A DNA stretch of 64,000 nt from Caulobacter sp. SLTY (GTDB taxonomy: Bacteria; Pseudomonadota; Alphaproteobacteria; Caulobacterales; Caulobacteraceae). Position 1 is the stretch's first letter. Each line of letters starts with the position of its first letter. Location: contig NZ_JAAALA010000014.1 in the NCBI RefSeq assembly GCF_009905535.1, forward strand, positions 1 through 64,000, given 5' to 3'. The position numbers and the translations under genes are program-made. The notes under the pieces were generated by a model, which saw nothing but the letters and a program-made list of their open reading frames with translations, was not told the origin of the DNA and made no database searches. Shown piece after piece: positions 1 to 64,000 of this stretch.

Positions 1-1815
1 GCCGGGGTGCGGGCCTGGTGGGATTCCTTGCGGAAGGTCGGCGCCTCGGCGCGCCAGAGCCTGGTCAACGCGGCGGCGGCCAAGGCCGGCGTCCCGGCGG
101 CTGAGATCACCATCGCGGACGGCAAGGTCCTGCGCGGCGGCAAGGCGATCATGCCGCTCGGCGAGGCGGCGAAACTGGCCGCGGCCGCGCCGGCGGTCGA
201 GGGGGTTCCCAAGGACCCCAAGATCTATCGGATCGTCGGCAAGGTGACGCCGCGCGTCGATATCCCGGCCAAGGTGCGGGGCGAGCCGATCTTCTCGTCG
301 GACTTCACCCGGCCGGGGATGGTCTACGCCTGCGCCGTGCTGGCCCCGGTGTGGACGGCGCAGGTCGGCAAGATGAACAAGAGCGCCTGCCTGGCGGTCG
401 GGGGCGTCGAAGAGGTCGTGCCCTTCCCGGGCGGGGCGGCGGTGATCGCCAAGACCCAGTGGGCGGCGATGAAGGGCGCGGCGGCGCTGGAGGTGTCCTG
501 GGCGTCCACGCCGTACGACGGGCTGACCTCGGAGGCGATTTCGGCGGCGATGCTGGCGGGCCTGGACAAGGACGCCGAGGCGATCAGCGCCAAGACCGAG
601 GGCGACTTTGCGGCCACGGCGGCCGGGGCGGCCAAGGTGGTCGAGGCCGACTATGAGGTGCCCTACATCGCCCATACGCCGATGGAGCCCTGGTCGGTGA
701 CCATCGAGCCGACGGCGGACGGGGGCCTGGAGATCTGGGGGCCGTTCCAGACGCAGGACCGCAATCGCGGGACGGCGGCCAAGGCGGCCGGGCTGCCGGT
801 CGACAAGATCAAGCTGCACACCCTGATGCTGGGCGGTGGGTTCGGCCGACGGCTGGGCGACGATGGGGTGCCGGCGGCGGTGGTCACGGCGATGGCGGTG
901 AAGAAGCCGGTGAAGTTCTTCTGGAAGCGGGAGGACGAGATCGGCCAGGGCTGGTACCGGCCGGCGCAGGTGGCGCGGCTGAAGTGCGCCCTGGACAAGG
1001 ACGGCAAAGTGGTCGGGCTGTCGATCCGCACGGCCGGGCCCTCGATGCGCGACAGCTTCCAGCCGGGCAGGCTGGCCAAGGGGGTGCTGGACTTCTCCTC
1101 GGTGCAGATCCTGACCGACTTCCTCTACAAGCCCGGCGCCTACAAGCTGGACTGGGTGCGGGTGGATCAGCCCATCCCGATGGCTCCCTGGCGCGCGGTT
1201 GGCGCGACGCAGAACGGGTATTTCCTGGAGGCCTTCCTCGATGAGGTGGCCACGGCGGCCAAGAAGGACCCGGTGCAGCTGCGCCGCGAACTGCTGGCCG
1301 ATAATCCTCGGGCGCTGAAGGTGATCGATGCGGCGGCGGAAGCTGGGGAATGGGGCAAGCCCCTCCCCGCCGGCCGGGCTCGCGGGTTCGCCTTTGTCTA
1401 CAGCTTCGCCAGCCTCTGCGCCCATGTGGTGGAAGCCTCGATCGAGAACGGCGAGGTCAAGCTGCACAAGGTGACCTGCGTCATCGACTGCGCGCGGGTG
1501 GTGACGCCGGACGGGGCGCGCAACCAGATGGAGGGCGGCATCGTCCAGGGGCTGTCGACGGCGCTTTTCGAAGGGATCGAGATCGCCGACGGGTCCTGTC
1601 AGAATCGCAATTTCGACGGCTATCGAATGATGCGGATCAACGAGGCCCCGGCGAAGATCGAGACGATCTTCATCGAGAACGACGAGCCGGTGCTGGGCGG
1701 GATCGGCGAGCCGGGCCTGCCGCCGGCCACGCCGGCGCTGGTCAATGCGCTGGTGAAGCTGACCGGCAAGCCGATCCGCAAGCTGCCGATCATGGCGCAA
1801 CTTCAATCGTCGTGA
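1..1815 (+). CDS. Molybdopterin-binding subunit of an aldehyde/isoquinoline oxidoreductase, 5' end cut by window
   Basis: This is the large subunit of a xanthine-dehydrogenase-family molybdenum hydroxylase, closest in style to IorB-type isoquinoline or aldehyde oxidoreductases. The reading frame is open from base 1, so the GTG at base 7 is probably internal. Full-length relatives are about 730-750 residues and some 130-150 residues appear to be missing. The visible part has the cofactor-binding motif GGGFGRR near bases 831-851. Near the C-terminus it has GEPGLPPATPA (bases 1708-1740), whose Glu is the expected catalytic base. Such enzymes hydroxylate aromatic N-heterocycles or aldehydes with a partner [2Fe-2S] subunit, which would lie upstream outside the window. 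The substrate cannot be told from the sequence. Confidence 0.85.
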   Translation, partial: AGVRAWWDSLRKVGASARQSLVNAAAAKAGVPAAEITIADGKVLRGGKAIMPLGEAAKLAAAAPAVEGVPKDPKIYRIVGKVTPRVDIPAKVRGEPIFSSDFTRPGMVYACAVLAPVWTAQVGKMNKSACLAVGGVEEVVPFPGGAAVIAKTQWAAMKGAAALEVSWASTPYDGLTSEAISAAMLAGLDKDAEAISAKTEGDFAATAAGAAKVVEADYEVPYIAHTPMEPWSVTIEPTADGGLEIWGPFQTQDRNRGTAAKAAGLPVDKIKLHTLMLGGGFGRRLGDDGVPAAVVTAMAVKKPVKFFWKREDEIGQGWYRPAQVARLKCALDKDGKVVGLSIRTAGPSMRDSFQPGRLAKGVLDFSSVQILTDFLYKPGAYKLDWVRVDQPIPMAPWRAVGATQNGYFLEAFLDEVATAAKKDPVQLRRELLADNPRALKVIDAAAEAGEWGKPLPAGRARGFAFVYSFASLCAHVVEASIENGEVKLHKVTCVIDCARVVTPDGARNQMEGGIVQGLSTALFEGIEIADGSCQNRNFDGYRMMRINEAPAKIETIFIENDEPVLGGIGEPGLPPATPALVNALVKLTGKPIRKLPIMAQLQSS

Positions 1816-1873
1816 TTCTGTCGGGGCGGCGCCCTATGAGGGCGTCTGCACCTTGAAGTTCCGGGAAGTTCGA

Positions 1874-3592
1874 ATGTCCGTCCGACGCTGGATCAGCGCC
1901 TTCGCCGGCCTTGCCGCCCTGACCGTCGCCGGGGGGGCGATGGCGGCGCCGAAGGATCCGCCCAAGCTGATCGTGGTGATCAGCGTCGATCAGCTCAGCG
2001 GCAATCTCTACGCCCAGTACCGACCGCGCTTCACCAAGGGGCTGCGGACCCTGTCGGACCAGGGGCTGGTCTATGCCAATGGCTGGCAGAGTCACGCCAA
2101 CACCGAGACCTGCCCCGGCCATTCGACCATCCTGACCGGCAAGCATCCGAACAAGACGGGGATTCCGGCCAACGATTGGATCGATCCGGTGAGCGGCAAG
2201 CCGGTCTATTGCCTGAGCGCCCCGGCCAACAGCATTGCCGGCGGGGCCGGAGGCCTGCCGGTGGGGCCGGACAACATGCGGGCCTCGACCCTGGGCGACT
2301 GGCTGAAGGACGGCGGGGCGCCGAGCCGGGTGTTCGGCATCTCCGGCAAGGATCGCGGGGCGATCACCATGGCCGGGCACAAGGCCGACGGGGTGTTCTG
2401 GTACCGCGAGGGCTTCGGCTTCACCACCTATGTCGAGCCCGGGCAGGATGGCGATGCCAAGCTGGGACCAGTACGCGGGATCAATGCCCAACTGAAGGCG
2501 CGGTTCGCGGCCACCCCGCCGGCCTGGACCTATGAGCAGGACGTCTGCCGGGCGCTGGAGCGGGATTATCAGGTCGGCAGTGTGGCGTTCCGCGCCAAGG
2601 TGCCGCCGGCCAAGTTCGTGTTCGACACCTCGCCGCTGCTCGACGACGTGACCGTCGATGGCGCGCTGCATCTGCTGGCCGAACAGAAACTGGGGCAGGG
2701 GCCGGGCGTCGACATCCTGGCCGTCAGCCTGTCGGCCACCGACCGCATCGGCCACAGCTTCGGCACCCAGGGCCCGGAGACCTGTGAGCAGATGTACCGG
2801 CTGGACGCCAACATCGGCCGGTTGCTGGACGCGGTGACCGGCCTGCCGGGCGGGGCCATCGTGGTGCTTACCGCTGACCATGGCGGGTCGGACTATCCCG
2901 AACGCTCGGCCGAGCGCGGCTTTCCGGAGGCTCGCCGTATCGATCCCGGCATCGTGACGCGGCTGAACGCCAGCCTGAAGGCGCAGTTCAAGCTGACCGA
3001 GGACCCCGCGAACTTCGATGGCTGGGGCCTGTTCATCGTCGGCAAGGACCGGGTGCGGCTGCCGCAGCCGCTGCGGGGCAAGGTGGCGGCGGCGGCCGTG
3101 GCCGTCCTGAAGGCAGAGCCGGACGTGGTGGACGCCTTCACGACAGAGGAACTGCTGAAGACTCCCCCGCCGCGTCCGGGCACGCCGCCGGAGGAGTACA
3201 GCCTGCGGGAGCGGGCGGCGCTTAGCACCGTGGAGGGCCGCTCGACCGATGTCTCCGTCATCCTGCGGCCGGGCATCGCACCGCTGCGGGCGCCGGGGAC
3301 AGGCGGGGCGATGAGCACCCACGGCAGCACCTGGGACTATGACCGGCGGGTGCCGATCCTGTTCTGGTGGCCGGGCTCGGAGGGCCAGGAGCGGTTCTTC
3401 AGCATTGAGACCATCGATATCGCCCCGACCCTGGCGCACCTGATCGGCGTGGCGCCGCCCGCCGATATCGACGGGCGCTGCCTGGACCTGGGCGGGTTCG
3501 CGGTGGCGGCCTGCCCCAAGCCGGCAGTTGCGGCGGCGCCCGTGGAGGCAAAGAAGGCGGGATTCCGCTGGCCTTGGGAAAAGGCTCAGTAG
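1874..3592 (+). CDS. Secreted PafA-like alkaline phosphatase / nucleotide pyrophosphatase family protein
   Basis: This is a periplasmic phosphohydrolase of the alkaline phosphatase superfamily. The ATG at 1874 is preferred over an upstream TTG because it gives a clean Sec signal peptide: SVRRW, a hydrophobic stretch, then AMA-AP cleavage around residue 24. The mature protein opens with the metal-binding Asp in ISVDQL. Thr79 in TETCPGHST is the expected nucleophile. K159 and R161 in SGKDRG match the Lys/Arg pair that marks PafA-type monoesterases rather than diesterases. TADHGG and THGS supply the remaining zinc ligands. The 572-residue length fits the family. It converges on the next gene with a 7-bp overlap. 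A role in phosphate scavenging is likely; no Pho box was identified. Confidence 0.85.
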   Translation: MSVRRWISAFAGLAALTVAGGAMAAPKDPPKLIVVISVDQLSGNLYAQYRPRFTKGLRTLSDQGLVYANGWQSHANTETCPGHSTILTGKHPNKTGIPANDWIDPVSGKPVYCLSAPANSIAGGAGGLPVGPDNMRASTLGDWLKDGGAPSRVFGISGKDRGAITMAGHKADGVFWYREGFGFTTYVEPGQDGDAKLGPVRGINAQLKARFAATPPAWTYEQDVCRALERDYQVGSVAFRAKVPPAKFVFDTSPLLDDVTVDGALHLLAEQKLGQGPGVDILAVSLSATDRIGHSFGTQGPETCEQMYRLDANIGRLLDAVTGLPGGAIVVLTADHGGSDYPERSAERGFPEARRIDPGIVTRLNASLKAQFKLTEDPANFDGWGLFIVGKDRVRLPQPLRGKVAAAAVAVLKAEPDVVDAFTTEELLKTPPPRPGTPPEEYSLRERAALSTVEGRSTDVSVILRPGIAPLRAPGTGGAMSTHGSTWDYDRRVPILFWWPGSEGQERFFSIETIDIAPTLAHLIGVAPPADIDGRCLDLGGFAVAACPKPAVAAAPVEAKKAGFRWPWEKAQ

Positions 3593-4584
3593 AGGTCGGT
3601 CTTGTAGCTGCTCTTCAGCCCACCCGCGACGACGTCCCGCGTCGCCGCCAGCCGCAGCATGGTGGCCTGGACGCCCTCTTCCCTGTTGAGTTTCAGGTGA
3701 GCGACCAGAGTGGCCGCGGGGTCGATATGCCGGGCCGGGTCGAGGCCTGACCACAGGCCCGCGCGGGCGAGCGCCGGGCTGGCTTTCAGCGCAACCGAGG
3801 TGGTGTCGATCACCGTGGCCAGGATCGGCTTCTTGCCCTCGACCACGAAGCCGTTGCGGATCGCCTCGTCGGTGGTCAGGGCGGCGCGGCCCTGGAGCAG
3901 GGCGACCTGGGTGCTGCCGGGAATCAGCGCCAGGGCGGCCACATCATGCCGCTCGATGATGTTGTGATAGCCGAAGGCCAACCGGTTGCCCGGCCGTTCG
4001 GCCAGGGTCACACGGCCGCCGTCGCTCCGCAGCAACAGGCCGGCCGGGTCGCCCTTGGGGCTGACGTCGATCAGGCCCCGACCGTCCATGGTGGCCAGGG
4101 CCAGGAAGCGGCTTGCGTCCAGAAAGGCGCCGGGTTCGGAGGGAGCGTCCTCCGCGTCACCCGCCCAGAAGGCCGAGCGGATCAGCGCCTTGGCGCAGTG
4201 GACGAAGCACTCCTCGATGGACAGTTCGACCGCCTGGTCATCAACCCTGGCGACGCGACCGTTGGCCCGCAGGGTCTCTCCGACCCCGGTGGCCAGGAAC
4301 AGCACGCCGGCCCCGGCGCCGGGGACAAGGGCCGAGGCCTCGTCGATGGCTGACAGGGGGATGCGCAGGGTGGTCTTGCCGGCCACGATGGCAAAGCCGG
4401 CCGGGCCGCCGGCCGCCGTGACGGTCGGCCCGTCTTCGGTGGCGACACCGATGAAGGCGATGGGGGAGGCGGCGATCCATCCGGCCGCCGTTTCGTCCAG
4501 GTGGTCGATGATCTTCATCTTCACGCCCAGGCCCGCGACGCCGATGCAGGTCTCGAGCTCCGCGACCGATACGATGCGATCCAT
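3586..4584 (-). CDS. Tandem PPOX-type (FMN split-barrel) flavoprotein
   Basis: This 332-residue protein seems to hold two pyridoxamine-phosphate-oxidase-like split barrels in one chain. The first (roughly residues 25-140) ends in SIEECFVHCAKALIRSAFW, a signature of FMN-dependent PPOX-type proteins related to MSMEG_1061. The second begins at FLALATMDGRGLIDVSPKGD (about residue 160) and looks like the usual single-domain member. The ATG at 4584 is chosen because GGGGAG lies 8 bases upstream; a GTG three codons earlier sits too close to it. Family members bind FMN or F420 and reduce or sense small molecules, and the substrate is unknown. It stands alone, convergent with the phosphatase and in line with hemB about 55 bp away. 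Confidence 0.7.
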   Translation of the reverse strand: MDRIVSVAELETCIGVAGLGVKMKIIDHLDETAAGWIAASPIAFIGVATEDGPTVTAAGGPAGFAIVAGKTTLRIPLSAIDEASALVPGAGAGVLFLATGVGETLRANGRVARVDDQAVELSIEECFVHCAKALIRSAFWAGDAEDAPSEPGAFLDASRFLALATMDGRGLIDVSPKGDPAGLLLRSDGGRVTLAERPGNRLAFGYHNIIERHDVAALALIPGSTQVALLQGRAALTTDEAIRNGFVVEGKKPILATVIDTTSVALKASPALARAGLWSGLDPARHIDPAATLVAHLKLNREEGVQATMLRLAATRDVVAGGLKSSYKTDLY

Positions 4585-4639
4585 GACCGTCACTCCCCTT
4601 CCTTCAGGGCAGTCTGACTTCGCTGAGAATAAATCGCAA

Positions 4640-6140
<1,501 letters not shown>

Positions 6141-6197
6141 CGGCCCTCCGTCCATTCGGGAAGCTTGGCCGAGGTTCCGGCTGCGGTCCAGCCGTGG

Positions 6198-6219
6198 TAT
6201 TCTGACCAGACTGGTCAGA
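6198..6219 (+). promoter_or_regulatory. Perfect 19-bp palindrome overlapping a -10-like box, probable toxin-antitoxin operator
   Basis: TCTGACCAG-A-CTGGTCAGA at 6201-6219 is a perfect inverted repeat with one central base. It overlaps a -10-like TATTCT (6198-6203), which has a weak -35-like TTCCGG at 6175-6180 with 17-bp spacing. It ends 14 bases before the antitoxin ATG. This is where antitoxins of this class usually autorepress their operon. The site is seen directly; binding is inferred. Confidence 0.7.
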
Positions 6220-6233
6220 ACTGGGAGTGGACC

Positions 6234-6500
6234 ATGCGCGAGGTTGGCATTCTCGAAGCCAAGACCAACCTGTCGGCGCTGGTCGATGCGGTAGACCGCA
6301 ACGGGGAAGAGATCGTCATTACCAAGCACGGCAAGCCGATCGCCCGACTGAGTAAGGCCGGCGGGCCTTCGCGGCAGAAGACGTCGCCGGGCCAGGACCT
6401 CGTCGCCCGGTTGAGGGCGGTACGGGCGAAGATCGCCTCCGGAAGTCCGCAATGCATGCGGGAAACCTGGGAAGACCTGAAACAAGACGGCCATCGGTGA
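6234..6500 (+). CDS. Phd/YefM-family antitoxin
   Basis: This 88-residue protein opens with MREVGILEAKTNLSALVDAV and VITKHGKPIARL, the classic Phd/YefM fold start. That domain binds DNA as a dimer, while the charged C-terminus wraps the toxin. The ATG at 6234 is used rather than the longer open frame because the motif starts at once and the operator-like palindrome lies immediately upstream. Its stop overlaps the toxin GTG by 4 bp (gtga), giving translational coupling. It should neutralise the PIN toxin and autoregulate the operon. Confidence 0.9.
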   Translation: MREVGILEAKTNLSALVDAVDRNGEEIVITKHGKPIARLSKAGGPSRQKTSPGQDLVARLRAVRAKIASGSPQCMRETWEDLKQDGHR

Positions 6501-6931
6501 GCCTCGTTGTTATCGACGCATCCGCGGCCCTGTCGTGGATTCTGCCATCACAGGCGACTGCTGCCGCGGAGGAGTTCCTGAGCGACCACATCGCGGACAC
6601 CTTCGTCGCGCCGCACATCTTCCAGTGGGAGGCGGGCAATATCCTGCTGGCGCTTGAGTGGCGCGGGTTGCTGGCGGCGGGCGACCTGGACACCGCTTTG
6701 GCGGCGTTGGATGGCCTCCCTGTGATGCTGATCGAACCCCTCCTGCCGGCCGCCGTCGCCGGGCTGCGGCCGTTGGCTCGGGAGGGGCAGATCAGCCTGT
6801 TCGACGCTGCCTATCTTCAATTGGCCGCCGATTTCAGCTGTGGACTGGCGACACGGGATGGCGGACTTGTGCGCCTGGCCGGGCTAGTTGGCATCGACTG
6901 TTTCGACCTGCGAGGCGTTTCCATCCCATGA
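6497..6931 (+). CDS. VapC-like PIN-domain toxin ribonuclease
   Basis: This is a 144-residue PIN-domain protein, the expected RNase toxin of a type II toxin-antitoxin pair. The four acidic metal-binding positions are present: D7 (VVIDASAAL), E45 (QWEAGN), D103 (SLFDAAYLQLA) and D121 (LATRDGGL). Nothing looks broken. The GTG at 6497 places the first acidic motif at the N-terminus, as in the family, and couples it to the antitoxin. Its TGA overlaps the ATG of the next gene (atga), so an acyl-CoA enzyme is translated directly downstream, which is unusual. The RNA target is unknown; VapC proteins often cut tRNA. Confidence 0.9.
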   Translation: MSLVVIDASAALSWILPSQATAAAEEFLSDHIADTFVAPHIFQWEAGNILLALEWRGLLAAGDLDTALAALDGLPVMLIEPLLPAAVAGLRPLAREGQISLFDAAYLQLAADFSCGLATRDGGLVRLAGLVGIDCFDLRGVSIP

Positions 6932-7980
6932 CCGAAGAACCCGAAGTACTCGCCCGTATCGAGTCCGGCGTCGGCCGCATCACCCTGAACCGGCCCAAGG
7001 CGCTGCATGCGCTGACCACCAACATGTGCCGGCTGATCACCGACGCCTTGCTGGCTTGGCGGGATGACGAGTGCGTGCAGGTGGTGCTGATCGACCACAG
7101 CGGCGAGCGGGGGTTCTGCGCCGGTGGTGACATCCGGATGCTGGCCGAGAGCGGGGCGGGAGATGGCGCGGCGGCGCGCGAGTTCTTCCACACAGAGTAC
7201 CGGCTGAACCACCTGCTGTTCACCTATCCCAAGACCGTGGTGGCGGTGATGGACGGGGTGACCATGGGCGGCGGGGTGGGGCTGTCGATGCCCGCAGGCG
7301 TCCGGATCGCCACCGAGCGGACGACCTTCGCCATGCCGGAGACCGGGATCGGGCTGTTCCCCGACGTGGGGGGCGGCTGGTTCCTGCCGAGGCTGCCGGG
7401 AAAGGCTGGACTGTGGCTGGCGCTGACCGGGGCGCGGATCAAGGGCGCTGACTGCGTACGGCTGGGGGTCGCAACAAATTATATGCCGTCCGAGCACGTC
7501 GAGGGGTTCAAGGCGGCGTTGCTGGAGCATCCGGACTCCGTCCCCGGCGCCTTGGCGCATTTCGTGCGCGACGCGGGCCCGGCGCCGATTGAGCCGCACC
7601 TGGAGGACATCGACCGGCTGTTCGGCCGCGAGTCGGTGGAGGCCATCCTGCAGGACTTGGAGCAGGACGGCGGCGACTGGGCGCGCGGCACCCTGGCGGG
7701 ACTGGCCAGCAAGTCGCCGCAGACGATGAAGGTCGCCTTCCGGCAACTGGCCCACGGGGCCCTGTTCGACGACTTCGCCGACAACATGGTCATGGAATAC
7801 CGGATCGGGGCGCGAGTGGTGCGGATGCACGACTTCCTCGAAGGCGTACGGGCGGTGATCGTCGATAAGGACAACAACCCGCGCTGGAACCCGGTGGCGG
7901 TCGAGGATGTGGGCGATGATCTGCTGGACGAGATTTTCGCGCCCTTGCCGGCCGATCAGGAATGGACGCCGCTGACGTAG
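6928..7980 (+). CDS. Enoyl-CoA hydratase/isomerase family protein, 3-hydroxyisobutyryl-CoA hydrolase-like
   Basis: This 350-residue crotonase-fold enzyme fits 3-hydroxyisobutyryl-CoA hydrolase (valine breakdown) better than a classical hydratase. It is longer than usual hydratases (about 260), and it has GFCAGGDIRML for the oxyanion hole and MPETGIGLFPDVGGGWFL, with the catalytic Glu and Asp of the hydrolase group. The ATG at 6928 overlaps the toxin stop by 4 bp. A much longer in-frame extension upstream is only toxin shadow. No other valine-pathway gene lies nearby, so the substrate assignment rests on the motifs. Confidence 0.85.
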   Translation: MTEEPEVLARIESGVGRITLNRPKALHALTTNMCRLITDALLAWRDDECVQVVLIDHSGERGFCAGGDIRMLAESGAGDGAAAREFFHTEYRLNHLLFTYPKTVVAVMDGVTMGGGVGLSMPAGVRIATERTTFAMPETGIGLFPDVGGGWFLPRLPGKAGLWLALTGARIKGADCVRLGVATNYMPSEHVEGFKAALLEHPDSVPGALAHFVRDAGPAPIEPHLEDIDRLFGRESVEAILQDLEQDGGDWARGTLAGLASKSPQTMKVAFRQLAHGALFDDFADNMVMEYRIGARVVRMHDFLEGVRAVIVDKDNNPRWNPVAVEDVGDDLLDEIFAPLPADQEWTPLT

Positions 7981-8046
7981 GTCAAAGTTTCGCCTAAGAC
8001 AGTCGTAGGTCGGGGGACCGAGTAGAACGACGTCCAGGAGAGACGC

Positions 8047-8847
8047 ATGACGCCCCGCGTAAGCTGGATGGCCCTGGCGGCCGTCCTCGCCCTCACTGCC
8101 TGCGCCACCACCCCGCCGCCGCCGCCTCCGCCCGTCGAGACCGGCGCGATGCTGCCGGCCTGGATCGAGACAGCGCTGAGCGATCCCTCGCGGCCGGCCG
8201 CCGACATGGCCCGCGACGAGAACCGCCGCCCGGGCGAGACCCTGCTGTTCGCGGGGATCAAGCCCGGCATGAAGGTGGCCGACGCCGTTCCGGGCGGCGG
8301 CTATTTCACCCGCATATTCTCCAAGGCCGTGGGACCACGCGGCCGCGTCTATGCCTACGTGCCCGGCGAGTTCGCCGCTCAGGCCAACCGCGATCCAGCC
8401 GTGGCCGAGGTGACCCGCGATCCGGCCTATGCCAACACCCGGATGATCGTCGACACCATGCCGAGGTTCGCCGCCCCCGAGCGGCTGGACGTGGTGTTCA
8501 CGGCCCAGAACTACCATGACCTGCATACCAAGCGGATGGGCCCGGTCGACGTGGCGCGGTTTAACCGGCAGGTCTTCCAGTCGCTGAAGCCGGGCGGGGT
8601 GTTCATCATCATTGACCATTCCGCAAGGGCTGGCAGCGGCATCTCGGCGGTCGACAATCTTCACCGCATCGACCCGGCGGTGGTCCGGCGCGAGGTCGAG
8701 GCGGCCGGTTTTATCTTCGACGGGGAGGCGGACTTTCTTCGCGATCCCGGCGACAGACTGACAGTAAGCGTGTTCGATAAATCCATCCGGGGACGGACCG
8801 ACCAGTTCGTCTACCGCTTCCGCAAGCCGGGGAGGGCTCGCCGATGA
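8047..8847 (+). CDS. Exported lipoprotein with a class I methyltransferase-like domain (first of a tandem pair)
   Basis: This 266-residue protein has a lipoprotein signal with lipobox LTAC (Cys19) followed by a proline-rich linker. After it comes a Rossmann domain with KVADAVPGGGYFTRIF (motif I), FTAQNYHDLHT and SLKPGGVFIIIDH (motifs IV/V). This is the pattern of predicted methyltransferases of the COG4798 type. Export is odd for an enzyme that should need cytoplasmic S-adenosylmethionine, so it may have another ligand or be mispredicted. GGAG precedes the ATG at 8047. It overlaps its paralogue at 8844 by 4 bp. Confidence 0.8.
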   Translation: MTPRVSWMALAAVLALTACATTPPPPPPPVETGAMLPAWIETALSDPSRPAADMARDENRRPGETLLFAGIKPGMKVADAVPGGGYFTRIFSKAVGPRGRVYAYVPGEFAAQANRDPAVAEVTRDPAYANTRMIVDTMPRFAAPERLDVVFTAQNYHDLHTKRMGPVDVARFNRQVFQSLKPGGVFIIIDHSARAGSGISAVDNLHRIDPAVVRREVEAAGFIFDGEADFLRDPGDRLTVSVFDKSIRGRTDQFVYRFRKPGRARR

Positions 8848-9599
8848 AAAGAACAGTACTCGCTTCCGCCGCCGGGGCTCTGGCCCTGGTCCTGACCGGG
8901 GCCGTGGCCGCCCATTCGGTGGTCGAAAACTACGTTGCCGCTCTGGCCGATCCGGCCCGCCCGGCCGCCGACAAGGCCCGTGACGCCGCCCGTAAGCCGG
9001 CGGACGTGCTGGCCCTGGCCGAGATCAAGCCGGGCGACAAGGTGGCCGACTTCATCATGGGCGGCGGCTATTTCACCCGGGTGTTTTCCGCGGCGGTCGG
9101 CCCGACCGGCCGGGTCTACGCCATCCAACCGGCCGAGTTCGTGCAGTTCAGCGCCCAGTACGGGACCAGCCAGGACAAGGTCGCCGCCGAGCTGAAGAAC
9201 GTCACTCCGCTCCGGCCTTCGCTCGGCGCCGTGGCCGTGCCCGAGCAGGTGGACGTGATCTTCACCGCCCAGAACTACCACGACATGCACCTGAAGGTGG
9301 CCCCGCCGCCCCTGGCCGGGATAGTCAACAAGGCGCTGTTCAATGCGCTCAAGCCCGGCGGGGTGCTGATCGTCATCGACCACTACGCCGCCGACGGCTC
9401 GGGCACGCGGGACAGCGACGGCCTGCACCGAATCGACATCGCCACCGTGAAGGCCGAGGTCACCGCCGCCGGCTTCGTGCTGGTCGAGGAGAAGGACTTC
9501 CTGCGCAATCCCACCGATCCGCGCACGGCCTCGGTCTTCGACGACTCGATCAAGGGCAAGACGGACCAGTTCGTCCTGAAGTTCCGCAAGCCGAAATAA
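8844..9599 (+). CDS. Exported methyltransferase-like protein (second of a tandem pair)
   Basis: This 251-residue protein is paralogous to the preceding one. The shared blocks are MGGGYFTRVF, VDVIFTAQNYHDMH, LKPGGVLIVIDHYA and a C-terminal TDQFVLKFRKP. Its N-terminus, MKRTVLASAAGALALVLTG followed by AVAAHS, looks like a cleavable Sec signal peptide without a lipobox. One copy is therefore predicted to be lipid-anchored and the other soluble in the periplasm. Translation is coupled to the first copy by the atga overlap at 8844. The pair looks like a local duplication. The substrate is unknown. Confidence 0.8.
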   Translation: MKRTVLASAAGALALVLTGAVAAHSVVENYVAALADPARPAADKARDAARKPADVLALAEIKPGDKVADFIMGGGYFTRVFSAAVGPTGRVYAIQPAEFVQFSAQYGTSQDKVAAELKNVTPLRPSLGAVAVPEQVDVIFTAQNYHDMHLKVAPPPLAGIVNKALFNALKPGGVLIVIDHYAADGSGTRDSDGLHRIDIATVKAEVTAAGFVLVEEKDFLRNPTDPRTASVFDDSIKGKTDQFVLKFRKPK

Positions 9600-9611
9600 C
9601 CGGCCCGCGAG

Positions 9612-9638
9612 GGGTTCGAGGCCCACGGCCTCGGACCC
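9612..9638 (+). terminator. Strong hairpin after the methyltransferase pair, terminator-like
   Basis: GGGTTCGAGGCC at 9612-9623 pairs with GGCCTCGGACCC at 9627-9638 around a 3-base loop, giving a 12-bp stem with one G-T wobble. It lies 13 bp after the stop at 9599. The following run is CTTCTT rather than a clean U-tract, so Rho-independent termination is plausible but not certain. Confidence 0.5.
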
Positions 9639-9648
9639 TGGAGCCCTT

Positions 9649-9669
9649 CTTGCGAGACGTTCTCGCAAG
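9649..9669. promoter_or_regulatory. Perfect 9-bp inverted repeat upstream of hemA
   Basis: CTTGCGAGA-CGT-TCTCGCAAG is a perfect palindrome with a 3-base spacer, 137 bp before the hemA start and about 47 bp upstream of the candidate -35 box. It could be a regulator binding site for hemA or a second hairpin ending the upstream operon. The symmetry is seen directly; the role is inferred. Confidence 0.45.
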
Positions 9670-9715
9670 ACCCGCGACGATAGGCGGCGTATTCTGCTTC
9701 AGTAAAATTCCTTAA

Positions 9716-9744
9716 TTGGACAGGCCCCGGCGATGAGGGATAAA
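9716..9744 (+). promoter_or_regulatory. hemA: Candidate hemA promoter
   Basis: TTGGAC (9716-9721) and GATAAA (9739-9744) are separated by 17 bp, about 60 bp before the hemA ATG. They lie in a locally AT-richer stretch (agtaaaattccttaattgg). This is the best -35/-10-like pair in the gap; it is a match by eye only. Confidence 0.35.
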
Positions 9745-9805
9745 CCCCGCGCCGTATAACGAAAACGAAAAGGACCGGACCTCGGGGTGGGGCCGGACAT
9801 CGTCG

Positions 9806-11032
9806 ATGGACTATAAAGCCGCGTTCAGGACCGCCGTTGAACAGGTCCGCGCCGAAGGCCGCTATCGGGTGTTCGCCGACCTGAAGCGCCATCGCGGAGA
9901 CTTCCCGCGCGCTACCTGGACCCGTGACGATGGCAGCGCCAAGGACATCGTTGTCTGGTGCTCGAACGACTACCTGGGCCAGGGCCAGAACCCGGTGGTG
10001 CTGGACGCCATGCACGCGGCCATCGACGCCAACGGCTCGGGCTCTGGCGGCACCCGCAACATCTCCGGGACCACGCATCACCACGTCGAGCTGGAGGCTG
10101 AGCTGGCCGACCTGCACGGCAAGAACGCGGCTCTGCTGTTCACCTCCGGCTATGTGGCCAACGAAGCGGCGCTGTCGGTGCTCTACAAGATCCTGCCCGG
10201 GCTGATCATCTTCTCGGACGAGCTGAACCACGCCAGCATGATCGCCGGCATCCGCAACGGTGGCGGCCAGCGCAAGATCTTCCGCCACAATGACCTGGAA
10301 CACCTCGAGTCGCTGCTGGCCGCCGCGCCGGTCGACGCGCCCAAGCTGATCGCCTTCGAGAGCGTCTATTCGATGGACGGCGACATCGCCGACCTGGCCG
10401 GCACGGTCGCCCTGGCCAAGACCTACGGCGCCATGACCTACCTCGACGAAGTCCATGCCGTTGGCCTCTACGGGCCGCGCGGCGCCGGCGTCGCCGAGCG
10501 TGACGGGGTGATGGCCGAGATCGACATCATCGAAGGCACCCTGGGCAAGGCGTTCGGCGTCATGGGCGGCTACATCGCCGCTGACGCCGAGATCGTCGAC
10601 GCCATCCGCAGCTATGCCTCCGGCTTCATCTTCACCACCTCCCTGCCGCCGGCCCTGACCGCCGGGGCGGTGGCCTCGGTGCGCTATCTGAAGGCGCACG
10701 ACGAGGTTCGCGTCATCCATCAGGAGCGCGCCGAAACCCTGAAGAAGATGTTCCGCGACGCCGGCCTGCCGGTCATGCCGTCGGTCAGCCATATCGTGCC
10801 CGTGCTGGTCGGCGATCCGGTCCACTGCAAGATGGTCTCGGACATGCTGCTCGAAGACCATGGGGTCTATGTGCAGCCGATCAACTATCCGACCGTGCCG
10901 CGCGGCACCGAGCGCCTGCGCTTCACCCCGACGCCGTTCCACACGGACGAGATGATGCGCGACCTGGTCGGGGCGATGGAAAAGCTCTGGGCCCACTGCA
11001 ACATCGCCCGCCTCGGGGGGGTGGCGGCGTAG
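9806..11032 (+). CDS. hemA: 5-aminolevulinate synthase
   Basis: This enzyme joins glycine and succinyl-CoA to make 5-aminolevulinate, the first step of haem synthesis by the C4 (Shemin) route found in alphaproteobacteria. The 408-residue length is standard. The PLP lysine lies in [13 protein letters not shown]. Other family blocks are [28 protein letters not shown] and [17 protein letters not shown]. It sits about 4 kb from hemB but in its own transcription unit behind a 206-bp gap holding a hairpin, a palindrome and a candidate promoter. Confidence 0.98.
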
Positions 11033-11036
11033 GCTA

Positions 11037-11702
11037 TTATCGGGTCCCTGGGTCGGCTAGGGCCACCTCTGACTCTTTCATGCCCTGTAGGACGAGAGAG
11101 GTAATGCCTTGGTGCATCCCCTGTGCTTGTCGCACCAGAAAATAACCAGAGATCGTATGGTAGCCATTGACCCAGCTAATGCTGTGCTCATCCACTGACT
11201 TGAAGTATAGGCTGGTGCCGCCGCATTCAAACCCGACAAACCCTTCGCACTTCTCATAAACCGTAACGTCTAGGGTCTTGAGTCTAAATATATCTTCATT
11301 ATCATCGAAATATACACCATAAATCTTGGATTCTTCAGGGGCGGGATCGATCGCTCCGCTGATGTAGACAATCTTTCCTTCGTATTTTTCTAGCTCTCTG
11401 GCTGTCACGTAGGCGCTGGATTCGTTTATCGAAAACTCAACTCTTTTTATGTTCCCGGCGACTTGTAAGGGTGTGTTGATTGCGACGTTGTTGTTGCAGG
11501 TGATGTTGCCTTGTTGCCCACCCGAGATAGTCGCAGTGCAATTGCTAGACTGACTACCCTCGGCAGGCTGTTGCGCGGCCACCGGTGCTACTGCTTCCGA
11601 CTGCGCCGGATTTTCTGCCTTGGGCCAAAGCTGAAAACCGGCAAACGCCGTTCCAATCGCTCCACAAGCCAGCGACGCCAGCGCGATCTGTCTGCCGTTC
11701 AT
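11037..11702 (-). CDS. Hypothetical signal-anchored protein, AT-rich orphan
   Basis: I do not recognise this 221-residue protein. The N-terminus (NGRQIALASLACGAIGTAFAG) is a signal peptide or membrane anchor. A low-complexity Ala/Gln linker follows, then a segment with several Cys (SNCTATISGGQQGNITCNN) and a mostly beta, acidic domain. The ATG at 11702 has GGGGG about 6 bases upstream. Base composition is clearly lower in GC than its neighbours (for example around 11285-11330, rich in ATA/TAT), and Lys, Tyr, Asn and Glu are common. That suggests recent acquisition. It ends 4 bp from hemA on the opposite strand. Confidence 0.7.
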   Translation of the reverse strand: MNGRQIALASLACGAIGTAFAGFQLWPKAENPAQSEAVAPVAAQQPAEGSQSSNCTATISGGQQGNITCNNNVAINTPLQVAGNIKRVEFSINESSAYVTARELEKYEGKIVYISGAIDPAPEESKIYGVYFDDNEDIFRLKTLDVTVYEKCEGFVGFECGGTSLYFKSVDEHSISWVNGYHTISGYFLVRQAQGMHQGITSLVLQGMKESEVALADPGTR

Positions 11703-11722
11703 TGCAACCCCCGATTGGCACA

Positions 11723-11750
11723 ATCATAGCCATTCGGGCGTTGCCATCAA
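11723..11750 (-). promoter_or_regulatory. Candidate promoter for the AT-rich orphan gene
   Basis: On the minus strand TTGATG (11750-11745) and TATGAT (11728-11723) are separated by 16 bp, a close match to a housekeeping promoter. It lies 20 bp upstream of the ATG at 11702, so the orphan can be transcribed on its own rather than by read-through from the MucR gene. Confidence 0.55.
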
Positions 11751-11786
11751 TGGTCTTGAGCACTACAGAAAGGGGAACGTCAGGAG

Positions 11787-12221
11787 CTATTTCCGCCGAA
11801 CGCCTTTTCCCAGCCCGATCTTCTTGGCGAAGTCAGACCGTCGCTCGGCGTAGGCCGGCGCGACCATCGGGTATTCCGGCGGCAGACCCCATTTGCGGCG
11901 ATACTCTTCCGGAGACAGGTCGTAGCGCGCCCGCAGGTAGCGCTTCAGCATGGTCAGCTTCTTGCCGTCCTCCAGGCAGACGATGTGGTCGTGCTGGACC
12001 GAGCGGGAGATCGGCACCGCCGGCTTCTGCTTGCCGGCCGCCTGAGCCGGTGCGGCCTGCTCACCTTCCAGACCGCTCAACGTCTGATGCACCGAACGAA
12101 TCAGGTCGGGCAACGACGAGGCGCTCACCTGGTTTCGGGTCACATAGGCCGCCACGATGTCGGCCCCCAGTTGCAGCAGTTCGGCCTGCGACGTGGTCCG
12201 CCCCCCAAGGTCATCGGCCAT
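11787..12221 (-). CDS. MucR/Ros-family transcriptional regulator lacking zinc-ligand histidines
   Basis: This is a 144-residue regulator of the alphaproteobacterial MucR/Ros family, which controls cell-cycle, envelope and virulence genes. The N-terminal part (ELLQLGADIVAAYV) is the oligomerisation region. The C-terminal DNA-binding part reads CLEDGKKLTMLKRYLRARY from Cys82, then DLSPEEYRRKWGLPPEYPMV. In the family finger the positions after the Cys/Asp pair are usually His-X3-His; here they are Tyr and Arg. It therefore may fold without zinc, or with an altered site. The ATG at 12221 has AAGGGA upstream and is preferred to a TTG at 12245. It is divergent from glyA. Confidence 0.85.
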   Translation of the reverse strand: MADDLGGRTTSQAELLQLGADIVAAYVTRNQVSASSLPDLIRSVHQTLSGLEGEQAAPAQAAGKQKPAVPISRSVQHDHIVCLEDGKKLTMLKRYLRARYDLSPEEYRRKWGLPPEYPMVAPAYAERRSDFAKKIGLGKGVRRK

Positions 12222-12386
12222 CGATGGATTTCCCTTCGTACTCAATCACTAAACGGTTCAGCCGAAAGCGGCGGCCGACCTTGCGAGCCCAACGCACGCC
12301 GACAAATGCCGGTTCCGATTGATCCGCACCCTCTCACCCCTTAACAGGGCGCGACCCCCGCGCCCCTCCCAGCCGGAGAGACCCCA

Positions 12387-13676
12387 ATGACCGCCCATTC
12401 CCCAATCGCCCCGGCCTTCTTCGGCGCGGACCTGGCTCAGGCCGATCCCGACATCGCCAAGGCCATCGATCACGAGCTGAACCGACAGCGCGACCAGATC
12501 GAACTGATCGCCAGCGAGAACATCGTCTCCAAGGCGGTGCTTCAGGCTCAGGGCTCGATCCTGACCAACAAGTACGCCGAGGGTTATCCGGGCAAGCGCT
12601 ACTACGGCGGCTGCGAATACGTGGACGTCATCGAGCAGCTGGCCATCGACCGGGCCAAGGAACTGTTCGGCGCCGCCTACGCCAACGTCCAGCCGCACAG
12701 CGGCAGCCAGGCCAACCAGGCGGTGTTCATGGCCCTGCTGAAGCCGGGCGACACCTTCCTGGGCATGGACCTGGCCGCCGGCGGCCACCTGACCCACGGC
12801 AGCCCCGCCAACCAGTCCGGCAAATGGTTCAAGCCGGTCAGCTACAGCGTCCGCCAGCAGGACAACCAGATCGACTACGACGCCGTCGCCGAGATCGCTC
12901 AGCGCGAGCAGCCCAAGCTGATCATCGCGGGCGGCAGCGCCTACAGCCGGGTCATCGATTTTGCGAAGTTCCGCCAGATCGCCGACAGCATCGGCGCCTA
13001 CCTGATGGTCGACATGGCCCACTTCGCCGGCCTGGTGGCGGCCGGGGTGTACCCCAGCCCCCTTCCGCACGCCCATGTGGTGACCACCACCACGCACAAG
13101 ACCCTGCGCGGACCGCGCGGCGGGCTGATCCTCAGCAACGACGTAGATCTGGGCAAGAAGTTCAACAGCGCCATCTTCCCGGGCATCCAGGGCGGGCCGC
13201 TGGAGCATGTGATCGCCGCCAAGGCGGTCGCCTTCGGCGAGGCGCTGCAGCCGGCGTTCAAGGACTACGCCGCCCGCATCATCGACAACGCCCGGGCGCT
13301 GGCCGACAGCCTGCAGGCGGCGGGGCTCAACATCGTCTCGGGCGGCACCGACAGCCACGTTATGCTGGTCGACCTGCGGCCCAAGAATGTCACCGGCGCC
13401 CAGGCCGAACAGGCGCTGGAGCGGGCCCACATCACGACCAACAAGAACGGCATCCCGTTCGACCCGCTGCCCCCGACCAAGACCTCGGGCATCCGGGTCG
13501 GCTCTCCGGCCGGCACCACGCGCGGGTTCGGCACGGAAGAATTCCGCCAGGTCGGCAAGTGGATCGGCGAAGTGCTCGACGGGCTGGCCGCCAATCCGGA
13601 CGGCAATGCCGAGGTCGAGGCGCGGGTGCGGGCGGAAGTCGTCGCATTGACGAAGCGGTTCCCCGTCTACAACTAA
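12387..13676 (+). CDS. glyA: Serine hydroxymethyltransferase
   Basis: GlyA interconverts serine and glycine using tetrahydrofolate and supplies one-carbon units. The 429-residue length is typical. Visible motifs are [32 protein letters not shown] and [14 protein letters not shown], with the PLP lysine in the last. GGAGAG lies 7 bases before the ATG. It is first in the glyA-nrdR-rib-nusB-thiL run, a common Caulobacteraceae order. Glycine made here could feed hemA, but the two genes are transcribed separately. No folate riboswitch was seen in the 165-bp upstream gap. Confidence 0.98.
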
Positions 13677-13707
13677 TAGGCACGGCCTACCGGGAGGGGC
13701 CAACATC

Positions 13708-14175
13708 ATGCGTTGCCCGTTCTGCGGACACATGGAAAGCCAGGTGAAGGACAGCCGCCCGTCGGAAGACGGCGCGGCCATCCGCCGCCGCCGTCTCTGC
13801 CCCGAATGCGGCGGCCGGTTCACCACCTTCGAGCGGGTGCAGCTGCGCGAACTGACCATCCTCAAGCGGTCCGGCCGGCGTTCGCCGTTTGATCGGGAGA
13901 AGCTGGTCCGCTCGATCGCCATCGCCACGCGCAAGCGTCCGATCGACAGCGAGCGGGTCGACCGGATGGTCAACGGCATCGTCCGCCAGCTGGAAAGCAT
14001 GGGCGAGACCGAGCTGCCCAGCAGCGCGGTGGGCGAGATGGTGATGAAGGCGCTTAAGGCGCTCGATGACGTGGCCTACGTTCGCTACGCCTCGGTTTAC
14101 CGGGATTTCCGGCATACGGACGACTTCGCCAAGTTCCTGTCGGATGAGGGGCTCAGCGAGGATCAGGAGGACTGA
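13708..14175 (+). CDS. nrdR: Transcriptional repressor NrdR
   Basis: NrdR represses ribonucleotide reductase genes in response to ATP and dATP. The 155-residue protein has the N-terminal zinc ribbon (C3, C6, C31, C34; [11 protein letters not shown] and [10 protein letters not shown]). An ATP-cone follows ([19 protein letters not shown]) and it ends in the usual acidic tail. GGGAGGGG precedes the ATG at 13708. It lies 31 bp after glyA and 4 bp before the rib genes, so it is probably co-transcribed with them. Confidence 0.97.
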
Positions 14176-14179
14176 CGCC

Positions 14180-14875
14180 ATGCGCGTCACCCTGAAACTC
14201 GCCACCTCCCTCGACGGCCGCATTGCGACCGCCGCGGGCGAGAGCAAGTGGATCACCGGCCAAAAAGCGCGCGAGGAGGTCCACCGCCTTCGCGCCATGC
14301 ACCAGGCGGTGCTGGTCGGGGTGGAGACCGCCATTGCCGATGATCCGGAGCTGACCGTGCGGTTGCCCGGCTTCGTCGCCATTCAGCCGGCCCGCGTCGT
14401 CCTGGACAGCCGTCAGCGGCTGCCCATCCACACCAAGCTCGTCCAGGACGCTCACCGCCTCGACACGGTGATCATCTCCACCACGGCGCCAAACAAGCGT
14501 TTGACTGACGCTGGGGTCACCGTCCTACAGGTGGACTCGCAAGATGCCCGGCCGGACTTGCCACAGGCCTTGAACGCCCTGTCCGGCTGGCTGAACCGTA
14601 AGGTCAGCGATCGCCTGCCCGTCGCCCCGCCGGAGGACTTCACGTTCGAAGGCGGGCTGATGATCGAGGGCGGAGGCCAGGTGGCGGCGAGTTTCCTCAA
14701 AGCCGGCCTGGTCGACGCCATCGAATGGTTCCGGGCGCCAATGATCCTCGGGGATGAGGGACGTCCGGCCGTGGGTGAGTTCGTGCTGAACCGCCTGGCC
14801 GACGCGCCCCGGTTCAAACGACTTGCGGTCCATGAGGTCGGTAACGACCTGTGGGAACGCTACGAAAGGCTCTGA
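14180..14875 (+). CDS. ribD: Stand-alone RibD reductase domain (deaminase domain absent)
   Basis: This 231-residue protein matches only the C-terminal half of bifunctional RibD, the 5-amino-6-ribosylamino-uracil reductase of riboflavin synthesis. It begins directly with VTLKLATSLDGRIAT. It continues with GESKWITG, VGVETAIADDPELTVR, RVVLDSRQRLP and LMIEGGGQVAASFLKAGLVD, all hallmarks of the reductase. The N-terminal cytidine-deaminase-like domain with its zinc HAE and PCxxxG motifs is missing and is not encoded elsewhere in the window. It starts 4 bp after nrdR and ends one base before ribE. A separate deaminase elsewhere in the genome is expected. Confidence 0.85.
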   Translation: MRVTLKLATSLDGRIATAAGESKWITGQKAREEVHRLRAMHQAVLVGVETAIADDPELTVRLPGFVAIQPARVVLDSRQRLPIHTKLVQDAHRLDTVIISTTAPNKRLTDAGVTVLQVDSQDARPDLPQALNALSGWLNRKVSDRLPVAPPEDFTFEGGLMIEGGGQVAASFLKAGLVDAIEWFRAPMILGDEGRPAVGEFVLNRLADAPRFKRLAVHEVGNDLWERYERL

Positions 14876-14876
14876 G

Positions 14877-15470
14877 ATGTTCACAGGCATAGTCACCGAC
14901 GTCGGCCGGGTCCGCTCGGTCCGGCAGACCAACCGCGACCGCCGCTACGAGATCGAGACATCCTACGATGTCGCGACGATCGACATGGGCGCCAGCATCG
15001 CCCACGCCGGCTGCTGCCTGACGGTGGTCGAGAAGGGCGAGGGCTGGTTCGCCGTCGAGGTCTCCGGCGAGACCCTGGCCCACACCACCCTGGGCGACTG
15101 GGAGGAGGGCCACAGGGTCAACCTCGAACGCGCCGCGCGGCTGGGCGACGAGATGGGAGGCCATGTCGTCTCTGGCCATGTCGACGGGGTGGGGGAGGTG
15201 CTGTCCATCGAGCCGGAGGGCGGTTCTCACCGCTACCGCATCCGGGCGCCCCGGCCGCTGCACCGGCTGATCGCGCCGAAGGGCTCCATCGCGGTCGAGG
15301 GTGTCTCGCTGACCGTCAACGAGGTGGAGGACGACGTCTTCGGCCTCAACATCATCCCGCACACCTGGGACGTGACCACCCTGGGCGCGCTGAAACCGGG
15401 GTCCAAGGTCAATCTGGAGATCGACATGCTGGCGCGATACCTCGCGCGGTGGCAGGAGACCGCGTCATGA
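14877..15470 (+). CDS. ribE: Riboflavin synthase, alpha chain
   Basis: This enzyme dismutates two 6,7-dimethyl-8-ribityllumazine molecules to riboflavin. The 197-residue protein starts with the diagnostic MFTGIV and shows two internal lumazine-binding repeats, roughly residues 1-97 and 98-190. The second contains GHVDGVGEV and GSIAVEGVSLTVNEV. It starts one base after the ribD stop and its TGA overlaps the next ATG by 4 bp, so the genes are translationally coupled. Confidence 0.97.
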   Translation: MFTGIVTDVGRVRSVRQTNRDRRYEIETSYDVATIDMGASIAHAGCCLTVVEKGEGWFAVEVSGETLAHTTLGDWEEGHRVNLERAARLGDEMGGHVVSGHVDGVGEVLSIEPEGGSHRYRIRAPRPLHRLIAPKGSIAVEGVSLTVNEVEDDVFGLNIIPHTWDVTTLGALKPGSKVNLEIDMLARYLARWQETAS

Positions 15471-16603
15471 GCCACGACACGCCGATCTCTCCCATCGAGG
15501 ACATCATCGAGGACGCCCGCAACGGCCGTCCCTACATCCTGGTCGACGCCGAGGACCGCGAGAACGAGGGGGACGTGATCATCCCCGCCCAGTTCGCCAC
15601 GCCCGAGCAGATCAACTTCATGGCCCGGTTCGCCCGCGGCCTGATCTGCCTCAGCATCACCAACGACCGGGCCAAACAGCTGCGTCTGCCGCCGATGGCC
15701 GCCGACAATCGCGAGAGCATGCAGACCGCCTTCACCGTCTCCATCGAGGCGAAGGAGGGGGTCACAACCGGCATCTCGGCCCACGACCGCTCGCACACCG
15801 TGGCAGTGGCCATCGACCCGACCAAGGGCGTCGATGATATCGTCACCCCCGGCCACGTCTTCCCCCTGGTGGCCAAGGACGGCGGGGTGCTGGTCCGCGC
15901 CGGCCATACAGAGGCGGCGGTGGATATCTCGCGGCTGGCGGGGCTGAACCCGGCCGGCGTGATCTGCGAGATCATGAACGATGACGGCACCATGGCCCGG
16001 CTGCCGGAACTGGTCGCCTTCGCCCAGCTCCATGGCCTGAAGATCGGCACCATCGCCGACCTGATCGCCTATCGCCGGCGCAACGAACGCCAAGTGGAGC
16101 GGGTGCTCGAGCGGCCGTTCATCTCCAACTTCGGCGGCGATTTCCGGATGATCGTCTACCGCAACAGCATCGACCGCTGCGAGCATGTCGCCCTGGTGAA
16201 GGGCAAGATCGATGCCGATCACCCCACACTCGTGCGGATGCACCAAGTGGACATGGCGGCCGACATGCTGGGCGCCCTGGGCGCCCGGACCGACTATATC
16301 CCCAGCGCCCTGAAGGCCATCGGCGCGCACGACGGCCCCGGCGTCGCAGTGTTCATCCGCGATCCCAACCCCGCCTGGCTGAGCGAGCGCTACGGCATCG
16401 ACACCGAGGCGGGCAGCCAGTATCGAAACAACGCCTTGCGCGACTATGGCGTCGGGGCGCAAATCCTCCTCGACCTCGGCGTGCGGGAGATGACCCTGCT
16501 GACGTCCAGCCCGTTCAAACCGGCGGCGCTCGAGGGGTATGGATTGAAGATCGTGGGCCGCGCCCCGATTTCCGCCCTTGGTGGCGGTGGAGAGAGTGAA
16601 TGA
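15467..16603 (+). CDS. ribB: 3,4-dihydroxy-2-butanone-4-phosphate synthase with a degenerate GTP cyclohydrolase II-like domain (RibBX type)
   Basis: The N-terminal half is a complete DHBP synthase, converting ribulose-5-phosphate to the four-carbon riboflavin precursor. [13 protein letters not shown] (residues about 26-38) and GHVFPL are intact. The C-terminal half (from about residue 215) has the GTP cyclohydrolase II outline. However, the three zinc cysteines (CLTGD...CDC in active enzymes) are absent: residues 256-275 read [20 protein letters not shown]. The downstream RGIGL region is also lost, while [18 protein letters not shown] remains. The protein is therefore unlikely to open GTP and corresponds to the RibBX class seen in proteobacteria. 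The 378-residue length is typical. Confidence 0.93.
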
Positions 16604-17064
16604 TCGACGACCCCGTGCGCATCCTGATCGTCGAGGGACGCTTCTATTCCGACCTGTCGGACGAGCTGCTGCGCGGCGCGACCGAGGCGTTGGACGCCTT
16701 TGAGGCGGAGTATGACGTAGTCACCGTACCCGGCGCCCTGGAGATTCCGGGGGTCATCGCCCTGGCGGACGAGGGCGGCCGCCGGCCGGCCGGCGTGCGC
16801 TATGACGGCTATGTGGCCCTCGGCGTGGTGATGCGCGGCGAGACCTATCACTTCGAGATCGTCTCCAACGAGTCGGCGCGGGGGATCATGGACCTGACCC
16901 TCAAGGGCCTGCCGATCGGCAACGGCATCCTGACCGTCGAGGACGAAGACCAGGCCTGGGCTCGCGCCCGGGTCTCCGAGGGTGACAAGGGTGGTGGCGC
17001 GGCCCGCGCGGCGCTCGATGTGCTGACCCACAAGCGCCAGCTGCTCGGGGGCGCCAAGCGATGA
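16600..17064 (+). CDS. ribH: 6,7-dimethyl-8-ribityllumazine synthase
   Basis: RibH condenses the RibB product with the pyrimidine from RibD to give the lumazine substrate of RibE. The 154-residue protein shows [39 protein letters not shown] (split here as [15 protein letters not shown] and EIVSNES) and [16 protein letters not shown]. It overlaps ribB by 4 bp and nusB by 4 bp, continuing the coupled operon. Confidence 0.96.
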
Positions 17065-17597
17065 GCGAGGACGCCAAGCCGACCTCCCTGGCCCAGGCCT
17101 TCGAGAAGCTGCAGGCCCATGCCGAGGCCAAGCCGGTTGCCAACCTGAGCAAGGCCGAGCGCCGGGCCCGGACGGTGTCGCGGCTGGCCGCCGTGCAGGC
17201 GCTCTACCAGATGGAGATGACCGGCGCGGGCGTCGAGGTGGTGATCCGCGAGTTCAGCGAGCATCGCTTCGACCGCGACATCGAGGGCGAACTGCTGGCC
17301 CAGGCCGACGAGGTCTTCTTCGCCGACCTGATCCGGGGCGCCGTCGGCCAGCAGGCCGAGATCGACAAGGCGGTCACCACCCGGCTGGCCTCCAACTGGA
17401 AGCTGGACCGCCTGGACGCCACTGCCCGCGCCATCCTGCGGGCCGGCGCCTGGGAGCTGATCCACCGGCCGGACGTGCCGCTGGAGGTGGCCATCGACGA
17501 GTATGTCGAGATCGCCAAGTCCTTCTTCGAAGGGCCGGAGCCCGGCTTCATCAACGGGGCGCTGGACGGGATCGCCAAGGATGCCCGCCGGACCTGA
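17061..17597 (+). CDS. nusB: Transcription antitermination factor NusB
   Basis: NusB joins the rRNA antitermination complex with NusE (S10). The 178-residue protein has a variable N-terminal extension of about 30 residues. The helical core follows: [19 protein letters not shown], then [19 protein letters not shown] and [18 protein letters not shown] lumazine synthase-nusB-thiL order is widely conserved. Its 3' end overlaps thiL by 17 bp. Confidence 0.96.
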
Positions 17598-18558
17598 AGC
17601 GCCCGACGAGGGGGAGTTCGGCTGGATCGAACGCCTCCTGCGGCCCCTGACGCGGGGCCATCCCGGCGCGCTGGATCTGCTCGACGACGCGGCGGTGATC
17701 CGGCCGCGCCAGGGCCACGACCTGGTGATCACCAAGGACGCCATGGTGGCCGGCGTCCACTTCCTGCCAGGCGATCCACTGGACACGGTGGCCCGCAAGC
17801 TGCTCGCGGTGAACCTGTCCGACCTGGCCGCCAAGGCCGCCGACCCGATCGGCTATTTCCTCTCCGTCGCCTGGCCGAAGGACCTGGGCTGGCAAGCCAG
17901 GCAGCGGTTCGCCGACGGCCTGCGGGAAGCGGGCGAGACCTGGGCCCTGCCGCTGCTGGGTGGCGACACCGTCTCCACCCCCGGTCCGCTGACCGTGACC
18001 GCCACCCTGATTGGCGAGGTTCCGACCGATGGCATGGTCCGCCGCGCCACGGCTCAGCCCGGCGACCTGCTGATGGTCAGCGGGACCATCGGCGATGGCT
18101 GGCTGGGTCTCCAGGCCGCGCAGGGCAGCCTGCCGGATGATGGCTATCTGGCCTCCCGCTACCGCACCCCGACGCCGCGCCTGGACCTGATCCCCGCCCT
18201 GCGCCGGTTCGCCCGCGCCTCGGCCGACGTCTCCGACGGGCTGCTGGCCGACGCCGGCCGCATCGCGATCGCCAGCGGCCTGGCCGCCGAGATCGCCCTG
18301 GAACAGGTTCCGCTCTCCGGCCCCGCCGCCGCCTGGTTGGCGGCGCAGCCGGACGAGGCCGCCGCCCGCCTGCGCCTGGCTGCCGGAGGCGATGACTACC
18401 AGCTGCTGATCGCCGTCGATCCGGCCGAGCTGCCGGCCATCCGGGCCGCCGATCTGGACCTCCGCGTGGTCGGCCGCATGAAGCTGGGGCAGGGGGTCAC
18501 CGCCGTCTTCGAGGGGCGTAACCTGCCCGTGGATCATCTCGGCTGGACACACGTCTGA
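17581..18558 (+). CDS. thiL: Thiamine-monophosphate kinase
   Basis: ThiL phosphorylates thiamine monophosphate to the active diphosphate. The 325-residue protein has [36 protein letters not shown] (metal/ATP-binding Asp residues), [14 protein letters not shown] and [15 protein letters not shown]. All are typical of the PurM-like fold. The ATG at 17581 lies inside nusB; the longer frame upstream is nusB shadow. It is the last gene of the glyA-thiL run, followed by a 59-bp gap. Confidence 0.95.
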
Positions 18559-18617
18559 GTGCTTGCCTTCCGTGGCGGCGGCCTTGGCAGGTTGCCGAAA
18601 ACCAAAAGGGAAACGCC

Positions 18618-19619
18618 ATGTCCGCCATCGAGACCATGATGCCGCCGGTCCAGTACGCCGAGGTCAACGGCATCCGGATGGCCTACTACGAAGCCGGCCC
18701 GAAGAAGGGCATTCCGATCGTCTTCTCGCATGGCTTCCCGGAGCTGGCCTTCAGCTGGCGCCACCAGATCAAGGCGCTCAGCGACGCCGGCCGCTGGGTG
18801 GTGGCCCCCGACCAGCGCGGCTACGGGCTGACTGACCGGCCCGAGGCGGTCGAAAGCTACGACCTCGAAAACCTCTGCGCCGACCTTGTGGCGCTGCTCG
18901 ACCATATCGGGGCGGAGAAGGCGATCTTCTGCGGCCACGACTGGGGTGGCTTCGTGGTCTGGTATATGTCGGTCCGCCATCCGGACCGCGTCGCCGGGGT
19001 GATCAGCCTCAACACCCCCTTCCAGCCCCGCGCCCCCGCCGATCCGATCGCCATCATGCGCAACCGCCTGGGCGAGCGCATGTACATCGTCCACTTCCAG
19101 ACCCCCGGCGAGGCCGATGCGGCGCTCGGCAAGGACCCGCGCAAGGTGATGGACTTCTTCCTGCGCCGGCCCCTCGATATGCCGATGCCCGTCGGTGGCG
19201 GCTTCGCCACCGAGCGCAAAGAGGGCGATCCATCCCTCTTCGCCATGGTCGACATGCTGGAGATGTGGAGCCCGGAGGTGGACCCCCGGCCGTTCTTCCT
19301 GACCGACGAAGAGTTCGAGGCCTATGTCGAGACCTTCGAGCGCACCGGCTTCACCGGCGGCATCAACTGGTACCGCAACTTCACCCGCAACTGGCACGCC
19401 TCCGAACACATCGAGCACCGTGTCCGCCAGCCGTCGCTGATGGTCATGGCCGAGAAGGACGCGGTCCTGCCGCCGTCCTCGGCCGACGGGATGGAGGCGA
19501 TCTGCGACGACCTGGAGAAGGTGCTGATCGAAGGCAGCGGCCACTGGACCCAGCAGGAAAAGCCGGTGGAGACGAACCGGGCGCTCCTAGCCTGGCTGGG
19601 GAAGCGCTTTCCCATCTAA
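18618..19619 (+). CDS. Alpha/beta hydrolase, epoxide-hydrolase-like
   Basis: This 333-residue alpha/beta hydrolase carries the epoxide hydrolase signature. HGFPELAFSWRHQ forms the oxyanion region and the nucleophile is an Asp (D108 in GHDWGG) instead of Ser. DQRGYGLTDRP is also typical. The lid contains candidate Tyr residues and the C-terminal GHWTQQEKP supplies the catalytic His. It probably hydrates epoxides to diols, or it could be a haloalkane or haloacid-type relative. It is a single gene in front of a dispersed repeat. Confidence 0.88.
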   Translation: MSAIETMMPPVQYAEVNGIRMAYYEAGPKKGIPIVFSHGFPELAFSWRHQIKALSDAGRWVVAPDQRGYGLTDRPEAVESYDLENLCADLVALLDHIGAEKAIFCGHDWGGFVVWYMSVRHPDRVAGVISLNTPFQPRAPADPIAIMRNRLGERMYIVHFQTPGEADAALGKDPRKVMDFFLRRPLDMPMPVGGGFATERKEGDPSLFAMVDMLEMWSPEVDPRPFFLTDEEFEAYVETFERTGFTGGINWYRNFTRNWHASEHIEHRVRQPSLMVMAEKDAVLPPSSADGMEAICDDLEKVLIEGSGHWTQQEKPVETNRALLAWLGKRFPI

Positions 19620-19622
19620 CCG

Positions 19623-19821
19623 GTAGTCGCTCCCCCTCTGGGGGAGCTGTCCGGCCGCGGATACGCGACGGACTGAGGGGGCAGTGCCGGCGTTTCGTGT
19701 TGATCATGAACGCCGGCTTCGACGGCCGCGCCAGAACGCGGCCACCCCCATGGGCCGGCGCTGCCCCCACCACCACGCGCGTATTCGCGCGCGGTCCCCC
19801 GCCCCCAAAGGGGGCGGAACT
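19623..19821. repeat. Dispersed intergenic repeat, copy A (about 200 bp)
   Basis: This element has a second copy at 38512-38709. Shared blocks include GTAGTCGCTCCCC, GGGGGAGCTGTCCGG, GGCCGCGCCAGAACGCGGC and a run of about 39 identical bases near 19770-19808 containing ACGCGCGTATTCGCGCGCGG. The left end is a hairpin (CTCCCC/GGGGAG) and the right end is CCGCCCCC-AAA-GGGGGCGG. No transposase or target duplication was recognised. It fills the 280-bp gap between two hydrolase genes on the plus strand. Confidence 0.85.
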
Positions 19822-19899
19822 GACTGTCCGCTTGGCTACCTGCCCCCTGTGACTCCGAGTTCACTGGCGACCCAGCGGAAGCCGTCGTAGAACCGTCCC

Positions 19900-20892
19900 A
19901 TGGACCGTGCTTCGCCGACCCTTTCCGTTGCCCAGACCGTTGGTCGGCGCAGTCTCTACCCCGAGATCGATCCCTACAACTTCGGCTGGTTGAAGGCCGG
20001 CGTGCCGCACGAAATCTATTTCGAGGAGTGCGGCAATCCCGGCGGCGTCCCGGCGGTGGTGCTGCACGGCGGGCCGGGCGGGGCGATCAATCCGACCATG
20101 CGGCGGTTCTTCGATCCCCAGAAGTACCGCATCGCCCTGTTTGACCAGCGCGGCTGTGGCAAGAGCCGGCCCAACGCCTCCCTGGAAGACAACACCACCT
20201 GGAGCCTGATCGAGGACATCGAGCGGCTTCGGGTGCATCTGGGCGTCGAGAAGTGGTGCGTGTTCGGCGGCAGCTGGGGCTCCACTCTGGCGCTGGCCTA
20301 CGCCATCACCCATCCGGAGCGGGTCACCGCCCTGGTGCTGCGCGGCATCTTCCTGGTCACCCAGCGCGAGCTGAAGTGGTTCTACCAGGATGGCGCGGGC
20401 ATGCTGTTCCCCGACGCCTTCGAGAAGTTCCAGGCTCCGATCCCGGAGGCCGAGCGCGGCGACCTGATCGCCGCCTACCACCGCCGCCTGACCCATCCCG
20501 ACCGCAAGGTGCAGTCGGAAGCCGCCGCCGCCTGGAGCCAGTGGGAAGGGGACACCATCTCCATCCGGGGGCCCGAGGCCCGGCCGCCGAAGTTCAACGA
20601 GACGGACTTCGCCATCGCCTTCGCCCGCATCGAGAACCACTTCTTCGCCAACCGCGGCTTCTTCGACGAGGACGGCTGGCTGCTGAAGAACGTCGAGCGG
20701 ATCCGCCACATCCCGGGTTGGATCGTGCAGGGGCGGTTCGACGTGGTCACCCCGCTGGAAACCGCCTACGCCCTGCACAAGGCCTGGCCGGAAGCCAAGT
20801 TCGAGATCGTCTGGGACGCGGGCCACGCCTCGACGGAGCCGGGGGTCATCGACGGCCTGATCCGGGCGACAGACGCGGCGGTTCGGGCCTAA
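19900..20892 (+). CDS. pip: Proline iminopeptidase (prolyl aminopeptidase)
   Basis: This is a 330-residue alpha/beta hydrolase of peptidase family S33 that removes N-terminal proline. Motifs are LHGGPGGAINP, FDQRGCGKSRP, the nucleophile S125 in GGSWGS followed by TLALAYA, and VQGRFDVVTP with the acidic triad member. WDAGHA carries the His. The family is cytoplasmic and there is no signal peptide. It is flanked by repeat DNA on both sides. Confidence 0.93.
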   Translation: MDRASPTLSVAQTVGRRSLYPEIDPYNFGWLKAGVPHEIYFEECGNPGGVPAVVLHGGPGGAINPTMRRFFDPQKYRIALFDQRGCGKSRPNASLEDNTTWSLIEDIERLRVHLGVEKWCVFGGSWGSTLALAYAITHPERVTALVLRGIFLVTQRELKWFYQDGAGMLFPDAFEKFQAPIPEAERGDLIAAYHRRLTHPDRKVQSEAAAAWSQWEGDTISIRGPEARPPKFNETDFAIAFARIENHFFANRGFFDEDGWLLKNVERIRHIPGWIVQGRFDVVTPLETAYALHKAWPEAKFEIVWDAGHASTEPGVIDGLIRATDAAVRA

Positions 20893-20944
20893 GCGCCTGG
20901 GGGACCCCCTCGGTTTGGCTCGCTTGCAGCGCTCGCCAAATCCA

Positions 20945-21004
20945 CTCCCCCATTTCATGGGGGAGAGCGATAAGGTGTCGCTCTCCGCCCACGAGAGTGG
21001 GCGG
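20945..21004. repeat. Cluster of three consecutive perfect hairpins between convergent genes
   Basis: Three perfect inverted repeats sit back to back: CTCCCCCAT/ATGGGGGAG (20945-20965, loop 3), GAGAGCGA/TCGCTCTC (20963-20985, loop 7) and CCGCCCAC/GTGGGCGG (20985-21004, loop 4). They lie in the 164-bp gap between pip and the pseudouridine synthase gene. They may be a degraded dispersed repeat and could also act as a bidirectional transcription barrier. No T-run follows. Confidence 0.7.
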
Positions 21005-21056
21005 AGGACGGTTCGGAGCGTGAGCGACGGACCAGGAGGCGGGCCCGCGCCGGCGG

Positions 21057-21779
21057 TCAGGGATTGACACCCAACGCCGCCGCCACCGCCCGCATGTCAT
21101 CCGGCATCGGCGCCTCGATGGTCGTCGTCCCGCCGTCAGGGTGGGGGAAGCTCAGCCGCGCCGCATGCAGCATCAGGCGCGGGACCGCCACGCCGCCGAC
21201 GCTGAGCGCCCCGCCATAGCGGGCGTCACCGGCGATGGGCCGGCCCATGCTGGCCAGGTGGACGCGCAGCTGGTGCATCCGGCCGGTCTGCGGGCTGCAT
21301 TCGACCAGGGCGGCGGCCTCGCCCCGCGCCAGGGTGCGATAGCGGGTCAGGGCGTTCTCGGCGCCCGGCTCCTCGGCCTTGGCGATCCGCATGTAGCTTT
21401 CGCGGCCGATCTCCTCCCGGCGCAGGGGATGTTCGATGGTCCCGCCGGCCGGCTCCGGCGCGCCGGGTGTGACGATCGCCAGGTAGGTCTTGCGGAACCG
21501 CCGTCCCATCATCGCCTTGCCCAGGAACCCCGCCGCCGGCTTTGTTCGGGCTGTCAGGATGACGCCGGAGGTGTCCCGGTCCAGCCGGTGAATGAGGCGA
21601 GGGCGGTTGCCGCTCGACTTGGCGAAGGCGGCCAGCAGGTCGTCGAGCGTGTGCGCCTTGATCCGCCCGCCCTGACTCGACAGGCCGGAGGGCTTGTTGA
21701 GCGCGATGATCGCCGCGTCCTCGTGGATGACCAGGGATTTGACGAAGGCGATGTCCGTCTCGGTGAGGGGCGGGCTCAC
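21057..21779 (-). CDS. RluA-family RNA pseudouridine synthase
   Basis: This 240-residue enzyme converts uridine to pseudouridine in rRNA or tRNA. The catalytic Asp lies in LIHRLDRDTSGVIL. Other family blocks are IIALNKPSGLSSQGG, TGRMHQLRVHLASMGRPIAGD and RLMLHAARLSF. There is no N-terminal S4 domain, so it is a short RluA/RluC-like form whose target site cannot be named. It overlaps the upstream rarA gene by 4 bp and is translationally coupled to it. Confidence 0.92.
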   Translation of the reverse strand: MSPPLTETDIAFVKSLVIHEDAAIIALNKPSGLSSQGGRIKAHTLDDLLAAFAKSSGNRPRLIHRLDRDTSGVILTARTKPAAGFLGKAMMGRRFRKTYLAIVTPGAPEPAGGTIEHPLRREEIGRESYMRIAKAEEPGAENALTRYRTLARGEAAALVECSPQTGRMHQLRVHLASMGRPIAGDARYGGALSVGGVAVPRLMLHAARLSFPHPDGGTTTIEAPMPDDMRAVAAALGVNP

Positions 21780-23077
21780 CCCTCGGAGTCCCGTATGGCC
21801 GTCCAGCGGTCCAGCCGCTCCTTGATCCGCGCCTCCGCGCCCTCGTCCTTGGGCCGGTAGAACCGCCGGCGCTCCATCCCGTCCGGGAAGTAGTTCTGGC
21901 CGCTGAACCCGCGCTCGGTGTCGGGGTCATAGGCGTAGCCCTTGCCGTAGCCGATGTCCTTCATCAGCTTGGTCGGGGCGTTGAGGATGTGGGCCGGGGG
22001 CGTCAGCGAGCCGGTGTCCCGCGCCGCCTTCCGCGCCTCGCCGAAGCCTTTGTAGACGGCGACCGACTTCGGCGCGGCGGCCAGGTGCACGGTCGCCTGG
22101 GCCAGGGCCAGCTCACCCTCCGGGCTGCCCAGGAAGTCGTAGGCGTCCTTGGCGGCGTTGGCGATCACCAGGGCCATGGGATCGGCCAGTCCGATGTCCT
22201 CGACCGCCATCCGCACCAGGCGCCGCGCCAGGAACAGCGGATTCTCGCCGCCCTCCAGCATCCGCGCCAGCCAGTAGAGGGCGGCGTCGGGGTCGGAACC
22301 GCGCACCGACTTATGCAGGGCGGAGATGAGGTTGTAGTGCTCCTCTCGGTCCTTGTCGTAGGCGGGGCTCCGCTTCTGCAGCACTTGGCTGAGGCCGGCG
22401 ATGTCGAGCGGCTTGGGGAAGTCCAAGCCCAGCAAAGTGTCAGCAAGAGTCAGCAGGTATCGACCATCCCCGTCGGCCATGGCGACCAGGGCCTGGCGGG
22501 CGTTGTCATCGACCGGGAGGGGGCGGCCCTCCACCGCTTCGGCCTTGCTGAGCAGTTGGTTCTGCGCCTCCTCGTCGAGGCGGCGCAGGACGAACACCTG
22601 GCAGCGGGAGAGCAGGGCGCCGTTCAGTTCGAAGCTGGGGTTCTCGGTCGTCGCTCCGATCAGGGTGACGATCCCCTCCTCGACGAACGGCAGGAATCCA
22701 TCCTGTTGCGCGCGGTTGAAGCGGTGGATCTCGTCGACGAACAACAGGGTCGACTGCCCGGCGGAACGCCGCATCCGCGCCTGTTCGAAAGCTTTCTTCA
22801 GGTCCGCGACGCCGGAAAACACCGCCGACAGCTGCTGGAATTCATACCCCGCCGCCTTGGCCAGCAGCCGCGCGATGGTGGTCTTGCCGGTGCCGGGAGG
22901 GCCCCAGAGGATCATCGAGGCCAGGCGATTGCCGTCCACCATCCGCCGGATCGCCCCGCCGGTTCCAAGCAGATGATCCTGGCCCACCACCTCATCGAGG
23001 CTCTGGGGGCGGAGGCGTTCGGGAAGCGGCGCGGGCGCGTGCGGCGTCAGGCCGGCGGCTTCGAAGAGATCGGACAT
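21776..23077 (-). CDS. rarA: Replication-associated recombination protein A (MgsA/RarA AAA ATPase)
   Basis: RarA is a clamp-loader-like AAA+ ATPase that acts at stalled replication forks. The 433-residue protein has PLPERLRPQSLDEVVGQDHL, the Walker A WGPPGTGKTTIARLLA and the Walker B LFVDEIHRFNRAQQDGFL. Sensor 1 is IGATTENPSFELN, and a C-terminal tetramerisation domain ends in NYFPDGMERRRFYRPKDEG. It is divergent from the sulfotransferase gene across a 139-bp gap and is co-transcribed with the pseudouridine synthase. Confidence 0.95.
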   Translation of the reverse strand: MSDLFEAAGLTPHAPAPLPERLRPQSLDEVVGQDHLLGTGGAIRRMVDGNRLASMILWGPPGTGKTTIARLLAKAAGYEFQQLSAVFSGVADLKKAFEQARMRRSAGQSTLLFVDEIHRFNRAQQDGFLPFVEEGIVTLIGATTENPSFELNGALLSRCQVFVLRRLDEEAQNQLLSKAEAVEGRPLPVDDNARQALVAMADGDGRYLLTLADTLLGLDFPKPLDIAGLSQVLQKRSPAYDKDREEHYNLISALHKSVRGSDPDAALYWLARMLEGGENPLFLARRLVRMAVEDIGLADPMALVIANAAKDAYDFLGSPEGELALAQATVHLAAAPKSVAVYKGFGEARKAARDTGSLTPPAHILNAPTKLMKDIGYGKGYAYDPDTERGFSGQNYFPDGMERRRFYRPKDEGAEARIKERLDRWTAIRDSEG

Positions 23078-23216
23078 GGCGAGTCTCTAGCAGACTTGGG
23101 CGTCAGGCGCCCCCGCAGCTGAAACCGATTGCGCCAGCGGCGGAGTTTCGCCATCAGCAACTCCGTGTGCGGCGGGCTTCGTTTGCCGGCGGTCGAATTC
23201 GACGAAGGGGTCCAGC

Positions 23217-24107
23217 GTGTTCGCCAACGTCTTCCTGGCCGGATGTCAGAAGGCCGGCAGCACCTCGTTGGCCGAGTACCTGTCGCGGCATCCCGACTGC
23301 CTGCTCTCCCACCGCAAGGAGAACGCCTTCTTCAGCAAGCTCGAGAAGCTGTCGGACCTGTCACGCTATGGCCGCCATTTTATACCGCTGCCCGGCCAGA
23401 CCCCGAAGGTTCGAGTCGATGCGACGACCGCCTATATGCCGGACGTGCGTGTGCCTGGGCTGTTGCGCGGGGCTCTGGGGCCGGATCTGAAGTTCATCTT
23501 CATCCTGCGGGCGCCGGCCGCGCGCGCCTATTCCGGCTACATGCACCTCTACAAGCGGGGGCAGGATCGCCGCGACCCGGAGGCGGTGTTCGGCGCTCTT
23601 CGACCTGACCTGGCCTGGGCGGAGCAGGAGGAACTGGGCCGGCTGGCCAGGGCCATCAACGCCGGCGAGGTCTCGCCGCACCTCTACCGCAGCCGCTACG
23701 ACAATGAGCTGTGGGCCTTCCAGTACCTGGCCAACACCGCCTATCGCCGGCATGTCGAGCGGTTCGAGGGGGTGTTCGGCGCCGAGCGGGTGCTGGTTCT
23801 GACCTTCGAGCAATCGCTGGCGGCGCCCGCGGAGCTGGCCGCGACGCTGGGCCGGTTTCTGGACCTCGACCCGTCCGGCTTCCCCGAAGGCCTGCCGCAC
23901 CGCAACCCCACCCGGCTTCCGGTCAAGCCAACCCTGCGCAATCGTCTGGCCCGCATCGTCAAGGGGCGCCCGAATGTCGTCGATGTGCGGCCCCAGCCGG
24001 CGCTGGCCTCTCCGGAGATCGCTGCATCGCTGCGCGACCTGTTCGCGTCTGAGACGGACTACTGGTCCGATCGCCTGGGCCAGGACCTGCGCGCCCAGGG
24101 TTGGTGA
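23217..24107 (+). CDS. Sulfotransferase family protein
   Basis: This 296-residue protein has the PAPS-binding signatures of sulfotransferases. The 5'-phosphosulfate loop is FLAGCQKAGSTSLAEYLSRH at the N-terminus and the 3'-phosphate motif is FILRAPAARAYSGYMHL near residue 100. Mid-protein segments such as FEGVFGAERVLVLTFEQ are also typical. The start is GTG with GAAGGGG eight bases upstream. The acceptor (lipid, sugar or peptide) cannot be inferred, and no sulfate-activation genes lie nearby. Confidence 0.87.
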   Translation: MFANVFLAGCQKAGSTSLAEYLSRHPDCLLSHRKENAFFSKLEKLSDLSRYGRHFIPLPGQTPKVRVDATTAYMPDVRVPGLLRGALGPDLKFIFILRAPAARAYSGYMHLYKRGQDRRDPEAVFGALRPDLAWAEQEELGRLARAINAGEVSPHLYRSRYDNELWAFQYLANTAYRRHVERFEGVFGAERVLVLTFEQSLAAPAELAATLGRFLDLDPSGFPEGLPHRNPTRLPVKPTLRNRLARIVKGRPNVVDVRPQPALASPEIAASLRDLFASETDYWSDRLGQDLRAQGW

Positions 24108-24119
24108 CGCCCGGCATAG

Positions 24120-24146
24120 AAAAAGGCCCCGGGTTTCCCCGGGGCC
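24120..24146 (-). terminator. Rho-independent terminator of hppA
   Basis: GGCCCCGGG (24125-24133) pairs with CCCGGGGCC (24138-24146). On the minus strand the stem is followed by five T (AAAAA at 24120-24124 on the plus strand). It lies just after the hppA stop at 24172 and before the end of the convergent sulfotransferase gene. On the plus strand the following CTTCG is only a weak tail. Confidence 0.85.
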
Positions 24147-24171
24147 CTTCGCTTGGAACCGAACCGAAGCC

Positions 24172-26301
24172 TTAGTGCGCCAGGATGGCCAGCAGCAGCA
24201 GGGCGACGATGTTGGTGATCTTGATCATCGGGTTCACGGCGGGACCCGAGGTGTCCTTGTAGGGGTCGCCGACGGTGTCGCCGGTGACGGCGGCCTTGTG
24301 AGCCTCCGAACCCTTGGTGTGGAGCACCCCGTCCTTATCGGTGAAGCCCTCTTCGATGATCTTCTTGGCGTTGTCCCAGGCGCCGCCGCCGCTGGTCATC
24401 GAGATGGCGACGAACAGGCCGGTGACGATCACGCCCATCAGCATCGCTCCGAGGCCGGCGAAGGCGTTCTGGCGGGTGGTGATGGCGTCCAGGATGAAGA
24501 ACAGCGCGACGGGCGACACGACCGGCAGCAGCGAGGGCACGATCATCTCGCGGATCGCGGCCTTGGTCAGGATGTCGACGGCGCGGCCGTACTCGGGCTT
24601 CACCTCGCCGGTCATGATGCCGGGGTTTTCCCGGAACTGACGGCGGACCTCATGCACCACCGCTTCGGCGGCGCGGCCCACGGCTGTCATCGACATGCCG
24701 CCGAACAGGAAGGGCAGCAGCCCCCCGAACAGCAGGCCGACAACCACATAGGGGTTGGAGAGATCGAAGGCGACGCTGCCCAGGTCCGCGAAGAAAGTCC
24801 CCGGCGCGGCGTTGGCGGCGAAGAACTTCAGGTCCTCGGTGTAGGCGGCGAACAGCACCAGAGCGCCGAGACCGGCAGACCCGATGGCGTAGCCCTTGGT
24901 GACGGCCTTGGTGGTGTTGCCCACGGCGTCGAGGGCGTCGGTGGTGACGCGGACTTCCGGGGGAAGACCGGCCATCTCGGCGATGCCGCCGGCGTTGTCG
25001 GTGACCGGGCCGAAGGCGTCCAGAGCGACGATGAAGCCGGCCAGCGACAGCATGGTGGTCGTGGCGATGGCGATCCCGAACAGGCCGCCCAGGGTGTAGG
25101 TCACGATGATCCCGATGATGATCACCAGCGCCGGCAGGGCGGTGGACTCCAGGCTCATGGCCAGGCCCTGGATCACGTTGGTGCCGTGACCGGAAACCGA
25201 GGCTTGGGCGACCGAGCGGACCGGGCGGAAATTGGTGCCGGTGTAGTACTCGGTGATCATCACGATCAGGGCCGTGACGGCAAGACCGGCGAACCCGCAG
25301 TAGGTCAGGGCGTCGGCGGAGTAGGTCACGCCGCCGGCGGTGATCGGCGCCGGGACCAGCTGGTGGACGACCCACCAGACGGCCGGCAGCGACAGCACGC
25401 CGGTGACGATCAGGCCCTGGTACAGGGCGCCCATGATGTTCTGCTTCTTGCCCAGGCGGACGAAGAAGGTGCCGACGATGGAGGTGAAGATGCAGATGCC
25501 GCAGATGGCCAGCGGCAGCATCATCATGGCCACGGCGTCCGCGCCGGTGAAAAGGATGGAGGCCAGGACCATGGTTGCGACCGTGGTCACCGCATAGGTC
25601 TCGAACAGGTCGGCGGCCATGCCGGCGCAGTCGCCGACGTTGTCGCCCACGTTGTCCGCGATGGTCGCGGCGTTGCGGGGATCATCTTCCGGAATGCCGG
25701 CTTCGACCTTGCCCACCATGTCGCCGCCCACGTCGGCGCCCTTGGTGAAGATGCCGCCGCCCAGACGGGCGAAGATGGAGATCAGCGAGGCGCCAAGGCC
25801 CAGGCAGACCAGGCTGTCGATCACCACGCGGCCTTCGGCGGCCAGCACGTTGGTCAGCACATAGTAGTAGCCCGCAACGCCCAGCAGGGCGAGGCCGGCC
25901 ACCAGCATGCCGGTGACGGCGCCGGAGGTGAAGGCGACGTTCAGGCCCTTGGCCAGGCTCTCGGAGGACGCCTGAGCGGTGCGCACGTTGGCGCGGACCG
26001 AAATCAGCATGCCGATGAAGCCGGCGGCGCCCGACAGCACCGCGCCGACCAGGAAGCCGACGGCCGGCAGCGCGCCGAGAACCAGGAACAGGCCAACCAG
26101 CACCACGGCGCCGATGATGCCGATCGTGGTGTACTGGCGGTTCAGATAGGCTTGCGCGCCTTCCTGGATGGCTGCGGCGATTTCCTGCATGCGGGCGTTG
26201 CCCGCCGATTTGCGCATCAGCGCCATGGTCTGGACGATGCCGTAGACGACGGCAATCACGCCCCCGCCGATGGCAAGCCAGAGGAATTGATCGGTACTCA
26301 T
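24172..26301 (-). CDS. hppA: Membrane-bound proton-translocating pyrophosphatase, K+-independent type
   Basis: This 709-residue polytopic inner-membrane pump couples pyrophosphate hydrolysis to proton export and has about 16 membrane segments. Substrate-binding blocks are [40 protein letters not shown] and, at the C-terminus, [19 protein letters not shown]. The sequence GNTTKA (K465) has the Lys that marks K+-independent enzymes, where K+-dependent ones have Ala. A strong terminator follows, and a 168-bp gap upstream must carry the promoter. Confidence 0.97.
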
Positions 26302-26469
26302 TGTTGTTTCCAGATGCCCCTTGTTTCCTTGCGCGGGGGGCTTTGGCCCGCTTTACGGGCGGCTTCCAGTCCCCCTTCTCGATTGGGCGGCATGCGCCCA
26401 TTGCGAAAAAGACCGGTCGTGTTTGCCAAATAGAAAGGGTGGGCGCAATGGCGCCGGTATTCGGGCCTG

Positions 26470-26907
26470 TCAGGCCGTCGGGCGCGGCAGGCCGGTGCGC
26501 TGCTTGGGGGTCTGGGAGCTGACCGTCACGCTGACGAAGTTCTTGGCCCCGGCGATGGCGCCGGCGTCGCGCAGCAGGCTGGCCTTGAGCCGGGCGACAT
26601 CGAGCTCGACATAGCTCTTGGGGTTGGTGAATGGCGTGCGGTGCGCGGCCCGGACCAGGGCGTCGCGGAAATAGGGCTCCTTGGCCCGCAGCTTGGCCGC
26701 ATCGGCCGAGGGCGACAGGTTCAGCCGCACCGAGGCGAACACGTAGTTAACCAGCCTGCCCTTGACCACGATGGGCAGGGCGACCGGCGACAGGTCGACG
26801 TACTGGCCTGACCCTTCCTTCTCCTTGCCCTTGGCAGGCGCGGACGCCTTGGCCGCGGAAGCGGCCAGAAGGGCGGGCGCGAGGGCGAAGAGGCTGCGGC
26901 GATCCAT
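26470..26907 (-). CDS. Exported hypothetical protein with FliL-like pattern
   Basis: This is a 145-residue protein with an N-terminal signal peptide (DRRSLFALAPALLAASAAKA) and a Lys/Glu-rich linker. The globular part, YVDLSPVALPIVVKGRLVNY then VRLNLSPSA and AKEPYFRDALVRAAHRTPF, resembles the periplasmic domain of FliL-like proteins in spacing. That link is weak and no flagellar gene is nearby. It may be periplasmic. It is upstream of hppA on the same strand but separated by 168 bp. Confidence 0.65.
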   Translation of the reverse strand: MDRRSLFALAPALLAASAAKASAPAKGKEKEGSGQYVDLSPVALPIVVKGRLVNYVFASVRLNLSPSADAAKLRAKEPYFRDALVRAAHRTPFTNPKSYVELDVARLKASLLRDAGAIAGAKNFVSVTVSSQTPKQRTGLPRPTA

Positions 26908-27001
26908 GACAGCTTTCTGCGCCGGCCACGGTTAAGGGGCGGTTTCGAGGGGCGCAAAGGGGGTTGTCACGTCCGGACCCACGGCGCATGTCACCCCCGC
27001 C

Positions 27002-28222
27002 TTGACCGACCGAAACGAAACCCTGCCGCCGCCGGCTCCGACTCCCTGGGGCCTTGTCATCCTGCTCGGCGCCATGACGGCCTTCGCGCCGATGTCGATC
27101 GACATGTACCTGCCGGCCCAGGTGGCCATCGCGGAGTCGCTGGGCGCCAGCCAGGCGCAGGTCGAGCTGACCCTGTCGACCTTCCTGGCCGGCATGGCCA
27201 TCGGCCAGTTCTTCTACGGCAGCGCCTCGGACCGGTTCGGTCGGCGCGGACCCATCCTGGTCGGCTGCGCGGTCTATGTGGTGGCCTCGGTAATCTGCGC
27301 CCTGGCCAGTGACGTGAACGCCTTGATCGGCGCTCGCTTCCTGCAGGCATTGGGCGGCTGCGCGGGCGGGGTGATCGCCCGGGCCATCGTGCGCGATAAC
27401 TTCGACCATCGCGACACCGCCCGGATCCTGTCCCTGCTGATGCTGGTGATGGGTCTGGCGCCCATCTTGGCGCCGGCGGCCGGCAGCCTGGTGCTGATGG
27501 TCGCCGATTGGCGGGCCATCTTCTGGTGCCTGGCGGCGTTTGGGGTGGCGGTGGCCCTGGCGGTGGCCTTCCGCCTGCGCGAGTCGCGCTCGGCCGAGAC
27601 AGCGGCTCAGGCGGCGTCGGAAAACCCGTTCCAGGCCTATGCGGCCCTGCTCGTCCAGCCCAGGCTGATCGGCTACCTGCTGGCCGGGGCGCTGAACGGG
27701 GCGGTGTTGTTCACCTACATCTCGGCCTCGCCGGGGCTGATCATGGGGATCTATGGATTCGAGCCGACGCCCTACGCGGTGATCTTCGGGCTCAACGCCT
27801 TCGGGGTGATCGGCGCCAACCAGGTCAACCGCATGCTGCTGCGTCGCCACAGCCCAGACGCGGTGCTGAAGACGGCCAGCCTGGTCGCCATCGGTTTCGG
27901 CGTGCTGCTGGCCCTGGCCGCGGTCAGCGGTCTCGGCGGCCCCTGGCTGCTGCTGCCCCTGCTGTTCGTCACCCTGGCCACCTATGCCCTGATGCAGGGC
28001 AACACCACCGCCGGCGCTCTCAGCTGCGACCCGCGCCGGGCCGGCTCGATCTCCGCGCTCAGCGGCGGCCTGTCGTTCGGCGCCGGGGCCCTGGCCAGCG
28101 CCGCGGCGGGGACCATCCACAACGGCACCCCGATCCCGATGGCGGTGGTCATGCTGCTCTGCCTGCTTGGATCCGGAGCCGCCCTCCGGTTCCTGGCGCT
28201 CAGGCCCGACGCAGCGCGCTGA
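27002..28222 (+). CDS. Bcr/CflA-family multidrug efflux transporter (MFS)
   Basis: This 406-residue drug:proton antiporter has 12 predicted membrane segments. Bcr/CflA marks are APMSIDMYLPAQVAIAESLG in helix 1 and GSASDRFGRRGPILVG (motif A) between helices 2 and 3. RFLQALGGCAGGVIARAIVRD falls in helices 4-5. The start appears to be TTG at 27002: no in-frame ATG or GTG lies upstream, and no clear Shine-Dalgarno is seen, so translation may be weak or leaderless. The 3' end overlaps the convergent DUF423 gene by 23 bp. Confidence 0.88.
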   Translation: MTDRNETLPPPAPTPWGLVILLGAMTAFAPMSIDMYLPAQVAIAESLGASQAQVELTLSTFLAGMAIGQFFYGSASDRFGRRGPILVGCAVYVVASVICALASDVNALIGARFLQALGGCAGGVIARAIVRDNFDHRDTARILSLLMLVMGLAPILAPAAGSLVLMVADWRAIFWCLAAFGVAVALAVAFRLRESRSAETAAQAASENPFQAYAALLVQPRLIGYLLAGALNGAVLFTYISASPGLIMGIYGFEPTPYAVIFGLNAFGVIGANQVNRMLLRRHSPDAVLKTASLVAIGFGVLLALAAVSGLGGPWLLLPLLFVTLATYALMQGNTTAGALSCDPRRAGSISALSGGLSFGAGALASAAAGTIHNGTPIPMAVVMLLCLLGSGAALRFLALRPDAAR

Positions 28223-28565
28223 TCGCCAGCAACAGCCAGCCGCTCATCATTGCCAGCCCGCCGACCGGTGTGACGGCGCCCAACCAGCGCGGTCCCCCAA
28301 ACGCCATGGTGATGAGCGAGCCGCTGAACAACAGAATGCCGACCAGGAATGCGGCCCGGGTCCCGGTGATCACTTTCAGACCGCCCCTCGCAAGCGCCGA
28401 AACCGCCAGAACCGCCAGGGCGTGAACACCAGCGTATTGCCCAGCGGTCTTCAGCCACTCGACCGCCTTGGGGTCACTGATCCCGTGGGCGGCGAAGGCG
28501 CCGAAGCCCACGGCCGCCAGTCCGGCCAGCGCCGCCAGGGCCACGTCAATGTTCGTGTTTTTCAT
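28200..28565 (-). CDS. DUF423 small membrane protein
   Basis: This 121-residue protein has four hydrophobic segments. It shows the family pattern of GFGAFAAHGISDPKAVEWLKTAG, broken here as GFGAFAAHG and EWLKTAGQYAGVHALAVL. The later block is LFSGSLITMAFGG followed by VTPVGGLAMMSGW. DUF423 (YgdD/TMEM256-like) proteins are inner-membrane proteins of unknown function. The gene stands alone. Confidence 0.9.
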   Translation of the reverse strand: MKNTNIDVALAALAGLAAVGFGAFAAHGISDPKAVEWLKTAGQYAGVHALAVLAVSALARGGLKVITGTRAAFLVGILLFSGSLITMAFGGPRWLGAVTPVGGLAMMSGWLLLAISALRRA

Positions 28566-28677
28566 TACGCTCTTGCCCCACGGTCACCGTTGAATTCGCC
28601 TGCCGTACGCGTAACCTGAACAGCGATCACGCACGAGGGCCCGTCAGAGGCTCCCGCGTTCGAGGGAGGACTACCGC

Positions 28678-29787
28678 ATGGCGCTGACCCGTGGCGACGA
28701 CTATCCGATTCACCAGACGCCGGAGCCGATCGCCTATGGCGGCACCGACCGGAACTTCTACGACCGCTACTTCTTCAACGGCTATCACCCGACCGAGGGC
28801 GAGGACTTCTTCGCCGCGGCCTTCGGGGTCTATCCGCACCTGAACGTCACCGACGGCGCATTCGTGGTGGTTCGCAATGGCGTCGAGACCGCCCTGCATG
28901 TCAGCGGCCAGCTTGGCGACCGGATGGACATGGCCTGCGGTCCGCTGCGGATCGTCGTGGTCGAGCCGCTCCATAAGCTGAAGATCCTCGTCGACTCCCC
29001 CGAGCATGGCCTGAAGGCCGAGGTCGAGTTCGAGAGCCGCTCGGCCCCCATCGAAGAGCCGCGCTTCATCCGCCGCAACGGCACCCGCGCCTTCATGGAC
29101 TACACCCGCCTGACCCAGAACGGCCGCTACACCGGCTGGATCGAGCTGGACGGCGAGCGGCGCAGCGTCGACGGCTTCGTCGGCACCCGCGACCGCAGCT
29201 GGGGCATCCGCCCGGTTGGCGCCCGCGACAGCCAGGACATCATCCCGGCGCCCAAGCCGCAGTTCTATTGGCTGTGGTCGCCCAGTAGCTTCGAAAACGG
29301 CTCGTTCTTCTTCCATTCCAATGAAGACGCTCTGGGCCGCCCGTGGAACACCCGCGCCGTCTGGGTCCCGGACCAGGCGGACGAAGAGGGCTTCGACCAC
29401 CTCAACGGCCAGGCCAAGGTGAACTGGAAGTCCGGCACCCGCCACGCTGTCGACGCGGTGGTGGAACTGACCGACGACTGGGGCAAGCCGGCCGGCAAGG
29501 TCGAGTTCAAGCCGCTCTATAACTTCCAGATGATGGGCTTGGGCTACACCCATCCCAAATGGAGCCACGGCCTGTTGCACGGCCCGCTGGCCGTCGAGCG
29601 CGAGGACATCGTCCTGGCCGAGGCCGACCCGAAGATGCCCTTCAACCTGCACGTCCAGGCGCTGAGCGAGGTGATCTACACCGACGCCGATGGCACGGTG
29701 CGCAAGGGCAGGGGGGTGCTCGAGCAGCTGGTCATGGGCCCGCACCAGCCTTCCGGCTTCAGCGACATCCTGGACATGGCCAAATGA
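28678..29787 (+). CDS. CrtC/AttH-like beta-barrel protein, first gene of kinase operon
   Basis: This 369-residue soluble protein has no signal peptide. Its beta-rich character, with TRDRSWGIRPVGARDSQD near residue 165 and repeated Trp/Asp/Gly-rich turns, resembles the hydroxyneurosporene synthase/AttH lipocalin-like fold. Proteins of this kind often stand next to APH-type phosphotransferases in Caulobacterales and Sphingomonadales genomes. The reaction is unknown; hydration or isomerisation of a hydrophobic acyl or isoprenoid substrate is a guess. GGGAGGA precedes the ATG. Its stop overlaps the kinase start by 4 bp (atga). Confidence 0.65.
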   Translation: MALTRGDDYPIHQTPEPIAYGGTDRNFYDRYFFNGYHPTEGEDFFAAAFGVYPHLNVTDGAFVVVRNGVETALHVSGQLGDRMDMACGPLRIVVVEPLHKLKILVDSPEHGLKAEVEFESRSAPIEEPRFIRRNGTRAFMDYTRLTQNGRYTGWIELDGERRSVDGFVGTRDRSWGIRPVGARDSQDIIPAPKPQFYWLWSPSSFENGSFFFHSNEDALGRPWNTRAVWVPDQADEEGFDHLNGQAKVNWKSGTRHAVDAVVELTDDWGKPAGKVEFKPLYNFQMMGLGYTHPKWSHGLLHGPLAVEREDIVLAEADPKMPFNLHVQALSEVIYTDADGTVRKGRGVLEQLVMGPHQPSGFSDILDMAK

Positions 29788-30797
29788 GCCTGCAGGACCA
29801 ACTGGAAGCCTACCTGACCCGCACCGGCGGTAAGCCGGCCAAGGTTCATGGCCTGTCCCGCATTCCCGGTGGGGCCAGCCGCGAGACCTACCGGTTCGAC
29901 CTTGAGGTTGATGGCGGCACGCGGGGCATGATCCTGCGCCGTGACCCGACCGGCAGCCTGATCGACACCGACCGGCGGGTCGAATTCCTGGCCTTCCGCT
30001 CCTTCTTCGACAAGGGCCTGCCGGTGCCCGAGGCGTTGGCGCTGGAAGAGGAGGGGGCCGAGCTCGAACGGCCCTTCTTCATCATGGGTCGCATCGACGG
30101 CGGCAAGGCCCAGAGCCCCTTCACCATGCCGCCCTATGGCGAGCATGCCGCCGAAATCGGTCGGCAGTTCTTCACTCACCTGGGGACGATCGCCGCCGCC
30201 GATCCCGCCACCCTGCCGATCAGCGAAGCGGCCGTGACCCCGGCTCTCGACGGCTGCTGGTCTAAGGAACTCGACTACTGGGAGGGGGTCGTCAACGAGG
30301 ACGAGGAACACCCCCAGATGATCATCCGGGCGGCTATCCGCCGCCTGCGCCGCAACCCGCCGCCGCCGGCCCAGAAGCTCAGCGTCGTCCATGGCGACTA
30401 CCGGACGGGCAACTTCCTGCACGATGGAGCGGGCAAGATCGTCGCCCTGCTCGACTGGGAGATGGCCCATATCGGCGATCCCCTGGAGGACCTCGGCTGG
30501 GCCATCGAGCCGCTGTGGTCCTACAAGGAGACCCATCGCGTCTCCGGCATGGTCCCTCGCGAGGAAGCCATCGCCCTGTGGGAAGCAGCCAGTGGGTTGA
30601 AGGTCGATCCCGCTGCCTTCGCCTGGTGGGAACTGTTCGCCTCGGTGAAGGGGGCCGCTATCTGGGTGTCCTCGGCCAAGGAATACCGGGCTGGCGGCTT
30701 CAAGGACCCGGTGCTGGGCCTGTCCGGCTGGTACACCGCCCGCCGCCAGGACGAGATCCTGGCCAATGTCCTCGCCAAGCTGGAGGGCCTGGCATGA
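29784..30797 (+). CDS. APH-fold phosphotransferase, LvaA/ACAD10-like (candidate hydroxyacyl-CoA kinase)
   Basis: This 337-residue kinase-like protein starts RIPGGASRETYRFDL (nucleotide loop). The catalytic loop is VVHGDYRTGNFLHD and the metal motif is ALLDWEMAHIGDPLEDLGW. This subgroup, related to the kinase domain of ACAD10/11 and to Pseudomonas LvaA, phosphorylates hydroxyacyl-CoA compounds rather than antibiotics. The substrate here is inferred only by family. It is flanked by 4-bp overlaps on both sides, and the next gene encodes a small protein placed where LvaB would be. Confidence 0.85.
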   Translation: MSLQDQLEAYLTRTGGKPAKVHGLSRIPGGASRETYRFDLEVDGGTRGMILRRDPTGSLIDTDRRVEFLAFRSFFDKGLPVPEALALEEEGAELERPFFIMGRIDGGKAQSPFTMPPYGEHAAEIGRQFFTHLGTIAAADPATLPISEAAVTPALDGCWSKELDYWEGVVNEDEEHPQMIIRAAIRRLRRNPPPPAQKLSVVHGDYRTGNFLHDGAGKIVALLDWEMAHIGDPLEDLGWAIEPLWSYKETHRVSGMVPREEAIALWEAASGLKVDPAAFAWWELFASVKGAAIWVSSAKEYRAGGFKDPVLGLSGWYTARRQDEILANVLAKLEGLA

Positions 30798-31210
30798 CCC
30801 CGACCGCGTCCGAACTGCTGCTCGGCAATTTCCTGTCGATGATGGAGCCGCCGCCGCCCGAGGCGTTGGGCGATTTCATGCAGGGCAAGGTGGCCGTCAC
30901 CGGCATGATCTCCCTGCTTTGCGCCCAGGAGGCCGAACGCGGCGCCGAAGCCCGGCTGTGGGAGAACGGGGCCATCCGCGACCTGCTCAGCCAGGGCGGC
31001 GCCGCCATTCCGGCAGAGGCGGACGTCGATCGCGACTTCTCCATCGCCGGCCTCGACCGCACCAACGCCACCCTGCGCCGGGCGCTCATCGACCTGCACA
31101 TCGCCGTCGAAAACGCTGGCGACACCGCCCTCGATCACGCCATCCTGCGCTTCTATGTGAAAAGCGCGGACATGCGGCGGCTCGACCTGCCGCCCCTGCC
31201 CGCCAACTGA
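30794..31210 (+). CDS. Small helical protein coupled to the kinase (LvaB/DUF6285-like candidate)
   Basis: This 138-residue acidic, mostly helical protein opens with TASELLLGNFLSMMEPPPP and GKVAVTGMISLLCAQEAERG. It carries no signal peptide and no motif I can assign with certainty. The layout, an N-terminal helix then a long helix with regularly spaced Ala/Glu, and its position overlapping the kinase stop by 4 bp resemble LvaB, the small activator of LvaA. This is an analogy by context; a sequence search is needed to confirm it. Confidence 0.6.
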   Translation: MTPTASELLLGNFLSMMEPPPPEALGDFMQGKVAVTGMISLLCAQEAERGAEARLWENGAIRDLLSQGGAAIPAEADVDRDFSIAGLDRTNATLRRALIDLHIAVENAGDTALDHAILRFYVKSADMRRLDLPPLPAN

Positions 31211-31220
31211 CGGAGGGCGC

Positions 31221-32258
31221 ATGCGCGGGGTTCTGGTTCTGGCCGGCTTGCTGGCCGCGTGGTTCGCCGCGCCGTCGCAGGCCCAGGACAACCGCACTTT
31301 CGGCGAATGGATGGTGGTCTGCGACAACCTGAAGACCTGCTCGGCCTTCGGCTTCTCGGAGTCCGCGAGCGAGTCCTGGATCAAGGTGTCGCGAGATGCC
31401 GGGCCAGGCGCGGCGCCCCGGGTCAGCCTGGGCCTGAACTTCTTCGAGGAGCCTCCCGCAGGCGGTGTCTGGAGCGTCCATGCCGACGGGCGTTCCCTCC
31501 TCGTCATCGACCCCGATGAGGACGAGGGCCGCTGGACCAGGACACTGGACGCCAAGGACTCCGCCGTCCTGATCGATGTCATTCGTGACGCCCGCACGCT
31601 CAGTATCCAGGGGCCTAGCGGGATCAAGTCCGACATCTCATTGACCGGCAGTTCCGCCTCGCTCCGCTACATCGATGCCCAGCAGGACCGGGCGGGCCTG
31701 GCCGACGCCCTGGTGGCCCGCGGCGCCGGCCAGCCATCGGCCGCGCCCGCTGCCCCGCCACTTCCCATCGTCGAGGTCCCGCCGGCGGCGAAGGGCGGCG
31801 CCAAGAGTAAGCCGCCGGTCTTCATCCGCGAGATCGCCAAGCACGAGGATTGCGACAGCCTGGGCGATCCCAATGACTTTCCGGCGATCTGGGCGCGGCT
31901 GGGCCCCGACCTGCAGCTGTGGGGCGCCATTTGCAGCAGCGGGGCCTACAACTTCAGCTACAAGTTCTTCACCGCCGACAACGCCGGCCGCAAGGTGGCG
32001 GAACTCATCTTCCCCTACGCCGACGGCTACGGCGAGGAGACCGGCTACGTTACCAACCCCGACTTCGACCCAAGCACCCTGACCCTCAGCGCGTTCGAGA
32101 AGGGCAGGGGCCTCGGCGACTGCGGCTCGATGATCCGCTGGGCCTGGAACGGCCAGGCCTTCGTCCTGGTCGAGCAATCGGTGATGAGCGACTGCCGGGG
32201 CGTATCTTCCGACGACTGGCCGACCCTGTACCGCGCCGAAGTGCGGCAGGTCCGATGA
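31221..32258 (+). CDS. DUF1176 exported protein
   Basis: This is a 345-residue periplasmic protein with a signal peptide (RGVLVLAGLLAAWFAAPSQA, then QDN). The N-terminal block FGEWMVVCDNLKTCSAFGF and the C-terminal block DFPAIWARLGPDLQLWGAIC followed by CGSMIRWAWNGQAFVLVEQS are the DUF1176 hallmarks. Paired cysteines probably form disulfides. The function is unknown. It sits 10 bp after the kinase partner gene with GGAGG upstream, and couples by 4 bp to the next gene. Confidence 0.85.
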   Translation: MRGVLVLAGLLAAWFAAPSQAQDNRTFGEWMVVCDNLKTCSAFGFSESASESWIKVSRDAGPGAAPRVSLGLNFFEEPPAGGVWSVHADGRSLLVIDPDEDEGRWTRTLDAKDSAVLIDVIRDARTLSIQGPSGIKSDISLTGSSASLRYIDAQQDRAGLADALVARGAGQPSAAPAAPPLPIVEVPPAAKGGAKSKPPVFIREIAKHEDCDSLGDPNDFPAIWARLGPDLQLWGAICSSGAYNFSYKFFTADNAGRKVAELIFPYADGYGEETGYVTNPDFDPSTLTLSAFEKGRGLGDCGSMIRWAWNGQAFVLVEQSVMSDCRGVSSDDWPTLYRAEVRQVR

Positions 32259-32500
32259 CCATCAAGCTCGACCGCCAGACCCAGGACAGCCTGGTCCGCC
32301 TGCAGCGCGACCACCTCAAGGCTGAATACGAGTTCGAGATCGGCCAGTTCGAGACACTCGATCTGCTCGACTATCTCGCCGAGACCCTGGGTCCGATCTA
32401 CTACAATCAGGCCCTCTATGACGCCCAGGCCGTGCTGCGGAAACGGGGTGACGACCTCATCGAGGCCGTGCAGGCCATCGAGCAGCCGGTGAAGCTATAA
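32255..32500 (+). CDS. DUF2164 small cytoplasmic protein
   Basis: This 81-residue protein has a QRDHLKAEYEFEIGQFETLD core and the LLDYLAETLGPIYYNQALYD signature typical of DUF2164. The family is widespread in proteobacteria with no known function. It starts inside the stop of the DUF1176 gene (atga) and ends the five-gene run that begins at 28678. Confidence 0.85.
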   Translation: MTIKLDRQTQDSLVRLQRDHLKAEYEFEIGQFETLDLLDYLAETLGPIYYNQALYDAQAVLRKRGDDLIEAVQAIEQPVKL

Positions 32501-32529
32501 CCGGCGGCGGACTCGCGCTAACTGCCCCC

Positions 32530-33678
32530 ATGCCCACCCAGCTGCGCCTTGGCCTTTACTATGCGGCCATCTTCATCGGCACCGGGGCCAGCCTGCCCTA
32601 CATGCCCGTGTGGTTCCGCAGCCAAGGCCTGAGCGGGGCGGAAATCGGCATCATTCTCGCCGCTCCGATGCTGGCCCGCATTGTGGTCTCACCACTGGCC
32701 GCCGTCTGGGGCGACGGGTTCCGGCTGCGTCGCACGCCGCTGATCCTGTTCGGGGCGGTGGCCGCCCTGGCCTATGCCTCCATCGCCCTGGTCGAGGGCT
32801 TCGCCGCCTGGCTGGTCGCCTGGACCATCGCCTCCTGCATGCTGGGCACCCTGCCGCCGCTCGGCGATGTCATCAGCCTGCGGTTGGCCCGGCGGGAGGG
32901 GTTTTCCTACCCCTTCGCCCGGGGCATCGGCTCGGTAGCCTTCGTGGTCGGCAACCTGGCGGTCGGCGCTCTGCTGACGCTGGCTGCCCCCGACCTGGTG
33001 CTTTTCTGGACGATCACCGCCGCTCTGGCCGCCGCCCTGGCCGCTCGCTTCATGCTGCCGCCCGAGCCGGTGCACGAGGGCGGCGAACCTCCGCCCCGGT
33101 CGGCCCGCTGGCGTGGGCTTTCGGACCTGATCCACAACCGGGGCTTCATCATAGCGGTGGTCGGCAGCGGTGTGATCCAGGCGACTCACGGCTTCTACTA
33201 CGGCTTCTCGGCCCTCCTCTGGCGCAAGCAGGGGATCGGCGAGGCCTGGATCGGGGCGCTCTGGGCGATCGGCGTGGTGCTGGAGGTCGCCTTCATGTGG
33301 TTCGGCGATCCGTGGCGCCGGCGGGTGCGGCCGGAAATGATGGTGGCGATCGGGGGGCTGGCGGCGCTGATCCGCTGGACGGCGATGGCCTTCTCCCCGC
33401 CGCTCTGGCTGCTGTTCCCACTGCAGGGCCTACATTCCCTCAGCTTTACCGCCACCTTCCTTGGGTCATTGGCGCTGATCGAGCGCTACGCCCCGCCGCA
33501 CGCGGCCTCCGCCGCCCAGACGGTCAGCTCCGCGTGCGCCGGCGGATTGTTCATCGGCCTTGCGACCCTGGCGTCGGGCCCCCTGTTCGACGCATTCGGT
33601 CCGCATGGCTACCTCGGGATGACGGCTATGACCCTCACGGGGCTGGCGGCCATCGGCCTGCTCATTCGCAAGCCCTAG
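32530..33678 (+). CDS. MFS transporter, HcaT/PPP-like
   Basis: This 382-residue protein has about 12 membrane segments. Its opening, LGLYYAAIFIGTGASLPYMP, together with IGIILAAPMLARIVVSPLAA and the later HGFYYGFSALLWRKQGIGEA, matches the phenylpropionic-acid-transporter (HcaT, MFS_1-like) group, which also includes LacY-type permeases. The substrate is unknown, since phenylpropionate genes are absent. It starts 29 bp after the DUF2164 gene without a clear Shine-Dalgarno. Confidence 0.85.
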   Translation: MPTQLRLGLYYAAIFIGTGASLPYMPVWFRSQGLSGAEIGIILAAPMLARIVVSPLAAVWGDGFRLRRTPLILFGAVAALAYASIALVEGFAAWLVAWTIASCMLGTLPPLGDVISLRLARREGFSYPFARGIGSVAFVVGNLAVGALLTLAAPDLVLFWTITAALAAALAARFMLPPEPVHEGGEPPPRSARWRGLSDLIHNRGFIIAVVGSGVIQATHGFYYGFSALLWRKQGIGEAWIGALWAIGVVLEVAFMWFGDPWRRRVRPEMMVAIGGLAALIRWTAMAFSPPLWLLFPLQGLHSLSFTATFLGSLALIERYAPPHAASAAQTVSSACAGGLFIGLATLASGPLFDAFGPHGYLGMTAMTLTGLAAIGLLIRKP

Positions 33679-33758
33679 CGGTTCATCGCCGCAGCCGGCC
33701 GGTCAAACCTGTCCGAAAGTTCACGTTTGGACATATTGCCAGCTTGCGGAACCCGGCG

Positions 33759-33773
33759 GATAACCGGGTTATC
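33759..33773. promoter_or_regulatory. Palindrome upstream of a small membrane protein gene
   Basis: GATAACC-G-GGTTATC is a perfect 7-bp inverted repeat 22 bp before the ATG at 33796. An imperfect outer pair (TGTCCgAAA / TTTGGACA) lies about 30 bp further upstream, around 33708-33732. It looks like an operator, but no regulator gene adjoins it. Confidence 0.4.
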
Positions 33774-33795
33774 GGTTTCCGGGGAGGGACGCCCC

Positions 33796-34008
33796 ATGCA
33801 AGCCATTGTCGAACTCGTCGCAGCCCTCGTCGTGTGGATGGCTGTCGCGACCCTCAATCACTTCGGGATTGAGGTCGGTGTGTCGCATCCCGAGCCCGAG
33901 CGGGTGATCCAGCGCGAATCAGCACCGTCTAAAAAGGCCATCGCCCAAGAGGGTCCGTGCCCGGATGAGGTGGCGCCACCGTCCGTCACAGCCGCCAGGA
34001 CCGTCTGA
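33796..34008 (+). CDS. Small single-pass membrane protein, hypothetical
   Basis: This is a 70-residue protein with an N-terminal hydrophobic helix (QAIVELVAALVVWMAVATL) and a charged, proline-containing tail. It is not recognised. A good Shine-Dalgarno (GGGGAGGG) lies just upstream of the ATG, and a palindromic site precedes it, which supports it being expressed. It stands alone between the MFS gene and the TipN-like gene. Confidence 0.5.
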   Translation: MQAIVELVAALVVWMAVATLNHFGIEVGVSHPEPERVIQRESAPSKKAIAQEGPCPDEVAPPSVTAARTV

Positions 34009-34160
34009 ATCGGCCACGCGGCTGTTTCCCCTTACGAAATCGTTGCAACCGACTTAACGCCGGCCCCATTCACGTCTAGGTTTCCCTTGGTGCGCGAGGG
34101 CTGGGGTCGGGGCCGACGCGCCGTCCAAGGTCCGGCCCGCTTCAGGACGATACAAAGCGC

Positions 34161-36134
34161 ATGAAGGCCAAGAAGCGCCCGACGCTCGATTTCACCCGCA
34201 TCGCGCCGGAAGGGATCGTCCCGCGTTTCGAGCCGGCCCCCGACCAGCGGCTGGACGCCCCGGCCATGGCCGAGGCCGAGCTGGACATCATCGAGGCACC
34301 AATGGTCGAGCTGGCGCCGGAGCGGCCGCTCCCCGAGCCGGCCCCGGAGCCCGCCAGAGCCGCCGTCGCCCCGCCGCAGCCCGACACCTTCCTGCGCCCC
34401 ACGGCCGAGCCGCCGTTGCCGCCCGCCGTCATTGCCCATGCGCCGACGGTGAGGGAGCCGAGTGGAGCGGGGATCTGGGCCGCCGCCTGCATCGTCTCCG
34501 CCCTTTGGGCCGTGGCGCCGATCGCCTATGCCTTTGGCTACCGCCAGGGTGTCGTGCCATTGCAATCCGACCCGCTGGCCATCGCGGTGTTCGCCGGCCT
34601 GGCCATCGGGCCCTTGGCGCTGATCTGGCTGGTCGCCATGGTGATCCGCCAGAGCCAGAAGTTGTCGGGCGAGATCCGCCGCACCCGCGACCTGGCCACC
34701 ACCATGGTCGGTCCCGCCGCCCTGGCCGCCGCCGAGAGCGGCGCGGCCGTCCAGGCCATCCGCAGCGAGATCGACGCCGCCGCCCTCTCCGCCACCGAGG
34801 CGCGCGAGACCATGCTGGCCCTGCGCCAGGCCCTGGCGGAGGAGACCGAGCGCCTCGCCGAGGCCGCCGCCGCCGCCGAGCGCACGTCCCGCGATCTGGC
34901 CGCCACCCTTGGCCGCCAACGCGACTCGCTGAGCGCGCTCAGCGGGGAGCTCGACAATCGCTCAGCCACCGTGGCCGACAGCATCTCGATGCAGGCCCGT
35001 ATGGTGGCCGAGGCCTCCGACTTGGCCGAGACCCAGCTGCGAGAGGCTGAAGCCGCCCTGGCCGCCCGCGCCGCCGATCTGGCCGCGGCCGCTGGCGAGG
35101 CCAGCGACGCCGCCCGCGTGGCCGGCGAGGACCTGGCCCGCCAGGTCGCCCGCCTGGAGACCGCCGGCGTCGGGGTCGGCGACCAGATGCGGGTCGTCGA
35201 GCAGGGGCTGTCGCAGCAGCGCGCCGCCTTGGTCACCGTCAGCCACGCGATCCGCGCCGACCAGGAGGACTTCGCCGCCCAGGCCGAGACCCGCGCCGCC
35301 CAGCTTTCGGAGTTCGTGGCCCAGGCGACGATGAGCGCCAGCGAGCTTGGCGACCTCGCCGGCAAGAGCGGCGAGGCTCTGCGCGCCCTGATCGGCGAAG
35401 CGGCCAGCCAGATGACCGCCCTGCTGGAAACCGCAGCCTCCGAGCGCGAGGCGCTGGCCGGCGAGTCCCAGGGCGCCCTGTCGCTGCTCAGCGACGCCGC
35501 CGCTGGCGAGCGGGCGCGGCTGGAGCGCGACCTGCGCGAGGCGGTCGACCGCCTGACCCGCGCCGCCAACGAGGCCCGTGAGGCCGCCGAGGGCCATGCC
35601 GGCGCCGCCCAGGGCCGCGTCGATCAGCTGAACGAAGCCGCCTTCGCCGCCCATCAGAAGGCCGACGCCATCTTCCAGGCCCGGCTGGACGAGGCTCGCG
35701 ACCTCATCGAATCCTCGGCCCAGATGGTCGAGCAGGCGGGCGCCCAGACCGCGGCCCGGCTGGAGGAGGGGGCCGCCTCGGCCAAGACCACCCTGGCCGA
35801 GCTGCAGGCCCTGCTGGCCGACCTTGAGACCCGCACCCGCGCCCTCCCGGAGCAGGCGCGCGTCCAGGCCGAGGAGGTCAAGACCGCTGTCGATCGGGGC
35901 ATGGACGACCTGATGGAGAGCGCCCGCCGCACCGCCTCCGAGACCCAGGCGATCGACAACGCCTTCCAGGAGCGGGTGCGCCGCAACTACGACATGCTGA
36001 CCGACGCGGTGAAGCTGATGGGCGTGGTGGCCGGGGCCGCCGGCCAGGCCGCACCGCCCGCCACCCCGCCGCCCGCCGCCAAGCGTCCGTCCTCGGATCC
36101 CGACGCGCCGCTGAGCACCCGCGACGGCGGCTGA
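34161..36134 (+). CDS. tipN: TipN-like polarity protein: two membrane helices and a long coiled coil
   Basis: This 657-residue protein has an acidic proline-rich N-terminus (residues 1-100) and two adjacent membrane helices (about 102-126 and 137-162). A very long Ala/Glu/Arg coiled coil (about 165-620) and a Pro-rich tail follow. This matches TipN, which marks the new pole and cell-division scar in Caulobacter and orients flagellum placement. It is shorter than the roughly 890-residue C. crescentus protein. The assignment rests on architecture and genus context, because coiled coils are poor homology evidence. It is followed within 4 bp by the YbaK-like gene. Confidence 0.6.
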   Translation: MKAKKRPTLDFTRIAPEGIVPRFEPAPDQRLDAPAMAEAELDIIEAPMVELAPERPLPEPAPEPARAAVAPPQPDTFLRPTAEPPLPPAVIAHAPTVREPSGAGIWAAACIVSALWAVAPIAYAFGYRQGVVPLQSDPLAIAVFAGLAIGPLALIWLVAMVIRQSQKLSGEIRRTRDLATTMVGPAALAAAESGAAVQAIRSEIDAAALSATEARETMLALRQALAEETERLAEAAAAAERTSRDLAATLGRQRDSLSALSGELDNRSATVADSISMQARMVAEASDLAETQLREAEAALAARAADLAAAAGEASDAARVAGEDLARQVARLETAGVGVGDQMRVVEQGLSQQRAALVTVSHAIRADQEDFAAQAETRAAQLSEFVAQATMSASELGDLAGKSGEALRALIGEAASQMTALLETAASEREALAGESQGALSLLSDAAAGERARLERDLREAVDRLTRAANEAREAAEGHAGAAQGRVDQLNEAAFAAHQKADAIFQARLDEARDLIESSAQMVEQAGAQTAARLEEGAASAKTTLAELQALLADLETRTRALPEQARVQAEEVKTAVDRGMDDLMESARRTASETQAIDNAFQERVRRNYDMLTDAVKLMGVVAGAAGQAAPPATPPPAAKRPSSDPDAPLSTRDGG

Positions 36135-36137
36135 CCC

Positions 36138-36647
36138 ATGCGAGGAAAGGAAGAACTGCTGGCCTTCCTCGACGAACTGGGGATCGCCCACCGCACGCTG
36201 GACCATCCGGCGGTGTTTCGCGTGGGCGAGGGCGACGACTTCAAGGCGGAGCTGCCGGGCGGCCACACCAAGAACCTGTTCCTCAAGGACGCCAAGGGCC
36301 GGCTGTGGATGATCTCGGCGCTGGGCGAGACCCAGATCGACCTGAAGCGACTGCATCCAGTGATCGGCTCGGCCCGGCTGTCGTTCGGCAGCGGCGAGCT
36401 GATGAAGCAGGTCCTGGGCGTGACCCCCGGCTCGGTGACCGCCTTCGCCTTGGCCAACGACACGGAGGGGCAGGTCACCTTCGTGCTCGACGCGGCCCTG
36501 GCCGCGAGCGACCCGGTCAACTTCCACCCCCTGGTCAACACCGCCACCACTGCCGTCAGCCAGGCCGATTTTCGCCGGTTTCTGACTGCCGTGTCGCATG
36601 AGCCGATCATCGTCGACTTCGCGAACCTGCAGCGGGTTGACGGCTAG
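36138..36647 (+). CDS. YbaK/ProXp-ala-type prolyl-tRNA deacylase (PrdX-like)
   Basis: This 169-residue protein belongs to the YbaK/aaRS-editing fold that clears mischarged tRNA-Pro. [20 protein letters not shown] includes the conserved catalytic-pocket Lys of PrdX/ProXp-ala enzymes. [25 protein letters not shown] is a standard block, split here as RLSFGSGEL and LGVTPGSVT. It probably hydrolyses Ala-tRNA-Pro. It follows the TipN-like gene by 3 bp, so the two are likely co-transcribed, although no functional link is known. Confidence 0.88.
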
Positions 36648-36734
36648 GGGCGACCAAATCCTCCGGATGTGCGTTGAACCCGGGCGGCGATGCGCCCATC
36701 TTTCCGGCCAACACACAGAGCCTACGGACCCAGA

Positions 36735-37634
36735 ATGACCCTCATCGGCGAAACCGCCCCGACGGCCCCCAAGGGCGACCTGATCAAGGACGGCAGCGAC
36801 GCCGGCTTCATGGCTGACGTCATCGAGGCCTCCAAGACCCAGCCGGTGATCGTCGACTTCTGGGCCACCTGGTGCGGCCCCTGCCGCCAGCTGACCCCGA
36901 CCCTGGAGAAGGTGGTCACGGGGATGAACGGCGCCGTGAAGCTGGTGAAGATCGACGTCGACAAGAACCCCGGTTACGCGGGCCAGCTGCGGGTGCAGTC
37001 GATCCCGACGGTGTACGCCTTCGTAAACGGCCAGCCGGTGGACGGCTTCCAGGGCGCCCTGCCCGAGAGCCAGGTGAAGCAGTTCGTCGAACGGCTGGCC
37101 GGCCCGCCGCCGGCCAACGCGATCGACGAGGTCCTGGCGCTGGCGAAGGAGTCGGTCGATCTGGGCGACCTCGGTGGCGCGGCCCAGGCCTACGCCCAGG
37201 CCCTGCAGATGGACCCGGCCAATGTGAAGGCCATCGGCGGTCTGGCCCGCATCTACATCCAGAACGGCGACGTAGAGGGCGCGGCCCAGATCGTCGCCAT
37301 GGCTCCCGAAGGCGCCAAGGACGCCGACCTGGACGCGGCGCGGGCCAGCCTGGCGCTGGCCGAGGGCGCCGCTTCCGAGACGGCCGAGTTCGAACGGGCC
37401 CTGGCCGCCGATCCGAACGACCACCAGGCCCGCTTCGACCTGGCCGGCGCCCTGGCCGGACAGGGCCGCTACCAGGACGCGGCCACCCACCTGCTGGACA
37501 TCATCGCCGCGGACCGCGAGTGGAACGAGCAGGCGGCGCGCAAGCAACTCCTCACCGTGTTCGAGGCGGCGGGGCAGACCTCGGATGTCACCAAGGCCGG
37601 ACGCCGGCGCCTGTCGTCGATCCTGTTCAGTTAG
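36735..37634 (+). CDS. cnoX: Thioredoxin-TPR co-chaperone (CnoX/YbbN)
   Basis: This 299-residue protein has an N-terminal thioredoxin domain with an intact redox motif, WCGPC (C47, C50). A C-terminal TPR-like region follows (AAQAYAQALQMDPANVKAIG and repeats to the end). The E. coli homologue lacks the redox pair. Caulobacter-type CnoX keeps CXXC and acts as an oxidoreductase and holdase that hands substrates to GroEL. The ATG at 36735 is chosen because the MTLIG start fits the domain; the upstream extension is Arg-rich and unlike the family. Confidence 0.85.
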   Translation: MTLIGETAPTAPKGDLIKDGSDAGFMADVIEASKTQPVIVDFWATWCGPCRQLTPTLEKVVTGMNGAVKLVKIDVDKNPGYAGQLRVQSIPTVYAFVNGQPVDGFQGALPESQVKQFVERLAGPPPANAIDEVLALAKESVDLGDLGGAAQAYAQALQMDPANVKAIGGLARIYIQNGDVEGAAQIVAMAPEGAKDADLDAARASLALAEGAASETAEFERALAADPNDHQARFDLAGALAGQGRYQDAATHLLDIIAADREWNEQAARKQLLTVFEAAGQTSDVTKAGRRRLSSILFS

Positions 37635-37644
37635 GAAGCCCGCC

Positions 37645-38298
37645 ATGGTCACCGGCTACCGCAAGATCGAGGACCTGCCCCAGGCGATACCGGTGTTTCC
37701 GCTCGACGGGGCGGTGATGCTGCCGGGCGGGCAACTGCCGCTCAACATCTTCGAGCCGCGCTATCTCAACATGTTCGACGACGCCATGGGCGGCGACCGG
37801 ATCATCGGCATGGTCCAGACCCGCGCCGGCGGCGACCGCGAACGGCCGGCCCTCAGCCCGGTGGGCTGCGCCGGCCGGGTGACCGCCTTCGCCGAGACGG
37901 GCGATGGGCGCTACCTGGTCACCCTGACGGGGGTCTGCCGGTTCCGCATCAAGGAGGAGTTGGGCCTGATGGCGCCGTATCGGCAGGTTCGCGCCGACTA
38001 CGCCCCCTTCATCGACGACCTGCAGCCGCCGCCAGCCAGCGGCCTCGGCAACGCCGACCTGCTTGAGGCCCTGAAAGGCTATCTTGAGCCGCGCGGGCTG
38101 GCGGTGGACTGGGAGGCTGCCCAAGGGGCGCCAGCCGAGTCGCTGATCGACAGCCTGTCCATGGGCTTGCCATTCGAGCCGGCCGAGAAACAGGCTTTGC
38201 TGGAGGCCGTAACCCACGGCGAGCGCGGCGAGATCCTCACCGCCCTGCTGCGCATCGGCTCGGTGATCGGGGACGACGAAGGTTCTTCGATGCAGTAA
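37645..38298 (+). CDS. Lon N-terminal (substrate-binding) domain protein
   Basis: This 217-residue stand-alone LON-substrate-binding domain has no ATPase or protease part. The family motif is IPVFPLDGAVMLPGGQLPLN followed by IFEPRYLNM, then ALSPVGCAGRV and LVTLTGVCRFRI. The function is unclear; it may be an adaptor or chaperone-like protein. AGGAAG precedes the ATG, 10 bp after cnoX. The order cnoX, LON-domain protein, Trm112 forms a compact operon. Confidence 0.92.
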   Translation: MVTGYRKIEDLPQAIPVFPLDGAVMLPGGQLPLNIFEPRYLNMFDDAMGGDRIIGMVQTRAGGDRERPALSPVGCAGRVTAFAETGDGRYLVTLTGVCRFRIKEELGLMAPYRQVRADYAPFIDDLQPPPASGLGNADLLEALKGYLEPRGLAVDWEAAQGAPAESLIDSLSMGLPFEPAEKQALLEAVTHGERGEILTALLRIGSVIGDDEGSSMQ

Positions 38299-38307
38299 GA
38301 GACGCCT

Positions 38308-38502
38308 ATGCAAGAGACCCCTTCTCAGATCGACGTTGATCCCCGTCTGTTGGAAATCCTCGTCTGCCCGGTCACGCATGGGCCGTTGGAGTACGACCGC
38401 GGCGCCGGCGAACTGATCAGCCGCGGCGCCAAACTGGCCTACCCGATCCGCGACGGGGTGCCGGTCATGCTGCCGGAAGAGGCGCGGGAACTGGGCGAAT
38501 AG
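38308..38502 (+). CDS. Trm112-family zinc-ribbon-like protein
   Basis: This 64-residue protein has the Trm112 pattern [20 protein letters not shown] and [19 protein letters not shown]. It keeps only one Cys (C20), so the metal site usual in eukaryotes is not formed; this is common in bacterial homologues. Trm112 proteins activate methyltransferases. It is last in the cnoX operon, ahead of a dispersed repeat. Confidence 0.92.
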
Positions 38503-38511
38503 ACCGATTTC

Positions 38512-38709
38512 GTAGTCGCTCCCCTTCTGGGGGAGCTGTCCGGTGCGAATACGCGCCGGACTGAGGGGACAGCGCTAGCCCTTCCCATTGATGATGAAAG
38601 CCGGCATCGACGGCCGCGCCAGAACGCGGCAATTCCCGTCGGCTGGCGCTGCCCACACCACCACGCGCGTATTCGCGCGCGGTCCCCCGCCCCCCAAGGC
38701 GGCGGAACT
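38512..38709. repeat. Dispersed intergenic repeat, copy B (about 200 bp)
   Basis: This is the second copy of the element at 19623-19821, in the same orientation. It starts GTAGTCGCTCCCC and ends GGCGGAACT. It includes GGCCGCGCCAGAACGCGGC and CCACCACGCGCGTATTCGCG. The centre (about 38570-38600) differs most from copy A. It fills the gap between the Trm112 gene and the convergent UbiH-like gene. No coding gene is supported inside it. Confidence 0.85.
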
Positions 38710-38722
38710 AAGAACGTCGGAC

Positions 38723-39979
38723 CTAAAGCGCCTCGCCTCTGAGCAGCCGGGGCAGATCCCCCACCGCGCCGCCAGCCTCACGCATGAAGAACTTCCTCGC
38801 CGGGGCGATGCGATTGACCACCGCCAGGCCCAGCCCCCGCACCGCCCGCAGCGGCGCGATATCGTTGCTGAACAGGCGGGTGAAGACGTCGGTCGCCGCC
38901 GCCAGCATGGTGTTGTCGAAGCGGCGCCAGGCGGCGTAGCGCTCCAGCACGACTTCCGAGCCGATGTCCTCGCCCAGCCGCAGGGCCTCGACCAACACCT
39001 GGGCCAGGGCGGCGGCGTCCTTGAGGCCCAGGTTCAGGCCCTGGCCGGCGATCGGGTGAACGCCGTGGGCGGCGTCGCCGAGCAGGGCGACGCGGGGGGC
39101 GCTCATCTGTTCGGCCAGTGACAGGGCGAGGGGGTAGACGAAGATCGGCCCCTGCACCGTCGGCGCGCCGAGGAACTCGCCGAACCGGCGCTGCATATGG
39201 GCGTGGAGGATCTCCGGCCGGGCATGGCGCAGGGCCTCGGCCTGGGCGGTCTTTTCGGTCCACACCAGGCTGGCCCGTTGCTCGGTCAGCGGCAGGATGG
39301 CGAACGGGCCGCCGGGCAGGAAGTATTCGTGGGCGACACCGTCATGGTCCCGCTCCAGGGCGACCGTGGCCACCACGCCCGACTGGCCGTAGCCCCAGCC
39401 GATGGTGTCGATGCCGGCTTCCCGGCGAACCACCGAGGCCTTGCCCTCGGCGCCGACGACCAGAGGGGCCGAGAGGACCCGGCCGTCGGAAAGCGTGACC
39501 TTCGCCGCGCCGGGCGTGACCTCGACGGCCGTGACCTTCATGGGGGCCAGCACGGTGAGGTTGGGTGATTGCAGGACCCCGGCCGCCAGGGCCGCGCGGA
39601 TACGGCGGTTCTCGATCAAGTAGCCGAGCGGCTCGCCGTCCGAGACATCGCCGATCTCGGCGGAATCGAAGCGCAGGAAGGCCGAGCCCGGCCGGCTTGC
39701 GGCGGCGCCGGGGCTGGTCCCGTCGGTGACCAGGATCTGCTCGATGCGCTGGGCGTGGGGTTCCAGGTCCCCGCCGACGCCTAACGCCCGCCACTGGCGG
39801 AAACTGGCATAGGCGATGGCGCTGGAGCGGCCGTCGAAGGTCGGCGCCAGCTGGGCGTCGAAGGGAGCGGGATCGACCAGGATGGCGGTCAGCCCCGCGC
39901 TGGCCAGGGCCAGGCCGAGCGTGGCGCCGGCCATCCCGGCCCCGGCTATGATGACGTCGGCGTCGTGGGCTTGGGTCAT
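38723..39979 (-). CDS. UbiH/VisC/COQ6-family FAD-dependent monooxygenase
   Basis: This 418-residue flavin hydroxylase is probably for ubiquinone ring hydroxylation. The FAD-binding start is DVIIAGAGMAGATLGLALA, the mid motif is LVVGAEGKASVVRREAG, and the second FAD motif is VALLGDAAHGVHPIAGQGLN followed by LGLKDAAAL. Which ring position it modifies cannot be told. It is on the minus strand, 46 bp downstream of the isoaspartyl peptidase gene, and could be co-transcribed with it. Confidence 0.92.
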   Translation of the reverse strand: MTQAHDADVIIAGAGMAGATLGLALASAGLTAILVDPAPFDAQLAPTFDGRSSAIAYASFRQWRALGVGGDLEPHAQRIEQILVTDGTSPGAAASRPGSAFLRFDSAEIGDVSDGEPLGYLIENRRIRAALAAGVLQSPNLTVLAPMKVTAVEVTPGAAKVTLSDGRVLSAPLVVGAEGKASVVRREAGIDTIGWGYGQSGVVATVALERDHDGVAHEYFLPGGPFAILPLTEQRASLVWTEKTAQAEALRHARPEILHAHMQRRFGEFLGAPTVQGPIFVYPLALSLAEQMSAPRVALLGDAAHGVHPIAGQGLNLGLKDAAALAQVLVEALRLGEDIGSEVVLERYAAWRRFDNTMLAAATDVFTRLFSNDIAPLRAVRGLGLAVVNRIAPARKFFMREAGGAVGDLPRLLRGEAL

Positions 39980-40025
39980 GAAACGGATATGTGCGCTGTG
40001 GGGGGCTTAAGTCCAGCGCCTCGGG

Positions 40026-40910
40026 TCAGAGTTCGAACGCCGCCGAGACGATGCGGCCGTCGGGGGTCAGGGCGGCCCGCTTCATGCCCTGGCTGACATA
40101 AGGCATGGCGATGGAGCCGTCGGCGGCCACGGCGATCAGGCCGCCATCGCCCCCCAGGCCGGCGATCTCGGCCAGGACGGCCTTGGCGGCCTCTTCGACC
40201 GACTGGCCGGCGAACCGCATGCGGTGGGCCAGCTGTGCGGCTGCGGCGACCTTGACGAAGTACTCGCCTTGGCCGGTGCAGGAGACGGCCACGTGGCCGT
40301 CGGCCCAGCAGCCTGCCCCCAGGATCGGCGAATCCCCCACCCGGCCGGGCATCTTGCCGAACACCCCGCCGGTGGAGGTGCAGGCGGCCAGCCGGCCTTC
40401 CTCGTCGCGAACCACGCAGCCGACCGTGCCGTGCGCTAGTGTGCCCGGCGGATGGTTGTCCTCGAAGGTTCCGGCGCGGGTGAACCAGGCGTCCGGGTTC
40501 TCGATCCGCTTGAATCCCCGCGCGGCGGCGAAACCGGCCGCACCGGAGCCGGCCAGCATGACGTGGAAGGTGTTTTCCAGCACCTCGCGGGCCACGGCGA
40601 TGGGGCTCTCGAAGCCCTCCAGGGCGGCGACCGAACCGCAGCGCAGCAGGTGGCCGTCCATGATGGCGGCGTCGAGCTCATAGATGCCGTCGGTGTTGGG
40701 GGAGGCGCCGCGGCCGGCGACGTAGAGGCCGGACGCCTCCAGCTCCCGCGTGGTGGCCTCGGCGACGTCCAGGGCGGTTGCGCCGGCCTTCAGCGCGTCG
40801 CGGGCGGCCTCGATCAGGCCGCGCATATGCTCGATCTCACGGCTGTAGTCGCGGCCGGCCTTCGCCCCCGCGCCGCCATGCAGCACGACACTCAAACATT
40901 TGTTCGCCAT
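40026..40910 (-). CDS. iaaA: Isoaspartyl peptidase / plant-type L-asparaginase
   Basis: This 294-residue Ntn-hydrolase precursor should self-cleave before Thr162 in AHGTVGCVVRD to form the active heterodimer. Other blocks are VVLHGGAGAKAGRDYSREIE near the N-terminus and GRVGDSPILGAGCWAD, with TGQGEYF after it. It hydrolyses beta-aspartyl dipeptides and asparagine. Because cyanophycin genes lie at 60-64 kb, it might split the beta-Asp-Arg released by cyanophycinase, but the two loci are 20 kb apart. Confidence 0.93.
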   Translation of the reverse strand: MANKCLSVVLHGGAGAKAGRDYSREIEHMRGLIEAARDALKAGATALDVAEATTRELEASGLYVAGRGASPNTDGIYELDAAIMDGHLLRCGSVAALEGFESPIAVAREVLENTFHVMLAGSGAAGFAAARGFKRIENPDAWFTRAGTFEDNHPPGTLAHGTVGCVVRDEEGRLAACTSTGGVFGKMPGRVGDSPILGAGCWADGHVAVSCTGQGEYFVKVAAAAQLAHRMRFAGQSVEEAAKAVLAEIAGLGGDGGLIAVAADGSIAMPYVSQGMKRAALTPDGRIVSAAFEL

Positions 40911-40988
40911 CGGGGGCCTCCCGGCCTATGAACTTTTCAACGGCGGCAATAGGCTCAGTCGAGACAACAGAAAAGCGGGAGAGTTGGC

Positions 40989-41987
40989 ATGAAGGCGGTG
41001 CTCAGCAAGGTCGTGGGTGGTCCCGAGACGCTGGTGGTGGACGAGGTCGCCGAGCCGACCGCCGGTCCCGGCCAGGTGCTGCTGTCGGTCAAGGCCTGCG
41101 GCGTCAACTATCCCGACGTGCTGATGATCCAGGACATGTACCAGTTCAAGCCGCCGCGGCCCTTCTCGCCGGGCGGTGAGGTTTCGGGCGTGGTCAAGGC
41201 CCTGGGCGACGGCGTGACCAACGTCAAGGTCGGCGACCGGGTGCTGGCCAGCACCGGCAGTGGCGGCATGGCCGAGGTGGTGGCCCTGGACGCCGGCCGC
41301 CTGACCCCCATCGCCGACGAGATGCCCTTCGACGAGGCGGCGGCCTTCATGATGACCTACGGCACCAGCTGGTACGCGCTCAAGGATCGCGGCCACCTGA
41401 AGGCCGGCGAAACCCTGCTGGTGCTGGGCGCGGCCGGGGGCGTCGGCCTGGCGGCGGTGGAGCTGGGCAAGGCGATGGGCGCGAGGGTGATCGCGGCGGC
41501 CTCCAGCCAGGAAAAGGTCGACCTGGCCATCAAGCACGGCGCCGAGTCGGGCGTGGTCTATCCGACCGGGCCCTTCGACAAGGACGGCGCCAAGGAACTG
41601 GCGAAACTGTTCAAGGACGCCTGCGGGCCGGCCGGCTGGGACGTGGCCTATGACGCGGTCGGCGGCGACTATGCCGAGGCCACCATCCGGGCGGCCGGCT
41701 GGGGCGGGCGGTTCCTCGTCATCGGCTTCCCGGCCGGGATCCCCAAGGTCCCGCTGAACCTGACCCTGCTGAAGAGTTGCGACATCGTCGGGGTGTTCTG
41801 GGGCGCCGCAGTGGCCCGCGATCCGCAGGCGCACCAGGAAAACGTCAAGCAGCTGATGGCCATGTACGCCGAGGGCAAGATCAAGCCGTTCGTCTCCGAG
41901 CGCTTCAGCCTCGACAAGGCGGGAGACGCCATCGCCCACCTGGCGGCGCGCAAGGCGATGGGCAAGGTGGTGGTCGTCACGGAGTGA
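40989..41987 (+). CDS. NADPH:quinone oxidoreductase-like MDR protein
   Basis: This 332-residue medium-chain dehydrogenase/reductase lacks zinc ligands. It shows KACGVNYPDVLMIQDMYQ, PFSPGGEVSGVV and the nucleotide-binding LVLGAAGGVGLAAVELGKAM near residue 145. It resembles quinone or enoyl reductases of the Qor group. It is the first of a run of plus-strand oxidoreductase genes. A strong hairpin spans its stop codon. Confidence 0.9.
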   Translation: MKAVLSKVVGGPETLVVDEVAEPTAGPGQVLLSVKACGVNYPDVLMIQDMYQFKPPRPFSPGGEVSGVVKALGDGVTNVKVGDRVLASTGSGGMAEVVALDAGRLTPIADEMPFDEAAAFMMTYGTSWYALKDRGHLKAGETLLVLGAAGGVGLAAVELGKAMGARVIAAASSQEKVDLAIKHGAESGVVYPTGPFDKDGAKELAKLFKDACGPAGWDVAYDAVGGDYAEATIRAAGWGGRFLVIGFPAGIPKVPLNLTLLKSCDIVGVFWGAAVARDPQAHQENVKQLMAMYAEGKIKPFVSERFSLDKAGDAIAHLAARKAMGKVVVVTE

Positions 41988-41996
41988 CGACCACCA
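41968..41996 (+). terminator. Perfect 13-bp hairpin across a stop codon, terminator-like
   Basis: TGGTGGTCGTCAC (41968-41980) and GTGACGACCACCA (41984-41996) form a perfect stem around GGA, with the TGA stop at 41985-41987 inside it. No T-run follows, so simple intrinsic termination is doubtful. It may instead protect the 3' end or slow read-through to the SDR gene. Confidence 0.4.
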
Positions 41997-42051
41997 TCCC
42001 GGCGCAGTCCGGGATCCAGACCTGAAACGATAACGACCCGGCAAAGCCGGG
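41996..42051. repeat. Short repeat fragment with two hairpins
   Basis: ATCCCGG-CGCAGT-CCGGGAT (41996-42015) followed by CCAGACC, then CCCGGC-AAA-GCCGGG (42037-42051). The first part resembles half of the inverted repeat at 55135-55271, with its shared TCCGGGAYCCAG core. It is probably a remnant of the same dispersed palindromic family. Confidence 0.5.
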
Positions 42052-42077
42052 CGACACATCCTAGGGAGGGAAGACCC

Positions 42078-42965
42078 ATGGCCGGAAGGCTGGAAGGCAA
42101 GGTGGCCGTGATCACCGGCGGCGCGTCGGGGATCGGGCTGGGCGCGGTGGAGCTTTTCGTGGCGGAGGGGGCCAGGGTGATCGCGGCCGACCTGCAGGAC
42201 GAGAAGGGGGCAATGCTGGAGAAGCGGTTCCCCGACACCGTCCGCTATGCCCATTGCGACGTCACGGTCGAGGCGGACGTGGAAAAGGCGGTCAACCTGG
42301 CCGCCAGCGAATTCGGCGGGCTGGACGTGCTGTTCAACAACGCCGGCCACGGCGGGACCACCACCGGGGTGGCCGACATGGACGCCGCCGGCTGGGACGC
42401 CACCTTCGCCCTGCTGGTCAAGGGGCCGATGCTGGGCATGAAGTACGCCCTTCCACACATGCTGAAGCGTGGCGGGGGCAGTGTGATCAACACCGCCTCG
42501 ATCGCCGGCCTGCAGGCCGGGTTCGGGCCCATCGCCTACAGCTCGGCCAAGTGCGCAGTGATCCATATGAGCCGTTGCGCCGCGGCCGAACTGAGCCCGC
42601 AGAAGATTCGGGTGAACGCCATCTGCCCCGGCCTGATCGCCACCTCCATCTTCGGCGCCAGCATGGGGCTGCCCCGCGAAGTGGCCGACCAGATGGCCGC
42701 GCGGGTGGCCGAGGTGGGTGACAAGATCCAGCCGATCCCCAAGGCCGGCGCCCCGGACGACATCGCACGCGCGGCCCTCTACCTGGCCAGCGACGACAGC
42801 GTCTTCGTCACCGGCACCCACATCGTGGTCGACGGCGGCATCACCATCGGCGGCCGGGGCAGTTGGGATCCGACCGCCGGCTCGCCGATCCTGGACGCCA
42901 TGGGCATCACCCCGGAACAGGCCATGCAGATGCGCGAGGCCATGGCCGCCCAGCGGGCCGGCTGA
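42078..42965 (+). CDS. Short-chain dehydrogenase/reductase
   Basis: This 295-residue classical SDR has the NAD(P) motif VAVITGGASGIGLGAVELF, LDVLFNNAGHGGTTTG and catalytic Ser/Tyr/Lys in NTASIAGLQAGFGPIAYSSA followed by KCAVIHMSR. VTGTHIVVDGGITIGGRG closes the core. An unusual C-terminal tail, PILDAMGITPEQAMQMREAM, goes beyond the standard fold. The substrate is unknown. GGGAGGG precedes the ATG. Confidence 0.92.
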   Translation: MAGRLEGKVAVITGGASGIGLGAVELFVAEGARVIAADLQDEKGAMLEKRFPDTVRYAHCDVTVEADVEKAVNLAASEFGGLDVLFNNAGHGGTTTGVADMDAAGWDATFALLVKGPMLGMKYALPHMLKRGGGSVINTASIAGLQAGFGPIAYSSAKCAVIHMSRCAAAELSPQKIRVNAICPGLIATSIFGASMGLPREVADQMAARVAEVGDKIQPIPKAGAPDDIARAALYLASDDSVFVTGTHIVVDGGITIGGRGSWDPTAGSPILDAMGITPEQAMQMREAMAAQRAG

Positions 42966-42976
42966 AGGGAGACGAC

Positions 42977-43702
42977 GTGCGGCTGACCATCGATCCGGAT
43001 CTCGACCCCGCCGACATGGCGAAGGTCTTCCGGCGCCTGGGTCGGCTGCACATCCCCGGCTTCTTCGCGGGCGACGGGGCGCGGGCCGTGGCCGATGCCC
43101 TGGCCGGGCCCAAGGTTCCCTGGATCAAGTCCTGGCGGACCACGGGGCCCAGTCTCGACGGCGACCTCGCCCAGTTCGACGGTATGACGGCTGAAAACCG
43201 CGCCGCCTTCGACGCCGACATGACGGCGGCGGCGCGGGCCGGCTTCTGTTTCCAGTTCGACGCCTGGCGGGTCAGCGACGATGTGGAGAAGGGCGTGCGG
43301 CGGGGTGGGGACCTGGCGCCCATCGAGGCGGTCCACGACTTCGTCAACGGCCGGGCCTTCCTCGATTTCGTCTCAGCCCTGACCGGTGAGCCGCGCGGGA
43401 CCTTTGCCGACACCATGGCCAGCCGCTATCGGCCCGGCGACTTCCTGTCGGCCCATGACGACCTGATCAGCGGCAAGAACCGCCTGTTCGCCTATGTGCT
43501 GAACTTCACCCCGGTCTGGCGCGCCGACTGGGGCGGGGTGCTCAACTTCCTGGATGAGGACGGGCATGTGGCCGAGGGCTATGCCCCGGCCTTCAACGCC
43601 CTCAACATCTTCTCCATCCCCGCCGCCCACGCGGTGAGCTATGTGGCGCCCTATGCCGGGGCGAACCGGCTGAGCATCACCGGCTGGGTGCGGCATGCCT
43701 GA
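42977..43702 (+). CDS. 2-oxoglutarate/Fe(II)-dependent dioxygenase, prolyl-hydroxylase-like
   Basis: This 241-residue protein has the double-stranded beta-helix iron site. SRYRPGDFLSAHDDLISGKN carries the HxD pair, WGGVLNFLDEDG follows, and FSIPAAHAVSYVAPYAG carries the distal His. The Arg in NRLSITGWV binds 2-oxoglutarate. It resembles Tpa1/Ofd1-type prolyl hydroxylases. The GTG at 42977 is chosen because GAAGGGAG lies 6 bases upstream; the in-frame extension is SDR shadow. It overlaps the transporter gene by 8 bp. The substrate is unknown. Confidence 0.82.
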   Translation: MRLTIDPDLDPADMAKVFRRLGRLHIPGFFAGDGARAVADALAGPKVPWIKSWRTTGPSLDGDLAQFDGMTAENRAAFDADMTAAARAGFCFQFDAWRVSDDVEKGVRRGGDLAPIEAVHDFVNGRAFLDFVSALTGEPRGTFADTMASRYRPGDFLSAHDDLISGKNRLFAYVLNFTPVWRADWGGVLNFLDEDGHVAEGYAPAFNALNIFSIPAAHAVSYVAPYAGANRLSITGWVRHA

Positions 43703-44633
43703 GGAGCTGCCGCCGATCGGTCGCGTCGAGCGGGCCAGGGCCGCCTACCATGGCCTGGCCCCCAACCTGCGCGGCGCCCTGTGGATGCTGGCCTCGGCCA
43801 TCTGCTTCACGGCGATGACCACCCTGATCAAGTTCCTGGGCGACGACTATCCCGCGGCCTTGCAGACCTTCTACCGATCGGCGGCGGGGTTCGTGGTGCT
43901 GCTGCCGATGATCCTGCGCGACGTGAAGGGCGCCTTCCGCACCACGCGGCTTGGCATCCTGCTGTTCCGCTCGGGGGCGGGGACCATCGGGATGATCCTG
44001 TCCTTCTACTCCTTCCAGACCCTGCCGCTGGCCGAGGCCAACGCGCTCAGCTTCACGCGCACCCTGTGGCTGGTGCCGCTGGCCTTCTTCGTCCTGCGCG
44101 AAAGCCTGGGGGCCTGGCGGATCGGGGCTGCCCTGTTCGGCTTCGTCGGGGTGACCGTGATGCTGGCGCCCGGCTTCGTCGCCGGTGGCGACCACGGCTT
44201 CGGCTGGGGCCAGGCGGCGGCGCTCGGCTCGGCGGCCCTGTTCGCCATGACCATCACCGGCATGAAGGTGATGACCCGCGACCACAGCCCCTTCGTGCTG
44301 CTGGTCTATGCGGCGGTGCTGGGGCTGGTCTTTTCCATTCCGCCGGCCCTGTTCGTCTGGGCATGGCCGACCTGGCCCGACTTTGCCCTGCTCTGCGCCA
44401 TGGGGGTGATCGGGACCATCACCCAGGCCTGCTACATCAAGGGCATGCAGATCGGCGACGCCGCCGCCATGGCCCCCATCGACTACACCCGGCTGGTGTT
44501 CACGGTGATCGTCGGCCTGTGGATCTTCCACGAAATCCCCACCTGGCCGACCATCGTCGGGGCGCTGATCGTGGTGGCCTCCACCCTGCTGATCACCTGG
44601 CGGGAACAGCGGGCGTCGAAGCGGGCCGACTAG
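43695..44633 (+). CDS. EamA-family DMT transporter
   Basis: This 312-residue protein has ten membrane segments as two EamA repeats: LRGALWMLASAICFTAMTTL at about residue 28 and QAAALGSAALFAMTITGMKV at about 175. PIDYTRLVFTVIVGLWIFHE is a typical block. It exports or imports small metabolites of unknown identity. It is translationally coupled to the 2OG dioxygenase by an 8-bp overlap and converges on the lysoplasmalogenase-like gene with a 4-bp overlap. Confidence 0.9.
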   Translation: MPEELPPIGRVERARAAYHGLAPNLRGALWMLASAICFTAMTTLIKFLGDDYPAALQTFYRSAAGFVVLLPMILRDVKGAFRTTRLGILLFRSGAGTIGMILSFYSFQTLPLAEANALSFTRTLWLVPLAFFVLRESLGAWRIGAALFGFVGVTVMLAPGFVAGGDHGFGWGQAAALGSAALFAMTITGMKVMTRDHSPFVLLVYAAVLGLVFSIPPALFVWAWPTWPDFALLCAMGVIGTITQACYIKGMQIGDAAAMAPIDYTRLVFTVIVGLWIFHEIPTWPTIVGALIVVASTLLITWREQRASKRAD

Positions 44634-45409
44634 ACCTTCGCCGAGTAGGCAATCGCACCCGTCAGGAAGGCTACCTGCGCCCCATAGTAGAGGAACCAGA
44701 TTGCCCAGTCGGTCAGGCGCGCCGGGCCGGGCAGCTTGGCGCTTCGGAACAACTGGCCGGCCAGGATCGCGTCCGAGGCCATGAACAGCAGGCCGCCGAT
44801 GGCCCAGGCGATGTTGTGCGACCAGTGGGTCAGGCCCTCGCAGACCATCACCACGATGACCACCACATAGGCCACGACGGGCCAGCGCAGGGCTCCCAGG
44901 TGGGGCCACAGCCAGCGCAACATGCCGGCGCCGACCAGGGCCACTACGGCCATCGCCGCGTAGATCACAGGTCCCAGGGTCCGGGTTTCAGCCGCCCCGG
45001 CGAACAGCACGATGAAGGCGACATGGCCGAGCAGGAAGGCCACCAGGCCCGGCGGCAACCACCGCTTGGGGTTACCCGCGAGGAAGGCGTCGCCAATGGC
45101 GCAGAGGGCGAAGCCCGCGCCGAGCAGGATCATGGACGAGCGGGCCGCCTCGCTGCCCGGAAAAGCCGCCAAGTTCACGAAGACCAGCAGCGCCAGGATC
45201 CCGACGGCGGAGGTCTTCAGGACCGTCCGGAAGGCGGACGGCGGCCGATGGCTGTACACCAACCCATACAGGATCGCCGCGAGCGGAGAAAACAGCAGGG
45301 CGCCACCGAAAAGAAGCGTCGGAAAGTCGGCGTATCCCATGCCGGCCATGGTCAGTTCACCGTCGTGACCTGACGCCGATTTGACCATCCTATGCTCGCC
45401 CAAGACCAT
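44630..45409 (-). CDS. YhhN/TMEM86 lysoplasmalogenase-like membrane protein
   Basis: This is a 259-residue polytopic protein with about eight membrane segments and the YhhN signature. GAGFALCAIGDAFLAGNPKR and GGLLFMASDAILAGQLF carry the paired Asp residues thought to be catalytic in lysoplasmalogenases. The ATG at 45409 has GGGAGG seven bases upstream; a later ATG is also possible. The enzyme would cleave lysoplasmalogens, which alphaproteobacteria rarely make, so the true substrate is unclear. Confidence 0.85.
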   Translation of the reverse strand: MVLGEHRMVKSASGHDGELTMAGMGYADFPTLLFGGALLFSPLAAILYGLVYSHRPPSAFRTVLKTSAVGILALLVFVNLAAFPGSEAARSSMILLGAGFALCAIGDAFLAGNPKRWLPPGLVAFLLGHVAFIVLFAGAAETRTLGPVIYAAMAVVALVGAGMLRWLWPHLGALRWPVVAYVVVIVVMVCEGLTHWSHNIAWAIGGLLFMASDAILAGQLFRSAKLPGPARLTDWAIWFLYYGAQVAFLTGAIAYSAKV

Positions 45410-45465
45410 GCAAGGCCCTCCCCGAGGGGAGTTGGACCCGGCGCGGTCAGCCCGTCAACCGAGGT

Positions 45466-45870
45466 CTACCCCTTGTCATCCCTGAGGAACTTCCGTGCCG
45501 CCGCCCGGTGCCGGTCCTTGATGTTCTTGCCCACGACCGCCAGCAAGGCCGCGATCACCGCCGCGTCGTCAGTGAAGCCCACGCCCGCCAGCACATCCGG
45601 GATCGCGTCGGTCGGCAGGATGAAATAGGCCAGGCCGGCCAGCATCATCCCCTTGGCGGCGATGGGGGTTTCCGGGTCGCGGGCGCACCACCAGATGGCC
45701 AGGGCGTCGTCCAGGAAGGGCACCTTGGCGGCCACCTTGCGCACCTTCGGCCAGAAGCCTTCGCGCACCCTCATCTCGTTGACACGGATCACTTCAGGCA
45801 CGAGCGCCTTGCCCGGAGCGATAATCTCCTCCGGATTGACGTTGGGTGACGGCTTGGCTTTCGCGCTCAC
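45466..45870 (-). CDS. DUF1232 (YkvA-like) protein
   Basis: This 134-residue protein has a charged N-terminal half and the DUF1232 hydrophobic core PIAAKGMMLAGLAYFILPTD followed by AIPDVLAGVGFTDDAAVIAA. The function is unknown; members are thought to be membrane-associated. The GTG at 45870 (reading SAKAKPSPN after it) has GAGAGAGGG about ten bases upstream and is preferred to a GTG 12 codons earlier. It is divergent from the SDR at 45927. Confidence 0.9.
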   Translation of the reverse strand: MSAKAKPSPNVNPEEIIAPGKALVPEVIRVNEMRVREGFWPKVRKVAAKVPFLDDALAIWWCARDPETPIAAKGMMLAGLAYFILPTDAIPDVLAGVGFTDDAAVIAALLAVVGKNIKDRHRAAARKFLRDDKG

Positions 45871-45926
45871 GAGACTAAACCCTCTCTCCGAAACACTATT
45901 CAACACGATCTCGATGGGAGACGTCC

Positions 45927-46715
<789 letters not shown>

Positions 46716-46740
46716 GCTTCGGTGATTTCGAAACGATGGA

Positions 46741-46768
46741 GGCCCCGCCAACCGGCGGGGCCTTTTTT
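46741..46768 (+). terminator. Rho-independent terminator after the SDR gene
   Basis: GGCCCCGCC (46741-46749) pairs with GGCGGGGCC (46754-46762) around AACC, followed directly by six T (46763-46768). This is a textbook plus-strand intrinsic terminator 25 bp after the SDR stop. The minus-strand side has no T-run, so the convergent lipoprotein gene is not served by it. Confidence 0.93.
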
Positions 46769-46776
46769 CGTTGCGG

Positions 46777-47367
46777 TCAGCGCCGAACGTCTTCCGGCCG
46801 CACGATGCCGGGGCCGAGGTTGGCCACCACTTCTCGGGCGTCGAAGCTGCGGTCGGCGGGCGAGGGCGAGCGGCCGCGGTACATGACGATCTCGGCGTTG
46901 GCCTCGAACTTGGTCACGGTGCGCATGTCCATGTCGTCGGCCCAGAACCGGTTGCTGTAGAACGGATCCCAGGCGCGCCAGCCGTAGCGGGGGCCGAAAT
47001 AGCGCCAGCTCGGCCGCCAGTAGCCGTAGCCATAGCCGAACCGGCCGCCAGGGGGCGGGTCGTAATAGGTGCGGCTGTCACGGTTGGTCTCTCGGTCGGC
47101 CAGCACGAAGCCGTCGTAGCCCTCCGCAAGCGTGAGCTCGGCCGCCCGGAACAACAGATAGCGCTCGACCGTGTCGCGCGACGTCAGGCTGTTGCCGTTG
47201 AAGCTGACCCGGTAGCGGTCGGCGGTGATCCGCTGGTCGGTATAGCCGCCCGAGACCGACTGGCCCCGGACGTTGGGTTGATAGGGCGTGGCCGTGGCGC
47301 AGGCCGAAATCCCTGCCCCAGCCAATCCCAGCACCGCCGCGATTGCCGCGGCCTTCGCGATCTTCAT
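46777..47367 (-). CDS. CC0125/CC1285-family lipoprotein
   Basis: This 196-residue lipoprotein has the lipobox ISAC (Cys23). The core block reads GYTDQRITADRYRVSFNGNS then LFRAAELTLAEGYDGFVLAD, the pattern of a Caulobacterales-specific family named after C. crescentus CC0125/CC1285. Mid-protein is Gly/Tyr/Trp/Arg-rich (GRFGYGYGYWRPSWRYFGPR). It is anchored in the outer or inner membrane facing the periplasm. The function is unknown. Confidence 0.9.
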   Translation of the reverse strand: MKIAKAAAIAAVLGLAGAGISACATATPYQPNVRGQSVSGGYTDQRITADRYRVSFNGNSLTSRDTVERYLLFRAAELTLAEGYDGFVLADRETNRDSRTYYDPPPGGRFGYGYGYWRPSWRYFGPRYGWRAWDPFYSNRFWADDMDMRTVTKFEANAEIVMYRGRSPSPADRSFDAREVVANLGPGIVRPEDVRR

Positions 47368-47457
47368 CGCATGTCCTCCTGATCCCGCGCTTGCCGCGCG
47401 GTAGCGTCCCTAAGAGGTTAACCTCGGATCGCGGCAGAAGTTGCGCAAGGGCGGCGC

Positions 47458-48087
47458 TTACCGTCTGAGCAGAATCAACGCGGCGGCGGCGATCAGCAGG
47501 CCGCCGATGGCGAACCGGAAGATGCGCCGAAACCCCGGCTGGCTCATCCGCTCGGCCAGGGCCGCGCCGCCGAGCCCGTAGGCGGTCATGGTGACCAGAT
47601 CCATCCCGATCGTGGCGGCCGCGAACAGCAGCAGCTGCGGGACCAGCGGCCGGTCGGGGTCGGCGAAGCTGGGCAGCACCACCCCGAAGAACAGCAGGGC
47701 CTTGGGATTGGCTAACTGCACCGCGAAGCCGTCGCGCAGGGCGGATCGGTCGAGGTGCGCTTCCGGCGGCGGGGGCTCGGGGGCATTCACGACGCCGCCC
47801 CGGATCGATTGGAGGCCCATCCAGATCAGATAGAGGCCACCGGCGATGGTCAGGGCCTGGAAGGCCTGTGGGAAGGCGGCCATCACCGCGCCCAGGCCCA
47901 GGGCGGCGGCGGCAAACCAGGACAGGGTCGCCAGGGTCATGCCCGCCACCCCCTGGATGACCGCCGCCTTGCCGCGCCGCATGCCGGTGGCGATCGAGAA
48001 AAGGTTGGCCGGCCCCGGAAAGGCGGCCATCCCCGCCATGACGAGCAGGAAGGCGCTGTAGCGGGCCGGGTCGACGGGAAGCTGCAT
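47458..48087 (-). CDS. LysE/RhtB-family amino-acid exporter
   Basis: This 209-residue inner-membrane protein has six hydrophobic segments. It shows LysE marks: AFPGPANLFSIATGMRRGKA near residue 24 and VQLANPKALLFFGVVLPSF in the middle. It probably exports an amino acid or similar metabolite. The ATG at 48087 begins just before the first membrane helix; the upstream extension is unlike the family. It is divergent from the cupin gene. Confidence 0.9.
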   Translation of the reverse strand: MQLPVDPARYSAFLLVMAGMAAFPGPANLFSIATGMRRGKAAVIQGVAGMTLATLSWFAAAALGLGAVMAAFPQAFQALTIAGGLYLIWMGLQSIRGGVVNAPEPPPPEAHLDRSALRDGFAVQLANPKALLFFGVVLPSFADPDRPLVPQLLLFAAATIGMDLVTMTAYGLGGAALAERMSQPGFRRIFRFAIGGLLIAAAALILLRR

Positions 48088-48173
48088 GCCGCGCTGCTTA
48101 CGCCCAGCGGCGGCGGGGTCAATGTTGCGAGCTCGGGAAACCGGTGTCATCGTGCTCGGAAGGAGGACACCCC

Positions 48174-48578
48174 ATGACCCTGCTCGCTGCGCTTTTGGCC
48201 GCCGCACTCTGCCAGGCTCCGCCGGCGGTGATCATCGACGAGACGAAGGTCGTCCGCCAGGAGCCCCCGCCGCACAACGGAACGGGGATGAGCACCGCCT
48301 ATCGGATCAGCGACGCGGCGCCGGGTCGCAACTTCGAGTTCCGCAAGCGGGTGATGCACAAGGGCGCGGCCATCGGGCTGCATGTGCTGAAGCACGACGA
48401 AGTCTGTTATGTGCTGTCGGGCCGGGGGGAGGTGACCTCTGACGGGGTGACCACGCCGATGGAGGCGGGGATGGCCGCCTATCTCTACGAAGGCGCCGAT
48501 GTCGGCATCCGCCAGATAGGCGACGAGGAGCTGGTGCTGATCATCGCCTATCCGCTGAAGGAGCGGGTGAAGCCCTAA
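48174..48578 (+). CDS. Exported cupin-domain protein
   Basis: This 134-residue single cupin carries a short signal peptide (TLLAALLAAALCQA, then PPAV). The barrel has the first metal motif GAAIGLHVLKHDEVCYVLSG (His, His, Glu) and a second motif that is poorly conserved (GADVGIRQIGDEEL). The predicted periplasmic location is uncommon for small cupins. Enzymatic or binding roles cannot be separated. AAGGAGG lies upstream of the ATG. Its stop overlaps the convergent holA end by 4 bp. Confidence 0.85.
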   Translation: MTLLAALLAAALCQAPPAVIIDETKVVRQEPPPHNGTGMSTAYRISDAAPGRNFEFRKRVMHKGAAIGLHVLKHDEVCYVLSGRGEVTSDGVTTPMEAGMAAYLYEGADVGIRQIGDEELVLIIAYPLKERVKP

Positions 48579-49624
48579 AGTCCCAATCGCCGCGCCCGCC
48601 CGGCGATCGTCAGGGCCAGGCGTTCGGCGATCAGGCGGTCAGGACTGCCGGTCTGTTTGCAGGCCTTGTCGGCGGCCAGGATCTCCGGCTGCAGGGCGTC
48701 GATGTGGTCGAGGGTCCAGGCGCGGGCCTGGCGCAGGAATTCCCGCTCCTGCTTCCAGAACACGCCGCTGGCCTTGGCCGCCTCGGGCAGGCCCGCGCCG
48801 CTGGCCACCAGGGTCAGGGTTCGCCGCAATTTTCCCAGGTGCATGCCCATGGCGCGGACCGCCGGCGGGCCGGCCTCGCCCTCGGCGGCGGCGCGGGCCA
48901 GGCCCGCCTGGGCGGCGGCCAGCCGTCCTCCGAAGGCGTCATTGGCGGCTTCGAACAGCGAGGCCTCCGGCTCGACCCCCAGGAACTCCTCCAACTCGGC
49001 GGCGGTGACCTGCCGGCCGCTGCCGGGACCGATCCACAGGATCAGCCGCTCGATCTCCTGGCGGGCGACCCCCCGCTCCTTGGGCATGCGCGAGGCGAAG
49101 AGATCGAGCGCCGCCGAATCCAGGCTGACCTTGTCGGCGCCCAAGGCCTCGCGGGCCATGCGGGCGACGTCGCCCTGCTCGTCCTCGTAGCAGGGGATGG
49201 CGGCGCAGGCGGCCGCCTTCTCCGCCGCCTTGCGCAGCGCCGAGTCGCGGCCCAGGGCGCCGGCCTCGACGATCAGGAAGGCATCGGGGTTGAGCTTGCC
49301 TTCCGAATGGGCGGCCAGGGCTTCGGCGGCGGTCTTGTCGGGCGCCGTGCGCTCCCCGGTCAGCCGCACCCGGATCAGCCGCCGGCCGCCGATCATCGAG
49401 AGGGCGGTCAGCTCCTCCTCCAGCCGGCCGGCCTGGTCGAGGTCGGTCTCGGTCAGCATGGCGACGTTGAAGGGATCGTTGAGGTCCGGCGTGATCCGCT
49501 TGGCCAGTGCATCAGCCCGTTCCCGAACTCCGCCGCGGTCGCGGCCGTAGAGCAACACGGCGCGGATGTTGTCCGGCGGGCCTTTCAGGATGCGGTCGAC
49601 GTCGGGGCGTTTGGAGACGATCAT
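48575..49624 (-). CDS. holA: DNA polymerase III delta subunit
   Basis: HolA is the wrench of the clamp loader that opens the beta sliding clamp. The 349-residue protein has VLLYGRDRGGVRERADALAK near the N-terminus and MIGGRRLIRVRLTG then DAFLIVEAGALGRDSALRKA. The C-terminal collar follows with MGMHLGKLRRTL. A holA-lptE-leuS grouping is common in bacteria; here leuS and lptE lie about 1.1 kb away on the same strand, with the TetR and PaaI genes between. Confidence 0.92.
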   Translation of the reverse strand: MIVSKRPDVDRILKGPPDNIRAVLLYGRDRGGVRERADALAKRITPDLNDPFNVAMLTETDLDQAGRLEEELTALSMIGGRRLIRVRLTGERTAPDKTAAEALAAHSEGKLNPDAFLIVEAGALGRDSALRKAAEKAAACAAIPCYEDEQGDVARMAREALGADKVSLDSAALDLFASRMPKERGVARQEIERLILWIGPGSGRQVTAAELEEFLGVEPEASLFEAANDAFGGRLAAAQAGLARAAAEGEAGPPAVRAMGMHLGKLRRTLTLVASGAGLPEAAKASGVFWKQEREFLRQARAWTLDHIDALQPEILAADKACKQTGSPDRLIAERLALTIAGRARRLGL

Positions 49625-49636
49625 CTGATCGCCAAC

Positions 49637-50227
49637 CTACTGGCTTTGGCGCCGAAGGCCCAGATAGGCGCGGCCCAATCGCACCAGTTCATCCTCCAGT
49701 TCCTGTGAATGCAGGAAGGGCTGGTCCTCCAGCACCGCCGCCCGCATGGCCCCGTGGATCGCGCGGGAGAGGACGAACCGCTGGACGGGGGTTAGGGGCC
49801 GGCCCTCGGCGTCCAGGACCGGCGGCAGACGGTCGAAGCCGGCCGCCAGGGCCTTGGGATCGCTGATCGCCAGCTGGGCGCGGACTGCCGCCCGGCGGGC
49901 CACGCGGCGGCCGTCGAAGGCGCGGAGAAAGGCGCGGATCATCGTCCGGTCGGCGGCCTGACCGTCTGCGCCAGCGGGGGCGGCCTCATCGATCCTGGCC
50001 TGTTCCCGCTGGGACATGGCCACGAGGATGGCCTGCTTGTCGGGGAAGTAGCGGTAGATGGCGCCGATGCTGACCCCGGCCCGTTCGGCGATGGCGTTGG
50101 TGTTGAAGGCCGCCTCGCCGCCCGACTCCAAAATCTGAGCCGCCGCCTCGAGGATCGCCTCGACACAGGCCTGGGCGCGGGCCTGACGGGGGACAACGCG
50201 CCGCACGGCGGGGGTTTGGTCGGTCAT
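49637..50227 (-). CDS. TetR/AcrR-family transcriptional regulator
   Basis: This 196-residue repressor has the N-terminal helix-turn-helix (ACVEAILEAAAQILESGGEA then IAERAGVSIGAIYRYFPDKQ) and an Arg/Ala-rich ligand domain. The ATG at 50227 begins right before the HTH region. It is divergent from the PaaI thioesterase gene across an 83-bp gap with a palindrome, so it probably controls that gene and itself. The ligand is unknown; it might be an acyl-CoA or aromatic. Confidence 0.9.
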   Translation of the reverse strand: MTDQTPAVRRVVPRQARAQACVEAILEAAAQILESGGEAAFNTNAIAERAGVSIGAIYRYFPDKQAILVAMSQREQARIDEAAPAGADGQAADRTMIRAFLRAFDGRRVARRAAVRAQLAISDPKALAAGFDRLPPVLDAEGRPLTPVQRFVLSRAIHGAMRAAVLEDQPFLHSQELEDELVRLGRAYLGLRRQSQ

Positions 50228-50258
50228 CGGTCCGAACGGGCAAAGCTGAGTAGCCAAA

Positions 50259-50277
50259 AGGTGAGCATTGCTCATCT
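50259..50277. promoter_or_regulatory. Candidate TetR operator between divergent genes
   Basis: TGAGCA-T-TGCTCA (50262-50274) is a perfect palindrome. It extends to 19 bp (AGGTGAGCATTGCTCATCT) with one mismatched pair. It lies midway between the TetR start (50227) and the thioesterase start (50311), the expected place for an autoregulatory operator. Confidence 0.65.
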
Positions 50278-50310
50278 TTATGGCCTCGCCAACGGCTTGA
50301 GGATCGCCGC

Positions 50311-50745
50311 ATGACCTGGGCCACCGACCGTCTGGATGCTCTCGTCGCCGGCGGCTCTGAACCACCGTCGGTCGTCAGGACCTTGAAGCTCGGCCTGCTC
50401 GACGCCTGGGGCGAGGGGTGGATCCGCAAGACCTGGTGGCCCTCACCCGATCTCGAGAACGCCGATGGCACAATGTTCGGCGGTTACCTGGCGGCCCTGG
50501 CCGACCAGGCGTTGGCCTTTGCCGCGATGACCGTGGTCAGCGACGAACAGGCCTATCGGACGATCAACCTGCAGCTCAACTTCGTGCGGGTGACGCGCCT
50601 GGTCCCGCTGAACATCGACGCCCGGGTGGTGGCGGTGACCCGGCAGGTGATCACCGTGCGGGCCGAGTTCCGCCGCGAGGATGGCCAGCTGGTCGCCGAG
50701 GCGACGGCGCAGCAGTTTCTGATGCCCTTCCCGACGGCCGCTTAG
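50311..50745 (+). CDS. PaaI-family hotdog thioesterase
   Basis: This 144-residue hotdog protein has the DGTMFGGYLAALADQALAFA helix-sheet motif and LQLNFVRVTRLVPLNIDARV, typical of PaaI/YiiD-like acyl-CoA thioesterases. It probably hydrolyses medium-chain or aromatic acyl-CoA. It is divergent from the TetR gene and convergent with lptE (4-bp overlap). Confidence 0.88.
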   Translation: MTWATDRLDALVAGGSEPPSVVRTLKLGLLDAWGEGWIRKTWWPSPDLENADGTMFGGYLAALADQALAFAAMTVVSDEQAYRTINLQLNFVRVTRLVPLNIDARVVAVTRQVITVRAEFRREDGQLVAEATAQQFLMPFPTAA

Positions 50746-51236
50746 CCGTTTCGCTTCAGCATCCAGACGGCCAGATCCATCTGGATCTTCCGCGCCAGCT
50801 CGTCGGCCACCTTCTGCTCGGCGTCCTGCTGGGCGCTGATGGCGGCATAGGGCTGGTCGGCGCGGTCGAAGGTGACCTCGGCGTAGCTGACGCCCTGCGT
50901 CGCGGTCGAGCCGTCGGCGCGGCTGATCAGCTTCCAGTTGGCGGTGACCACATATTCGTAGCGGCTGGCCACCCCGTCGGGGCGGCGGCCGCGCGGGATG
51001 CGGCTTTCCTTGAGCACCAGCTCCAGCCGCCACTCGGCCGGGCGACCGTCGCGGGCCAGGGCGTCGTCGAGCGATTCGCGCAGCAGGGCGCCGGCGCGGC
51101 CCTCCGGGGCGATGGTCTCGATGGCCGACAGGCCGGGGGAGACCCCCGGCGCGGCGTACAGCGGGGTGAACCCGCAGCCGCCCAGCGGCAGGGCCAGGGC
51201 CCCGAGAAGCACGAGAAGAGCTGCAGGTCGGATCAT
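50742..51236 (-). CDS. lptE: LPS-assembly lipoprotein LptE
   Basis: LptE plugs the LptD barrel that inserts lipopolysaccharide in the outer membrane. The 164-residue protein has a lipobox ending at Cys21 (LGGCGFTPLYA, the usual LptE start), then AGALLRESLDDALA and the beta-rich YEYVVTANWKLISRADG. It starts at the last base of the leuS stop codon and is co-transcribed with leuS. Confidence 0.92.
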   Translation of the reverse strand: MIRPAALLVLLGALALPLGGCGFTPLYAAPGVSPGLSAIETIAPEGRAGALLRESLDDALARDGRPAEWRLELVLKESRIPRGRRPDGVASRYEYVVTANWKLISRADGSTATQGVSYAEVTFDRADQPYAAISAQQDAEQKVADELARKIQMDLAVWMLKRNG

Positions 51237-53818
51237 CAGTTGGCCACGATGTTGACGATGCGGTCCTGGACCACGATCACCTTGCGAACGGTCAGGCCGG
51301 CAAGATGAGCCGAAACGCCGGCGTCCGCCAGGGCCAGCGCCTCGACATCGGCGCTGGCGGCGCCTTTGGGGGCCACCACCTCGCCGCGGCGCTTGCCGTT
51401 GATCTGCACCGGCAGGGTGACCTCGTTGTCGGCGGCCAGGGCCGGGTCGGCCTTGGGCCAGGCGGCGTTGACCACCATGCCCTCGCCGCCCAGGCGCTCC
51501 CAGCAGGCCTCGGCCAGGTGGGGGGTGAAGGGGGCGATCAGCCGGGCCAGGACGTCCAGCGCCTCGGCCCGCGCCGCCTGCACGCCCGCGGAGGCGTCGG
51601 CGGCCGGATAGGCTTTGAGGATGTTCAGGAACTCGTACAGCTTTGCCACGCCGGTGTTGAAACGGAACCGCTCGATGGAGTCGGTCACCGGCCCGATCAG
51701 CTTGTGGGTGGCCTTACGCAGCTCGGTCGCCGCGGCGTCCGCCGGATCGAAGACCGGCGCGGGACCCTCCGGCTGAGCATCGAACTCGGCCCAGACGCGG
51801 TGCACGAAGCGGCCGGAGCCCTCGACCCCGGCATTGGTCCACTCGACGTCCCGCTCGGGCGGGCTGTCGCTCATCACGAACAGGCGGGCGGCGTCGACGC
51901 CGTAGGTCTCGAAGATGCCTTCGGGCGCGACGACGTTCTTCTTGGACTTCGACATCTTCTCGATGTCGCCGATGACCAGAGGCTCGCCGCTGACCTTCAT
52001 CCGCGCTTGGCGCGCGCCGTCCACGGTGACGAAGTCGACGGTTGCGGGCTCCACCCAGTCACCCTCAGCAGTCTTGTAGGTCTCGTGTGTGACCATGCCT
52101 TGGGTGAACAGCCCGGCGAAGGGCTCGGCCACGCTCAGCATCCCCTGGTCTTTCAGAGCGCGGGTGATGAAGCGGGCGTAGAGCAGGTGCAGCACCGCGT
52201 GCTCGACCCCGCCGATGTACTGGTCGACCGCCATCCACTTGTCGGCGGCGGCCTTGTCGATCGGCTCGGCCGCATGCGGATTGGCGAAGCGAGCGAAGTA
52301 CCAGCTCGAGTCCACGAAGGTGTCCAGCGTGTCGGTCTCGCGTTGCGCATCGGCGCCGCAGGACGGGCACTTCACATGCTTCCAGGTCGGATGACGCAGC
52401 AGCGGATTGCCGGGAACGTCGAAGGTGACGTCCTCGGGCAGCACCACGGGCAGCTGGTCGTCCGGCACGGGGACCGGTCCACAGGCCTGGCAATGGATGA
52501 TCGGGATCGGGCAGCCCCAGTAGCGCTGGCGAGACACGCCCCAGTCGCGCAAGCGATAGACGGTGGCGCCCTGGCCTTGGCCCTGGGCTTCGACACGGCT
52601 GACGGCGGCGGCCTTGGCCTGCTCCACCGTCATCCCGTCCATGAAGTCGGAGTTGAAGATCTTCCCCGGGCCGACATAGGCCTCCGACCCGACCATGAAG
52701 GTGGCCGGGTGGGCGTCGGAGGGCAGCACCACCGGCTTGACCGGCAGGTGGTACTTGCGGGCGAAGTCCAGGTCGCGCTGGTCGTGGGCCGGGCAGCCGA
52801 AAATGGCGCCCGTGCCGTAGTCCATCAGCACGAAGTTGGCGATCCAGACCGGCAGCTTCCAGTCCGGGTCGAAGGGGTGAACCACGCTCAGGCCGGTATC
52901 CAGCCCCAGCTTCTCCCCGGCCTCGATCTCAACCTCGCTGGTGCCACCCGCGCGGCACTGCTTGATGAAGTCTGCGACCTTGGGATCGGCCGACAGCTGT
53001 TCGGCCAGCGGGTGGTCCGGGGCGATGGCCAGGAAGCTGGCGCCGTACAGGGTGTCGGGACGGGTGGTGTAGACCTCCAGCCCGCCTTCCAGGCCGGCCG
53101 GCGCAACGCCATCGAACGCCCAGGTCATCCGCAGGCCCTGGCTGCGGCCGATCCAGTTTTCCTGCATCGTCCGGACCTTCTCAGGCCAGCGGTCCAGGGT
53201 GCTCAATCCCTCGATCAGCTCGTCGGCATAGTCGGTAATGCGCAGGAACCACTGGGTCAGCTTGCGCTTCTCGACCGTCGCGCCCGAGCGCCAGCCCTTG
53301 CCGTCGATGACCTGCTCGTTCGCCAGCACGGTCATGTCGACCGGATCCCAGTTCACCGTCGCCTCGCGGCGATAGACCAGGCCACTGTCCAGCAGCTTCA
53401 GGAACCAGCGCTGCTGCTGGCCATAGTACTCGGGATCGCAGGTGGCGAACTCGCGCGACCAGTCGATGCTGGTGCCCAGCACCTTGAACGGCTCGCGCAT
53501 GGCCGCGATGTTGTCATAGGTCCAGCCCTTGGGGTGGACGCCGCGCTCCATGGCCGCGTTCTCGGCCGGCATGCCGAAGGCGTCCCAGCCCATCGGGTGC
53601 AGCACCGCATGGCCCTGCGCCCGCTTATAACGGGCCACCACGTCGCCCATGGTGTAGTTGCGCACATGCCCCATGTGCATCCGCCCGGACGGATAGGGGA
53701 ACATCTCCAGGACATAGAACTTGGGGCGCGGGTCGTCGTCAGCCGTGCGGAACACATCGGCGTCGGCCCAGGCTTTGCGCCACCTGGGCTCGGTTTCCTT
53801 GGGATTGTAGCGAGCCAT
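51236..53818 (-). CDS. leuS: Leucyl-tRNA synthetase
   Basis: This class I synthetase of 860 residues charges tRNA-Leu. Motifs are the HIGH-type [16 protein letters not shown] near residue 45 and the editing domain with [20 protein letters not shown] near residue 250. The KMSKS loop [10 protein letters not shown] is near residue 624, with an anticodon-binding C-terminus. A zinc-type insertion with CQACGPV and CPSCGAD is also present. It is followed directly by lptE. Confidence 0.99.
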
Positions 53819-53886
53819 GGCCGGTCTTTAGGGCGGCGGGGAACGGGGGGCAATCCTCCCCCTGCGCCCACGGAGAAGGCTAGCGT

Positions 53887-54366
53887 CTACTCTTCGCCGA
53901 TGTTGGCAAGTCGAAGCTTGCGGGCGCGGTCGAGGATGGCGTTTTCCATGTCCACCTCGGTCTGGGCCGCCGTCGGGGCGTCGACCCAGGTTCCGCCCTG
54001 GTTGACCTGCTTGAAGACGGTCACGTTCAGGGCGTCGGCGCGCAGGCGGGTGTCGAGGATGTAGGCCGTGGCCTTGAACCGCTCGTTGGGGGTCTGCGGG
54101 TCGGTGTACCAGTCGGTGATGATCACGCCGCCGTAGGGGTCGGCCGAGGCCAGGGGCATGAACTTCAGCACGTCGAGGCTGGCGCGCCAAAGGTAGCTGT
54201 TGACGCCGATCTCCGTGCCCTTGGGGGCCTTCTTGCCGCCACCGATGCCCAGGAAGCCGCCGTTGCCGTCCTTGACCTGCTTGGGGCCGCTCGAGCCACA
54301 GGCCGCCAGGGCCCCCGCCAGAACCACCACCGCGCCCAACCTGAACGCCCCGCGCGCAAACCGCAT
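53887..54366 (-). CDS. DUF3576 lipoprotein
   Basis: This is a 159-residue lipoprotein with the lipobox LAAC (Cys23) and a Gly/Lys-rich linker. The DUF3576 block IGVNSYLWRASLDVLKFMPL then DPYGGVIITDWYTDP and FKATAYILDTRLRADAL follows. The family is widespread in alphaproteobacteria, with no assigned function. The ATG at 54366 has GGAG nine bases upstream and is preferred to a TTG five codons earlier. It lies 68 bp upstream of leuS. Confidence 0.9.
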   Translation of the reverse strand: MRFARGAFRLGAVVVLAGALAACGSSGPKQVKDGNGGFLGIGGGKKAPKGTEIGVNSYLWRASLDVLKFMPLASADPYGGVIITDWYTDPQTPNERFKATAYILDTRLRADALNVTVFKQVNQGGTWVDAPTAAQTEVDMENAILDRARKLRLANIGEE

Positions 54367-54704
54367 GCCGTATCGCTCCAAATCGCCGCGCCGGTCCTCT
54401 TAAGGACGGCGCAAACCCTTCCAGATCGGGAAGGTGTCGCCAAGAGTTGCAGCGCAATTGCGGCGAACAGGCGTCCCACCCCCACGCATTTACGCTTCGG
54501 CGTTGCGTCTACATCATGGCCGCCGCCGGTCCAATGCCGAATCTCGTGGCCTTCCCGCCACAGGCGAGATGGGAATCGATCCGTGTTCACCAAGCCGCGT
54601 TGACCCAAAGTCGCCCAGATCGCTTATATAGTGGGAAGAGGAGCTGACGGCCTGGCCCCCAGGCGGACAAGTTCAGCTTGGGGCAGGGCTTTTTAGAGCA
54701 GGTT
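54367..54704. other. 338-bp gap between divergent DUF3576 and NtrZ-like genes
   Basis: No gene is supported here. The right part holds a clear promoter (54600-54630), a 70-base leader with a small hairpin (GCCTGG-CCC-CCAGGC, 54650-54664) and a T-run (ttttt, about 54690-54694). The left part must hold the DUF3576 promoter, but I cannot place it. A short unspaced palindrome-like CGCAATTGCG lies near 54454-54464. Confidence 0.5.
54600..54630 (+). promoter_or_regulatory. Promoter of the NtrZ-like gene
   Basis: TTGACC (54600-54605) and TTATAT (54624-54629) are spaced by 18 bp and fit a housekeeping promoter; the GCTTATAT context is close to the Caulobacter -10 style. It predicts a leader of about 70 bases before the ATG at 54705. 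Confidence 0.6.
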
Positions 54705-55109
54705 ATGAGCAAGGCGCTTTACATGGCGGCGGCAACCGCGCTGATCCTCGTTGGATCGGCCGGGACGGCGCATGCCCAACAGAAGCCCCAGGCCAAGCCC
54801 GGCGAAGAGTTCCGCGTGCGCGGCGACTTCGACCTCCGCGACCGCAGCCTTGGCCCCAACCGCTCCGACCGCAGCCTGCAGTTCGACGCCAAGACGGGCA
54901 AATGGGGCGTCAAGGTCGGCCTCGGCTCTCCCGTCGGCCGCGAAGCCGACGCCAAGGACCTGGAAGCCGGCGCCTACTTCAAGGTCACCCCGAGCCTCCG
55001 TGTCGGCGGGGCCGTCGGCTTGGCTTCCGAGCGCGACAACCCGGTTCGCCGCCCCAACGAGCGCGATGAAGCGCCCCGGGTCCGGCTGGAAACGACCTTC
55101 AAGTTCTGA
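54705..55109 (+). CDS. ntrZ: NtrZ-like periplasmic regulatory protein
   Basis: This 134-residue protein has a signal peptide (SKALYMAAATALILVGSAGT then AHAQ cleavage). The compact core is EFRVRGDFDLRDRSLGPNRS, SLQFDAKTGKWGVKVGL, FKVTPSLRVGGAVGLASERD, ending in RLETTFKF. This matches the Caulobacterales NtrZ family. In C. crescentus, NtrZ is a periplasmic inhibitor of the NtrY sensor kinase. The assignment is from remembered sequence features. The ntrYX genes are not in the window. Confidence 0.65.
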   Translation: MSKALYMAAATALILVGSAGTAHAQQKPQAKPGEEFRVRGDFDLRDRSLGPNRSDRSLQFDAKTGKWGVKVGLGSPVGREADAKDLEAGAYFKVTPSLRVGGAVGLASERDNPVRRPNERDEAPRVRLETTFKF

Positions 55110-55134
55110 TCCCCTCAGGGACACCGCACACTTT

Positions 55135-55271
55135 CCGTCATCCCGGAAGGCCGCGAAGCGGACTATCCGGGACCCAGGAGTGCGTGATCTCGCTATCCAA
55201 CACAGCTTTGCGGCAGGTGACCTGCCACCCCTGGGTCCCGGATAAGCGCTGCGCGCTTTCCGGAATGACGG
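55135..55271. repeat. Large imperfect inverted repeat (palindromic element)
   Basis: The left arm (about 55135-55182) and right arm (about 55225-55271) are reverse complements over roughly 47 bases with a few mismatches. Both carry CCGTCAT-CCGGAA at the outer end and TATCCGGGACCCAGG at the inner end. The 42-base loop is not conserved in any way I can see. The element fills most of the gap between convergent genes and resembles palindromic repeats common in alphaproteobacterial genomes. Confidence 0.8.
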
Positions 55272-55275
55272 GATA

Positions 55276-56226
55276 TCAGGACGGCCAACTCGCCAGCAGC
55301 GCCCTCAGCGCGGCCGCTGTCGCCAGCGGCTGATCGATCATCACGTGATGGTCGGCGTCGGGGATGGAGAACTTGACGATATCGTCCGGCAGTTCGCGCA
55401 ACATGAAGGCCTTGGTGGCCGGGTACATCAGTTTCGACCGCTCGCCCCAAACCAGGGCCACGGGGCAGTTCACCTGGCTGAGCAGCTCGCCCAGGGCCGG
55501 CATGGTGAAATTGTGCCAGAGTTCCGGATCGAATTTCCAGGTCCAACCCACTCCCGAGCCGTCGGGCATCGGCGCCTGGCGGAGCGCCTTGCGGGCGATC
55601 CAATCGGCGACGAAATCGTTCTCGCAGGCTTGCGGCGGGGCCAGGCGAAAGCGGGCCAGGGCGCTGGGCAGATCGGCATAGACCTTGTTGGGGCCGTTTC
55701 GCCGGGGCGGGCCGTTCCACTGATGCTCCGGCGGATGGATGGTCGAATCCAGCATGACGACGCCGGCCAGCCGGTCACCGTTGTGGACGGCCGTGTAGAG
55801 GGTCGGAAAGCCTCCGAAGCTGTGGCCGACCACCCGGGTCTTGCCGCCGTCGGCCTCCAGCTGGGCGGCCTCGATGGCGCCCAGGATCTCGGCCATGAAG
55901 ATTTCGGCGCTGTACCTGGGGCGCCAGTCGCTGTCGCCCATGCCCGACCAGCTGATCGCCGCCACCCGGTAGTCCTCGCTGAGCAGGGGGGCGATGAAGC
56001 TCCACCAGTCGGCGTGTGCGCCGTTGCCGTGCAGCAGCAGCAGGCCGGGCTTGCCCACTTCGCCCCAGGTCAGCAGTTCGATACTGGCGCCCAGCACCTC
56101 GAACCGGCTGCGCTCGGGCTCAACCGCCAGGGCGGCCGTGAACCAGGCCGGGGCCGGCGGGGTCTCGCCGTTGTAGGGGGCCAGGGGCGGAGGATGCTCC
56201 GGCCAGGCGCCGGGACCGTCAGCCAC
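55276..56226 (-). CDS. Alpha/beta hydrolase (serine type)
   Basis: This 316-residue hydrolase has [36 protein letters not shown], the nucleophile elbow [13 protein letters not shown] and a C-terminal [13 protein letters not shown] with the His. A lid of about 60 residues ([17 protein letters not shown] onward) gives substrate specificity that cannot be read. The GTG start at 56226 has GGAG seven bases upstream. It overlaps the upstream thioesterase gene by 8 bp. Confidence 0.9.
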
Positions 56227-56701
56227 GGGCCGTCTCCATTTCCACGAACGCCTTCTCGCCGGGCCGCGGCGGGCGCGGGCCGATGGCCTTGAAAATCCCC
56301 GTGCCGGTCATGATCACCCGGTCGCCGGCCCAGATGCGGCCGCGAACGGTGAAGACATCGTCCTCTTCGGCTACCAACTCGGCCCGACCCTCGATCCATT
56401 CGCCCAGCTTGGCGCCCGACAGGAAGTCGCAGGTCAGCCGCACGGTGACCCAGTAGTGGCTGCGCGCCACGCTGATCACCCGCCCCCAGGCCATGTCGGC
56501 AAAGCTCATCAGCATGCCGCCGTGGCAGTTGGCCATGCCGTTGGTGTGGTGTTCCTCGACCCGGAAGGCCAGGGTGGCGCCGGTGTCGTCATGCTTTTCG
56601 TAAAGCGGTCCGATCTGGCGGCCGAACCCTCGGGTCCAGTTGAGGATGGAGTATCCCGGTGGGATATCGGCCGTCTGGGCCTCGGTCAGATCATCGGACA
56701 T
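56219..56701 (-). CDS. PaaI-like hotdog thioesterase
   Basis: This 160-residue hotdog protein has the motif [20 protein letters not shown] and [20 protein letters not shown], as in acyl-CoA thioesterases. It also has [20 protein letters not shown]. It is translationally coupled to the alpha/beta hydrolase, so the two may act on one acyl substrate. A second, unrelated PaaI-type gene lies at 50311. Confidence 0.88.
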
Positions 56702-56773
56702 GACCTAAGCCTAACAAGCGTTTGAATGCGGCGGAAGCGGCAACTAAGGCTAACCGATGGTCGCTTTGGAAAC

Positions 56774-57157
56774 ATGAGCCGCGCCCGCGTCATCGCCTGC
56801 TGGATCCTTGGGCCGGCCTATGCCGCCTTCGGGGTGCTGCACCTCGTGGAAACGCCGGCCTTTCTGCCGATCATGCCGCCCTGGGTTCCGTATCCGGTGT
56901 TGGCGGTGCAGCTGACCGGCCTGGCCGAGATCGCCGGCGGCCTTGGCCTCCTGATCCCCGGGTTGCGGCGGTGGGCGGGCCTGGGGCTGGCGCTGTATGC
57001 GGTCGGGGTGTTTCCCGCCAACCTGCACCACGCCTTCAACGGCGTGCACGTGCCGGGCCTGCCGGACAGCTGGTGGTATCACGCGCCCCGTCTGGCGTTC
57101 CAGCCGGTGCTGGTCGTCCTGGCCCTGTGGGTCGGCGGATGGCTGAAGAGGCGGTGA
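56774..57157 (+). CDS. DoxX-like small membrane protein
   Basis: This 127-residue protein has four membrane segments in the DoxX-like arrangement, with ARVIACWILGPAYAAFGVLH and LAEIAGGLGLLIPGLRRWAG and the conserved NLHHAF patch. The function is unknown; some family members take part in oxidoreductase complexes. The ATG at 56774 starts just before the first helix. It is divergent from the thioesterase. Confidence 0.8.
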   Translation: MSRARVIACWILGPAYAAFGVLHLVETPAFLPIMPPWVPYPVLAVQLTGLAEIAGGLGLLIPGLRRWAGLGLALYAVGVFPANLHHAFNGVHVPGLPDSWWYHAPRLAFQPVLVVLALWVGGWLKRR

Positions 57158-57244
57158 AACCCGGGCATTTCCTGCCGCCACGTCACCCTTGCCTCGCCCC
57201 ACCGGCGGCCTCAACCTGACGGCAAAATACAAGGGGAGACGTCG

Positions 57245-58702
57245 GTGAGCGCAGTCGAGACGGCAGGGGCGACACCGGTTGCGGCCGCCTTCAAACCCCC
57301 GATCCACGTCAAGTTCGCCTACGGTCTCGGCCAGGCGGTGCAGAGCGGCGGGTTCGACGTCGCCCTGCCCTTCACCTTTTTCTACTACACCCAGGTCCTG
57401 GGCCTGTCGGGCATCCTGACCGGCATCGCGGTGGGCCTCAGCCTCTGCGTCGACGCCATCATGGACCCGCTGGTCGGGTCGATCTCCGACAACATCCGCT
57501 CGCGGTTCGGGCGGCGTCTACCGCTGATGGTGCTCAGCATCCCGCTGGTGGCGCTGGGCTTCGGCCTGATCTTCTCCCCGCCCCAGGGGCTGGACCACAC
57601 CATGCTGTTCCTCTGGCTGCTGGGCGCCTCGCTGCTGGCGCGCGGCGCCACCTCTCTCTTCAACGTGCCCTTCATCGCCCTCGGGGCCGAGATGTCGGAC
57701 GGCTATATCGAGCGCTCGCGGATCGTCGTCTGGCGCACCCTGATCGGATTGGCGTCGGTCGTCGGGGTCATTCTACTGGCCTACAACGTCTTCTTGGTCC
57801 CGCCCAAGGAGCTGTTCAGGCTGGAGGGTTATCCGCCGTTCGGCTGGTCGGTGGCGGCGCTGCTGACGGTTTGCATGGTGCTCTGCTGCGCCGGCGTCGC
57901 CCGCTACGCCATGAGCCTGCCGCAGGCCGACACCACCGAACGCACGATGCTCAGCCGCCTGCCCGGCGAGGTGAAGGAGATCTTCTCCAACAAATCGTTC
58001 CGCATCCTGCTGTTCTCCTGCCTGCTGATCATGGTGGCGATCGGGGTCAACGGCACGACCGGGGCGCACCACAACACCTTCGTCTGGAAGATCGGCACCG
58101 AGGAGATCAAGCTGCTGACCTTCGTGCTGCTGATCGGCACGGTGATCGGCGTGCCCATGGCCCCGGCCCTGTCGCGCTGGTTCGAGAAGCGGTCGGTGGT
58201 GATGATCGGGGTCAGCCTGCTCAACCTGGTCTGGCTGGTGATGCCGATCCTGTGGGTCAGCGGCCTGTTCCGGCCCTCCGGCCCGGCGGCCATGCCGCCC
58301 CTGTTCGCCATGATGCTGGTGGCTGGATTCGGCATCGGTCTGGTGCTGGTCGCCTTCCCGGCGATGATGGCCGACGCCGCCGACGAGCATGAACTGCGCT
58401 TCGGCCATCGGCGCGAGGGTCTCTACTTCTCCGGCATCACCTTCGCGGCCAAGGCGGCCAGCGGCATCGGCGTGCTGTTGGCCGGCATCGGCCTGGACCT
58501 GATGGGCATGCCGGCCAAGGCCACGGCTGACATCGTGGTCGAGCCGGAGGCCCTGATCAGACTGGTGCTGGTGCATGGTCCCCTGGCGGCGGCGATCTCC
58601 TGCGTCGGGGTGGCGCTGCTGTGGCCCTACGCCATCAGCCGTCCCGTGCATGACGAGATTTCGCTGAAGCTTCGGGCCCGCCACGAGGGGCGGCAGGTCT
58701 AG
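57245..58702 (+). CDS. GPH-family (MelB/GusB-like) sodium-sugar symporter-like transporter
   Basis: This 485-residue MFS protein has 12 membrane segments and GPH signatures. They are KFAYGLGQAVQSGGFDVALP and PFTFFYYTQVLGLSGILTGI, with DAIMDPLVGSISDNIRSRFG carrying the cation-site Asp residues. Another block is FPAMMADAADEHELRFGHRR. Substrates of this family are sugars, glucuronides or related organic acids. GTG is the start, with AAGGGGAG upstream. No catabolic partner adjoins it. Confidence 0.9.
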   Translation: MSAVETAGATPVAAAFKPPIHVKFAYGLGQAVQSGGFDVALPFTFFYYTQVLGLSGILTGIAVGLSLCVDAIMDPLVGSISDNIRSRFGRRLPLMVLSIPLVALGFGLIFSPPQGLDHTMLFLWLLGASLLARGATSLFNVPFIALGAEMSDGYIERSRIVVWRTLIGLASVVGVILLAYNVFLVPPKELFRLEGYPPFGWSVAALLTVCMVLCCAGVARYAMSLPQADTTERTMLSRLPGEVKEIFSNKSFRILLFSCLLIMVAIGVNGTTGAHHNTFVWKIGTEEIKLLTFVLLIGTVIGVPMAPALSRWFEKRSVVMIGVSLLNLVWLVMPILWVSGLFRPSGPAAMPPLFAMMLVAGFGIGLVLVAFPAMMADAADEHELRFGHRREGLYFSGITFAAKAASGIGVLLAGIGLDLMGMPAKATADIVVEPEALIRLVLVHGPLAAAISCVGVALLWPYAISRPVHDEISLKLRARHEGRQV

Positions 58703-58715
58703 TGCGCGTTTCGAT

Positions 58716-59129
58716 CTAACGGCTCGGCCGGGTGACGACATAGGCGAACACCGCCAGCAGCAGCACCCCGACACCGCCGACGACCCATGGATTGCGATAG
58801 CTCACGGCCAGGATCGTCCAGCTGACCGCCATCATGGTTCCGGCCGCGATCTTGGCCGAGGTCGGAATCGCCTTCCGTTCTTCCCAGGCGATCAGCGACG
58901 GCCCATACCGGGGGTGCCGCCGCAGCTTTTCCGCCCACTCCGGCGAGCTGGCGCTAAAGGCCCACAGCGCCACCAGCAGGAAGGGCACGGTCGGCAGTAG
59001 CGGCAGGAAGGCGCCCGCTGCGCCAAGCCCCACCATCACCACGCCAAGCGATCGCAGCAGCAGCCGTCGGACGGGCCCGATCGCCGGCTTGTCCGCTGGC
59101 TTCGGCGGCGGGCCTTCGGGATCGGTCAT
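58716..59129 (-). CDS. YbaN/DUF454 membrane protein
   Basis: This 137-residue inner-membrane protein has a Pro/Lys-rich N-terminus and the DUF454 pattern LRSLGVVMVGLGAAGAFLPL, LPTVPFLLVALWAFSASSPE and RHPRYGPSLIAWEERKAIPT. The function is unknown. The ATG at 59129 has AGGA about nine bases upstream. It ends 14 bp from the convergent symporter gene. Confidence 0.9.
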   Translation of the reverse strand: MTDPEGPPPKPADKPAIGPVRRLLLRSLGVVMVGLGAAGAFLPLLPTVPFLLVALWAFSASSPEWAEKLRRHPRYGPSLIAWEERKAIPTSAKIAAGTMMAVSWTILAVSYRNPWVVGGVGVLLLAVFAYVVTRPSR

Positions 59130-59297
59130 TGGCGGAGGTCCTGGCGCACCCAAGCGCTATAGCAGACCTGTCCGCAGACGGTGATCGCCGCGGGCCCGAG
59201 AGTCCTTTCGACCTCAGCGCCCCATTCGTCGGCGCCGGCCGGAACACACCGCGCGCCCGGGCATTGGCGTCGAGCCAAGCCGCATCGGGGGTCAGCC

Positions 59298-60230
59298 ATG
59301 CCGGATACCAGACACCACGCTCGCGTCCGATTGCTATCGCTGCTCCAGTCGAGCGGCTATCGCTTCGTCACGCCGAACACTGGGACAATCCGCCGGATGC
59401 ACCGTCGCGGCCCGCCCGCGTCGCCGACGCTGCGCGACATCTTCGGCTGGTCGCTGCCGTTTCCCGAGGGGGCGTTGGACCCGGATTTCACGGAATCCCT
59501 CGAGGCTGCCGATGGGCTTGAGCGGACGCAGGCGGGCTTGCGCAGTCGGCTGCGGTGCTCCTCGGTCGGTGATCTGCTGTTCCTGCATTCGGCCTTTCCG
59601 ACCGACGCGGCCGATTCCGTGTTCCTCGGCCCGGATTCCTACCGCTTCGCGAACCTGATCGAGGCGACCCTGATGGCCCGCACGCCGGAAGGACCGATCC
59701 TCGATATCGGCACCGGATCGGGGGTCGGCGGCCTTGTCGCCGGCGCCCGGTGTCCTGGATCGGCGGTCACGCTCAGCGACCCCAATCCGGCCGCCCTGGC
59801 CCTGGCCGCCGCCAATGCCGAGCACGCGGGCCAGACGGTTCAGCTCTGCGAGGCCAGGGGATACGACGCCGTCTGCGACGGCTTTGGCCTGATCCTCGCT
59901 AACCCGCCGTTCATCGCCGGCGGCTCGGGTCGCGTCTACCGGGACGGCGGCGACCTTCACGGGGCGCGGTTGTCACTCGACTGGGCCGTCGAAGGCATGA
60001 CGCGGCTGCGTCCGGGCGGGCGGCTGCTGCTCTACACCGGCAGTCCGATCCTGACCGGCGGCGAGGACCAACTGGGACGCCTGCTCGCCGACGCCGCCAG
60101 GGAGGCGGGCTGCTCGCTCACCTACCAGGAGCTCGATCCGGACATTTTCGGCGGCGAGCTCGGGCGCGAAGCCTACCAGGATGTCGAGCGCATCGCCGCC
60201 GTCGGGGCCGTGCTCACCCGCCCGGCGTAG
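59298..60230 (+). CDS. Class I SAM-dependent methyltransferase with NPPF motif
   Basis: This 310-residue methyltransferase has an unusual N-terminal domain (residues 1-150, including LRDIFGWSLPFPEGALDPDF). The Rossmann core follows: ILDIGTGSGVGGLVAGARCP, then VTLSDPNPAALALAAANAEH and the catalytic LANPPFIAGGSGR. NPPF/NPPY motifs mark N-methylation of nucleic acid bases or glutamine, as in RlmG, RlmF or PrmC. The target is unknown. The gap upstream (59130-59297) holds GCTATAGC at 59157-59164 as a possible -10 site. Confidence 0.85.
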   Translation: MPDTRHHARVRLLSLLQSSGYRFVTPNTGTIRRMHRRGPPASPTLRDIFGWSLPFPEGALDPDFTESLEAADGLERTQAGLRSRLRCSSVGDLLFLHSAFPTDAADSVFLGPDSYRFANLIEATLMARTPEGPILDIGTGSGVGGLVAGARCPGSAVTLSDPNPAALALAAANAEHAGQTVQLCEARGYDAVCDGFGLILANPPFIAGGSGRVYRDGGDLHGARLSLDWAVEGMTRLRPGGRLLLYTGSPILTGGEDQLGRLLADAAREAGCSLTYQELDPDIFGGELGREAYQDVERIAAVGAVLTRPA

Positions 60231-61047
60231 AGGCGTCCGCGATGGCCTCAACCGGCAGCGGCTGGTCGGCCGGGCGGCGGGTCGTCAGGTCGAGCCGGTC
60301 GCCGTTGGCCAGCACATGCATCCGCACGTCGAACATCGACAGGGCGCAGTCGGCCCGGCCCTCGGCGACATTGGACGCGGTGACCCCCGAGGCGTCGACC
60401 ACATAGACCGCCCCGCTGCCCAGCACCTCGAAGGCGCCGCCGCGCAGCACGATGGCGGTATCCTCGTCGATGCCGATCCCCAGCACCCGCGGGCTCTGAG
60501 CCACCGCTCCCAGCAGCCGGCCGATACGGCCGCGCTCGGCGAAATGCTGGTCGATGATCACGTCCCGCACCAGCCCAAGGCCCGGCGCCATGTGGAGATC
60601 GCCCAGCCGATGGCTCTCCGAACTGGTCCCGCGCACCAGCATGGTGTCACTCATCACCGAGGCGCCGGCGGAGGTGCCGGCCAGGAAGCCGCCGCCCTGC
60701 CAGATCTCCCGGATGCGGGCCTCCAGGGGGGTGTCGCCGATCTGGCTGCTGATCCTCAGCTGGTCGCCCCCGGAGAAGAAGACCCCGGCCGCGTCGTCGA
60801 GCAGCGCCAGCTTGGCAGGATCGTGAGCCTCGGCCCGATCCTCGACATAGAGCTCGACCAGCTCGCCGACGCCCAGCCCCTCGAACCCCTTCTGGTAGGA
60901 GTCGAAATAGCCTTCAGGCGCGTGCGAGGCGATCGTGGCGATCACCAGCCGGCGGCTACGCGCCTCACGGGCGATGGCCTTGAGGATTCGGCGCTTACCC
61001 TCCTTGTCCTCGTGTCCGCCGATGATGAACAGGGGGCCTTCAGACAT
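60214..61047 (-). CDS. cphB: Cyanophycinase
   Basis: This 277-residue peptidase of family S51 cuts cyanophycin into beta-Asp-Arg dipeptides. It starts LFIIGGHEDKEGKRRILKAI. It has the nucleophile Ser in FLAGTSAGASVMSDTMLVRG, then GLGLVRDVIIDQHFAERGRI and GIGIDEDTAIVLRGG, all classic CphB segments. No signal peptide is present, so it acts in the cytoplasm. It overlaps cphA by 8 bp and is the third gene of the operon, so synthesis and mobilisation are encoded together. Confidence 0.95.
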   Translation of the reverse strand: MSEGPLFIIGGHEDKEGKRRILKAIAREARSRRLVIATIASHAPEGYFDSYQKGFEGLGVGELVELYVEDRAEAHDPAKLALLDDAAGVFFSGGDQLRISSQIGDTPLEARIREIWQGGGFLAGTSAGASVMSDTMLVRGTSSESHRLGDLHMAPGLGLVRDVIIDQHFAERGRIGRLLGAVAQSPRVLGIGIDEDTAIVLRGGAFEVLGSGAVYVVDASGVTASNVAEGRADCALSMFDVRMHVLANGDRLDLTTRRPADQPLPVEAIADASTPGG

Positions 61048-63757
61048 GGAGCAGCTCCGGGTTGGACGGCGGGGCCCGGAAATCGGGTTCGTAAGCCAGG
61101 ATCTGGCGCCAGACGGCCTCGACCTCTGTGGGCATGATGACCACCAGGTCGCCAGGCCTGGCGGCGCGCAGGGCGGCGTCGACGGCGTCGTGCTCGCTGA
61201 GGTGTTGCTCGATATGGGCGGGGTCGGCCCCGGCCTGGATCGCGCCTTCGGTCAGCAGGGCGAGCACCGCCCCGGTCGGCCGGCCGCGACCGTCGGGCCG
61301 TTCGCGAAAGACGACGCGGTCGAGGATCTGGCCGGCCAGGGCGCCCATCTCGCGGATGTCCTCGTCCCGCCGGTCGCCCGGCATGCTGGCGACACCGATG
61401 ACCCGGCCGTGGCTGGGCCGCATCCGGTCGAGCAGCGCGCCCAAAGCCCGGACCGCCTCGCCGTTGTGGGCATAGTCCAGGATCACCCGCACGCCGCCGA
61501 CCTCATGGATGTTCAGCCGACCCGGGTTCTGTTCGTAGGACGAGCCGAACGCGGCCAGCGCCTCGCGCACCGTCGCGACCGGGACCTTCAGGCCATGGCC
61601 GGCCAGGACGGCGGCCAGGGCGTTCTGCACATTGAAGGCTGCGGCGCCGTTAAGGGTGGCGGGGATATCGTCGACGCCCATCACCTCGGTGCGCCTGGGG
61701 CCCTCCTGGATGACGATCATCCCGTCCTCGACCGAGGCTGTGATGCCGCCCGCGAGCAGATGCTTCTGCAGCAGCGGCGACATCGCCTCGCCGCCGGCCA
61801 TGGTGAAATAGGCCACCCGCCCGCCGGCGTGGCGGGCCATCCGCAGGGTGTGGGGATCGTCGCCGTTGAGCACACTCAGGCCGCGCCGCGACACCGACTC
61901 GGTCACCACCGACTTGACCCTGGCCAGGTCCTCCAGGGTGTTGATGCCCTTTAGGCCCAGATGGTCCGCGGCGATGTTCAGGACGATCCCGACGTCACAG
62001 CGGTCAAAGGCCAGGCCCTCGCGCAGGATGCCGCCCCGGGCGGTCTCCAGCACGGCGGCTTCGACGGTCGGGTCGGCCAGCACCATCCGCGCGCTCCGGG
62101 GCCCGCTGGCGTCGCCGGCGACCAGCCGCTCGTCGTTCACGTAGACGCCGCTGGTGTTGGTCAGCCCGACGGTCAGACCCTGGCGGCGCAGAATGGCGGC
62201 GATCATCCGCCCGACCGTCGACTTGCCGTTGGTGCCGGTCACCGCCACGATCGGAATGCGGGCGCGGGAGCCTGCCGGATAGAGCAGATCAATCACCGCC
62301 TGGGCCACGTCGCGGGGCTTGCCCTCCGAAGGCGCCAGATGCATGCGGAAGCCCGGCGCCGCATTGACCTCCACGATCCCGCCCCCGGTCTCGCGAACCG
62401 AGCGGGTGATGTCCGGGGCGATGAAGTCGATACCGGCGACATCGAGACCGACGGTCAGCGCGGCGCGCCTGGCCATGGCGGCGTTGTCGGGATGGATGAT
62501 GTCGGTGCGGTCGACGGCCGTCCCCCCGGTCGACAGGTTGGCCGTCGCCCGCAGCTGCACCGCCTTGCCACGCGGCGGCACGGTCTCGGCCGTCATCCCG
62601 ACCCGGGCCAGCATCTCCTCGACGTGGGCGTCGATGACGATCCGGGTCATCACCGCTTCATGGCCGACGCCTCGGCGCGGGTCCGCATTCACCTGGGCGA
62701 TCAGCTCGGCGATACTGTGCCGACCGTCGCCGACCACCTCGGCCGGGCGGCGCTCGGCCACCGCCACGACCTGGCCGCCGACGACCAGGATCCGATAGTC
62801 CCGGCCCGTGTAGTGCTGCTCGACGATCACCCGGCGCGAATGTGGGACGGCCTGCTCGAAGCCCCAGCGGACCTGATCCTCGCTACGCAGGTCCAGATTG
62901 ACCCCGCGCCCGTGGTTTCCGTCGAGCGGCTTGACCACCACCGGCCCCTTGATCCGCTGCGCCGCGGCGACCGCCTCGTCAGCGGTCCGGACCACTTGGC
63001 CCTTAGGCACGGCAACTCCGACGCGGCCCAGCAGGGCCTTGGTCAGGCTCTTGTCCCCGGCCGTCTCGACGGCGATCAGCGAGGTCTCACCGGTGATGCT
63101 GGCCCGCAGGATCTTGCGCCGGGCGCCCCAGCCGAGCTGAACCAGGCTATACTCGTTCAGCCGGGTCACCGGAATCCGCCGCCGGCGCGCCGCATCGACC
63201 AGGGACTGGGTCGTGGGCCCGAAGGCCTCCTTTCGGATCAGGGCGGCGATCTCCGCGACCGCCATGTTCAGGTCGAACGGCTGCTCCAGCGCCTTGGGGG
63301 GAGGCGAGATCAGATCGAGTCCCTCAAGCCCCTGCAGGTCAGGCGGCAGCAAGGAATTGGCCAGATCCAGGGCGCAACGCCCCGCCAGGCGGCCGGCGGC
63401 CTCGGATCGATAGGAAAAGAGGATGTTGTAAACACCTGGTCGGCCTTTCACGGACCGGGTCTTGCCCCGGCTGGCCGGCGCCCCGGCCAGTGTCTGAAGT
63501 TCCAGCGCGATATGCTCGGCGATGTGGCCAAGCCAGGTTCCCTCCCGCAGCCGGCGAACGAAGCCGCCCGGCTGGCGGTAGCTGCAGCCATGGCGTTCCA
63601 GGCCCGGCAGTCGCGCCAGCAGCTCGTCCGCAAAATTTGGCAGCCGGTCCGACGGGAAGTCTTCCAGCGGACCCAGATCGACCATGATCCGGATCATCGG
63701 CCGGGTGCTGTAATAGTGAGGACCCCGATAGACGGCCGCCTCGAGCACCCGGATCAT
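61040..63757 (-). CDS. cphA: Cyanophycin synthetase
   Basis: This 905-residue enzyme makes the Asp-Arg polymer cyanophycin from ATP, Asp and Arg. The N-terminal domain (about 1-160) includes GFVRRLREGTWLGHIAEHIA. The ATP-grasp (about 215-480) carries GPVVVKPLDGNHGRGVNLDL and YRILVVGGQVVAVAERRPAE. The Mur-ligase-like half begins with IVAVTGTNGKSTVGRMIAAI near residue 505 and includes ILDYAHNGEAVRALGA. All three functional regions look intact, and the length matches CphA1. The ATG at 63757 has GGAAGG upstream. It overlaps the small upstream gene by 4 bp and cphB by 8 bp. Confidence 0.96.
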   Translation of the reverse strand: MIRVLEAAVYRGPHYYSTRPMIRIMVDLGPLEDFPSDRLPNFADELLARLPGLERHGCSYRQPGGFVRRLREGTWLGHIAEHIALELQTLAGAPASRGKTRSVKGRPGVYNILFSYRSEAAGRLAGRCALDLANSLLPPDLQGLEGLDLISPPPKALEQPFDLNMAVAEIAALIRKEAFGPTTQSLVDAARRRRIPVTRLNEYSLVQLGWGARRKILRASITGETSLIAVETAGDKSLTKALLGRVGVAVPKGQVVRTADEAVAAAQRIKGPVVVKPLDGNHGRGVNLDLRSEDQVRWGFEQAVPHSRRVIVEQHYTGRDYRILVVGGQVVAVAERRPAEVVGDGRHSIAELIAQVNADPRRGVGHEAVMTRIVIDAHVEEMLARVGMTAETVPPRGKAVQLRATANLSTGGTAVDRTDIIHPDNAAMARRAALTVGLDVAGIDFIAPDITRSVRETGGGIVEVNAAPGFRMHLAPSEGKPRDVAQAVIDLLYPAGSRARIPIVAVTGTNGKSTVGRMIAAILRRQGLTVGLTNTSGVYVNDERLVAGDASGPRSARMVLADPTVEAAVLETARGGILREGLAFDRCDVGIVLNIAADHLGLKGINTLEDLARVKSVVTESVSRRGLSVLNGDDPHTLRMARHAGGRVAYFTMAGGEAMSPLLQKHLLAGGITASVEDGMIVIQEGPRRTEVMGVDDIPATLNGAAAFNVQNALAAVLAGHGLKVPVATVREALAAFGSSYEQNPGRLNIHEVGGVRVILDYAHNGEAVRALGALLDRMRPSHGRVIGVASMPGDRRDEDIREMGALAGQILDRVVFRERPDGRGRPTGAVLALLTEGAIQAGADPAHIEQHLSEHDAVDAALRAARPGDLVVIMPTEVEAVWRQILAYEPDFRAPPSNPELLHV

Positions 63758-63963
63758 GCGGCCTTCCGATGCTCGACAATGATCGGCGCGTCCAATTGGG
63801 GCAGCGCCGCCTTGAGGATTCGGCGGATAACCAGGGCCGCGGCCTCTCGTTTGCTCCCGGCGCGGCCGCTTTCCAGCGGCGCTCCGGACAGATCGAAGGT
63901 CGCCCAACGCCAGCCGCCGTCGGCGGGCTCGATCGCGAATTTCGTCCCTGCTGTTGGCGCCAT
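63754..63963 (-). CDS. Small unknown protein, first gene of the cyanophycin operon
   Basis: This 69-residue protein is not recognised. It looks like a small alpha/beta fold: FAIEPADGGWRWATFDLSGA gives beta strands and REAAALVIRRILKAAL a helix. There is no signal peptide or membrane helix. Its stop overlaps the cphA ATG by 4 bp, so the two are translated together, suggesting a role with cyanophycin synthetase. ATG at 63963 is chosen; an in-frame GTG at 63984 is possible, and any promoter lies at or beyond the window edge. Confidence 0.6.
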   Translation of the reverse strand: MAPTAGTKFAIEPADGGWRWATFDLSGAPLESGRAGSKREAAALVIRRILKAALPQLDAPIIVEHRKAA

Positions 63964-64000
63964 GACCGTCCGTCTCGCTTCCACTTGGCTTTCGAGGCGA

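What the first reader, a model, noticed from the sequence alone, without database searches (positions are those of the whole stretch)
28678..31210. Coupled operon of a CrtC/AttH-like protein, an LvaA-type kinase and a small LvaB-like protein
Three genes overlap by 4 bp each and read as one unit. The kinase has HGDYRTGNF and DWEMAHIGDP, the APH subgroup that includes Pseudomonas LvaA and human ACAD10/11, which phosphorylate hydroxyacyl-CoA. A 138-residue helical protein follows directly, as LvaB follows LvaA. The first gene is an AttH/CrtC-like barrel that is not part of the levulinate pathway, and no acyl-CoA dehydrogenase partner is present. The set could process an unknown hydroxy-lipid or isoprenoid-CoA.
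Basis: partly seen in the sequence, partly recalled or inferred. Interest (0 to 1): 0.68.

Follow-up and report, generated by a model that had tools for sequence, protein, structure and literature searches.

The report
ATP-driven dehydration operon with kinase helper
Three joined Caulobacter genes look like a small machine that uses ATP to turn an awkward alcohol group on a lipid into a double bond: a kinase with its own helper protein adds a phosphate and a partner enzyme pulls the phosphate off; this matters because the partner's family is named only by a tuberculosis gene of unknown role.

Summary
The three coupled genes are real. The first matches NCBIfam NF053593 (Rv3169 family, 373 bits); its only solved relative by sequence is 25-phosphosteroid lyase (36% identity).

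Of the 80 closest named lyase loci, 76 have a kinase gene within 3 kb, from two distant APH-type lineages that were exchanged several times. The 138-residue protein follows one lineage: present or fused in 37 of 39 loci with LvaA/ACAD11-like kinases (one of the other two ends at a contig edge), in 0 of 37 with ecdysteroid-kinase-like ones. In three Sphingomonas it is fused to the kinase. So it is probably a kinase partner, as LvaB is for LvaA; its kinship to DUF6285 is remote and under Pfam threshold.

Neighbours elsewhere (CYP125-like P450, CoA transferase, enoyl-CoA hydratase, CoA ligases) point to breakdown of isoprenoid or branched lipids, perhaps as CoA esters. Against: 4 of 80 named loci and 9 unnamed ones show the lyase with no kinase recognised nearby. 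Activities and substrate are inferred; nothing was assayed. New variant of a known kind, interest 0.57.

The parts
28678..29787 (+). Rv3169-family / 25-phosphosteroid-lyase-like protein, predicted phosphate-eliminating lyase (369 aa)
   Evidence: NF053593 373.4 bits, cut-off 150; only solved relatives by sequence 9fzn/9g2i/9g4c 25-PSL, E 8e-44; 107/299 identical, 25 of 27 comparable family-invariant residues kept
29191..29193 (+). codon of Asp172 of the lyase, invariant in 20 aligned family members; the aligned residue is Asn in the 25-PSL entry 9g4c, presumably an inactive variant
   Evidence: role inferred
29784..30797 (+). APH-fold small-molecule kinase, LvaA/ACAD11-like lineage (KA), 337 aa
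   Evidence: PF01636 109.4 bits; ACAD11 8v3v E 2.1e-10; in a clade of small-protein-linked kinases, SH-aLRT 99
30390..30413 (+). catalytic loop HGDYRTGN (His203-Asn210; predicted catalytic base Asp205)
   Evidence: HGDxRxGN in 33 of 33 kinases of this lineage tested
30794..31210 (+). 138-aa all-helical protein, probable kinase partner (SM family), LvaB-like in position and layout
   Evidence: in whole-genome searches found only at the lyase-kinase locus: 26 of 26 matches in 61 relatives, 10 of 10 in 289 class genomes; fused to the kinase in three Sphingomonas; predicted helices 5-16, 27-67, 84-108, 111-127, mean pLDDT 86

Best explanation
The operon encodes a three-part ATP-dependent dehydratase. 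The kinase (gene 2), held or tuned by its small helical partner (gene 3), transfers phosphate from ATP to a poorly leaving hydroxyl, most likely a tertiary or otherwise hindered alcohol on an isoprenoid or branched-chain lipid, possibly as its CoA ester. The Rv3169/25-PSL-type lyase (gene 1) then eliminates phosphate to leave an alkene that beta-oxidation or a further hydroxylation can use. Shown here: families, conserved residues, gene coupling, kinase exchange, partner fusion. Inferred: both activities, the helper role of gene 3, the substrate class and the catabolic direction.
For: Gene 1 is NF053593; its only solved homologue by sequence is 25-phosphosteroid lyase, 36% identical with Asp172 and 24 other of 27 comparable invariants kept. 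In S. denitrificans 25-HSK phosphorylates the tertiary C25-OH and a separate lyase activity removes phosphate (PMC8449060, passages and sections 4 and 9). A kinase gene lies near the lyase in 76 of the 80 named loci kept: 39 LvaA-like (KA, within 3 kb), 37 EcKL-like (KB, within 1.5 kb). On the lyase tree the KB label needs 4 changes, at least 3 of them forced by well-supported branches, so a kinase is kept although the lineage is exchanged. The small protein is separate in 34 of 39 KA loci, fused in 3, at a contig edge in 1, absent in 1; with KB 0 of 37. In 13 mostly Phenylobacterium loci P450-kinase-small share a strand while the lyase diverges, so the small protein goes with the kinase. Contexts: CYP125-like P450 directly upstream in 7 of 61 relatives; CoA transferase III, enoyl-CoA hydratase and thiolase-like genes in 4 Sphingomonas loci; CoA ligase-lyase-kinase-small in a Rhodococcus plasmid operon with beta-oxidation genes. 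M. tuberculosis carries Rv3168-Rv3169 as an operon (PMC5340868 passages).
Against: No activity was measured. Lyase with no kinase recognised in the stretch read: 4 of 80 named loci (L179, L230, L234, L236) and 9 unnamed loci (L040-L043, L046, L128-L130, L132), of which L043 has the contig length of L179 and L132 starts at a contig edge; likewise Variovorax, where no kinase is annotated nearby. The 80 loci are the best-scoring of at least 584, so they lean to the window's kin. 36% identity does not fix the substrate. KA kinases resemble ACAD10/11, which need a CoA ester and act on secondary 4-hydroxyls (PMC12440821 section 7), whereas 25-PSL belongs to a pathway on a free tertiary phosphosteroid. 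One KA locus (L219) lacks the small protein, and so do L135 (a distant kinase) and, by annotation, Pseudonocardia. The window itself has no P450 or CoA gene in the operon.
Confidence: 0.7

Rival explanations
1. Levulinate-like route: the kinase phosphorylates a secondary 4- (or 3-) hydroxyacyl-CoA as LvaA/ACAD11 do, and gene 1 replaces the LvaC/ACAD domain as the phosphate eliminator, yielding an enoyl-CoA.
For: ACAD11 is among the closest solved kinases; LvaB-type partner layout; CoA transferase, enoyl-CoA hydratase and thiolase-like genes follow in Sphingomonas; CoA ligase and acyl-CoA dehydrogenases accompany the module in Rhodococcus and Pseudonocardia.
Against: The DUF6285-linked kinases form their own clade apart from this one, and this genome already has such a pair. 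25-PSL belongs to a pathway whose phosphate is tertiary and carries no CoA (PMC8449060). P450 neighbours in Phenylobacterium and part of Caulobacter suggest that a hydroxyl is installed by oxygenation.
Confidence: 0.3
2. The module is biosynthetic: it installs a double bond in a membrane lipid (hopanoid, carotenoid or similar) rather than degrading one.
For: Wide retention in the genus (26 of 37 genomes); in the order's family f2 the lyase lies near Mla-type lipid-transport genes (named by eye).
Against: Patchy presence in the class (33 of 289 genomes, 25 over cut-off), beta-oxidation neighbours, a TetR repressor in M. tuberculosis and presence on large plasmids (26 records).
Confidence: 0.12
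3. Gene 3 is an unrelated helical protein (regulator or chaperone of the lyase), not a kinase subunit.
For: No family match in Pfam, NCBIfam or PDB for the window protein nor a significant PDB match for its profile; the first profile comparison with DUF6285 barely beat a reversed control (24.4 against 23.0).
Against: Tracks the kinase lineage (37 of 39 against 0 of 37), stays with the kinase when the lyase is divergent, is fused to the kinase in three Sphingomonas; larger profiles separate from controls.
Confidence: 0.12
4. The kinase is an antibiotic-inactivating phosphotransferase and the neighbours are incidental.
For: APH superfamily; weak NCBIfam hits to resistance families.
Against: The resistance-family hits are far under cut-off (27.1 bits or less against 205 to 725); conserved operon with the lyase across families.
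Confidence: 0.02

Closest known systems
25-hydroxysteroid kinase / 25-phosphosteroid lyase of Sterolibacterium denitrificans
   Same: Lyase homologous over about 305 residues with the key Asp; kinase-then-lyase logic for ATP-dependent dehydration.
   Different: In the 2021 paper no lyase candidate lay near the kinase gene (PMC8449060 section 9) and no small partner appears in the parts I read; the host is an anaerobic cholesterol degrader with Mo hydroxylases. Here an operon, a third protein, and P450 neighbours in relatives. That the solved 25-PSL comes from S. denitrificans is my assumption.
M. tuberculosis Rv3167c-Rv3168-Rv3169
   Same: TetR repressor next to a two-gene operon (PMC5340868); gene 1 is in the NCBIfam family named after Rv3169; 3ats, which I recall as the Rv3168 structure, is a kinase hit at E 1e-4.
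   Different: No third gene in the passages read; no function given for the pair there.
LvaA/LvaB of Pseudomonas putida
   Same: Kinase with a small protein that binds it (LvaB 12 kDa, pull-down, per PMC6692424 Discussion passage); similar predicted helix order for a DUF6285 protein.
   Different: Kinase clade separate from DUF6285-linked kinases (LvaA itself was not in the tree); no LvaC; small protein under the Pfam DUF6285 threshold.
ACAD10/ACAD11 kinase domains
   Same: Same APH-type kinase family; phosphorylate then eliminate.
   Different: Elimination there needs a flavin ACAD domain and acyl-CoA (PMC12440821 section 7); here a lyase of another family.

Membership tests
NF053593 Rv3169 family / 25-PSL-like lyases | Full-profile match over the curated cut-off | tested here: met
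   373.4 bits against 150, profile positions 1-351 of 351
NF053593 Rv3169 family / 25-PSL-like lyases | Invariant residues shared with solved 25-PSL, including Asp172 | tested here: met
   25 of 27 comparable invariants; Asp172 aligned residue is Asn in 9g4c
NF053593 Rv3169 family / 25-PSL-like lyases | Phosphate-eliminating activity | not testable with these tools
   needs an assay
25-HSK/25-PSL steroid tandem | Kinase orthologous to 25-HSK | tested here: inconclusive
   9fsg (379 aa, 'aminoglycoside phosphotransferase-like', possibly 25-HSK but not confirmed) matches at E 2.9e-4
LvaA/LvaB system | LvaA/ACAD10-11-type APH kinase with intact catalytic motifs | tested here: met
   similarity tested against ACAD11, not against LvaA itself
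LvaA/LvaB system | Small partner in Pfam DUF6285 (that LvaB belongs there is recalled) | tested here: not met
   gene 3 has no Pfam family at E<=1; 0 of 10 family members match DUF6285 at E<=5
LvaA/LvaB system | Remote kinship of the small protein to DUF6285 | tested here: inconclusive
   57 against 33 sequences: probability 59%, score 32.2; 50 shuffles reach at most 18.3, reversed profiles 14-15; window family alone 38%, score 29.1, and only 5.5% in global mode; first attempts 15% and score 24.4 against reversed 23.0
LvaA/LvaB system | Acyl-CoA dehydrogenase partner (LvaC) in the operon | tested here: not met
   none adjacent (by eye)
LvaA/LvaB system | Small protein physically binds the kinase | not testable with these tools
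   gene fusion in L168-L170 supports it
CrtC/AttH | Pfam or solved-structure match to CrtC/AttH by sequence | tested here: not met
   only DUF7065, 17.8 bits against 27; PDB profile search finds 25-PSL alone. Fold similarity not tested

The most novel reading that the evidence does not exclude
A widespread modular way of removing hindered hydroxyls in aerobic bacteria: a P450 installs the hydroxyl, a kinase (from either of two distant APH-type lineages, one needing an LvaB-like subunit) phosphorylates it, and an Rv3169-type lyase turns it into an alkene. Oxygenation plus ATP would together act as a desaturase on saturated isoprenoid or branched chains, and Rv3168-Rv3169 of M. tuberculosis would be a member.
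Probability: 0.3. Interest if true: 0.75.

Novelty: new variant of a known kind. Interest (0 to 1): 0.57.

Why it matters
It gives a testable reaction to a protein family that NCBIfam names only after Rv3169. It suggests that ATP-dependent dehydration, described in the papers I read for one anaerobic cholesterol degrader, also exists in aerobic alphaproteobacteria and, by gene neighbourhood, in Rhodococcus and mycobacteria. It also exposes a small kinase-partner family for which I found no Pfam match and, for the window protein, no NCBIfam match. A Caulobacter vibrioides copy of the lyase exists (control genomes), so genetics is within reach.

Tried and rejected
AttH/CrtC by sequence: no support. 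DUF6285 by Pfam for the small protein: none. First profile comparisons with DUF6285 were weak (probability 15%; score 24.4 against reversed control 23.0); only the larger sets separate from controls, and over the N-terminal 67 or so columns. Foldseek of both small-protein models against PDB: nothing at E<=0.001. No small-protein match in plasmids by tblastn with the window sequence at E<=0.01, although a Rhodococcus plasmid carries a distant one in the same slot. Kinase as resistance gene: rejected. P450 co-occurrence as proof: rejected as confounded by descent (25 of 26 lyase-positive and 5 of 11 lyase-negative genus genomes have the P450 orthologue at E<=1e-150; three of the 11 are 70-83% complete). 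The P450 beside the Phenylobacterium kinases is a different, more distant P450 (175-206 bits against 1039 for the Caulobacter type); its subfamily was not tested. The papers I could read do not include a primary report of the 25-PSL structures or of LvaAB (Rand 2017 is not held).

Rows dropped before counts: DUF6285 loci L156-L159 (kinase fusions or split matches) were left out of the profile sets; the duplicate window row was removed; L004 gave no kinase hit and L007 was left out of the kinase tree. Kinase tree: 81 rows from a chosen subset of loci, quick method. Lyase tree: 75 rows, from 56 of 80 named loci, 18 unnamed and the window, quick method. The named and unnamed sets overlap: contig lengths show that L167, L178, L179 and L181 are the contigs of L055, L123, L043 and L047, so the two sets are not independent. 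The directon listing covers 73 of 80 loci, apparently because the gene caller missed the lyase call in 7. Gene calls outside annotated plasmids come from a home-made caller, which misplaced some starts. One of my notes says 26 of 28 invariants; the recount is 25 of 27.
Full report
OBSERVATION. The window holds three + strand genes at 28678-29787, 29784-30797 and 30794-31210 with 4-bp overlaps. The upstream neighbour (28200-28565) is on the other strand. Downstream genes (31221 on: a secreted-type protein, a small protein, an MFS transporter, all named by eye) run the same way but share no evident theme. The operon proper is the triad.

GENE 1. NCBIfam NF053593 'Rv3169 family' matches over its whole profile at 373.4 bits, cut-off 150. 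Pfam has only a sub-threshold DUF7065 match. Among PDB sequences the only relatives, by single sequence at E<=1 or by a 20-row profile at E<=10, are entries 9fzn, 9g2i and 9g4c, named 25-phosphosteroid lyase. Identity is 107 of 299 aligned residues. Of 27 family-invariant residues that can be compared, 25 are kept (Pro97 and Arg255 differ). One of them, Asp172 (codon 29191-29193), is Asn in entry 9g4c, as one would expect of a catalytic-residue variant; that reading is mine.

GENE 2. It is an APH-fold kinase. Its solved relatives include 9o56, ACAD11 (8v3v, 8v3u), 3dxp, 3ats (Rv3168, name recalled) and 9fsg. The catalytic loop HGDYRTGN (codons 30390-30413) follows the pattern HGDxRxGN, kept in 33 of 33 kinases of this lineage tested.

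GENE 3. No family match in Pfam, NCBIfam or PDB (scattered single-member Pfam hits at E 0.017 or worse). Predicted structure: four helices, the second about 40 residues long (5-16, 27-67, 84-108, 111-127; mean pLDDT 86). The DUF6285 protein of the same genome is predicted with helices 7-25, 28-66, 72-84, 93-110 and a short one at 116-121 (pLDDT 91): a similar order and a long second helix at the same place. I could not superpose the models.

HOW WIDELY THE SET HOLDS TOGETHER. In 61 relatives the lyase family is in 34. The small-protein profile matches 26 of the same 61, and each of the 26 matches lies about 1.1 kb beyond the lyase on its strand. The one lyase-positive genome of the genus without it (G017) has its locus at a contig edge. 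In 289 genomes of the class the lyase is in 33, 25 of them over cut-off. The first small-protein profile hits 10 genomes, and in all 9 besides the window's own it lies 1.05-1.13 kb beyond the lyase with a kinase between. Iterated profiles added G279, G159 and, in the order, G057. Of the 25 over-cut-off lyase loci of the class outside the window that I read, 20 have a kinase beside the lyase and 5 (L041, L128, L129, L130, L132) none that the profiles recognise.

NAMED GENOMES. Tally: LvaA-like kinase (KA) within 3 kb in 39, ecdysteroid-kinase-like kinase (KB) within 1.5 kb in 37, none in 4. Both lineages match Pfam APH; three KB proteins scanned also match EcKL, so they are distant kin, not unrelated folds. 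The small protein is separate in 34 of 39 KA loci. In L168, L169 and L170 it is the C-terminal part of a 469-residue kinase, aligning with the separate protein of Sphingomonas corticis (L168 and L170 tested: 47-55% identity over 106-128 residues; L169 by alignment). L165 ends at the contig edge and L219 lacks it. With KB it is found in 0 of 37. Where separate, it overlaps the kinase gene by exactly 4 bp in 31 of 34. In 13 mostly Phenylobacterium loci the order is P450-kinase-small on one strand with the lyase divergent, so the small protein goes with the kinase. DUF6285 shows the same habit: it overlaps its own kinase by 4 bp here and shares one open frame with a kinase in G540 and G205.

KINASE EXCHANGE. 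The kinase tree puts small-protein-linked kinases (SH-aLRT 99; L219 without the small protein lies inside), DUF6285-linked kinases (99) and EcKL kinases (100) on separate branches. On the lyase tree the KB label needs 4 changes, at least 3 forced by well-supported branches (quick tree without bootstrap). A lyase that keeps some kinase beside it while the lineage changes is what one expects if it consumes the kinase's phospho-product.

SMALL PROTEIN AND DUF6285. Small proteins in the same slot in more distant loci (L138-L141) match the window family at 97% probability over 139 columns and DUF6285 at 84% over 25 N-terminal columns. The pooled family (57 sequences) against DUF6285 (33) gives probability 59%, score 32.2, while 50 column shuffles reach at most 18.3 and reversed profiles 14-15; the window family alone gives 38%, score 29.1. 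Earlier, smaller sets were weak. A Rhodococcus plasmid's 128-residue protein in the same slot resembles the distant set (87%) and, weakly, DUF6285 (45%). I take remote common descent as likely, not proven. LvaB is a 12-kDa protein that pulled down with LvaA (PMC6692424 Discussion passage citing Rand 2017); that LvaB is a DUF6285 protein is recalled.

WHAT IT DOES. In S. denitrificans 25-HSK phosphorylates the tertiary C25 alcohol of sterols, and phosphate is then eliminated to an alkene; the 2021 paper had not found the lyase and noted no candidate near the kinase gene (PMC8449060, passages and sections 4 and 9; also passages of PMC7411048 and PMC11061730). The PDB names now label a lyase, and gene 1 is its homologue. 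Mechanism proposed: ATP + R3C-OH gives R3C-O-phosphate (genes 2+3), then alkene + phosphate (gene 1). Substrate evidence is contextual. A CYP125-like P450 (best PDB match an ancestral CYP125) sits directly upstream in 7 of 61 relatives, and its orthologue is unlinked in this genome (74% identity). In four Sphingomonas loci the same operon continues with CoA transferase III, enoyl-CoA hydratase and a thiolase-like protein (Pfam for L168; the other three by similarity). CoA ligase, CoA transferase or beta-oxidation genes also adjoin the lyase in L128/L129 (ligase named by eye), L186 and L139, Rhodococcus sp. ZPP, Pseudonocardia and Variovorax (no kinase annotated there). These examples were noticed, not counted against a background, and most of the 80 named loci have no such gene in the operon. 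They favour catabolism of a branched or isoprenoid chain. Whether the kinase sees the free alcohol or its CoA ester is open: ACAD10/11 need the CoA (PMC12440821 section 7).

KNOWN OR NEW. M. tuberculosis has Rv3168-Rv3169 as an operon under TetR Rv3167c (PMC5340868 passages). In the held open-access library 'phosphosteroid lyase' occurs in two papers, 'DUF6285' in none, and searches listed no paper that joins kinase-lyase dehydration to Caulobacter or to an LvaB-like subunit; 20 papers hold Rv3168 or Rv3169 (listing only, except PMC5340868). Subscription papers, among them any primary report of the 25-PSL structures, were not searchable, so part of this may already be in print. Hence: new variant of a known kind.

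Noticed in passing
L079 8892-10234 (G000:C5), own genome outside the window: A separate 325-aa LvaA-like kinase and 122-aa DUF6285 pair with 4-bp overlap, near thiolase-like and HMG-CoA-synthase-like genes (by eye): the true kinase-DUF6285 type in this genome.
   Followed up: partly
41 genomes shared: DUF6285 and the lyase family nearly always occur together: 19 genomes have both, 1 (G046) DUF6285 only, 0 the lyase only, 21 neither; descent may explain it, or the two systems may serve one catabolic regime.
   Followed up: no
L253 8130-9458 (G000:C2:77629-78951): CYP125-like P450 orthologue, unlinked here but directly upstream of the lyase in seven relatives.
   Followed up: partly
L156 and L157 (G540, G205): DUF6285 in one open frame with its kinase (447 and 453 aa), parallel to the Sphingomonas fusion of the window-type small protein.
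   Followed up: partly
L240, L241, L242, L244 (actinobacterial plasmids): Lyase-kinase pairs in stretches that also hold PEP-utilizing / pyruvate-phosphate-dikinase-like enzymes; the reason for that repeated company is unexplained.
   Followed up: no
L040, L041, L042, L043, L046: Lyase with no kinase recognised in the stretch, near thioesterase-like and Mla-type lipid-transport genes (named by eye); where its kinase lies is unknown.
   Followed up: partly
L057, L058, L059: Second, distant set of lyase-like proteins (34-42 bits) in some relatives; no window-type kinase was labelled beside them.
   Followed up: no
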